In this document: positions 1 through 33,516 of the stretch, piece by piece
Numbering within the stretch: the stretch's first letter is position 1
How the letters are laid out: every line of letters begins with the position of its first letter
DNA from: Armatimonadota bacterium
GTDB lineage: Bacteria; Armatimonadota; Armatimonadia; Armatimonadales; Armatimonadaceae
Reading direction: 5' to 3'
Assembly: GCA_014380815.1 (NCBI GenBank)
Contig: JACMJB010000163.1
Location: forward strand, 1-33,516
DNA: 33,516 nucleotides
Position numbers and translations under genes: made by a program
The notes under the pieces: model-generated
Databases searched by the model: none
Told to the model about the DNA's origin: nothing
What the model saw: the letters and a program-made list of their open reading frames with translations, nothing else

Positions 1-640
1 TAACTCTATCGTAGACGCCTTGGTGACCACCTCTTTGCCGTTCGTGGTGATCAGCAGCCGTTCCGAGGACCCGCGTTTAAGCCGTGTGGACGTGGACAAC
101 ATCGCCGCAGCGCGTGCGATCGTCGCCTACCTCATTGCACAAGGTCATCAACGCATCGGGGTCTTGAGCAGTGAGGCGGAATTCGGAACCTTCATCGCAC
201 AGCGTATTCAAGGATGGCGCGAAGCGCATGAAGAAGCCGGCTTGGTTCCGGACGAGCGGTTGATTCGCCTGGATCTATCCAGCACTGGGATGCTGGAATC
301 GCACCTAGATTACCTCCTTCAAGATCTGGCGAAAGGGGAGTGTCCTACCGCCCTGTTTGTCACCCGCGACCGTCACGCTCTAGAAGCGCTGATGATTCTG
401 GCACAACGGGGCATTCGGGTACCAGAAGATCTGTCGGTCGTAGGCTTCGACGACCTTGGGCCGTCGTCGACCGCGAATCCCCCCCTGACCACCGTGCGCC
501 AGCCAATCCGGCGGATCGGCGAGGTCGCCGCGCAGCTTTTGTTAGACCGAATCAATGGGAACGTCCCAGCGGGCTCCCTCCGTCTGCTAGAAACGGAGAT
601 CATGATCCGGCAGTCTGTTGGGCCACCGCGCTCCCAGTAG
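1..640 (+). CDS. LacI-family transcriptional regulator, C-terminal part (5' end outside window)
   Basis: The reading frame is open from base 2 and runs to the TAG at 638-640, so the gene begins upstream of the window; the TTG at 20 is not a real start. The visible part is the sugar-binding (periplasmic-binding-protein-like) domain of a LacI/GalR repressor. Family signatures are the GHQRIGVL strand, the DLSVVGFDD turn and the PPLTTVRQP segment close to the C-terminus. The DNA-binding helix-turn-helix that should precede it is not in view. LacI proteins bind a sugar effector and control neighbouring carbohydrate genes. Here the next genes encode a prepilin-like protein, a polysaccharide lyase and a xylanase, and a palindromic candidate operator lies at 659-668, so local control of that operon is likely. 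The effector cannot be told from the sequence. Confidence 0.9.
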   Translation, partial: NSIVDALVTTSLPFVVISSRSEDPRLSRVDVDNIAAARAIVAYLIAQGHQRIGVLSSEAEFGTFIAQRIQGWREAHEEAGLVPDERLIRLDLSSTGMLESHLDYLLQDLAKGECPTALFVTRDRHALEALMILAQRGIRVPEDLSVVGFDDLGPSSTANPPLTTVRQPIRRIGEVAAQLLLDRINGNVPAGSLRLLETEIMIRQSVGPPRSQ

Positions 641-658
641 TTTTTTTCGCGCTGTTGT

Positions 659-668
659 TAACCGGTTA
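659..668. promoter_or_regulatory. Candidate LacI-type operator palindrome
   Basis: The 10-bp perfect palindrome TAACCGGTTA has the central CCGG/CG step typical of operators bound by LacI-family repressors. It lies 18 bases after the LacI-type gene and about 55 bases before the start at 723. No convincing -35/-10 pair could be fixed around it. Binding by the upstream regulator is inference. Confidence 0.4.
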
Positions 669-722
669 TCTTGATGAAAACAGGCAGGGTAGCACTGATT
701 TACCGATGAAGGAGTTTGGAAA

Positions 723-1658
723 ATGACAGTTTATAAAGCCCCTCGATCTGCTGCAGGGCGCCGCGCGTTCACGTTGTCCTTACCGGGGCGACCGTCGCCT
801 ACGGGATTCACCCCGAGTAATTGCTCCGCATTTACGTTAATCGAACTGCTCGTAGTCATCGCCATTATCGCGATTCTGGCCGCGATCCTGTTTCCTGTCT
901 TTGCACAAGCGAGGGAGAAGGCGCGGCAGGCATCGTGTCTTAGCAATGGGAAGCAGATGGGACTTGCCATTTATCAATACGTTCAGGACTACGATGAGAC
1001 GATTCCGGTGGCATCAGCGACCTACAGCTCAGGTGCCCCCGCGGGATGGATTAACTTTCGCTGGTACAACGTCATTGACCCTTATCTTAAACAGCATGGG
1101 ACCGGTACGAATTACACGCAGGCAGGGGGTGTATTTATCTGCCCGAGCAAGCCGGACTTTACCATGCGTGCAGGGGGCTATGGTATCAACGACAATCTGG
1201 TGTTCAGCCAGTTCAATGGTAGGTTCTACCCGAACGCGGGCGGTGGCGGCTCCATTGTCCCGGATTCGTCACGCCGTCCGATATCACTTGCCGATGTTCC
1301 CGACACTGCGGGCACCTTTCTGATTACGGACGCTGCGGAACTCGAAAAAGCCCAAATCGCTGGCAACGCCAATTACACTCCCTCTGCCTGGATCTCGGAC
1401 GCGGCGCAAAAGACCAGTTCGGACTTCCAGGTTACTCCTCCGGGAAGCTGGTTTTTTGACACAAACCCCCCACTTTACGACGTAGACAATGACAACAATC
1501 GCCGCCGCCCTGTCCCGCGCCACCAGGGAGGCCTGACGGTGATCTACTGTGATGGCCATGCAAAGTACAGCAACATCGACCGCTTCCTGGGCATCTCGCC
1601 GACCAAGAAGTCGGGATGGGGATACGGTGCGCCGGAAAACAGCTGGGATAACAAGTAG
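723..1658 (+). CDS. Prepilin-type N-terminal cleavage/methylation domain protein with H-X9-DG motif (DUF1559-like)
   Basis: 311 aa. The start is supported by AAGGAG at 708-713, 9 bases before ATG. Residues 37-58 form the type IV pilin / pseudopilin signal ([19 protein letters not shown]), with the conserved Glu at +5 (E41) if cleavage follows Ala36. After it comes the block [18 protein letters not shown], typical of the large DUF1559 families of Armatimonadota and Planctomycetota. Near the C-terminus, [13 protein letters not shown] fits the H-X9-DG motif. Such proteins are probably membrane-anchored pseudopilin-like surface proteins; their function is not established. The 36-residue leader is long and repeats the AFTL signal (residues 15-18 and 36-39). 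The stop is 9 bases before the lyase start, so the two genes are probably co-transcribed and the protein may help present or bind polysaccharide. Confidence 0.88.
765..839. repeat. Imperfect direct repeat flanking an insertion in the prepilin leader
   Basis: GCGTTCACGTTG (765-776) and GCATTTACGTTA (828-839) match at 9 of 12 bases and both encode AFTL, 63 bases (21 codons) apart in frame. The segment between them looks like an in-frame insertion or duplication into an ancestral leader of the form [10 protein letters not shown]. Confidence 0.4.
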
Positions 1659-1667
1659 CAAATCGCC

Positions 1668-3602
1668 ATGGAAGAACGGTTTCCGAAGAAGGACCCGGCG
1701 GCGGCGTACCGTGAGTTTAAGCTCGCGGACGCCGCTGGAAACACACTCCGCAAGCCGCGTGAGGACTGGGAAGGCGCTCGCGCCCGGGTCCGCACCGACA
1801 AAGAATGGGCTGCGTGGCTTGCCGCTCGGCGCGCGGATGTGGACAAATGGATCGCTCGCTGCCGCGACCGGGTAGAGTGGGTCGCGGGATGGCATCATGA
1901 CTTCGTCAGCCCCAGAGACGGCTCGTTCATTATCTGGACCTCCGAGGCCCCTGGTGAACTCGGCACGCAGCCGCTCCGCAGCACCTCGGACCCGGAAGTG
2001 GCGCTTACCTCCAAAATTAAGGCCGCCTGGGTTTTTCGGTTTCGAACCAACCACGGCGAGAAAATGGCAGAGGCTGCCCGTCTGTTCCGGGTGACGCAGG
2101 AACCCCAGTATGCCGAGTGGGCTGCCTCCCAGCTTGACTTATATGCGGATAACTTTGAGGGGTGGCCTCTTCAAAAACGGGGAAGCGGAATCTGGGAGAG
2201 CGTCGCGCGGCTGTTTCATCAGCCCCTCGATGAGGCGGTGAATCTGGTGCGGCATGTCGAGGCGGCACGCCTGATCTGGGATACGGTTACGCCAGGGCGT
2301 CGCGACGCATGGCGGGACAAGCTGTTTTTGCCTCAGACAGTGCTCCTGGAAGCAAGCTTTCAAAGCATTCATAACATCGCCTGCTGGCAGCGGTCCGCCG
2401 CCGGTCAGGTCGCCCTGCTCTACGGAGATGCTGATCTGTGGTACCGGGCCATGGAAACCCCATTTGGGATTCGGTGGCAGCTTGCTGAGGGCGTCACCTC
2501 AGACTATTTCTGGTATGAGCAGTCGCTGCTGTACAACAATTATGTAGTTCAGGCGCTGCTGCCGCTGTTTTTATATGCCGGGCTTGTCCACCGTGGGGAA
2601 GAGATCAAACGGGAGATGCAGATCGTCCATAATCTGCTGGTCGCACCGCTCGCGTTGCGATTCCCGAACGGCGACCTGCCGACACCGGCAGACGGGCAGC
2701 GCCGTAAAACACCCAACCGAAAACTGTTCGACGACGCCTGTCGCGTTTTCCCAACCCCCATTGGCCAGGCGGGGGCCGGGCGGTCGTGCACCTGGTCCTC
2801 TTTAGTGGATCCTGTTTTGTCCTCCACAGAAACCGAGCCGAGCCTGCCGCCAGTGCGCAGCCGCCGCCTGGAGTCCAGCCGGATGGCGCTTATCTGCAAA
2901 GATGGCTGGCAGGTCTATTTCCATTTTGGTCAGCTCCTTCAGTCGCACGCGCAAAGCGAGGCGCTGCACTATGAGGCCTGGCACGGCAATACAGACCTTA
3001 CCCATGATGTGGGCACGGTTGGTTACGGGTCGCCACTGCATAAGGGGTATTACGCGCTGGGTCTCGCTCACAACGTCCCGCTCGTAAACGGTGAGGGGCA
3101 GGCCGGGTGGGACCACGGCGAACTTTTGGAATGGTCCCCTGAGCAAGGGCGCGTTTCGGCGCGTCAGCCCTCGTATAGACCGGGTACCCAGGCGCGTCGC
3201 ACCCTGACCGCCTTTGGGGACCGCCTTACCGATGAGACTTCCCTGGAACTGAGTCGCGACACTCCAAAGTCACTGCTCGGCTTGACACTCCACGTGCAGG
3301 GGCGAGTGGAATTGCCCGGCGGATTTGTCCCCTGTCCGGACTTTGCCCGAAATCGCCCATTGGGCTTTGATCGCTGGAATGATCCGGTCTGTCGTCCCGA
3401 AGGCGCTGACACTTTGACTCTTTGTGTTCACTATCCAGACCATGTGTATCGCCTGACGCTTCGGGCGGATGCACCCTTCAGGGCATTCCACGCCAGCACG
3501 CCGGATGCCCCGCCGGGCAGCCGCGAAAGCCTTTATTTGGAAACTGCCGACCGACGCCGTGCCATCACCTTTGTCACGATCTGGGAGCCAGCGAAACCCT
3601 AG
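1668..3602 (+). CDS. Heparinase II/III-family polysaccharide lyase
   Basis: 644 aa with no signal peptide. The N-terminal two-thirds (about residues 60-370) is Trp- and Tyr-rich and helical, as in the alpha/alpha toroid of heparinase II/III and alginate lyases. It carries HNIACWQRSAAGQVALLYGD (H235, N236, W240) and SDYFWYEQSLLYNNY, both typical of this fold. The rest matches the heparinase II/III beta-sandwich: SHAQSEALHYEAW (H427), then DVGTVGYGSPLHKGYY and LAHNVPLVNG. Members cut acidic polysaccharides (heparin, alginate, uronides) by beta-elimination; the substrate here is not readable. ATG at 1668 follows the previous stop by 9 bases without a clear Shine-Dalgarno, so translation is probably coupled. 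The GH10 gene follows after 2 bases. Lack of an export signal suggests cytoplasmic action on imported oligosaccharides, or a missed N-terminus. Confidence 0.8.
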   Translation: MEERFPKKDPAAAYREFKLADAAGNTLRKPREDWEGARARVRTDKEWAAWLAARRADVDKWIARCRDRVEWVAGWHHDFVSPRDGSFIIWTSEAPGELGTQPLRSTSDPEVALTSKIKAAWVFRFRTNHGEKMAEAARLFRVTQEPQYAEWAASQLDLYADNFEGWPLQKRGSGIWESVARLFHQPLDEAVNLVRHVEAARLIWDTVTPGRRDAWRDKLFLPQTVLLEASFQSIHNIACWQRSAAGQVALLYGDADLWYRAMETPFGIRWQLAEGVTSDYFWYEQSLLYNNYVVQALLPLFLYAGLVHRGEEIKREMQIVHNLLVAPLALRFPNGDLPTPADGQRRKTPNRKLFDDACRVFPTPIGQAGAGRSCTWSSLVDPVLSSTETEPSLPPVRSRRLESSRMALICKDGWQVYFHFGQLLQSHAQSEALHYEAWHGNTDLTHDVGTVGYGSPLHKGYYALGLAHNVPLVNGEGQAGWDHGELLEWSPEQGRVSARQPSYRPGTQARRTLTAFGDRLTDETSLELSRDTPKSLLGLTLHVQGRVELPGGFVPCPDFARNRPLGFDRWNDPVCRPEGADTLTLCVHYPDHVYRLTLRADAPFRAFHASTPDAPPGSRESLYLETADRRRAITFVTIWEPAKP

Positions 3603-3604
3603 CC

Positions 3605-5410
3605 ATGATACTTAGAACTCTTGCTTCGACCCGTTTCTGCACCACTCTCGGGGCGTTTTGCCTGCTGTCTGCTGCCCTGCTCACGTCCCCTGTGCAGGCG
3701 CAGAACCCCGTTAACGTCAATCTTTTACAGGGGAAGATGTTTTCTCTATCGCAGCCCGTAAAGGGCGGCGCGACCCTTTCCGCGCTTCCTGTTGAAGAAC
3801 TGCCGGACATTGCGAAGAATGCCACCGGGATTCGCGTCACGCTGACGCAGACGCCGGACAATTACTGGAAAATTCAGCTCGGGCAGAACCTTGCCACCCC
3901 GGTTCAGGACGGTCAGGTGCTTCGTCTACATTTCTTCGCCCGCTCTTCTCAGAACAGCCGTGTCGCTGCCGTGTTCGAGCAGACCGCCTTGCCGAATTCC
4001 AAAGCGCTGAACGCCCCGTTCACGCTGTCGCCGCGGTGGAAAGAATACGCCCTCGTCTTCAAGACTCCAGCCTGCGCAGCGAACGGGTCTGGAGTCCGCT
4101 TTCAGCTTGGCTTCGCGCCGGGTGTCGTTGATCTTGCCGATATTCGGTTAGAGGATTACGGGGTCGCGCCCACGCTGATGCCCTCTGAGATCGGGCGCGA
4201 CCTGTACGGCGGCCTGCCCCATACTGAGTCGTGGCGCGCGGCGGCAAACGCACGGATCGAGCGGTATCGCAAGGGCAACGTATTGGTACACGTGCTGGAT
4301 GCCAAAACCGGTAAGCCGATTCCGAACGCGCAGGTCACGGTGACGCAGAGAAAGCACGCTTTCCTATGGGGAACGGCAGTGGCGGACCGGCACTTGCTGG
4401 CACAGACCCCAGATGGCGAAAAGTTCCGAGCCACGATAGACCGCCTGTTCAATTATGTCGTACTGGAGAACGCCCTGAAATGGGATTTTTACGGAGGTAA
4501 GAACACGGAGATTCCCACCAGGATGCTGGATTATTTCAGTGCGCGAAACATCCCGGTGAGAGGGCACAACTTGCTCTGGCCCGGTTACCGCTGGTTGCCT
4601 CCCTATGCCAGAAATCTGCGTGGCCCAGCGATGCGCGCCGAGATCGAGCGGCATGTCCGGCAGTACGCCGCTTTGGGAAAAGGGCGCGTCGTAGTCTGGG
4701 ATGCGGTCAACGAGGCTATCAGCAACCATGATGTCACCGATGAGGCTGGAAGGGACCTGCTGGCCCTGACCTTCAAGTGGGCGCGCGAAGTAGACCCCGT
4801 TGTGGACCTGGCCTACAATGAAAACACGATCTTCAATATGGCAGGCGGCACGTCGGGCATCAACGATGCCAAAATCGAAGAGTTGCTGAACTACCTGATT
4901 GTCGATCAGAAAGCGCCAGTTACGACTCTGGGAATCCAGGGGCATATGGGGGTGCCGCTGGTTCCCGCTGATGTTCTGCTGAGGAACCTGGATGTTTGGG
5001 GCAAGTACCATCTGCCCATTGAGATCACCGAGTACGACCTGCGCCTCGCCGATGACGAAGCCCATTCGCGCTATCTGGACGAGTTCATGACGGCAATCTT
5101 CTCCTACCCCAAGGTGCGCTCGTTTGTGATGTGGGGCTTCTGGGGTGGCGCGCACTGGCGCGGTGAGGATGCGGCTTTGTTTCGCAAAAACTGGACGCCG
5201 CGCCCGGCGGCAAAGGTCTACGAGAAGCTGGTATTCGAAAACTGGTGGACGACGGCAGCTGGAGCCAGCTCTAAATCCGGCGACTACCGAACCCGCGCCT
5301 TCTTGGGGGTTTACGAGATCGCCGCAACCGCCGACAATCGTAGTGCCAGAATCACTGTCAGCGTGACAAAGAACCAGGATGACGTCACATCGGTGACCAT
5401 GCGGCTTTAA
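3605..5410 (+). CDS. Secreted endo-1,4-beta-xylanase-like enzyme, glycoside hydrolase family 10
   Basis: 601 aa from ATG 3605, two bases after the lyase stop. This start is preferred over the longer open frame because it begins a clear signal peptide (GAFCLLSAALLTSPVQA, cut after about residue 32). Residues 40-190 form a beta-rich carbohydrate-binding-like domain (CBM4/9 type), followed by a short segment KTGKPIPNAQVTVTQRKHAF that leads into the GH10 barrel. Catalytic residues of the retaining GH10 mechanism are visible: acid/base Glu370 in WDAVNEA and nucleophile Glu476 in IEITEYDLRL. GH10 enzymes hydrolyse xylan backbones. It is third in the LacI-linked operon. A short tail of about 50 residues follows the barrel (a beta strand ending TSVTMRL). 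Exact substrate is inferred from family only. Confidence 0.88.
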   Translation: MILRTLASTRFCTTLGAFCLLSAALLTSPVQAQNPVNVNLLQGKMFSLSQPVKGGATLSALPVEELPDIAKNATGIRVTLTQTPDNYWKIQLGQNLATPVQDGQVLRLHFFARSSQNSRVAAVFEQTALPNSKALNAPFTLSPRWKEYALVFKTPACAANGSGVRFQLGFAPGVVDLADIRLEDYGVAPTLMPSEIGRDLYGGLPHTESWRAAANARIERYRKGNVLVHVLDAKTGKPIPNAQVTVTQRKHAFLWGTAVADRHLLAQTPDGEKFRATIDRLFNYVVLENALKWDFYGGKNTEIPTRMLDYFSARNIPVRGHNLLWPGYRWLPPYARNLRGPAMRAEIERHVRQYAALGKGRVVVWDAVNEAISNHDVTDEAGRDLLALTFKWAREVDPVVDLAYNENTIFNMAGGTSGINDAKIEELLNYLIVDQKAPVTTLGIQGHMGVPLVPADVLLRNLDVWGKYHLPIEITEYDLRLADDEAHSRYLDEFMTAIFSYPKVRSFVMWGFWGGAHWRGEDAALFRKNWTPRPAAKVYEKLVFENWWTTAAGASSKSGDYRTRAFLGVYEIAATADNRSARITVSVTKNQDDVTSVTMRL

Positions 5411-5423
5411 CGGACCGGGCGGG

Positions 5424-5429
5424 TACAAT
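5424..5429 (+). promoter_or_regulatory. Candidate -10 element of ppc (leaderless arrangement)
   Basis: TACAAT matches the sigma-70-type -10 consensus at five of six positions and sits exactly 6 bases before the ppc ATG, so transcription would begin at or next to the start codon. No good -35 was found at 16-18 bp. The same spacing occurs before three other genes in this window. Confidence 0.45.
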
Positions 5430-5435
5430 AGCGGC

Positions 5436-8417
5436 ATGATTGATGCCCCCGGCTCCATGCCCTCCTCCACCCCTCCTCCTGCCGATGCCGCCCCGTTTCT
5501 TGGTCTGAGGCCTCGTGAAAGCGGCCTTTCTGGCCCGCTCTGCGGGGACATCGAGCTTCTGGATCAACTGCTCGGGGATGTGCTCCGAAAACAAGAGGGG
5601 GACGATCTGGTCGTGCTGGCGCACCGCCTGATGGCCACGACCGCGATCGCTGAGGGAAGCGACCCCACCACTCTGCTTGCCCGGCTTCCAGAGCTTGCCG
5701 ATACCGCAGTGGTGCGGCGACTGCTGCGTGCCTTCACGGTTTTTTTCCAGCTGATCAATACCGCCGAACAGAAGGAGATCGTGCGGGTCAACCGGGAGCG
5801 GCAGGATCGCCACCACGGGACACCACGTACGGAATCCATCCGCGAGGCGGTTTTGCGGCTCCGACAGGATGGTTTAACGGCGGAGCAGATGCAGGCGCTG
5901 ATCGCGCGTATTGATGTCTGCCCGACCCTGACCGCGCATCCCACCGAAGCCCGCCGCCGCGCGGTCCTCGATAAGCTGCAGCGGGTCGCCGAGGGTCTGG
6001 CGGAACTGGCGCAGCCGCTTTCCGCACCGCGCCTGGACCGACCGCTGCCCTCCGGCGGGCGCGAAGAGGGGGCGCTGCTGCGCGCGCTGACCGAACTCTG
6101 GCAAACCGACGAGATCCGGGCGAACCCGATCACTGTCCCAGAAGAAGCTCGGAACGCGCTTTATTTCTTCGAGCGGTCCATTCTCGATGTGGTCTCGTGG
6201 CTCCACGCCGATATGCGCGCCGCACTCGCTGAGGCGTACCCTGGCACGGCGTTCGAGATCCCCGCCTTTGTCACCTACCGATCCTGGGTGGGGGGAGACC
6301 GCGATGGCAACCCGAATGTCACCCCGGAGGTGACCTGGCGGACTCTGCTGGAGCACCGCCGACTGGTATTGGAGTTCTACGCCCGGCGCGTGGATAGCCT
6401 GCGCCGTCAGCTTACGCTGGGCACCCGCAATGTCGCATCCGACGACCCATTGCTGCCATCGCTGGAAGCCGATGCTCGTACCGTCCCCATCGCCGAGGAT
6501 CTGCGGGTTCGCTACGCTGCCGAACCGTATGCACTGAAACTGCTCTACGTGCAGTCCCGACTGCAGGCCAACCTGCGGGAAGCACGCACCCTGACCGCCG
6601 TCACGGAGGGCGAAATAACTGCCGACAGTGCCGTGCCGCTCCCCGATGATCCGCACCATGCCTACGCGAACGCCGATGCCTTTCTTGCGGACCTGCTGCT
6701 GCTGCAAGACAGTCTGCGCCGCAACAAGGCGGGAGTCGTCGCTGACGACGGCGCGATGGCGGACCTGGTGACACTCGCGAAGACGTTTGGTTTTCACCTT
6801 GCCGCCCTGGATATCCGCCAGCACAGCGACGAGCACGCGAAGGCACTGGACGAGATTCTCGGCCTTGCGGGCGCACTGCCACCGAACCAGACCTATTCCG
6901 ACCTTCCCGAAGACGAAAAGCGGTCCCTGATCGCCCGTGAGCTTCGCAATCCGCGCCCTCTGATCTTCCGCGATGCCGACCTTTCCGAAAGCACAGCGCG
7001 CGTCGTGCGCGTCTTCGATGTGGCGCGCCGCGCACGCCGCCGCCTGTCGCCGCAGTCGGTGGTCACCTATATCGTTAGCATGACCCACGAGGTTTCCGAT
7101 CTGCTGGAGCCGCTGTTGTTTGCCAAGGAGGCGGGGCTGGTACGCTGGCGCAAAGATCCCCAAACCGGGACCGAGACACTGGAATCGGAACTCGATATGG
7201 TGCCCTTGTTTGAGACGATTGACGATCTCCAGAACAGCGACCGCCTGATGAACGAGGCGTTCGACAGCGATCTGTACCGACTGCAGATTGCCGCCCGTGC
7301 GGGCTTTCAGGAGATCATGTTGGGCTACTCGGACTCCTCCAAGGACGGCGGATTTCTGGCTGCGAACTGGGCGCTCCATGACACGCAGGCACGGCTGGCG
7401 AAGGTCTGCCGCGATGCCGAAGTCTCCCTGCGTTTCTTCCACGGACGCGGCGGCACGGTGGGGCGCGGGGGCGGGCGCGCGAACCGTGCGATCCAGTCGC
7501 AGCCGCCCGGTACCTTCGATGGGCGTATCCGCTTCACGGAGCAGGGCGAGGTGATCTCGTTTCGCTACGGCCTGCCGCCTATCGCACACCGACACCTGGA
7601 ACAGATCGTCAGCGCGTCGCTGCTCGCGACCGAGACCGCGGATCGTGACCTCGCCGCAAGCACCGACCCAAAGGAGCCGGAAGACTGGCTGGCCGCGATG
7701 CACGAAATGGCGGCCCACTCCCGCGCGTTCTACCGAGCCATGGTCCATGATGACCCGGAGTTCTGGCTGTTCTACGCCCAGGGAACCCCGATCGCCCATA
7801 TCAGCCGCCTGCCGATCGCCTCGCGCCCCGTTTCCCGCTCTGGTAAGAAGCTCTCCAGCGTGGATGACCTGCGCGCGATCCCCTGGGTCTTCGCCTGGAT
7901 CCAGAGCCGCTATGTCCTCCCTGGCTGGTACGGACTTGGCGCGGCGCTGGAGTGGTTTGTTTCTTCCCCCCCGGCGGGGGGGGAGAACCAAGAACGCCTC
8001 GCCTTTCTGCAGCGCCTGTACCGGGAGTGGCTGTTCTTTCGGACGGTGATTGACAACGCGCAGCTAGAACTGGCGCGGGCGCACCTGGAGACGGCATCGC
8101 GGTATGCAGCCCGGACAGACCCCAAATCACTGGGGGAGAAGTTCCACACACAGATCTCGGAAGAGCATGCGCGGACTCGCCGATGGGTGCTTGCGGTCAC
8201 GCAACAGGAAGAACTGCTGGGGCATGCGAAGGCTGTTCGCAGCACCATCTCGCTTCGGAACCCCGCCGTGCTTCCGATCTCGATGCTCCAGGTCGCGCTG
8301 ATGGATGCCCACGAAACCCAGACGAACGGCGGCGCAACTGAGGCAGACCCTTCGCTCCGCGAGGCACTGCTGCTGTCTATCACCGGAATCGCCGCCGCGA
8401 TGCAGAGCACCGGCTAG
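5436..8417 (+). CDS. ppc: Phosphoenolpyruvate carboxylase
   Basis: 993 aa. Converts phosphoenolpyruvate and bicarbonate to oxaloacetate, refilling the TCA cycle in the cytoplasm. Diagnostic motifs appear in order: LTAHPTEARRR near residue 163 with the catalytic His, YRSWVGGDRDGNPNVT near 282, DSSKDGGF near 632, the PEP-binding loop FFHGRGGTVGRGGGRANRA near 667, and RFTEQGEVISFRYG near 698. The protein ends QSTG where most family members end (R)NTG. It is about 100 residues longer than the E. coli enzyme, within the family range. ATG 5436 gives a plausible N-terminus and has a -10-like TACAAT 6 bases upstream but no Shine-Dalgarno. A hairpin-forming C/G tract at 7961-7987 is embedded in the coding frame (residues about 842-850), where the family is variable. 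The convergent phzF stop lies 8 bases beyond. Confidence 0.97.
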   Translation: MIDAPGSMPSSTPPPADAAPFLGLRPRESGLSGPLCGDIELLDQLLGDVLRKQEGDDLVVLAHRLMATTAIAEGSDPTTLLARLPELADTAVVRRLLRAFTVFFQLINTAEQKEIVRVNRERQDRHHGTPRTESIREAVLRLRQDGLTAEQMQALIARIDVCPTLTAHPTEARRRAVLDKLQRVAEGLAELAQPLSAPRLDRPLPSGGREEGALLRALTELWQTDEIRANPITVPEEARNALYFFERSILDVVSWLHADMRAALAEAYPGTAFEIPAFVTYRSWVGGDRDGNPNVTPEVTWRTLLEHRRLVLEFYARRVDSLRRQLTLGTRNVASDDPLLPSLEADARTVPIAEDLRVRYAAEPYALKLLYVQSRLQANLREARTLTAVTEGEITADSAVPLPDDPHHAYANADAFLADLLLLQDSLRRNKAGVVADDGAMADLVTLAKTFGFHLAALDIRQHSDEHAKALDEILGLAGALPPNQTYSDLPEDEKRSLIARELRNPRPLIFRDADLSESTARVVRVFDVARRARRRLSPQSVVTYIVSMTHEVSDLLEPLLFAKEAGLVRWRKDPQTGTETLESELDMVPLFETIDDLQNSDRLMNEAFDSDLYRLQIAARAGFQEIMLGYSDSSKDGGFLAANWALHDTQARLAKVCRDAEVSLRFFHGRGGTVGRGGGRANRAIQSQPPGTFDGRIRFTEQGEVISFRYGLPPIAHRHLEQIVSASLLATETADRDLAASTDPKEPEDWLAAMHEMAAHSRAFYRAMVHDDPEFWLFYAQGTPIAHISRLPIASRPVSRSGKKLSSVDDLRAIPWVFAWIQSRYVLPGWYGLGAALEWFVSSPPAGGENQERLAFLQRLYREWLFFRTVIDNAQLELARAHLETASRYAARTDPKSLGEKFHTQISEEHARTRRWVLAVTQQEELLGHAKAVRSTISLRNPAVLPISMLQVALMDAHETQTNGGATEADPSLREALLLSITGIAAAMQSTG
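7961..7987. repeat. C7/G8 inverted repeat inside ppc
   Basis: TTCTTCCCCCCC (7961-7972) and GGGGGGGGAGAA (7976-7987) form a 12-bp hairpin with one G-T wobble and a 3-base loop GGC. It encodes the short stretch SSPPAGGEN in a surface-variable part of PEP carboxylase. It resembles a small mobile palindrome that has settled in frame. Other copies in the genome would have to be searched for. Confidence 0.6.
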
Positions 8418-8425
8418 GGCCAGAG

Positions 8426-9358
8426 TCAAGACAGGGTAAACGCACCCTCGGAAAGGACCAGCGCCTCCCCCTGCACCGCGATTTTGCAGAGGGTGCCGCT
8501 GTGGTCGCGCTCTGCCCGGACGCCCACAGTGCCCCCGCGTCCGCCCGCGAACCCTTGAAGCACGGTGAAAGAGCAATCTTTCCCTGGCGCGACAGGCAGA
8601 ACGCCGTGCTGGGCGAGATAGCCCCCCAGTGCAGCGGAGGCACTGCCGGTCGCGGGGTCCTCGTTCAGCCCCGCAATTGGAGCGTAGCAGCGCGACCAGA
8701 CGGTGAGGCTGTCAGTTGTCTCCGCGATCGGATCAAGAATGGTGAAGACGTAGCACCCGAACGTGCCGTGCTTCTCGGAGAGGGCGGCAATAGCGGCGAA
8801 ATCGGTGGGCGTTCGGTCCACGGTCTCGCGGGACTGGACCGGAACCAGCAGCCAGGGGGTCCCGGTCGAAACCTGCTGCACCGGCATCGGGTCCCGCCCG
8901 ATTTCTCTGTCGGTAAGACCAAGCGCGCGGGCCACCGCTTTTGTTTCCTCGGCGGTGAGCGGACCGCCAAAGGTGGGCATTTTTGGATGCAGGACACCGT
9001 ACCTGCTGTCGGTGATCCCGATGGTCAGTATGCCCGCTTCTGTCGCGGCCTGAAGCGTCTGTCCAGGCTGAATTTCGCCCCGTGCCAGAAGCGCGAACAG
9101 AACGGCAATAGTGGCATGACCGCAGAACGGCACCTCGCAAACTCCGGTAAAGTAGCGCAGCCTCAGGTCCGCATCGTGTCCATCTCCGGCGCGTGACGAA
9201 AGCACGAACGCGCTTTCGAGGTGCACTTCTCCCGCGAGGCGGCGCATTTCGTCACCCGTGAGCGTGGCACCAGTGTCGAAGAAAACGCCCGCCGGGTTGC
9301 CCTGAAACGGCGTGGTGGTAAAGCTGTCGCAGACATAAAAAGGGATTCGGCGCGGCAT
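8426..9358 (-). CDS. PhzF-family isomerase/epimerase
   Basis: 310 aa from ATG at 9358; this start is chosen over the longer open frame because PhzF proteins begin at this beta strand (MPRRIPFYVCDSFTTTPFQG). Family marks are GNPAGV, the catalytic Glu48 in LESAFV, GHATIAVLFAL and EDPATGSASAALGGYL. PhzF proteins have a duplicated diaminopimelate-epimerase-like fold and catalyse proton shifts on small metabolites. Only the phenazine-pathway members are well understood, and no phenazine genes are nearby, so the substrate is unknown. A GC-rich 17-base inverted repeat (9371-9387) lies 12 bases upstream of the start. It ends tail-to-tail with ppc. It sits 196 bases downstream of yciH on the same strand. 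Confidence 0.92.
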   Translation of the reverse strand: MPRRIPFYVCDSFTTTPFQGNPAGVFFDTGATLTGDEMRRLAGEVHLESAFVLSSRAGDGHDADLRLRYFTGVCEVPFCGHATIAVLFALLARGEIQPGQTLQAATEAGILTIGITDSRYGVLHPKMPTFGGPLTAEETKAVARALGLTDREIGRDPMPVQQVSTGTPWLLVPVQSRETVDRTPTDFAAIAALSEKHGTFGCYVFTILDPIAETTDSLTVWSRCYAPIAGLNEDPATGSASAALGGYLAQHGVLPVAPGKDCSFTVLQGFAGGRGGTVGVRAERDHSGTLCKIAVQGEALVLSEGAFTLS

Positions 9359-9370
9359 GACTCCACTATT

Positions 9371-9387
9371 CGCCGCCCCGGGCGGCG
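9371..9387. repeat. 17-base inverted repeat upstream of the PhzF gene
   Basis: CGCCGCCC and GGGCGGCG flank a single C. On the - strand it falls just before the PhzF start, where it could be an operator or an RNA hairpin limiting translation. No regulator is evident. Confidence 0.45.
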
Positions 9388-9501
9388 GTGCCTTCCGGCT
9401 TTGTCTCGGGACCGTTATGCCGCCATGCCCTCCGTTATCGGTATTCCTGTAGAGGGACGCGAGCAAGGCCCACATCCCAATAGGCTGCGCTAGTGGTGCG
9501 C

Positions 9502-9523
9502 CTGAGGTAAATCTGAGGTAAAG
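9502..9523. repeat. Tandem 11-bp direct repeat
   Basis: CTGAGGTAAAT and CTGAGGTAAAG lie head to tail in the 196-base gap between yciH and the PhzF gene. Only the last base differs. It could be a paired regulator site or a chance duplication. Confidence 0.4.
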
Positions 9524-9554
9524 CAGTGGGGGAGACAATCTGCTCGATCCCTGG

Positions 9555-9938
9555 TTACCCACCCATACGTTTGACGGTCCATCCCTGCGCGGTCATCTCG
9601 TCCGCGATGGTGTCGCGGTGGTCCCCCTGAATTTCGATGACACCCTCCTTGAGAGCGCCGCCACTCCCGCACTTCTTCTTGAGGGCGGTGCAAAGCGCGG
9701 CGAGTTCCGCGGCGGGAAGGGGAACCCCGGTCACAATCGTGACGCCCTTTCCTTTGCGCCCCTTGGTCTCCCGTCCCACGCGAACGATGCCGTCCCGGGG
9801 AACCGGGTTCACGGTCGCTGAGGGGGCGCGGCTTACCCTGGCGGCGGGACGAGTGCGGGCGCAGTCACATTTGGCGACCGGCTGACCACAGTCCGGGCAC
9901 AAACGGCCTTGCTGCGTGGAATAGACAAGGCCGCTCAT
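9555..9938 (-). CDS. yciH: SUI1/eIF1-family translation factor, YciH-like
   Basis: 127 aa. The C-terminal two-thirds is the SUI1 domain shared with eukaryotic eIF1: GRKGKGVTIVTG, LKKKCGSGGALKEGVIEIQG and the terminal GWTVKRMGG match bacterial YciH closely. YciH is thought to act at translation initiation by affecting start-site and initiator-tRNA discrimination on the 30S subunit. The N-terminus begins with the usual LVYSTQQGR and adds CPDCGQPVAKCDC, four to five cysteines that could form a small zinc ribbon; the E. coli protein lacks this. Its ATG overlaps the stop of the VOC gene in an ATGA, so translation is probably coupled. The start is therefore well fixed. Confidence 0.92.
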   Translation of the reverse strand: MSGLVYSTQQGRLCPDCGQPVAKCDCARTRPAARVSRAPSATVNPVPRDGIVRVGRETKGRKGKGVTIVTGVPLPAAELAALCTALKKKCGSGGALKEGVIEIQGDHRDTIADEMTAQGWTVKRMGG

Positions 9939-10462
9939 AAAATTGGGGCAACCTCCGCCAGCAGGGACGGCAGGTCGAGTGCGCGAGTATACAGAGTGAT
10001 CTCCCCACTCTTGGATCGGGGCCAGGAATCGCGGGGTCGGTCCCAGGTAAGCTCGACCCCATTCTGATCCGGGTCGCGCAAATAGAGCGCTTCACTGACA
10101 CCATGATCGGATGCCCCGTCCAGCGCGATGCCCGCCTCGATAAGCCGCCGGAGGGCATCCGCAAGGGCGCGCCGTGTCGGATATCGGATTGCAAAGTGAA
10201 ACAAGCCGGTCGTACCGGGCGCGGGCGGGCGGCCCCCCGCGCTTTCCCAGGTGTTTAGCCCGATATGGTGGTGATAACCGCCCGCACTCAGAAATGCGGC
10301 CTGCGCCCCATAACGCTGGGTCAATGCGAAGCCCAGAACGCCCTGATAAAAAGCGAGGGCGCGGTCCAGGTCCGCCACTTTGAGGTGAACGTGCCCGATG
10401 TCCACTCCGGAATCAAGGATAGATTTCGGCTCATCGTCTGGCAGATGTCCCGTACTTGACAT
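9935..10462 (-). CDS. VOC-family protein, catechol-2,3-dioxygenase/glyoxalase-like
   Basis: 175 aa from ATG at 10462. A longer open frame upstream reads through a hexamer repeat (Trp-Ser repeats) and was rejected. Two vicinal-oxygen-chelate half-domains are visible. The first starts IGHVHLKVADLDRALAFYQ with the first metal His and continues through LSAGGYHHHIGLNTWES. The second starts GLFHFAIRYP and ends with the metal Glu in YLRDPDQNGVELTWDRP. This pattern fits CatE/catechol-dioxygenase-like members more than lactoylglutathione lyases, but the substrate is unknown. It overlaps yciH by 4 bases. A promoter (TTGGTC, 16 bp, TATAAC) lies immediately upstream with the -10 only 6 bases from ATG, and the -35 is the first unit of a tandem array. 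Confidence 0.88.
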   Translation of the reverse strand: MSSTGHLPDDEPKSILDSGVDIGHVHLKVADLDRALAFYQGVLGFALTQRYGAQAAFLSAGGYHHHIGLNTWESAGGRPPAPGTTGLFHFAIRYPTRRALADALRRLIEAGIALDGASDHGVSEALYLRDPDQNGVELTWDRPRDSWPRSKSGEITLYTRALDLPSLLAEVAPIL

Positions 10463-10468
10463 AGCGTT

Positions 10469-10496
10469 GTTATACCTCCCCTGCAGCAAAGACCAA
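10469..10496 (-). promoter_or_regulatory. Promoter of the VOC-yciH operon, apparently leaderless
   Basis: On the - strand: -35-like TTGGTC (10496-10491), 16-base spacer, -10 TATAAC (10474-10469), then 6 bases to ATG at 10462. The -35 hexamer is the first unit of the tandem repeat at 10491-10523. A GGGGAGG lies inside the spacer and would not be in a transcript that starts at the ATG. The sequence fit is good; activity is inferred. Confidence 0.55.
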
Positions 10497-10523
10497 GACC
10501 AAGACCAAGACCAAAACCAAGAC
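10491..10523. repeat. Hexanucleotide tandem repeat, about 5.5 copies of GACCAA
   Basis: Four perfect GACCAA units (10491-10514), one AACCAA variant and a trailing GAC. On the - strand each perfect unit reads TTGGTC, a -35-like hexamer, so the promoter of the VOC gene is headed by an array of potential -35 boxes. Tandem hexamers can change copy number by slippage. Confidence 0.8.
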
Positions 10524-10614
10524 GGCGTAATGACATGCCGGGGCAGGCTTGCCCCATAGCAGATAGCAGAGCAAGAGGAATCGCCGGTAATCACGGAGCC
10601 TCAAACACCGGACT

Positions 10615-11379
10615 TCAGGACAGCAGACCGGCCTCTTTAAGATTCAGATAACTGACCGTGATTGTCTCGAAGGCGGATAAGCTGCGAAGCGTGTCCTGCT
10701 CAATTACCATCCATTCGATACCGGTTTCCCGGGCTACCTGGATGGACTCCTTGACCTTCACGACACCCGTACCGACCGCCGTGAACTGCCCCCGCTCCGA
10801 AAGGGCAAACAGATCCTTGATGTGAATGGCTGGAGTCCGATCTGCCATGCGGCGCAGGACAGCCACTGGGTCCGCGCCGCCAAAGGTGATCCAGGCGATA
10901 TCCAGTTCGAAGAACACCGACGAGGGGTCGGTGTGTTCGGCAAGAATGTCCATCGCACAGACGCCGTTAAAAGCCGTTCGGTACTCGTGCTCATGGTTAT
11001 GATAGCAAAGTTTGATGCCTTCCGCAGCGAGTCGCGCCCCGGCCTCATTGTAAAGGGCGGCATCCTGGAGTACCGATTCCCTGGTCTCACAGGGTCCCCA
11101 CCAGACGGTTGCGCGCGGTGCCTGAAGGGATTTCGCTTCCGCGACAATGCCGCTAAGATCGGTCTGCAGCCGCTCACGGCTGGCGCTGACAGTCAGTACC
11201 TGCAGACCCAGGTCGTGAAACCGCTGGAGGTTCTCCCCCACATCGCCCTCCAGTAGTGCGCCCGGTGTCCCCTCGATGCCCTGGTAGCCGATAGCGGCGA
11301 CTCGCTCCATCGTGCCCCAGAAGTCCTGCTTGGACTCGGCCCCAACGATCCCGATCAACCCGACCTTTGCCTCAGTCAT
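10615..11379 (-). CDS. Sugar phosphate isomerase/epimerase (xylose-isomerase-like TIM barrel)
   Basis: 254 aa from ATG at 11379. The AP-endonuclease-2 / xylose-isomerase-like barrel is recognised by the first strand KVGLIGIVGA, the segment IGYQGIEGTPG, and the metal-binding residues in KLCYHNHEHEY, FFELDIAW and PAIHIKDLF. Members isomerise or epimerise sugars, or dehydrate inositol-like compounds, with a divalent metal. The start overlaps the end of the Gfo/Idh/MocA oxidoreductase gene by 8 bases. This pairing is common: the dehydrogenase oxidises a sugar and the epimerase acts on the keto product. The exact sugar is not evident. Confidence 0.87.
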   Translation of the reverse strand: MTEAKVGLIGIVGAESKQDFWGTMERVAAIGYQGIEGTPGALLEGDVGENLQRFHDLGLQVLTVSASRERLQTDLSGIVAEAKSLQAPRATVWWGPCETRESVLQDAALYNEAGARLAAEGIKLCYHNHEHEYRTAFNGVCAMDILAEHTDPSSVFFELDIAWITFGGADPVAVLRRMADRTPAIHIKDLFALSERGQFTAVGTGVVKVKESIQVARETGIEWMVIEQDTLRSLSAFETITVSYLNLKEAGLLS

Positions 11380-12433
11380 GATTTGGCTTCTCCTCATTTT
11401 GCTCAAACTCACCATTCGCCAGCATCGTGAGAAACGGATTATCCGAAACACCTGTGAGCGGCAGCGCAACGCGGGTATGGCTTCGCACTGACTCATACAG
11501 GGCGAAGATGATCTCGCTGGCCCGGAGTGCTTTCTGGTAGGATAGCTCCGGTTCCGCTCCGGACTCTAAACAGTCCAGGGCATTGCGAACGACCCCGATC
11601 ATCGGGGCATCCGCGGTTTCATCGGGGAGGGTCGGAGGCTGCCAGGCGGGGTCCGCATACACCACGGCCCGTTGAAATTGACCGTCCCACAGCACCTCCA
11701 GGAACCCCTCGCTGCCAGTCACACGTACCCCGCCCCACAGGTCCATATCCGGCCCACCGACCTGAATGCTGGCCCGCACCCCGTTCCCAAACACCAGAGT
11801 TCCCGTTGCCATTCCCTCGGCACTGACCCCGAACCATTGAAGCAGCTGTGTCGTGTCCACCGCGCCAAGCACCCATTTCGCGGGTATCTCTTCGTTGAAG
11901 CTGAGTGCCTGGTCGAGGGTGTGTGTTCCGCAGTCCAGAAGGTTGGGCGGCGAAAACAGGTCCATCCGCTCCAGTTTGCCCAGACGCCCCTCCGCGATCA
12001 GATGCCGCGCAAGCTGATTCCCCTGGGCGAAGCGCCGCTGGTGACAGAAGGTAAGCTGGCAGCCGGATTCCTCGGCGATGCGGGCGATCTCCAGGCACTC
12101 GCCCCAGGCCGGGGCCATTGGCTTCTCCGAAAGAACCGCGCGGACCCCCGCTGCGACGCAGTCTTTATATACCGGCAGATGCAGCGGGGTCCAGAGGGTC
12201 ACGATCACGACATCGGGCCGCTCCCGTTCGAGCAGTTCCCGGTGGTCCAAGTAGACCGCCGCGCCGAACCCGTAGTCCGTGTTCATTGCGTCGGCGGCCG
12301 CGCGGGAAACATCGGCCAGCGCGACGACCGTGCAACGACTGTCGGCGAGCAGACCCGGCACATGTGCCCGTGCTCGCTTCCCGCAGCCGATAATGGCAAC
12401 CCGGTACAAAGGGGAATTCGAATACTCGTTCAT
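11372..12433 (-). CDS. Gfo/Idh/MocA-family oxidoreductase
   Basis: 353 aa. The N-terminal Rossmann fold begins RVAIIGCGKRARAHV (the GxGxxA dinucleotide loop), followed by VVALADVSRAAADAM, DVVIVTLWTPLHLPV and the family's EKP motif (LSEKPMAPAW). The C-terminal alpha/beta domain holds DCGTHTLDQAL, with the Asp and His usual at the active site. Family members oxidise or reduce sugars and cyclitols with NAD(P). The start has a good GGGAGG 9 bases upstream on the - strand. It overlaps the epimerase gene downstream by 8 bases, so the two form a coupled pair. The substrate is not readable. Confidence 0.9.
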   Translation of the reverse strand: MNEYSNSPLYRVAIIGCGKRARAHVPGLLADSRCTVVALADVSRAAADAMNTDYGFGAAVYLDHRELLERERPDVVIVTLWTPLHLPVYKDCVAAGVRAVLSEKPMAPAWGECLEIARIAEESGCQLTFCHQRRFAQGNQLARHLIAEGRLGKLERMDLFSPPNLLDCGTHTLDQALSFNEEIPAKWVLGAVDTTQLLQWFGVSAEGMATGTLVFGNGVRASIQVGGPDMDLWGGVRVTGSEGFLEVLWDGQFQRAVVYADPAWQPPTLPDETADAPMIGVVRNALDCLESGAEPELSYQKALRASEIIFALYESVRSHTRVALPLTGVSDNPFLTMLANGEFEQNEEKPNHD

Positions 12434-12520
12434 TTGATACGCCTCCCTGCGATCCCATCCTGACGCTCTTCAGGAATCAGGATTCGTGACCCGGGCAAGG
12501 TATTCCGCATTGAGTGGGTG

Positions 12521-13138
12521 TCACTGGGGGAAAAGGGTGGGAGCGCCCCTTCGCCACTGATTCGCGCGCTCGTTTTGCGCCGCGAGCCGGGCCGTTTCCT
12601 CGATCCGCTTCCGGCGCGTTTCCGGGCGTTTGGCGGTCAGGATCCATTCGAGGATTCCGCGCTGAGCAGAGCGGGGAAAGGCCTGGAAGTTTTCCAGCGC
12701 GGGTTCGCTTGCCGCCAGCGCTTCCTGCAGATCCGGGGGGATTTCCAGCGCTTCCACCCCGTCCAGTGCGTTCCACGATCCGTCTCGCTTCGCGGCTTCA
12801 ACCCTGGCAAGACCCGCTTTCGTCATCAGGCCCATTGTGATCAGTCGCTCTACCCGCTCCTTGTTCGGTTTGGACCAGCCGGTCCCGGCCTTGCGCGGCG
12901 CGAACCAGAGCAGAGACCGCTCGTCGTCGAGTTTGGCGGGCTTGCTGTCCACCCAGCCGAAACAGAGCGCCTCTTCCACCGCCTCGTCATAGTCGAAGCG
13001 GGGCTTACCGGTGCCTTTCTTGTAGCCGATCAGCCACACCCCACCGGGCTGCGTGTGATGCTCCGCAAGCCAGGTGCGCCACTCCGCCCTCGACAGCGGA
13101 TGGGTCGAGTTCGGCGGCGGTTCCGTCACGGAAGTCAA
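12521..13138 (-). CDS. YdeI/OmpD-associated family protein
   Basis: 205 aa if started at the TTG at 13138, which overlaps the stop of the alpha-galactosidase gene by 4 bases (TTGA). A GTG at 13129 is an alternative only three codons in. The protein shows the pattern of the YdeI/OmpD-associated family: SRAEWRTWLAEHH, GVWLIGYKKGTGKP, DEAVEEALCFGWVDS, RLITMGLMTKAGLARVEAAK, and a C-terminal helical part with AKRPETRRKRIEETARLA. Members are small cytoplasmic proteins linked in some bacteria to bacteriocin or stress resistance; the molecular function is unknown. Its place after a GH27 gene is probably only co-transcription. Confidence 0.87.
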   Translation of the reverse strand: MTSVTEPPPNSTHPLSRAEWRTWLAEHHTQPGGVWLIGYKKGTGKPRFDYDEAVEEALCFGWVDSKPAKLDDERSLLWFAPRKAGTGWSKPNKERVERLITMGLMTKAGLARVEAAKRDGSWNALDGVEALEIPPDLQEALAASEPALENFQAFPRSAQRGILEWILTAKRPETRRKRIEETARLAAQNERANQWRRGAPTLFPQ

Positions 13139-14802
13139 GGTTTTTGGACCCTCACCAGAGCCGCGCCGTGACTTGGCACGGAAACATGGTAATTGCCGTC
13201 GAAGACGCCCAGGTCTTTCTGCCGCCAGAGATCGCGCACCGACCGGCGCCCACCAAGCTTTAGATCGGCAAAGCGCACGGTCACTGTCGTTTCCCCCGGG
13301 CCGACGTTGAACAGGCCGACGGCCACCGAGCCATCCTCAAGCGGCTTGGCGTAGACCAGGGCGTTGCCGCCAGGGTTCTCGGAAGGGGCCGGAAGCGGCT
13401 GGTCCTTCGCGGGGGCGGGCGGCGGGACGAACTCCGGTCCGGAGACCCTCACTGCCTGCCTGCCAAGAGCATCCTGGTTCACGGCAATCACCTCGTCATT
13501 GGTGAGCAGGCTGAGTGTGAAGGGGTCCAGACGTTCCAGATCACAGCCGATCAGCAGTGGTGCGGCCAGCAGGCTCCAGAGCGTGATATGCGTATACTGC
13601 TCATCGGCGCTCAAGCGGGTATAGTGCATCGCCTGGGCCAGGCTGACGTAACCGACCACCAGCATGTCGGGGTCGTTCCAGTGTCCAGGACCGGCGAAGG
13701 GCGCCCACCGGTCCTGCCCGAAACCGATCTCGGCATACCCGCGCTGCCAGCCGGAAGGGGCTTTCCCCCAGATGTCCACGATGTCGCCGGTCGTGCGCCA
13801 GGCGTTTGACAGGCGCGCCCAATCTGCCGCTTTTTCGAGCGGGGCGCTGTTGGAAAGGCTGAGAACGATGTCCCGCCCGCTTTTGCGCAGGGCTTCACAG
13901 ATCTCGGTCGTGCTCGCGACATCGTTCGGGTCCCAGTCGTATTTCAGGTAATCGAATCCCCAGTCGGCCCACTGACGGGCATCTGCTTCCGCGAAATGGT
14001 GCGGCCCGATGCGTTTGTATGTATCCTTCCCCTGTACCTCACGTGTCCACTTGCCATCGGGTGCTTCGCTGGATCCACCGGGATAATGGGCGTATGAGGT
14101 GATCCAGGGAGTGGAGTAGATACCGGCTTTCAGGCCCATGGCGTGGAGCTGATCGCACAGCCCTTTCATATTGGGAAACTTTTCGTTACTGAGCAGCGCC
14201 TGATTTGGCCCGGTACGCTCGCCCTGCCAGGTGTCGTCAATGTTCACATACGACCACCCGTGATTGATCAGGCCGGTGCTGACCAGCGCCTTTGCCGAGC
14301 GCAGCACCAGATCCTCGTTCACCCTACCCGCCCAGGAGTTCCAGCTATTCCACCCCATCGGGGGGGTCAGCGCGATCTTTTCCCCGATCACGATCCTGAA
14401 CTTCTTTTCGCCCGTGCCACGCGCGTTCTTTGCGGCAAGCGTCACCCGGAAATCGCCTGCATCGGCGACTCTGCCTGTGATCTGCCCGGTCTGCGGGTCC
14501 AGCGTCAGCCCCTTCGGCAGTCCCCGCGCCGAGAGCGTTATCGGACGGTCACCAGTGACCGGAATGGTGTAGAGAAACGGACTGCCAGGGCGTTGCCCGT
14601 AAATGTTCGGTCCGTTGATGCGGGGCGCCCGCGGGGCGGGTGGGGTCAGGATCCGCGCAGAGTAATCGGGTACCGGTGGGGCTTGAGAGGCGAGTTGCTG
14701 GGCTTCGGCATCCGGGGCGCTGAGGCCGATCAAGCTGAGCATCATGCAGAGTGTCCTGACTGAAAGCAATAGTTTTGCGAGTCCTTTACGCCTTCTATTC
14801 AC
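13135..14802 (-). CDS. Secreted alpha-galactosidase, glycoside hydrolase family 27, with Ig-like domain
   Basis: 555 aa from a GTG at 14802, chosen because it begins a clear export signal (NRRRKGLAKLLLSVR, cut near DAEAQ). The longer open frame runs into the aldolase gene and was rejected. Residues about 60-145 match a putative-Ig domain (LPKGLTLDPQTGQITGRV). The GH27 barrel starts at LTPPMGWNSWNSW. Catalytic residues are present: nucleophile Asp289 in YLKYDWD and acid/base Asp340 in WRTTGDIVDIW. FAGPGHWNDPDMLVVG is also typical. The usual Cys after the nucleophile (KYDWC or KYDNC) is Asp here. GH27 enzymes release terminal alpha-galactose (some alpha-N-acetylgalactosamine or beta-arabinopyranose). 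The C-terminal beta domain is complete. It lies 86 bases after the aldolase gene. Confidence 0.92.
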   Translation of the reverse strand: MNRRRKGLAKLLLSVRTLCMMLSLIGLSAPDAEAQQLASQAPPVPDYSARILTPPAPRAPRINGPNIYGQRPGSPFLYTIPVTGDRPITLSARGLPKGLTLDPQTGQITGRVADAGDFRVTLAAKNARGTGEKKFRIVIGEKIALTPPMGWNSWNSWAGRVNEDLVLRSAKALVSTGLINHGWSYVNIDDTWQGERTGPNQALLSNEKFPNMKGLCDQLHAMGLKAGIYSTPWITSYAHYPGGSSEAPDGKWTREVQGKDTYKRIGPHHFAEADARQWADWGFDYLKYDWDPNDVASTTEICEALRKSGRDIVLSLSNSAPLEKAADWARLSNAWRTTGDIVDIWGKAPSGWQRGYAEIGFGQDRWAPFAGPGHWNDPDMLVVGYVSLAQAMHYTRLSADEQYTHITLWSLLAAPLLIGCDLERLDPFTLSLLTNDEVIAVNQDALGRQAVRVSGPEFVPPPAPAKDQPLPAPSENPGGNALVYAKPLEDGSVAVGLFNVGPGETTVTVRFADLKLGGRRSVRDLWRQKDLGVFDGNYHVSVPSHGAALVRVQKP

Positions 14803-14888
14803 CGGCGTGGCATCGTGAACCTTCGTCGGAAAAGACAGGCCGTGCCGCGCCGCTTGCGGGGTGCCAGCAGCCCGAAGATAAAGGGCGT

Positions 14889-15734
14889 CTAGAACACGCT
14901 TTGCGGGACGCCGTGATACGCACAGAGCGCGCGCAGTTCGTCGGGGGTCAGGCCGGTGGCGACATTCCCATTGGTTCGATTGACGTACTCGTAGCGCGAC
15001 GCGACCTCGACGTATTCGATCAGGTCCACCGCTTTCTTGACACTGGTATCGGAGCGAACGATCAAACCGTGCTTGGCCCATACCACGACCGCATGCTTCT
15101 CCATGGCGGCAAGCGTCGCCTGCATTAGCTCGGGAGATCCGGGCATCGTGTAAGGGGTGAACCCGACCCCATCGGGCACCTGGACGATGGTTTCCGGCTG
15201 CCAGCGCAGAATCCGTTCGTTCAGCGCTTTTGTGTCCTGATAATCCGGAAGGTGCGACAGATACACGATGTGCAGCGGCTGAGCATGGACCACCGCATGG
15301 AAATTGACCTCCGGATCGCGCCCGACAGCCCAGCGGTGGATGCCGAGGTGCGAGACGAGTTCGGTCGTCGGCCTGGTGAACAGGCGAAGCCGCGACGTGT
15401 AGACGCGCGAAGATTTACCGTCCGGTCCGATCTGGATCACGGCAAGGTTCCCGCGCGGGTCGCGGGCGATCTCCCGCAGACGGCGGCCCGATCCGGAGAC
15501 CACGATGGTCGCATCGGCGAGTTCGGGCGCGGCTTCGTCGCCGTTCGCGAGCGGCAGCACAAAGGTCTCGCGCTGCGGGAACAGATCCACGACTTCGGGC
15601 ACGGGCCAGCGAAGCAGCGTGGAGATATTGCCCGCTGCCCCCTCCGAGGCTCCGATCTCTGCGAGGTGCTGCCCCGCCTCTCCAATCAGGCCGATGATCG
15701 CATTCAAATCGGGATAGGGCGGCTTCAATGCCAT
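14889..15734 (-). CDS. Class II aldolase, rhamnulose-1-phosphate aldolase-like
   Basis: 281 aa from ATG at 15734, with AAGGAG 12 bases upstream on the - strand. The class II aldolase/adducin fold is shown by GASEGAAGNIS near the N-terminus, VVSGSGRRLREIARDP, the zinc-ligand segment FHAVVHAQPLHIVYLSH, and WAKHGLIVRS with the third His. Length and motif order resemble RhaD (E. coli about 274 aa), which splits L-rhamnulose-1-phosphate into dihydroxyacetone phosphate and L-lactaldehyde. No rhamnose isomerase or kinase is seen in the window, so I leave the symbol blank. It is followed by the GH27 gene and preceded by the Imm1-like gene after 43 bases. Confidence 0.85.
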   Translation of the reverse strand: MALKPPYPDLNAIIGLIGEAGQHLAEIGASEGAAGNISTLLRWPVPEVVDLFPQRETFVLPLANGDEAAPELADATIVVSGSGRRLREIARDPRGNLAVIQIGPDGKSSRVYTSRLRLFTRPTTELVSHLGIHRWAVGRDPEVNFHAVVHAQPLHIVYLSHLPDYQDTKALNERILRWQPETIVQVPDGVGFTPYTMPGSPELMQATLAAMEKHAVVVWAKHGLIVRSDTSVKKAVDLIEYVEVASRYEYVNRTNGNVATGLTPDELRALCAYHGVPQSVF

Positions 15735-15777
15735 GACTTCGCGGCTCCTTCTTCCGACAGGGTATGGGGGGTGCGAT

Positions 15778-16203
15778 TCACGGTTTCGGCTCCGCGATGT
15801 CGCCCTGGGAATCGTCATGCCAGGTGATCCAGGGTGCCCGCTCCCCGTGCAGGACAAAATACTCCGCCCCGCGTAGTGCCTCCTCCAGTGACAGGGTCCA
15901 GGCCGCCGGGTACGCATCACACTGACCGTTTGCCAGAAAAAATTCAATCAGGGCGTCGTTGGGACCCGCGTAATCGGGATCGCGCGAGCTGAAACCCGCA
16001 TCCCCCTCGCGGTCCCTCAGAAACATCAGCCAGGCGCAGTCTCGGTTGGTCAGGACACATAAAGCGGCCCCATTTTTCTGATACAGCCAGAGTTCTGTGT
16101 GCGCCACCTGGCGCACACGGTCGAAACAGTCCCACAGCACCTCCGGCGTGTCAAGGACCTGTTCGACACCGTTCCAGCTCAGGCGATTTCCGCGGCTCAC
16201 CAT
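15778..16203 (-). CDS. Imm1-like immunity protein (probable)
   Basis: 141 aa, cytoplasmic, no signal. The C-terminal half follows the layout of the Imm1 immunity family: a strand with AWLMFLRDREGDAGFSS, then FLANGQCDAYPAAWTLSLEEA, EYFVLHGERAPW and ITWHDD, a Trp-plus-acidic ending. Imm1 proteins neutralise toxin domains, often nucleases, in polymorphic toxin systems; related proteins also occur as orphans. Here it is the third gene of a tight set after a secreted nuclease and a small secreted protein (12 bases from the latter). The start ATG at 16203 has no strong Shine-Dalgarno. The family call rests on pattern recognition only and could be wrong. Confidence 0.55.
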   Translation of the reverse strand: MVSRGNRLSWNGVEQVLDTPEVLWDCFDRVRQVAHTELWLYQKNGAALCVLTNRDCAWLMFLRDREGDAGFSSRDPDYAGPNDALIEFFLANGQCDAYPAAWTLSLEEALRGAEYFVLHGERAPWITWHDDSQGDIAEPKP

Positions 16204-16215
16204 CGGCTTCGAGGT

Positions 16216-16614
16216 CTACGCGCCGCGTGCCGGAACCAGGGTCATCTCGACAGGTTCACCCGGCGAGAGGATCTTGATCTGAAATTCGCTGGCAGTCAGT
16301 CTGCGAATGAACACCTTGTAGCGCTGCCCCTCCTCGGTCATCGTGAATGCTCCGTTTTTGTAGGTCCACGACCCGAAGGCTGGCCGACCGCCCCCGGAGG
16401 TAATGACCAGTGTCCCGTCGGACAGAAACACATACAATTGACCGGGCGTGACCTGCCGGGATTTGCTGACCCTCCAGACGATATTTGCGAACGGGGCGGC
16501 GCGGATCGGCACCGGCTTGCTGGGCGCCGGTTGTGCCAGGCTCGCGACAGGGGCCGGAAATGCACTGACCCCATAAGTCAGGGCAAGCAGAACGGTGTTT
16601 TTGAATCGGTCCAT
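16216..16614 (-). CDS. Small secreted protein of unknown function
   Basis: 132 aa. ATG at 16614 has GAGGA about 10 bases upstream on the - strand. Residues 1-28 form a signal peptide (TVLLALTYGVSAFPAPVASL, cut near LAQ). The mature part of about 100 residues is beta-rich, with LYVFLSDGTLVIT, GSWTYKNGAFTMTEEG and FQIKILSPGEPVEMTLV, resembling small lipocalin-like or META-like domains in which a Gly-Ser-Trp strand recurs. I do not recognise the family. It lies between the nuclease (18-base gap) and the Imm1-like gene (12-base gap), so the three are almost certainly one transcript. It could be a partner or chaperone of the nuclease, or unrelated. Confidence 0.75.
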   Translation of the reverse strand: MDRFKNTVLLALTYGVSAFPAPVASLAQPAPSKPVPIRAAPFANIVWRVSKSRQVTPGQLYVFLSDGTLVITSGGGRPAFGSWTYKNGAFTMTEEGQRYKVFIRRLTASEFQIKILSPGEPVEMTLVPARGA

Positions 16615-16632
16615 GGGTGACTTCCTCGCTTC

Positions 16633-17604
16633 TTATTCGTCATCGGTGCGGGTCTCCAGGGCGCTTTGCAGGGAGGGCGAAAGGCGGGAGAAAAAGTCGA
16701 GGCCCGTCGCTTTTTCGACATCGCGGACTGGGACGCGCCATTTGCCCCAGTCGCCGTCCGCGATGTCCGGCCCGTTTCGGTTCGGGATAATCACGGCAAA
16801 GACGCGGGTTTTCGTGCTTACCTGTGCCAGCCCGGCGGCGCGGCGCGGCAGAACGGCGACCACCTTCCAGGTGGACTCGGGAACGCTGACCGCGGCGACA
16901 CGCCCGATGGTGCCGACCTTGCCGACCGGTCCGCAGACGATGTAAAGAACGTTTCCCGCGTTCGCGAGGTCCCGGCAGTAGTTTTCCAGCGTGGCCCAGC
17001 TTTTCTGGTTGTTGTCCGCGGCCTGGGGCATCATATTGCTCATGTAAAAGGTGGCATCGTTGGCTTCGCGGCTGGCGGTGCGGTCGCCGGACGGGCACAG
17101 ATGGCCCCGGTCGTAGCCGCTGCCCCGATAGTCGGTCGGGGCGACCGTGGTGAAGCCCTCCGGCAGATCCGGGTCGGTCTGAAACTGACCGCGCTCCTCC
17201 GGGCCGAGGTCTTCGCTCACCAGCCGCCAGCTTACCCAATTGGGCCGTCCGTCGGCATTGTTATAGGAAAGAGCGTACTGCTTTCGCTCCAGAAGGTAGT
17301 TGTCACGGTCGGTGACACTCGCGGTGGCGCGGCTGGGGTTGCCGAGGAGCAGGTTCGGGTCGCCGCTTGTGGGGGCGATGATACCGCCCCCGTCCCGGAT
17401 TCCCTGCGAGGCGGGCGGATCGGGCCGCGTTTGACGTCGCGGGCGTTTTGATACTTTGGGGGGACCCGGCGGTGGTGCCGTCGCGACCGAAGGGGAGGTA
17501 GGCACTTCCTGCCGGCTCCTGCAGTACAGACCGCTCATCAGCAGAGTGGCGGCAATCAGCACGGTGACGACGCGCTGTGGTTTCGGCTGCCGGTGTCGCG
17601 GCAT
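16633..17604 (-). CDS. Secreted DNA/RNA non-specific endonuclease (DRGH/NUC family)
   Basis: 323 aa. A basic start and hydrophobic stretch (VVTVLIAATLLMSGLYC) suggest export or membrane anchoring; the Cys is not in a standard lipobox. Residues 27-75 are Pro- and basic-rich linker. The nuclease domain begins near ASVTDRDNYLLERKQYALSYN and carries the catalytic DRGHLCPSGDRT (D165-H168) and the metal-binding segment YMSNMMPQAADNNQKSWATLE, as in Serratia nuclease and mitochondrial EndoG. These enzymes cut single- and double-stranded DNA and RNA with magnesium and a His general base. Usual role is nutrient scavenging from extracellular nucleic acid or attack on rivals. It is first in a - strand run whose third gene is Imm1-like. 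Confidence 0.92.
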   Translation of the reverse strand: MPRHRQPKPQRVVTVLIAATLLMSGLYCRSRQEVPTSPSVATAPPPGPPKVSKRPRRQTRPDPPASQGIRDGGGIIAPTSGDPNLLLGNPSRATASVTDRDNYLLERKQYALSYNNADGRPNWVSWRLVSEDLGPEERGQFQTDPDLPEGFTTVAPTDYRGSGYDRGHLCPSGDRTASREANDATFYMSNMMPQAADNNQKSWATLENYCRDLANAGNVLYIVCGPVGKVGTIGRVAAVSVPESTWKVVAVLPRRAAGLAQVSTKTRVFAVIIPNRNGPDIADGDWGKWRVPVRDVEKATGLDFFSRLSPSLQSALETRTDDE

Positions 17605-17808
17605 AGAAGTTGGTCTGATCCTTCCGGTTAAAACGCTGCGTTCTGGCTGAGGCTCCTCTCAGTATTCACCAAAGACATGCAGCGCTCCTGCCGTTCGGCA
17701 GACCGTGGCGCTGCCAAACTGTGAAACCCGCCATAAGGAGCGGGGTGGCAACGGGCAATAATAACAGGGAGGTCCTGTGTAAAACAGGAAGAACGGAGCA
17801 TTATCACC

Positions 17809-18810
17809 GTGTCAGGGGCAGCAGGCACTTTTTTCGCCAGGGTTTTTTCCCGGTTCCAGACAGCTCGCCTGTCTTCCGATGCGCAAGAGGCTAAGCCCCC
17901 TCGGGAGAGCGCCGCGACCCCGGCGGTAGCTGCGCCGCCGCCTGAGGCTCCTCCCGCATCCCTGAGGCGCAAACGGACCTCCGCCGTGACCCGGGCAACC
18001 ATATCCGATCCTCTTTCTGGCCCAAAGGGTGTACCTGTGGAGGTAGCTCCGGGGCAGGACCCCTCGCGGGACGCGGTGCTTCAGGAAATGGAAAACGATC
18101 TGCTGACCCTGCTCAACATGACCGCGACGGTGCTGGTGCGGGTCAAGCGTCCGCCCCCTGTCTCCGGCAGCGTCAGCCGACTGAAGCGAAAAGACCCCGT
18201 GGCATCCGCTCTTCCCGCCCACTCACCGTTTGGGGCGGTGACCACGGGCCAGACGCTTGCCCGGCGGATCGAGCAGCGCTCTCGCGGGCTGTTGCTGGAA
18301 ACCTCGCTGACCGCGATTCAGCAAAGCCGGATTGACCGTACTTTGCAAAGCGCTCTGGACCTGCTCTGCGCTCTCCAGGCCGCGCGCTATGCCTGGCAGA
18401 TCGCCCTGTTGCTTCCACTGGAGGGGCCATCGGGACGGGACGCCCTCCCGCACCTGAAGCGGGTCACGGAACAGGCGATCGAGATGAACAGCCGGGTTGC
18501 CTTTGCCATCGAGGGTAAAGAAGGGGCGGGAGCGGCGGTGGCTGATCAGTACCGGGCGTACTGGGCGGTAAAAGAAGAGACTGCCGTTCATTTCCATGAA
18601 CTGCGCGAAAGCGGCACGCTTTCGCAGACTGCGCGGCGATTGGTACGAGCCGCCCTTTGGAGCGTAACGGTCGCCGCCGAAAGCATGGCAAAGGCCGCGG
18701 CGCGCTTTACGCTGCCGCTGGGAGCCGCCCGTGCGGCAACAAAAGAACAGCAGGAGTTCCGACATCTGGATCGGGGCGACGATCTTCTTGCTCCGCTGCC
18801 ACGTCGCTGA
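17809..18810 (+). CDS. Unrecognised helical protein, first gene of the GTPase/WD40 cassette
   Basis: 333 aa from a GTG at 17809 with GGAG 10 bases upstream. No signal peptide or membrane segment. Residues 25-110 are Pro/Ala- and Arg-rich and probably disordered. From about residue 85 on, the protein is predicted by eye to be almost all helix, with long amphipathic stretches such as QQSRIDRTLQSALDLLCALQ and ARRLVRAALWSVTVAAESM. The helical layout is loosely like the three-helix repeats of PhoU, but no diagnostic PhoU motif is present and I do not assign it. The next gene on the same strand is the membrane GTPase, 318 bases downstream. It could be a cytoplasmic partner of that GTPase, or independent. 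Confidence 0.7.
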   Translation: MSGAAGTFFARVFSRFQTARLSSDAQEAKPPRESAATPAVAAPPPEAPPASLRRKRTSAVTRATISDPLSGPKGVPVEVAPGQDPSRDAVLQEMENDLLTLLNMTATVLVRVKRPPPVSGSVSRLKRKDPVASALPAHSPFGAVTTGQTLARRIEQRSRGLLLETSLTAIQQSRIDRTLQSALDLLCALQAARYAWQIALLLPLEGPSGRDALPHLKRVTEQAIEMNSRVAFAIEGKEGAGAAVADQYRAYWAVKEETAVHFHELRESGTLSQTARRLVRAALWSVTVAAESMAKAAARFTLPLGAARAATKEQQEFRHLDRGDDLLAPLPRR

Positions 18811-19128
18811 ATTATTAGTATCCGGGTATATTGCTAGCTAAGAAGACCGCTCAAACCGTATCCACGGATGATCCACGCGATCCACGAGGCGAAGACAGGG
18901 AGAAAGCGTCACCCTGTCGAATAGATTTTTTGAGACTCTTTGAGATTCTTTCGTGCAGAAGCACGAGGGCAGTACCCGCGCAGGGCATCCTGGGCGATAG
19001 CGAATTCGGTGATATATGGCATACCGGATTCTTTTCCGCAGCTATCGCCCCGCCGCGCCCGATCGCGCCCTTCCGGCGCAACAACCGAGGGATGCCAGCG
19101 CGGGCTGGACGCAGAAAGGGCTTGCCCC
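18811..19128. other. 318-base gap before the membrane GTPase gene
   Basis: No gene is supported here, although the GTPase frame is open through part of it. It holds a direct repeat of GATCCACG (about 18869-18886), a pair of TTTGAGA-type repeats near 18925-18950, TATATT at 18827-18832 and TATATG near 19012 as possible -10 boxes without matching -35 boxes, and AAAGGG at 19115-19120, 8 bases before the chosen ATG. A promoter for the GTPase gene is likely but cannot be placed. Confidence 0.4.
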
Positions 19129-21105
19129 ATGCAAGAGGACGACCGAACACTGGAGATGTATGTTCCTGCCGCCGCCGAACCGCCGACCCTGGAAGCGCCA
19201 AACGGCGCTTCCGTTCACGGGTCAGCGACTGCGACGGTGCAGCCGCCTGTCGCAGTCGGTCCCCCCTCTGCCGCGGGCGCGCCGCCGACCGCCCCCCCGG
19301 CGCATCCGGCGGCCCGAACCGGCGCCAAGGCTTATGGGGGGGCATCTACGCCCGGTGGAAGCGGCAACGCGCCCTCTGGCGCGCCAACCGCGCCGGGAAG
19401 CGCGATCCCCGACAGTATCGGCAGGCAGCGTCCTTCGCCGGTTCTGGACCCCCTCAGCCGTATGCGCACCAGCCGACTGGCGAAATGGGGGCTACTGGGG
19501 GCGATTCTGCTCTTCTTTGCCTGGCTGCCGTTTGCGCCCTCGCGCCCCTCGCCCGCATTCGATCTTGCCCTGGTAACCTCGGCGACCGTTTTCGCGGCGA
19601 TTCTCGCGACCGGCCTTCCACGCCTGGTGCTGCCGGGGATGTTCGGTCGCTGGCACGAGCCGGTCGAAGCGGTGCGGGACTGGCTTCTGGTCGGGGTCGC
19701 GACCGGTTTCCTGTACTTCGGATTCATTCGAGTGGCGTTCGTGACCGGCATTGGTCCCTCTTCCGTGACCTCCACGGAGGAGTGGCTGAAATGGCGGCTG
19801 CCCCTGCTGCTGTTCGCGAGTGTTCTCGCCGTATTCGCCGCCCGCATTCTGGCCATCCGCCGGGAAAGCCTGGTCAGCAGCGGCACGGGGGCGGCGGTGG
19901 CGCAGGTCGCGGTCCAGGCGCTGCTGATCTCGGTACTGGAACGACCCCTGGAGCGGGGACTGCGGACTCTGGTGACCAGCGGCAACAGCTCCCTGGCGAT
20001 GATTCTGGGGCTGGCCGCCCTGATTCTATTCATCGGGTCGGTGATGATTATCTTCTGGGCCGCGACTGCAGATGAAAACCTGTCTAACCTGAAAAAACGC
20101 CGCACCAGCGGGGTGGTGGACGGTACCAATCCGGTGGAACTTACCCTGACCGTTGTTGGGGGGCGCGAGTCCGGTAAGACGGTCCTGCTTGCGGGGGCGT
20201 TCTATGAATGGTCTACCCAGAACCTGGGCAACCTCCGAATCACCCCAACGCCCGGCGGCGCAGTGGATCCCATTGGCGCCATGGGCACGGGCGGCGGCAG
20301 CCCCGCCGTTTCCCTCGAAGATGTAGCCCGCGAGCTTTATATCAACTACCAGTTTCCGGTTGGAACCGTCTCGAGCCAGAACCTGCCGTTCGACCTGTCG
20401 CTGGGACAGGACAAGGTGGCACGGTTCTCGTTCCTGGACTACCCCGGAGGCGCGATTGCCGGGCGTGTCGCCGACTCGCGCGTCGTGAATGAGTTCTGGG
20501 AGCGTGTGGACGACACGGACGGCCTGATCCTCATTGCGGATATGTCCTACGTGCGCCGTAACCGCAAAGACTCAGACTGGCTGGAGGTACGCAACGCCTA
20601 CCGCACTGTCATGCAGCGGCTGGTGGACCGCAACGGCAAACGGCGTGTCGTCCCGGTCGCGATGGTCCTGACCAAGTGTGATGAATTCGTGGACCCGAAC
20701 ACGGGCCTGATTGACATGGCCCAGCTAGAAGCGGGCCTCAAAGAGTTCCAGTATGACGAACTGGAGACTGAGTGGCGGAAGATGAATGCGGAGCGCGGGC
20801 CGGGCTTCGCGGAGTTCACCACCTGGATCACCTCGGCGATCACCTACTCGCAGCCGCAAAAAGGACCGGACGGTCGTCCTGACCCCAAGCGCCCGTTCGC
20901 ACTGGGAACACCGCCACCGACTATCACGCCGACGGGCTGCGCCTCGCCGCTGCTCTGGATGACCTCCAAGGTCATGCGCTGGAATGTTACCCTGTTTGCG
21001 GACCTGGGCACCTTCCTGTTTGGATCATCGCCCGAAGTCCGGCGGCGCATCGAAGCCGTTCTGGAAACGGAGCGTATCGCGGAGGAGCGTGCGGCCAAGG
21101 CCTAG
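19129..21105 (+). CDS. Polytopic membrane protein with C-terminal P-loop GTPase domain
   Basis: 658 aa from ATG 19129 (AAAGGG 8 bases upstream). Residues 15-110 are Pro/Ala/Gly-rich and probably disordered. About six hydrophobic segments follow (near 119-134, 143-162, 183-206, 222-243, 255-270, 288-312). The cytoplasmic C-terminal domain has GTPase motifs: G1 GGRESGKT (344-351), G3 DYPGG (437-441), G4 TKCD (515-518, in place of NKxD) and a G5-like TSA (568-570). VVGGRESGKTVLLAGAFYEW resembles GTPase modules of bacterial conflict and envelope systems, but I cannot name the family. Hydrolysis activity looks intact. Genes downstream encode a single-pass membrane protein and an exported WD40 protein, suggesting a nucleotide-controlled membrane complex. 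A translation start at the upstream 18940 is unlikely. Confidence 0.82.
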   Translation: MQEDDRTLEMYVPAAAEPPTLEAPNGASVHGSATATVQPPVAVGPPSAAGAPPTAPPAHPAARTGAKAYGGASTPGGSGNAPSGAPTAPGSAIPDSIGRQRPSPVLDPLSRMRTSRLAKWGLLGAILLFFAWLPFAPSRPSPAFDLALVTSATVFAAILATGLPRLVLPGMFGRWHEPVEAVRDWLLVGVATGFLYFGFIRVAFVTGIGPSSVTSTEEWLKWRLPLLLFASVLAVFAARILAIRRESLVSSGTGAAVAQVAVQALLISVLERPLERGLRTLVTSGNSSLAMILGLAALILFIGSVMIIFWAATADENLSNLKKRRTSGVVDGTNPVELTLTVVGGRESGKTVLLAGAFYEWSTQNLGNLRITPTPGGAVDPIGAMGTGGGSPAVSLEDVARELYINYQFPVGTVSSQNLPFDLSLGQDKVARFSFLDYPGGAIAGRVADSRVVNEFWERVDDTDGLILIADMSYVRRNRKDSDWLEVRNAYRTVMQRLVDRNGKRRVVPVAMVLTKCDEFVDPNTGLIDMAQLEAGLKEFQYDELETEWRKMNAERGPGFAEFTTWITSAITYSQPQKGPDGRPDPKRPFALGTPPPTITPTGCASPLLWMTSKVMRWNVTLFADLGTFLFGSSPEVRRRIEAVLETERIAEERAAKA

Positions 21106-21133
21106 TGTGCCAGTGACCTGGGGGCAGAGCCTC

Positions 21134-21158
21134 GGGGTCAGTACGGAAGTCTGACCCC
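21134..21158. repeat. Hairpin between the GTPase gene and the next gene
   Basis: GGGGTCAG (21134-21141) and CTGACCCC (21151-21158) form a perfect 8-bp stem with a 9-base loop, 28 bases after the GTPase stop. There is no T-run, so it may be an mRNA processing or stability element that lowers expression of the downstream gene rather than a full terminator. Confidence 0.45.
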
Positions 21159-21221
21159 CTGCCGCCTCGCCTGGCAACGGCGGACCTATCGTATCAACAG
21201 TCCTAAAAGGTACCGTAACGA

Positions 21222-23132
21222 ATGAGCATCAGCAGCAACGCAGCAGCCGCCGCAGCGACCCCAGGAACGAACGGGCAGACCGTGCCCGTTCGCTGGGTGG
21301 TCCTGTTTACCGGCAGCACCGTGACCGCGGATTATGAGCCGACCGGCAGCGCGGGGGAATCTCCCGAACTGGTGCGCGAGGTCTCCAGCCTCTGCGTTCA
21401 GTTTCACCCGCACTCGGAGATCCGGCTGTTCCCCCGCGACCGCGAGGTGTATCTGTACTGGCGGGCACGGTCCACCGGCGACCACATCATCACCCGGGTC
21501 TCGACGGCCCCGAATCCGGACGGGGTACGGACCGCGCTGGAGTACGTCAGCCTTCTGTTTAGCCCGGAAATATTCATGCGGCTTGGCAGAAACCCTTTTC
21601 TGGTGCGCACTCTGAAGCTGCCTGACCTGGTTCGAGATGCCTTTCTTGCAAACCAGCGCGACCCGCTGCTCACAGCGGTTCCGGTGGCGGTGGTCAGCAG
21701 CAAGCCTGCCGCGTTTACGAGCATTCCGGACAACAATGCTCTCTCCACACCGGAGAATGTCCACTCCCTGGAAGACTATGTCGCCGCGGTCGGGGCGGCA
21801 AAGGACCCGCCGACATTCGCGTCGTGGTGGACCAGCCGGGGCTATGTGCCGGAGAATACCTTTGAGATCGTGCTGCGCGCCGCCGCGCCGCAGGCAATGA
21901 CACTGCGCGAAGCTACGGATCTGGCGTCCGAACTGGCGGCGGGCGTGAAATCCGCGCTTCCCACCGTTTCGGACGGCGATGCGGTTGTCTCCGGGCTGAT
22001 CGTCTCGCTGCTGGCGAATTCGGATGCGATCATCGCTGCGATCAGCGCAGCGGCGGATCGGGTAAACAGCGAGGGGCCGGATCAATTTCGGCAGCGCCTC
22101 GCGGATGCCAGCCGTAAATCTACCCAGGTCAGCAGCGACCTTGCCTCCGTGGAAAAGCGACTGGACAATCCTGCCTCCGCGACCCGTCTTGCGGAGATTG
22201 CCGCGCAGTATACCGGCCTCGCGCAGGAGGTGCAGAAAGTCCGGCACCCCAACCCCTTCGCTGCGCGCAAAAACACCGCTCCCGACACTGCCGCCCTCAC
22301 CAACGGGGCAGCGACAACCCGGCAGGACCCGCAAAACGGCAGCAAGACATCCGCCGCAAACAACAGTCTCTCCCCAAATGGGTCGCTGCCCGTCAAAAAA
22401 AGTAACAGCCTGTTGATCGGCGCGGGTGCCGCTGCTGCTATTGCACTGTTCGGATTTGCGGCGCTGAAGTTCGCAGGCCAGCCGGCAGCGCCCAAAAATG
22501 GGGGCGAAAAGAGCGGCAGACCATCGGTGGCAGTCGCGCCGAAATCCGCGACACCCAATCCCAATCGAGCCGCCGTGGCCGTCACGCCCGAGGCGCTGCT
22601 ACAGAAATTCTCCCGCGACACCCTGCCCCTCGCGGTCCTGAAAGCAAAGTCGGAGGCGACCGTCGCCGCATCGGCTAGCGGCAAGGCGCCCACCGAAAAC
22701 GAGCTTCGCGACATAACGACCAAGGCGATCAAGAACGCCTATAAAGAGACGCTGTCACCCGAAGACTACGCGAAGGCCTTCGCGGACAGAGAGAACTGGA
22801 CCTATTCCCGCTACCGAGAAACGCTGGACACGCTCCTGCCTGAGGTCCGCCGGGCCGCCGGCAGCAGCGCCGCCGCCGCGGTCGCCCAGATAGAGGAGGC
22901 TCGCAGAAAAGCCGTCGCGGCGGCGGCCCGGAATGCGGAGACGCAATCCACCCCGGAGCCGGAACCGACGCGGCGGGTGCGACCGACTCCAGAGCCGGAA
23001 GCGACACGCAGGGTACGACCAACCCCGGAGCCGGAGCGGACGCCCCGTCCGCGTCCCACTCGCGCCCCGGAAACCCCCCGGCCCCAGTCAACCCCCACCA
23101 ACGGGGGCGGTGCAGACGGCACCAACCTGTAG
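21222..23132 (+). CDS. Unrecognised single-pass membrane protein with cytoplasmic N-domain and Pro/Arg-rich tail
   Basis: 636 aa from ATG 21222; AAAAGG lies 11 bases upstream. Residues 20-170 look like a folded alpha/beta domain (VRWVVLFTGSTVTADYEP, EVYLYWRARSTGDHIITRVS). Residues 180-340 are helical and probably coiled (TQVSSDLASVEKRLDN). After a Ser/Asn/Thr-rich linker comes one membrane segment (396-416, SLLIGAGAAAAIALFGFAAL). The outer part has a helical domain (about 455-570) and ends with three 12-residue repeats of the form TPEPExTRRVRP. Without a signal peptide, and with positive residues before the segment, the N-terminal domain should be inside and the tail outside. I do not recognise the family. 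Position between a membrane GTPase and an exported WD40 protein suggests it bridges the two. Confidence 0.78.
   Translation: MSISSNAAAAAATPGTNGQTVPVRWVVLFTGSTVTADYEPTGSAGESPELVREVSSLCVQFHPHSEIRLFPRDREVYLYWRARSTGDHIITRVSTAPNPDGVRTALEYVSLLFSPEIFMRLGRNPFLVRTLKLPDLVRDAFLANQRDPLLTAVPVAVVSSKPAAFTSIPDNNALSTPENVHSLEDYVAAVGAAKDPPTFASWWTSRGYVPENTFEIVLRAAAPQAMTLREATDLASELAAGVKSALPTVSDGDAVVSGLIVSLLANSDAIIAAISAAADRVNSEGPDQFRQRLADASRKSTQVSSDLASVEKRLDNPASATRLAEIAAQYTGLAQEVQKVRHPNPFAARKNTAPDTAALTNGAATTRQDPQNGSKTSAANNSLSPNGSLPVKKSNSLLIGAGAAAAIALFGFAALKFAGQPAAPKNGGEKSGRPSVAVAPKSATPNPNRAAVAVTPEALLQKFSRDTLPLAVLKAKSEATVAASASGKAPTENELRDITTKAIKNAYKETLSPEDYAKAFADRENWTYSRYRETLDTLLPEVRRAAGSSAAAAVAQIEEARRKAVAAAARNAETQSTPEPEPTRRVRPTPEPEATRRVRPTPEPERTPRPRPTRAPETPRPQSTPTNGGGADGTNL
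22950..23057. repeat. Three 36-base coding repeats (Pro/Glu/Arg-rich tail)
   Basis: Encodes residues 577-612 of the membrane protein as three 12-residue units: TPEPEPTRRVRP, TPEPEATRRVRP and TPEPERTPRPRP. The tail alternates acidic and basic residues and is probably extended outside the membrane, perhaps binding cell wall or the WD40 protein. Confidence 0.7.
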
Positions 23133-23282
23133 TGCCGGTAGCGTCAGCAGTGCCAACGTTTGCGGGTGCCGCTCCTACAGGGCAGCTCGCGGTGACGAAT
23201 CTCAAACCAGTACCCCAATCAATCACGGGTCACCGCCCTCCGCCGCCAGGGACGGCAGCGGTGACCGAGGAGAATATGGCTC

Positions 23283-25301
23283 ATGCGTAGTTGGAACGGG
23301 CTGCTCGCAGCCCTTCCCTTGATCGGTCTCTCGGGTGTGGCGGCGACCGTCACATTGGCAGCAGCGGCGCAGGCGCCCTCTGTCGCCGTCGCCGAGGTCA
23401 GGCCCGTGCCCCCCGCCGCACTCAGCCCGGATGGCGCCCAGTTCGCGGCTGTCACGCCTGCGAATGACATCTATCTCTATGACCGGGTATCGGGAAAACC
23501 GATCCGCCTCCTCGGAAGGCCCGCGAACCGGGTCTATGCTCTTGCGTTTTCTAATAGCGGTGCTTCCCTTGCCGCCGCGGGCGAGGGAAGGGTGGTCCGT
23601 ATTTTCAACACCCTGACCGGCACGCGCACTGCCGAGCTGAAAGAGCCGGATGAGGCCAGGGGCACACTCGGCGGACGCTCCGCCATTACGGGTCTCGCCT
23701 TTAACATCTCGGACAACGAACTGATTGTCGCCGACAGCGGCGACCAGACACTGGTCCGTTTTGCTCTTAACCCTGCCAGCGGCATGCTCATCTACCAGAA
23801 CAAAACCGATATCGCGGTGCCGCTGTTCAGCATTGCGCTGAATGCGCGAGGGGGATATGTCGCGGGGGGAGGCGACGGCAAGCTGCGGTTCTTCAGCAGC
23901 GCACTGAGCGAAGAGGCCGCCACCCAGGAACTGCACCAGGGGCCAATCCGGACGGTGCTGGTGAGCAGCGATGGGAAGTTCGCAGCAAGCGGCGGCGACG
24001 ACGCCCTGGTTCGGGTCTTTCGGCTGCCGGGTGCAATCACCGGAACGCCGATGCGGCTGACACCCGAGGATACGTTCGTTGCCATTCGACCGCTTCGTGC
24101 GCTATCGTTCGCGGACCTGAGCCGGAAAATCCTGCTGTCTCTGGACAGCACTGCCCGTGTTCGCGAATGGCCCTATGCGCGCGGCAGCAACGGCGCTCCC
24201 CAGGCTACGCCAAGCCCCGCGCCGACGTCTACCCCGACCCCCGCCCCGACTCAGACACCTTCGCCGACGCCCACACCGACGGTCCGTCCGACCCCCCGGC
24301 CCACTCCGAAGCCGACCCCGCGTCCGACCCCGACCGTGAAGCCGCGTCTGACCGCGCGGGACATGAACCCGTCGGCGGCCCCGAGAGCGAGGCTGTTAGG
24401 GCACAGCGAATATGTCAACAGTGTGACCTTCAGTCCCGATGGCGCAACTCTGGCGAGCGGAAGCCGGGACAAAACGATCCGTCTGTGGGACGCCGCATCC
24501 GGGCTGCCCAAGTCTATTCTTGGTAAGCACGGTAACTATGTCAGCGAGATCGCGTTCAGTCCGAACGGAAAGCAGCTTGTCACCTGCGGCTGGGACAACA
24601 AGATCAAGCTATGGGATCTGGCAGCGGGCAAGGAAATAGGGGGGAATCTGTTCAGCGCGCATACCAGCTATGTTCTTTCCGCCAAGTTCAGTCTGGATGG
24701 TCAGTTCATCGGTAGCGGCAGCAACGACAAAACCGCCCGTTTGACGGCAATCCGCCTGAGGATCGCCCCGCGCAAGAGCGAGGTGAAGCCAGACGCGATC
24801 TCATCGGTTGCGTTCAGCCCGGACGGAAAGCTGCTGGCGGGCGGTTGTCTGGATGGCAAAGTCTATATCTGGGATGCCCGGACACTGGAGCCAAGGCGCA
24901 CCCTGACGGTCCCCGGTTCGTCGCTGTCCGTGCTCACTGTGACCTTTCTTGGAAACGCGACGCTGGCGACGGGAAGCAAAGGGGGCTTCGTGCGACTGTG
25001 GAACGCCGAAACCGGCACCCTCACCGCGACTCTGCAAAGCGGCAAAGAGGATGTCTTCGCGCTGGCCTACCAACGCCAGCGCCGAATTCTGGCGACGGGT
25101 GGCGGAGATAACAAGATCAGCCTGTGGGAGCTACCGGCGACCCCACTAAAGGCGATTCAGCGGGTTCCCCTGCTTCAGGTCGGCGGGCACACCGCGACGG
25201 TGCGAACGCTGGCCTTCAACGCAGACGGAACGTCGCTGGCCAGTGGAAGCTGGGATTACAATATCCTGCTCTGGAACACGGCGGACTTCTTCGTGCGGTA
25301 A
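23283..25301 (+). CDS. Exported WD40 protein with two propeller regions joined by a Thr/Pro linker
   Basis: 672 aa from ATG 23283, with GAGGAG 10 bases upstream. Residues 1-31 are a signal peptide (cut near AAAAQA). Residues 40-300 contain about six degenerate WD40 units, such as VYALAFSNSGASLAAAGEG and IRTVLVSSDGKFAASGGDD. A 46-residue Thr/Pro linker (309-354) follows. Residues 360-672 contain seven clearer repeats, for example LLGHSEYVNSVTFSPDG with TIRLWDAASG, and end in WDYNILLWNTADFFVR. Seven repeats make one full beta-propeller; the first half may form a second. WD40 propellers are scaffolds for protein complexes. Here the protein is exported, which suits a partner for the neighbouring membrane protein rather than a cytoplasmic signalling role. 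It ends at a strong two-way hairpin. Confidence 0.88.
   Translation: MRSWNGLLAALPLIGLSGVAATVTLAAAAQAPSVAVAEVRPVPPAALSPDGAQFAAVTPANDIYLYDRVSGKPIRLLGRPANRVYALAFSNSGASLAAAGEGRVVRIFNTLTGTRTAELKEPDEARGTLGGRSAITGLAFNISDNELIVADSGDQTLVRFALNPASGMLIYQNKTDIAVPLFSIALNARGGYVAGGGDGKLRFFSSALSEEAATQELHQGPIRTVLVSSDGKFAASGGDDALVRVFRLPGAITGTPMRLTPEDTFVAIRPLRALSFADLSRKILLSLDSTARVREWPYARGSNGAPQATPSPAPTSTPTPAPTQTPSPTPTPTVRPTPRPTPKPTPRPTPTVKPRLTARDMNPSAAPRARLLGHSEYVNSVTFSPDGATLASGSRDKTIRLWDAASGLPKSILGKHGNYVSEIAFSPNGKQLVTCGWDNKIKLWDLAAGKEIGGNLFSAHTSYVLSAKFSLDGQFIGSGSNDKTARLTAIRLRIAPRKSEVKPDAISSVAFSPDGKLLAGGCLDGKVYIWDARTLEPRRTLTVPGSSLSVLTVTFLGNATLATGSKGGFVRLWNAETGTLTATLQSGKEDVFALAYQRQRRILATGGGDNKISLWELPATPLKAIQRVPLLQVGGHTATVRTLAFNADGTSLASGSWDYNILLWNTADFFVR
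24207..24344. repeat. Thr/Pro low-complexity coding tract
   Basis: Encodes residues 309-354 of the WD40 protein as TP, TPTP and RPTP units. Such linkers are common between domains of exported proteins and can vary in length between strains. Confidence 0.75.
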
Positions 25302-25366
25302 GCCCTTCGCCCCGGCGAGTTCTGTCCTCTCTAAAAGGAAGACGAGGACAGAACTCACCGAGGGCT
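25301..25366. terminator. Bidirectional hairpin terminator between the WD40 and translin genes
   Basis: A perfect 13-bp stem GAGTTCTGTCCTC (25317-25329) / GAGGACAGAACTC (25344-25356) encloses a 14-base loop. An outer pair AGCCCT (25301-25306) / AGGGCT (25361-25366) extends it. It lies between two convergent genes and overlaps the last base of the WD40 stop. No long T-run follows on either strand, so termination may rely on hairpin strength or Rho. Confidence 0.7.
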
Positions 25367-25987
25367 TTAGCCACCGGCATTCGGCAGCGCGCTGAGAAGG
25401 CGCTTCTGCAGGACTGCCATGGTCACATCGCCCCGGGTGCGCTCGACAACTCCCCGGAGGGAGTCGCAGGTGCGCCGCAACCCCCCCGTCACGGCATCAG
25501 GATAATCCAGCGTCATAAGGGCCGATAGGATATCGTCCATCGCGGCAAGCATCATCTCCGCGCGAGCGGCCTCGCCTCGCCGCAGGCAGTCCAGAGCGTG
25601 ACGCCGACCCTCGGACGCCGCCTCGGCCAGACCATTCAGATACGCCGCTGTTTCGATTCCCAGTGCGACGGGGGTCGGAAGGGGTGCGCCTTCCAGCAGC
25701 GCGAGGAGCACGGCGGCCTCGGCAAGTTCCTTATGGGCATCCTGGACATAGCCCGCGAAGAAAAGTCCGGGATGGCTCGCCAGCGCCTCCGCGACCTGCC
25801 GCGCCTCCGCTCGCGCCCCGCTGATCGCTTCCCGCGCCTCGGCAAGCTCGCCGCGATGCATGGCGCGGATGGCGTTCGCGCAGGTACGAGTGAGCGCGCG
25901 CCCGTGCATCAGGGCAACTTCACGGGTACGGTAGGTTTCGTCCAGGTTGGTGCGGGCGTCCCCGATCATCTGCTGCAGATTTTCCAT
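25367..25987 (-). CDS. Translin-family protein
   Basis: 206 aa, all helical, close in length to translin (about 200-230 aa). Matching segments include TYRTREVALMHGRALTRTC, AIRAMHRGELAEAREAI, LFFAGYVQDAHKELAEAAVL, GIETAAYLNGLAEAASEGRR, AAMDDILSALMTLDYPDA and VTGGLRRTCDSLRGVVERTR, which follow archaeal and bacterial translin. Eukaryotic translin with TRAX forms C3PO, an RNase that trims small RNAs and tRNA precursors; several acidic residues (for example in QDAHKE and AMDDI) could support catalysis, but which ones are used is not certain here. ATG 25987 is preceded by a near-consensus promoter whose -10 ends 6 bases away, so the mRNA is probably leaderless. Confidence 0.88.
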   Translation of the reverse strand: MENLQQMIGDARTNLDETYRTREVALMHGRALTRTCANAIRAMHRGELAEAREAISGARAEARQVAEALASHPGLFFAGYVQDAHKELAEAAVLLALLEGAPLPTPVALGIETAAYLNGLAEAASEGRRHALDCLRRGEAARAEMMLAAMDDILSALMTLDYPDAVTGGLRRTCDSLRGVVERTRGDVTMAVLQKRLLSALPNAGG

Positions 25988-25993
25988 GCCGCC

Positions 25994-26022
25994 ATTATGA
26001 GTGGCCCGCCCCGCCGTGTCAA
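25994..26022 (-). promoter_or_regulatory. Promoter of the translin gene, leaderless arrangement
   Basis: On the - strand: perfect -35 TTGACA (26022-26017), 17-base spacer, -10 CATAAT (25999-25994), 6 bases, then ATG at 25987. This is the best sigma-70-type promoter in the window. Spacing places the transcription start at or next to the ATG. Confidence 0.75.
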
Positions 26023-26120
26023 TTGGAATCGAATCGGTAGGTTAGATCCAGTGGCCTCCGCAGCCACGATCTTTGCCGCTCTTATCGGTGTGGCTGGGTA
26101 TCATGAGGTAAAACTAGTCG

Positions 26121-26139
26121 GGAGGCGCGCCTCCGCTTT
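26121..26139 (+). terminator. Palindrome plus T-run in the translin/oxidoreductase gap
   Basis: GGAGGCGCGCCTCC is a perfect 14-base palindrome followed on the + strand by GCTTTTT. It has terminator form but no + strand gene ends nearby, and a palindrome without a loop folds poorly as RNA. It may mark a lost gene or be a protein-binding site. Confidence 0.3.
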
Positions 26140-26346
26140 TTCTTTCCGCTCCCGGTGAATGTCGCGGGGAAGCAGTTGGATGCGGCCTCAGCCGGTGTCT
26201 TCGCCTTCGACCTGACCGTATCGGGGACACAGGCGACGCAAAAATAAAGCATCCGAACGCCAAAGAGGCCCGTTTCTGTTTTCCCTGCGGACGCTTCCCC
26301 GCCGCTGGGGAGGTATGGCAGCGTTCGCGGCGAATAAGAAAGCGAT

Positions 26347-27417
26347 ATGAGCATCCGAACAACGATTGGCCGCACTGCTTCTGGTGAGGTGCGCACCGCC
26401 GTAATCGGATACGGCTTCGCGGGGCGCAGCTTCCACAGCTACTTGATCGGTCTTGCACCGGGCTTGAGGCTCCAGGGCATCGCCTCGCGCGATGCCCAAA
26501 CCCGCCAAAGAATCGTCGCGGAACGGGGATGCCGCGCCTACGAAACCTTCGAAGCCGTACTGGCGGACCCGGAAATTGACCTTGTGGTTCTGGCGACCCC
26601 CAACCATACCCACGCGGACCTTGCGGTTCGTGCCCTGGAGGCAGGAAAGCACGTCGTCAGCGACAAGGTGATGTGTCTGACCCTTGCCGACTGTGACCGA
26701 ATGATCCTTGCCGCCGAGCGCAGCGACCGATTTCTTTCTGTTTTTCAGAACCGACGCTGGGACGGGGACTTTCTGACTCTGCAGGCGCGGATCGAAGCCG
26801 GAGATCTGGGCCAGGTCCGCTGGATCGAGATGGCCTGGCAGGGGTTCGGAGCATGGGGCGGCTGGAGAGGGCAGGCCGCGCTGGGCGGTGGTCGTCTGTA
26901 CGATCTGGGCGCGCACCTCGTGGATCAGATGATCCTTCTGTTCCCGCAGCCAGTTGAGACGGTGTACTGCCGAATGCACCACGATTTCCCCAGCGCCGAT
27001 ATCGAGAGTGAGGCGCTTCTGGTGGTGACATTCGCGGACGGAGGCACTGGGATCTGCGACCTTTCCGGCCTTTGCGCCATCAGCAAGCCGCGTTTTCTCG
27101 TGCATGGCGACCGGGCCACCTGGGCCAAGTATGGCCTGGACCCGCAGGAGGCCGCGATGAAGGCAGGCGATATTGATGCCGCGACCGAACCGCCGGAAAA
27201 CTTCGGTCGGCTCCGCACCGGAACAGGAGAGGAGACCGTTGTGCCGACTCTGCCGGGCCGCTGGCGCAGCTACTACGAGAACGTCGCCGAGGTGCTCCTC
27301 CGCGGTGCGGTTCCCCGGGTTCGCCTTCCGGAGGTGCGGCGCGCGATCGCGATCCTGGATGCCGCCCGGCGCTCCGCCGAGACCGGCAGTGTGATCCGGC
27401 TCGACGGGGAGCCTTAG
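26347..27417 (+). CDS. Gfo/Idh/MocA-family oxidoreductase
   Basis: 356 aa. The Rossmann fold starts RTAVIGYGFAGRSFHSYL (GxGxxG), followed by LRLQGIASRDAQTRQRI, IDLVVLATPNHTHADLAVRA and VVSDKVMCLTLADCD, where the family's EKP motif has become DKV. The C-terminal domain has FQNRRWDGDFLTL and YDLGAHLVDQMILLF with the active-site Asp/His pattern; these are typical of the YdgJ-like group acting on sugars or inositols. The DKV change keeps the Lys that contacts cofactor and substrate. ATG 26347 lacks a clear Shine-Dalgarno, but a tiny frame upstream stops across it. The AraC regulator starts 9 bases after its stop. Confidence 0.9.
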   Translation: MSIRTTIGRTASGEVRTAVIGYGFAGRSFHSYLIGLAPGLRLQGIASRDAQTRQRIVAERGCRAYETFEAVLADPEIDLVVLATPNHTHADLAVRALEAGKHVVSDKVMCLTLADCDRMILAAERSDRFLSVFQNRRWDGDFLTLQARIEAGDLGQVRWIEMAWQGFGAWGGWRGQAALGGGRLYDLGAHLVDQMILLFPQPVETVYCRMHHDFPSADIESEALLVVTFADGGTGICDLSGLCAISKPRFLVHGDRATWAKYGLDPQEAAMKAGDIDAATEPPENFGRLRTGTGEETVVPTLPGRWRSYYENVAEVLLRGAVPRVRLPEVRRAIAILDAARRSAETGSVIRLDGEP

Positions 27418-27425
27418 CCGAGCCG

Positions 27426-28406
27426 ATGGACTGGCTGGAGCGGCTGAACCGATTGCCGGGACGCATCGCACTGCCGCGGGAGGCGGGTGGGGGGACCGGG
27501 TCCCTGGGAGGCGCGGTGGACATCGCCCACTGGGCACACAGTCTGCATCTTCCCGACAATGTTCCCCACCGTCATGCCTACTTCGAGGTCTGCCGGGTCG
27601 GTGCGCGGGGCCAGGGCCAGTACCGGGTCGAGGGAACGCCGCACGAGATCGGTCCCGGCGACCTGTTCTTTTCGCGGCCCGGCGTCCTGCACCAGATCGT
27701 GAACGCCGGGCCGCCTTTGATGGAGCTGTTCTGGGTGACCTTTCATCTGCAGTTCCCCGCCGAATCGCCGGGCGACGACGCAATGACGGCGTTCTTTCGG
27801 AGATTTGCAGGGGCATCGGAAACGCTGGTCGCTTCGGATACGGGCGGCAGCGTGCGCGCCGCCTGGGATGCGCTTTACGCCACGGCATCGGAGACCAGCG
27901 CGCCGCTGGGCGGTCCGATCTTTGCCGCGCAGGCAAATGCACTGATCCTGGCACTGCTGATCGCGCTCGCCGCGGCAGGTGGCGGAGCGGAGTCCGTCAC
28001 TCTGCCGCCGGAGACCACTCCGGATGCCGACGAGAAGGCGGGACAGCGCGCGGTGCAGTTCATTCACGACAACCTGGGCCGCCCGTTGCCCGTGCCGGAG
28101 ATCGCCGCGCGGGTGGGGCTGTCGCCGCGCCATCTGACCCGTCTGGTCATCCGGTTCACCGGAGTTCCGCCGGCGGTCTATATCGAAACGGCCAGGATTC
28201 AGCGGGCGCGCACCCTGCTTCTACGCACCGATGACCCGATCAAGCAGGTCGGGACCCTGGTCGGTTATGAGGATGTCCACCACTTCACCCGCGTCTTTTC
28301 GCGCACTGTGGGCTGCCCTCCCGGAGTCTTTCGCCGCACGCGGGGGAGCGCGGCGGCCCCGGTGAAAAGAGGCTCAGAGATCCAAACTCCCGGCACGCTG
28401 ATCTAA
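27426..28406 (+). CDS. AraC-family transcriptional regulator
   Basis: 326 aa. The N-terminal cupin-like sensing domain (about 35-100) includes VPHRHAYFEVCRV and EIGPGDLFFSRPGVLHQI. The C-terminal DNA-binding domain (about 206-302) has both helix-turn-helix units: VPEIAARVGLSPRHLTRLVI and IKQVGTLVGYEDVHHFTRVF, with the family ending RTVGCPPGVFRRT. Such proteins usually activate nearby sugar genes on binding a ligand. It starts 9 bases after the oxidoreductase gene with no visible Shine-Dalgarno, so translation is probably coupled to it. Likely targets are its own operon and the PhyH gene 65 bases downstream, but no operator could be identified. Confidence 0.93.
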   Translation: MDWLERLNRLPGRIALPREAGGGTGSLGGAVDIAHWAHSLHLPDNVPHRHAYFEVCRVGARGQGQYRVEGTPHEIGPGDLFFSRPGVLHQIVNAGPPLMELFWVTFHLQFPAESPGDDAMTAFFRRFAGASETLVASDTGGSVRAAWDALYATASETSAPLGGPIFAAQANALILALLIALAAAGGGAESVTLPPETTPDADEKAGQRAVQFIHDNLGRPLPVPEIAARVGLSPRHLTRLVIRFTGVPPAVYIETARIQRARTLLLRTDDPIKQVGTLVGYEDVHHFTRVFSRTVGCPPGVFRRTRGSAAAPVKRGSEIQTPGTLI

Positions 28407-28471
28407 AGACATCGCCTCGTGCTCCTGGCTATACTGAGGGTAGTTCTGTCCGAAGGAGTCAAAGAAAATCC

Positions 28472-29311
28472 ATGCTGAGTGACGAGCAAAAGGCGTTTTA
28501 TGCCGAGAAGGGTTACGTGGTAGTGCCCGGCCTTCTCACCCCCGAAGAGGCCGCCGCCTACCGACGGGAAACCCACGATCTGATGGAGCGGCTTTCCGCT
28601 ATCCGAAGCGTCAACGCCACCTGGGGCAGTGCGAAAGACATCGCGGGCGGTGTCTCGACACAGCTTCTTCACTGCCATGATGTGCAGTTTCATTCGGCGG
28701 CATTCGCGCGCCTCCTGGTGAATGAGCGCTTGACGGGAGCTGCCGCCGACATCATCGGTCCCAATGTTCAGCTACACCACACGAAGGCGTTTGTGAAGCC
28801 ACCGGAAAAGGGCAGTCCCTTTCCCATGCACCAGGATGCCCCCTTCTTTCCGCATGACCGCCACTCGATGATCGCCGCGATCCTTCATTTTGACGATGCG
28901 CCACTGGAGAAGGGCTGCGTGCGGGTGGTGCCGGGCAGTCACAAGCTGGGCTTACTGCCTCATATCGCCGAGGGCAGCTTCCATCTGGACCCCACCGAAT
29001 ACCCGGTCGAAGCGGCGACACCAGTGCCCGCGAAAGCGGGCGATGTCCTGTTCTTCTCCTATCTGACCATCCATGGCTCCGGTGTCAACGTTTCGAGCGA
29101 GGCGCGTACGACCGTACTGATTCAGATGCGCGACCCCACCGACCCGCCGACGATCCGCGCCCACGAGAGCCGGGGACAGGGCACGATGCTGGCGGGAATA
29201 GATCCCTCCTGTGCCACGATCAAACCGTCGTCCGAAGCCAGAACCGACAGTCCGGCAATGGGGATGGGCGGCGCGATGATGGGCGGTGGTGGCATGGCGA
29301 TGGGGCGATAG
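28472..29311 (+). CDS. Phytanoyl-CoA dioxygenase (PhyH)-family Fe(II)/2-oxoglutarate oxygenase
   Basis: 279 aa. ATG 28472 has AAGGAG 13 bases upstream and TATACT at 28430-28435. It opens with the family start EQKAFYAEKGYVVVPGLLTPEE. Iron ligands are His120 and Asp122 in MHQDAPF and His201 in TIHGSG; Arg212 (EARTTV) is placed to bind 2-oxoglutarate. GCVRVVPGSHKLG is also typical. These enzymes hydroxylate small molecules; in environmental bacteria with sugar clusters the substrate is usually unknown. The C-terminal 20 or so residues are Gly/Met-rich (MGMGGAMMGGGGMAMGR), which is not part of the fold. The AraC gene lies just upstream on the same strand. The substrate cannot be inferred. Confidence 0.9.
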   Translation: MLSDEQKAFYAEKGYVVVPGLLTPEEAAAYRRETHDLMERLSAIRSVNATWGSAKDIAGGVSTQLLHCHDVQFHSAAFARLLVNERLTGAAADIIGPNVQLHHTKAFVKPPEKGSPFPMHQDAPFFPHDRHSMIAAILHFDDAPLEKGCVRVVPGSHKLGLLPHIAEGSFHLDPTEYPVEAATPVPAKAGDVLFFSYLTIHGSGVNVSSEARTTVLIQMRDPTDPPTIRAHESRGQGTMLAGIDPSCATIKPSSEARTDSPAMGMGGAMMGGGGMAMGR

Positions 29312-29348
29312 ATGCGGCGAGCAGGCAGGAACGGCTGCCGCCTGCCGG

Positions 29349-30626
29349 CTACCCGCCCTTGTCTGCGCCGCGCAGCTCCGGCGGCGTCTCTCCAACGGTA
29401 TAAAACGAACCGGTGACTACCACTACCTCGCCGGGCAGAGCCGCTGAAAAGGTGCGTGCGATCGCCGCGGAGGCGGGTTCGATCACGCGCACCTTCAAGC
29501 CGATGCCCCGTGCCGCATCTGTGACCTCCCCGATGGGCTTGGGGCGAAACCGCGGGGCGGTCACGATGATTTCTGAATCGCGGACAAGTGGGATCAGTTC
29601 GCGCAGAAACGGAATGGGGTCATGGTTCCGGCTCATACCGACGATAAAGCGATAGCGGCGGCCCGGCATCTCGGCCTTCAGGGCTTCGACAAGGACGCGC
29701 GCGCCGTCCTCGTTGTGCGCGACATCAAGGACTAATGCCGGGTCACCGGAAAGAGCGATCTGGAAGCGGCCCGGCAGGGTCGCCCCTGCCAGTCCCTGCC
29801 GCAGGGCTGCATCCGAAAGGCTTGCGATGCCGTGGTCGCGCAGGACCAGCACGGCGGCGCGGGCGGTCGCGGCGTTCTGGCGCTGGAACGGTCCGCGCAG
29901 CAAAAGGGGGGAGTCCTGCGGGGGGGCAGGGGCCGAAACGGTCCGCAGCGGCATCCCCTCCTGCTCCGCTTTCGCAGCGATGGCATCGAATGCTTCGCCC
30001 GGTGGCACGGCGGTGACACAGGCGAGCGTGCCGCGCTTGAGTATCCCTGCCTTCTCGCCCGCGATCTTCGCCAGTGTGTCGCCGAGGAGGCTCTGATGGT
30101 CGTACCCGATGCTCGTGATTACGGCAACCAGCGGCGGCGGGATGACATTGGTGGCGTCGAGTCGTCCGCCGATCCCCACCTCAATCACGGCGAAATCCAC
30201 GTCCTGTTCCGCCAGCCAACAAAAAGCAATCGCGGTTTTTAGCTCGAACTCCGTGGTCGGACCAAGATCGGTCTCCGTTTCGATAGCCTCGATCTGCGGA
30301 CGCAGGACCGAGACCCAGCGGGCAAAATCGGCCTTCGGGATCATCTCGCCGTTCCGCTGGATCCGCTCCCGCAGATCGAAAACGTAGGGCGAGAGGTACG
30401 CCCCAACACTGTAGCCAGCTGCCCGAAGAATGCTGGCGATAAAGGTGGTGGTCGAGCCTTTACCGTTTGTCCCGGCGACATGCAGGCAGCGCAGCCGTTG
30501 GTGCGGGTCACCGGCGCGCCGCAAAAGCTCTATAAAGCGTTCACGGTCCAGGCGGATCCCAAAGGTGAGCAGGCCCGACAGGTAGGCGACACTCTGCTCG
30601 TAGGTTAGATCGTCAGAAGAATTCAC
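29349..30626 (-). CDS. folC: Bifunctional folylpolyglutamate/dihydrofolate synthase
   Basis: 425 aa from a GTG at 30626. The longer open frame overlaps the divergent gene and its first residues do not fit the family. ATP-binding loop HVAGTNGKGSTTTF (from H49), YLSPYVFDLRERIQRNG, VIEVGIGGRLDATNVI and SIGYDHQSLLGDTLAKIAGE with KAGILK are all diagnostic of FolC, as is LVLDVAHNEDGARVL in the C-terminal domain. It adds glutamate to dihydropteroate and to folates, keeping them in the cytoplasm. A perfect TATAAT lies 6 bases upstream of the GTG on the - strand, so the mRNA is probably leaderless. It stands alone between convergent PhyH and divergent secretin-like genes. Confidence 0.95.
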   Translation of the reverse strand: MNSSDDLTYEQSVAYLSGLLTFGIRLDRERFIELLRRAGDPHQRLRCLHVAGTNGKGSTTTFIASILRAAGYSVGAYLSPYVFDLRERIQRNGEMIPKADFARWVSVLRPQIEAIETETDLGPTTEFELKTAIAFCWLAEQDVDFAVIEVGIGGRLDATNVIPPPLVAVITSIGYDHQSLLGDTLAKIAGEKAGILKRGTLACVTAVPPGEAFDAIAAKAEQEGMPLRTVSAPAPPQDSPLLLRGPFQRQNAATARAAVLVLRDHGIASLSDAALRQGLAGATLPGRFQIALSGDPALVLDVAHNEDGARVLVEALKAEMPGRRYRFIVGMSRNHDPIPFLRELIPLVRDSEIIVTAPRFRPKPIGEVTDAARGIGLKVRVIEPASAAIARTFSAALPGEVVVVTGSFYTVGETPPELRGADKGG

Positions 30627-30632
30627 GAACGG

Positions 30633-30638
30633 ATTATA
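30633..30638 (-). promoter_or_regulatory. -10 element of folC (leaderless arrangement)
   Basis: Perfect TATAAT on the - strand, 6 bases upstream of the GTG start at 30626. The best -35 candidate at 17-bp spacing (TCGTAT) is poor. The spacing supports a transcript starting at the start codon and also supports GTG 30626 as the true start. Confidence 0.55.
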
Positions 30639-30734
30639 CGGTGCCGCGGGCCGAGATACGACCCGTGGTTCCAGGCCTGGGGCAGGAACCCGCGCCCATC
30701 GCCGCGAACCAATGAGCGAAGAAAGACCATCACC

Positions 30735-31577
30735 ATGTTCATTCCGCGCTCCGGTCATCGTCGTCTGTGCCGTGAAATTATCGCTGCTGCCGCCCTCGCC
30801 GCCACAGTACCCTCCGCCCTCGCGTTCGCTCAGATCTCAAGAATAGCTGCCCCAACGGTTGTCGAGGAGACCTTTGTGTTGAAGCACCTCAAGCCCTCGG
30901 ACCTGGTGACGTTTCTCTCGCAGGGAGACACCGCCACCGTGTCCACCAAGCCTGCGGTGTCCGGGAACGCAGCCGCACTAGTGCTGCTTCCGGCAAGCAT
31001 CAGATCCGTAACCCCTGACGACGTTTTTGGCACCGTGACCGTGCAGGGCGCCCCAGATGCGGTGGCCGCGATCCGCAAAATAGCGGTTCTGCTGGATGTC
31101 GCGCCGCGCCCGGTGCGTCTCGCGGTGCGGATCATCCGCTACCGCACGACCGCCCCGCTCGCTGAGGTCGAGGAGGTGGCATCGGGGACCGTGGAGACGC
31201 GCAGCAATTTGCCCGTCGAAGTCACCACTTTTGGTGACCGGCACACCTTCCGCGCTCGCCTGATCCCCCGTGTCAACAACAATGCCTCGGTCACCGTCGC
31301 TGCCAGCCTTCTGATGGCCGCCCCGGATGGTACCTTCGGGGCCTTTCCCGTGTCCCCTTCCGGAACACGTCTGCTCCGGATCGGAGACCGTGGTCTGATT
31401 ACCTCTGCCGGCAGCGGCATTGGCACCAGACCGAGCAAAAGCGATGTGAAAGAAGATCCGAAAGCCTCTCCAAAGCCGACAGCGCCTCCCGTGACGATCC
31501 AAACGTATTATCTGGAGGCCACTCCCTTTTTCCCTCCTGCCGAGGCGTCAAAGTCGGCACCCGCCGACAAACCATGA
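30735..31577 (+). CDS. Exported protein with secretin-like short domains
   Basis: 280 aa. Signal peptide MFIPRSGHRR then EIIAAAALAATVPSALAFA. The mature part resembles a cut-down secretin: an N-domain-like segment EETFVLKHLKPSDLVTFL, then GTVTVQGAPDAVAAIRKIAV with LLDVAPRPVRLAVRIIRY, which is the usual junction between N-domain and barrel in type II/IV pilus secretins, and RARLIPRVNNNASVTVAASL, as in a secretin beta domain. It is far shorter than a true secretin (usually over 400 aa) and ends in a Lys/Pro-rich tail, so it probably does not form a channel. The stop overlaps the next ATG (ATGA). Divergent from folC. No strong Shine-Dalgarno. Confidence 0.6.
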   Translation: MFIPRSGHRRLCREIIAAAALAATVPSALAFAQISRIAAPTVVEETFVLKHLKPSDLVTFLSQGDTATVSTKPAVSGNAAALVLLPASIRSVTPDDVFGTVTVQGAPDAVAAIRKIAVLLDVAPRPVRLAVRIIRYRTTAPLAEVEEVASGTVETRSNLPVEVTTFGDRHTFRARLIPRVNNNASVTVAASLLMAAPDGTFGAFPVSPSGTRLLRIGDRGLITSAGSGIGTRPSKSDVKEDPKASPKPTAPPVTIQTYYLEATPFFPPAEASKSAPADKP

Positions 31578-32019
31578 TTCAGAGCGCACGGGCAGCGGAC
31601 AGTTACCGCGGCGAAAACACAGAGTATCGCGTCGGGATCTTTACCGTGGGCGATCAATCCCTGGTCTTCCTGGTCGCCGATGGTGTGGGGGCCGCTCCGG
31701 TGGCGGCGAGGCCGCTTCCCTCGTGCGGGACTTCGTCCAGGAGATCGCGCCGCAGATCAAACGTCTGGACACCGCCGCGCGGCCCCGCTTCCTGATGCAG
31801 GCCAATACCCTTCTCCAGAACGATCCCGATGCGAGGGAGACGCCCCCCGTGATCGCTCAGGTCGCCTCCGACGGGCGGCGGATCGTCGGCGCCCGTGTCG
31901 GTGACAGCGAAGCCTGGTTCCTTACGCCGGAAGGACTCTTTGACCTGACGGAAGCGCAGCGCACCAAGCCGTTTCTGGGATCCGGTGCGGCGCGCGCCAT
32001 CCCGTTGATAGCGGTATGA
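31574..32019 (+). pseudogene. PP2C-type serine/threonine phosphatase, frameshifted and C-terminally truncated
   Basis: The first frame (ATG 31574) encodes ADSYRGENTEYRVGIF and LVFLVADGVG, the start of a PP2C phosphatase with its DG metal motif. The match then jumps to the -1 frame, which reads GRSGGGEAASLVRDFVQ and continues through GARVGDSEAWFLTPEGLF to a stop at 32017-32019. The break is at a run of five G (31687-31691); six G would restore DGVGGRSGGGEAASLV and give a 148-residue product. Even repaired it lacks the last third of PP2C, including the final metal Asp. Causes could be a real deletion, a sequencing error or -1 slippage on the G-run. Its ATG overlaps the previous stop, so it sits in an operon with the secretin-like and lipoprotein genes. 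Confidence 0.75.
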
Positions 32020-32082
32020 TTGAATCAGGGTCGCATCGTACCTTTCATACCTTGTCGTTGGTTTTCGTAGGTGCTGCTCAAG

Positions 32083-32087
32083 AGGAG
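32083..32087 (+). promoter_or_regulatory. Ribosome binding site that sets the lipoprotein start
   Basis: AGGAG lies 12 bases before TTG 32100. It favours the TTG over the in-frame ATG at 32016, which has no Shine-Dalgarno and would bury the signal sequence. Confidence 0.5.
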
Positions 32088-32099
32088 AAAAAGCTTACG

Positions 32100-32918
32100 T
32101 TGCGCATCAATCGACTGACCTTTGTCGCTACACTGATTGCCTGTTCCGCCGCTGCTGTAATCTCCGGCGCGGCGAACGATCCCGGCTCCAAGCCAGATGA
32201 ACGGCCCCGGCGCCTCTCACCGGCGGCTCGCCAACGCTTGCAGGAGAAGATGATTTTGCTTACAAGAGCCGAAGATGCTCGCGGCAACGGTGACCTTGTG
32301 GCCGCCGAAACGCTACTGCGGCAATACGAGGCGACTTACGGCACCACCGAATCCGTGCAGTCGGGCTTGGCGGAGATGCTCGACACGCGGGGACGAATCG
32401 AAGAAGCCCTGGTGTACTACAAACAGCTTGTGCATAACCCCTATGCGGGAGGCGGAAATCGCTCGGCGAAGAACCTGCTGCGTTACGGAGCGCTTTGCGA
32501 GCAGCAGGCGGAACTTGCCGACGAAGCCCGGTACGCTTACACTGCCATTCTCCAGCAACAGAATAACGCAGCGGACGACTTCGCTGGCATCTACCCCAAG
32601 ATGCCCTGGAGTGCGAACGAAAGCCTGCCGACCTTACGTGCACGAGCCGAGATCATTACGGGAATGACCCGAGGGGATATAAGCCAGGTTCGCGACAGTG
32701 TGCACCGCTTAAACTCCGCCGAAGGGCACTTGTTCCTGGGGCTTGCACTACTTGACATACCGACTAAAGTAAGTCCTCTAACGACCAAAAGTGAGGCTGT
32801 AGCCGAACTGCAGCAGGCGGCCCAAAGCGCCAACCCGGAAATCAGCAGTGCGGCAACAGCAGCAATAAACGAGGACAAGATTCCTGCCTATAATCCGAAG
32901 CACGTTCCCTTGAACTGA
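32100..32918 (+). CDS. Putative lipoprotein with TPR-like helical repeats
   Basis: 272 aa from TTG 32100. This start gives a short signal, RINRLTFVATLIAC, ending in the lipobox-like LIAC, so the mature protein may be lipid-anchored at Cys16. The ATG at 32016 overlaps the stop of the broken phosphatase (ATGA) and would add 28 residues before the signal. The rest is helical with TPR-like pairs: DARGNGDLVAAETLLRQYEA, LAEMLDTRGRIEEALVYYKQ, NLLRYGALCEQQAELADEAR and GHLFLGLALLDI. TPR proteins mediate protein contacts; the partner is unknown. A hairpin lies 26 bases after the stop. Confidence 0.75.
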   Translation: MRINRLTFVATLIACSAAAVISGAANDPGSKPDERPRRLSPAARQRLQEKMILLTRAEDARGNGDLVAAETLLRQYEATYGTTESVQSGLAEMLDTRGRIEEALVYYKQLVHNPYAGGGNRSAKNLLRYGALCEQQAELADEARYAYTAILQQQNNAADDFAGIYPKMPWSANESLPTLRARAEIITGMTRGDISQVRDSVHRLNSAEGHLFLGLALLDIPTKVSPLTTKSEAVAELQQAAQSANPEISSAATAAINEDKIPAYNPKHVPLN

Positions 32919-32944
32919 ATTCAGGAAAGAGGCAATCCATGAGA

Positions 32945-32971
32945 AAAGCTCCTGAAAAGTCCAGGAGCTTT
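32945..32971 (+). terminator. Hairpin after the TPR lipoprotein gene
   Basis: AAAGCTCCTG (32945-32954) and CAGGAGCTTT (32962-32971) form a 10-bp stem with a 7-base loop. The right arm ends in TTT followed by CT, so the U-tract is short. Position just after the last gene of the operon supports a terminator. Confidence 0.6.
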
Positions 32972-33094
32972 CTACCGGTATCGGAACCTGGATCGGGACC
33001 TAAAGATCATTTCTCGTTCATCGGGTCAACCGGTCTTAGCGGTAACTTGACAAACGGGGGGCACGACAAAGCAGCGCGGGCAGTAAAAGTGCGG

Positions 33095-33133
33095 CAGATC
33101 AGCCAAGACTTAGTTTTGGCTGATCTGTGTTTT
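33095..33133. terminator. Intrinsic terminator, probably bidirectional
   Basis: CAGATCAGCCAA (33095-33106) and TTGGCTGATCTG (33116-33127) form a perfect 12-bp stem with a 9-base loop, followed on the + strand by TGTTTTT. On the - strand, an ACTTTTA stretch follows after 4 bases. It would end secA from the right and read-through of the lipoprotein operon from the left. Confidence 0.75.
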
Positions 33134-33148
33134 TACCGGCTCCCTGCC

Positions 33149-33516
33149 TTACCGGTTTCGGTGACAGTTTTTGTACTTCTTACCGGAGCCGCATGGGCAG
33201 GGGTCGTTCGGACCGACTTTCGGAACGGCGGTGGTCTTTTGCTCGGAGGCCGCCATCGCGGCGGCGAGAAGCGCACCCTGACCGACATCCATGATAGGCG
33301 TCACACCCGGCGGCAATTCGACCGGGTTTCCGTCCTCGTCTACATACACCGGCTCGGCCCCGTCTTCGCCGTCCAGCAGCGTCATCGGACCGAACTGCTG
33401 CATCTGCTGGAAGAAATCGTCCGGCATCTGCGGCTGGTTCAGATCTACCTGGGCCATGAACAGATTTCGCGCGACATCGCCCTGAATCCCCGCCTGCATC
33501 CGCTCGAACAGCAGGA
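33149..33516 (-). CDS. secA: Preprotein translocase ATPase SecA, C-terminal end (5' part outside window)
   Basis: The frame is open to the window edge, and codons before the internal ATG at 33499 read LLFER, matching the SecA helical scaffold ([19 protein letters not shown]). A linker with several acidic residues follows. The protein ends with the zinc-binding SEC-C tail [18 protein letters not shown], which binds SecB and phospholipid in SecA; the ligands CxCx8CH are intact. SecA drives protein export through SecYEG. The gene extends beyond 33516; only the last 121 or so codons are visible. It ends at a strong hairpin. Confidence 0.93.

Follow-up and report, generated by a model that had tools for sequence, protein, structure and literature searches.

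Genes 2 to 4 of a four-gene run in an Armatimonadota genome probably encode a divergent, membrane-embedded switch of the DO-GTPase/GAP1-N2 type, a function that we infer and that would couple outside sensing to the inner membrane. The module has the look of a pared-down offshoot of a bacterial conflict system that was predicted and described in 2020. Gene 1, which precedes it on the same strand, is most plausibly a divergent PhoU-like protein, adjacent to the module but independent of it.

Four same-strand genes and their surroundings

The window (the whole stretch of 33,516 nucleotides that was analysed) is one entire contig (C259); the draft genome to which it belongs amounts to 4.2 Mb in 495 contigs. 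Its base composition is unremarkable, and the GC3 of the module resembles that of the neighbouring genes. A first-pass annotation had placed four same-strand open reading frames at about the positions below, and all four are present. An endonuclease gene on the opposite strand is listed with them.

16633 to 17604, minus strand: exported NS endonuclease
17809 to 18810, plus strand: gene 1, all-helical protein with a predicted PhoU fold, 333 aa; outside the module (Foldseek and distribution)
19129 to 21105, plus strand: gene 2, six-TM GTPase of the DO-GTPase2 family, 658 aa (Pfam PF19993, hhalign and conservation)
21222 to 23132, plus strand: gene 3, bitopic partner with a GAP1-N2-like N-terminus (co-occurrence, hhalign and hydropathy)
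23283 to 25301, plus strand: gene 4, exported WD40 protein (PF00400, E 1.5e-74)

The frame originally drawn for gene 2 ran from 18940 to 21105 (721 aa), where 18940 is merely the first TTG of the frame. Because homologues align from about the ATG at 19129, this codon is the most likely start on sequence grounds and would give a protein of 658 aa. Of the three gaps, that before this start is widest, at 318 bp, followed by 150 bp between genes 3 and 4 and 116 bp between genes 2 and 3. The two narrower gaps exceed those in most relatives. GTPase and partner genes in the relatives either overlap or are separated by no more than about 20 bp. A scan of all three gaps for consensus matches on the plus strand turned up neither a sigma-70-like promoter nor a terminator-like site.

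Gene 2 encodes a membrane GTPase of the DO-GTPase2 family

A hydropathy scan placed six transmembrane segments at residues 180-372 of the 721-aa frame, with the cytoplasmic GTPase domain after them. The domain carries G1 (GGRESGKT), G3 (DYPG) and G4 (TKCD) motifs and a plausible G5 (TSAIT), so that hydropathy and motifs agree with the initial description of a six-segment membrane protein with G1, G3, G4 and G5. The same description held that the protein matched nothing recognisable. Pfam does name its family: gene 2 matches PF19993 (DO-GTPase2) at 31.8 bits against a curated cut-off of 27, and at 36.2 bits with neighbours in the frame. The only other Pfam family to appear up to E 1 was DO-GTPase1, at 0.18. 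Among the relatives, PF19993 is also passed by locus L041 (40.3 bits) and narrowly missed by L038 (24.6 bits). Gene 2 itself is the single PF19993 match in its genome, which hence has no second paralogue.

Compared by hhalign with the canonical DO-GTPases of the phylum, the gene 2 family scored 97.5% (P 8.6e-12; reversed control, 0.1%), a score that is partly due to the P-loop GTPase fold that both share. The seven aligned GTPases of the module keep the P-loop GG[RS]xSGKT, the G3 element LDYxG and the G4 element TKxDE. A glutamate in Walker B (DxxGE) is said to mark DO-GTPases (PMC7159879). It is missing from the window copy, which reads DYPGG, and from five relatives, which have GG, GS or GK; L041 is the only relative with GE, and DxxGE is found in L091a, L091b and L092. 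No zinc-ribbon cysteines were found ahead of the GTPase domain of gene 2. In a maximum-likelihood tree of the GTPase domain, the module copies form one well-supported side versus the canonical DO-GTPases (100/99). The same tree groups the window copy weakly with the copies of genus g46 (72/81), and its root joins long branches. No relatives of the GTPase were found in plasmids or IMG/VR, and a scan of genome contigs with narrow patterns brought up a single Armatimonadetes contig.

Gene 3 encodes a bitopic partner with a GAP1-N2-like N-terminus

Gene 3 begins on the cytoplasmic side with a GAP1-N2-like domain (about residues 20-150) and a helical region (about 180-340), which are followed by one convincing transmembrane helix (397-415), a helical segment predicted to be external (about 455-575) and a C-terminal tail rich in Pro, Glu and Arg. 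The earlier picture of a single-pass protein with a Pro/Glu/Arg repeat tail is therefore borne out. Searches of Pfam, NCBIfam and PADLOC returned no significant family for gene 3, and a plain HMM search did not reach PF20013 (GAP1-N2). PADLOC and NCBIfam likewise gave nothing for genes 1 and 2, and no credible hit came from profile searches of solved structures with genes 1, 2 and 3. The predicted structure of gene 3 is of low quality (mean pLDDT 50.7).

Profile-profile comparison makes the protein recognisable, contrary to the first impression that it resembled nothing. We built a partner profile from seven partners, using their N-terminal 170 residues, and compared it with GAP1-N2 domains fetched with PF20013 from the same phylum. 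The hhalign score was 68-84%, and 64-92% in a jack-knife with single sequences left out, as against at most 0.2% for reversed profiles and at most 0.6% for 40 column shuffles. When the partner profile was compared with 89 ORF clusters of the same loci, the best unrelated cluster reached 4.9%. In the reciprocal scan of the 89 clusters with the GAP1-N2 profile, the top two were partner proteins (35% and 19%) and the next scored 1.6%. The alignment spans about 50-100 columns and is confined to about the first 180 columns of the profile. Pfam gave no match for GAP1-M or GAP1-C in gene 3. We read the likeness of the gene 3 N-terminus to GAP1-N2, which comes from sequence profiles, as probable distant homology and not as membership of the family.

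The part beyond the membrane is variable. It is absent from the partners of genomes G004 and G009, which are 394-395 aa long, and the external segments of the window partner and the f9 partners have no detectable homology (0.1%). A conserved external domain common to the two was considered and set aside on that score.

The GTPase and its partner occur together in the genomes surveyed

We surveyed 291 Armatimonadota genomes with the GTPase and partner profiles at E 0.001. The GTPase profile matched eight genomes, including G017, which is not a credible carrier: its match (E 6.8e-4) covers the N-terminal part only and has an internal stop. The partner profile matched the same seven genomes as the credible GTPases (7/291), and in all seven the partner gene is adjacent and directly downstream. 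Among these genomes, homologues of genes 2 and 3 thus do not occur apart, and this part of the proposed linkage holds. Besides the window's genome the carriers are G004, G009 and G058-G061, making three genera in two families; within the window's own family the pair is present in 3 of the 12 genomes sampled. The locus is stable within genus g46, which belongs to another family, and keeps the same selB-like and GT-C glycosyltransferase-like neighbours there. The GTPase-partner(-WD40) module is sparse, conserved and real.

Two nearby genes were considered as further parts. No relative of the NS endonuclease was found in the relatives' loci compared, and we rejected it as the effector; NucA-type nucleases occur in another system of PMC7159879. 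The GT-C glycosyltransferase was rejected as a component, as it lies beside the GTPase only within genus g46 and does not match the glycosyltransferases of G004 and G009.

Gene 1 is a PhoU-like neighbour

The first-pass annotation had combined all four genes into one system, with gene 1 as the cytoplasmic partner of the GTPase. Its description of gene 1 as a soluble, all-helical protein was confirmed. In the AlphaFold2 model the helical core is confident, 168 residues having a pLDDT of at least 90, and the lower mean of 73.3 is due to disordered ends. The first seven PDB matches found by Foldseek were all PhoU or PhoU-like (probability 1.00). The best E value was 5e-3 with no match below 1e-3, and TM-scores to PhoU ranged from 0.55 to 0.77 by target. 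The model has the two three-helix bundles of the PhoU fold, and gene 1 is thus recognisable by predicted fold, where the annotation had seen no resemblance to anything known. It differs from PhoU in sequence and setting, as there is no match to Pfam PhoU (one relative comes closest, at E 0.025) and no pst genes were found in the window.

The distribution of gene 1 is also its own. Gene 1 is present in four genomes of one family, namely the window's genome, which is the only one of them with the GTPase, and G001, G002 and G007. The six other genomes with the GTPase (G004, G009 and G058-G061) do not have gene 1. A paralogue lies elsewhere in the window's genome, and in G001 one relative of gene 1 adjoins a pstB-phoU-like pair, as read from sequence. 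Homologues of gene 1 therefore occur separately from the rest.

Because of this distribution and fold we dropped the unity of the four genes. A four-gene system with gene 1 as cytoplasmic partner would account for the shared strand and order in the window, and there is no plus-strand terminator-like site in the 318-bp gap; the width of that gap speaks the other way, as do the fold and the occurrence of each gene without the other. We consider such a system largely refuted and highly improbable. What stands of the four-gene proposal is genes 2 to 4, with a pair that co-occurs and a WD40 gene that adjoins it in both families.

Gene 4 encodes an apparently exported WD40 protein

As had been proposed, gene 4 appears to encode an exported WD40 protein, with a signal-peptide-like start and the PF00400 match listed above. 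The start is followed by a weaker N-terminal half, a Thr/Pro linker and a C-terminal WD40 propeller; the linker, at about residues 300-365, splits the WD40 repeats into two halves.

An exported WD40 gene adjoins the pair in 5 of the 7 genomes, in two of the three genera and in both families. Downstream of the pair in genus g46, WD40 genes above the PF00400 cut-off lie at 4892-6442 in L038 and 2465-3967 in L039. The WD40 gene of L041 (12489-13697) falls just under the cut-off (24.3 versus 27 bits, E 4.5e-5), and that of L040, which is interrupted by a contig end, was left out of the PF00400 scan. Between the pair and the WD40 gene of G058 and G059 lies the gene of a second bitopic protein, which resembles the external segment of the f9 partner in sequence.

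One possibility is that gene 4 is a chance neighbour and that the real unit is the GTPase with its partner, as in G004 and G009, where the locus has no WD40 gene. WD40 is a common repeat, and the g46 genomes have 20-49 WD40 matches each. However, the window's genome has only nine, and all of those individually listed but one fall in gene 4. On a rough estimate, chance alone would put a WD40 gene there with a probability of the order of 1% for a g46 genome and 0.1% for that of the window. Two distant families have the WD40 gene beside the pair, and all of its full-length copies there bear an apparent export signal. The gene also overlaps the preceding gene or lies within about 20 bp of it in 3 of the 4 f9 loci, the distance being about 230 bp in G060. 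We therefore regard a chance association as unlikely and keep gene 4 within the module.

Comparison with known systems

Kaur, Burroughs, Iyer and Aravind (2020) described GAP1-N2 partners beside DO-GTPases in GTPase-centric predicted conflict systems, where the GAP1 domain is N-terminal and lies in the gene just downstream of the DO-GTPase (PMC7159879). Both the GTPase family and its pairing with GAP1 are thus on record, and the module cannot be called undescribed, as was first suggested. DO-GTPases with transmembrane segments and GAP1 proteins with C-terminal ones are also described there. The module resembles these systems in having a DO-GTPase2-family GTPase with a GAP1-N2-like protein immediately downstream, transmembrane segments in both proteins and variable parts beyond the membrane.

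The differences are several. In the GTPase of the module, all transmembrane segments, six in number, precede the GTPase domain. It has no zinc ribbons, and glycine replaces the Walker B glutamate in the window copy. N-terminal zinc ribbons (60%) and two paralogous GTPase copies (38% of systems) are frequent and not universal in canonical systems (PMC7159879). GAP1-M and GAP1-C were undetected in the module. It lacks FNIII, HSP70, tubulin and kinase components and has the exported WD40 protein instead; a Pfam scan of 27 proteins gave no fn3 (FNIII) match in the window.

Canonical systems occur in the same phylum. Locus L090 brings together a DO-GTPase with zinc-ribbon-like cysteines, GAP1-N2, an FNIII-like gene and HSP70/GrpE-like genes, and L093 has vWA-like genes, a GAP1-N2-like protein with C-terminal transmembrane segments and a DO-GTPase; apart from PF19993 and PF20013, which come from a family scan, these names were read from sequence. 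PF19993 and PF20013 were both matched at E 0.001 in five genomes, two of which are below the PF19993 cut-off. Because the phylum also has this standard form, we regard the module as an offshoot of it. As the FNIII component, GAP1-M, GAP1-C and the Walker B glutamate were looked for and found to be absent, we do not file it among the GAP1-N2 systems and describe it as a divergent form of the DO-GTPase/GAP1 kind.

Two other systems share features with the module. The MoxR-vWA beta-propeller subsystem (PMC7159879) likewise has a beta-propeller part and a membrane component; the module has no MoxR or vWA gene, and its switch is a GTPase. A DO-GTPase has also been placed in psp envelope-stress operons (PMC11237479), where it is linked to membrane stress, but Pfam found no PspA, PspB, PspC or PspF gene in the window.

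A possible mechanism and its implications

Of the GTPase-centred trans-membrane assembly first imagined, the module with its exported WD40 protein stands and gene 1 falls away. The exported propeller, together with the partner's external segment, may serve as a sensor of, or a scaffold for, some element of the cell envelope. A signal would then pass the membrane by way of the partner's single transmembrane helix, and the GAP1-like domain would alter the nucleotide state of the GTPase, which may act as a dimer by analogy with canonical systems. The transmembrane block of the GTPase could itself be the output, as a membrane effector or channel-like element, or it could recruit the output. The trigger might be an invader or envelope stress. 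A role in defence or conflict is a prediction here, as it is for the canonical systems.

Another possibility is that the genes encode a machine for envelope homeostasis or cell-surface assembly, in which the GTPase acts on the partner as a mechanical drive and the WD40 protein serves as scaffold for a surface structure, so that the role is physiological and not defensive. There is no recognisable effector in the conserved gene set, the base composition carries no island signature, and the neighbourhood is stable within genus g46; the presence of a DO-GTPase in psp operons points the same way. On the other hand, the sporadic occurrence of the pair, even within the window's own family, is unlike that of a housekeeping machine, and conservation between the two families does not extend to the outside parts. 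We find this alternative doubtful and prefer the divergent DO-GTPase/GAP1-N2-type switch.

A more specific form of that switch is a three-part device, with the transmembrane block of the GTPase as a GTP-gated effector that the GAP1-derived partner controls and the exported WD40 propeller switches on from outside. This is a long shot; if true, a signal from outside would reach a GTPase through the inner membrane of a bacterium. A version of two or three proteins would be a tractable case for the effect of GAP1 on a GTPase and for what is sensed. With the module, the family gains a membrane-only architecture in Armatimonadota, and an exported WD40 protein gains a testable role.

Genes flanking the module

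In the window, an endonuclease gene is divergent from gene 1 (PhoU-fold protein), and a 206-aa gene is convergent with gene 4 (exported WD40 protein):

16633-17604, minus: DNA/RNA non-specific endonuclease, lipoprotein-like and exported (PF01223, E 8.3e-57)
25367-25987, minus: 206-aa protein; weak Translin match under the cut-off (PF01997, E 0.042)

No relative of the endonuclease was found in the other GTPase loci examined. Gene 1 and its relatives are a small family of PhoU-fold paralogues, restricted within our sample to one bacterial family. Two genomes of a single genus have ABC-transporter ATPase genes adjoining these relatives:

L021:7964-8650, minus: gene 1 relative
L022:1196-1918, plus: gene 1 relative

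In genome G001, a pstB-phoU-like pair also adjoins a gene 1 relative.

Additional genes in genus g46

In g46, a genus of another family, a GT-C glycosyltransferase-like membrane protein is encoded directly upstream of the GTPase, an arrangement conserved only within this genus:

L038:10916-12514, minus
L041:7539-9131, plus
L039:8619-9524, minus

An extra bitopic protein is encoded between the partner and WD40 genes:

L038:6458-7174, minus
L039:3964-4686, minus

Its outside part is similar to the external segment of the partner, a duplication of the external module at these two loci. The GTPase of one genome (G058) is split:

L039:6618-8476, minus: two overlapping frames (7709-8476 and 6618-7865)

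This reflects either an assembly error or a broken gene; the partner sequence at this locus contains a run of N.

Tandem DO-GTPase2 genes

Two genomes carry tandem DO-GTPase2 genes:

L089:6627-8168 and 8556-10097 (G266), four N-terminal TM segments in each protein
L091:7694-8587 and 8577-10022 (G201)

These pairs provide comparison material for membrane DO-GTPases.
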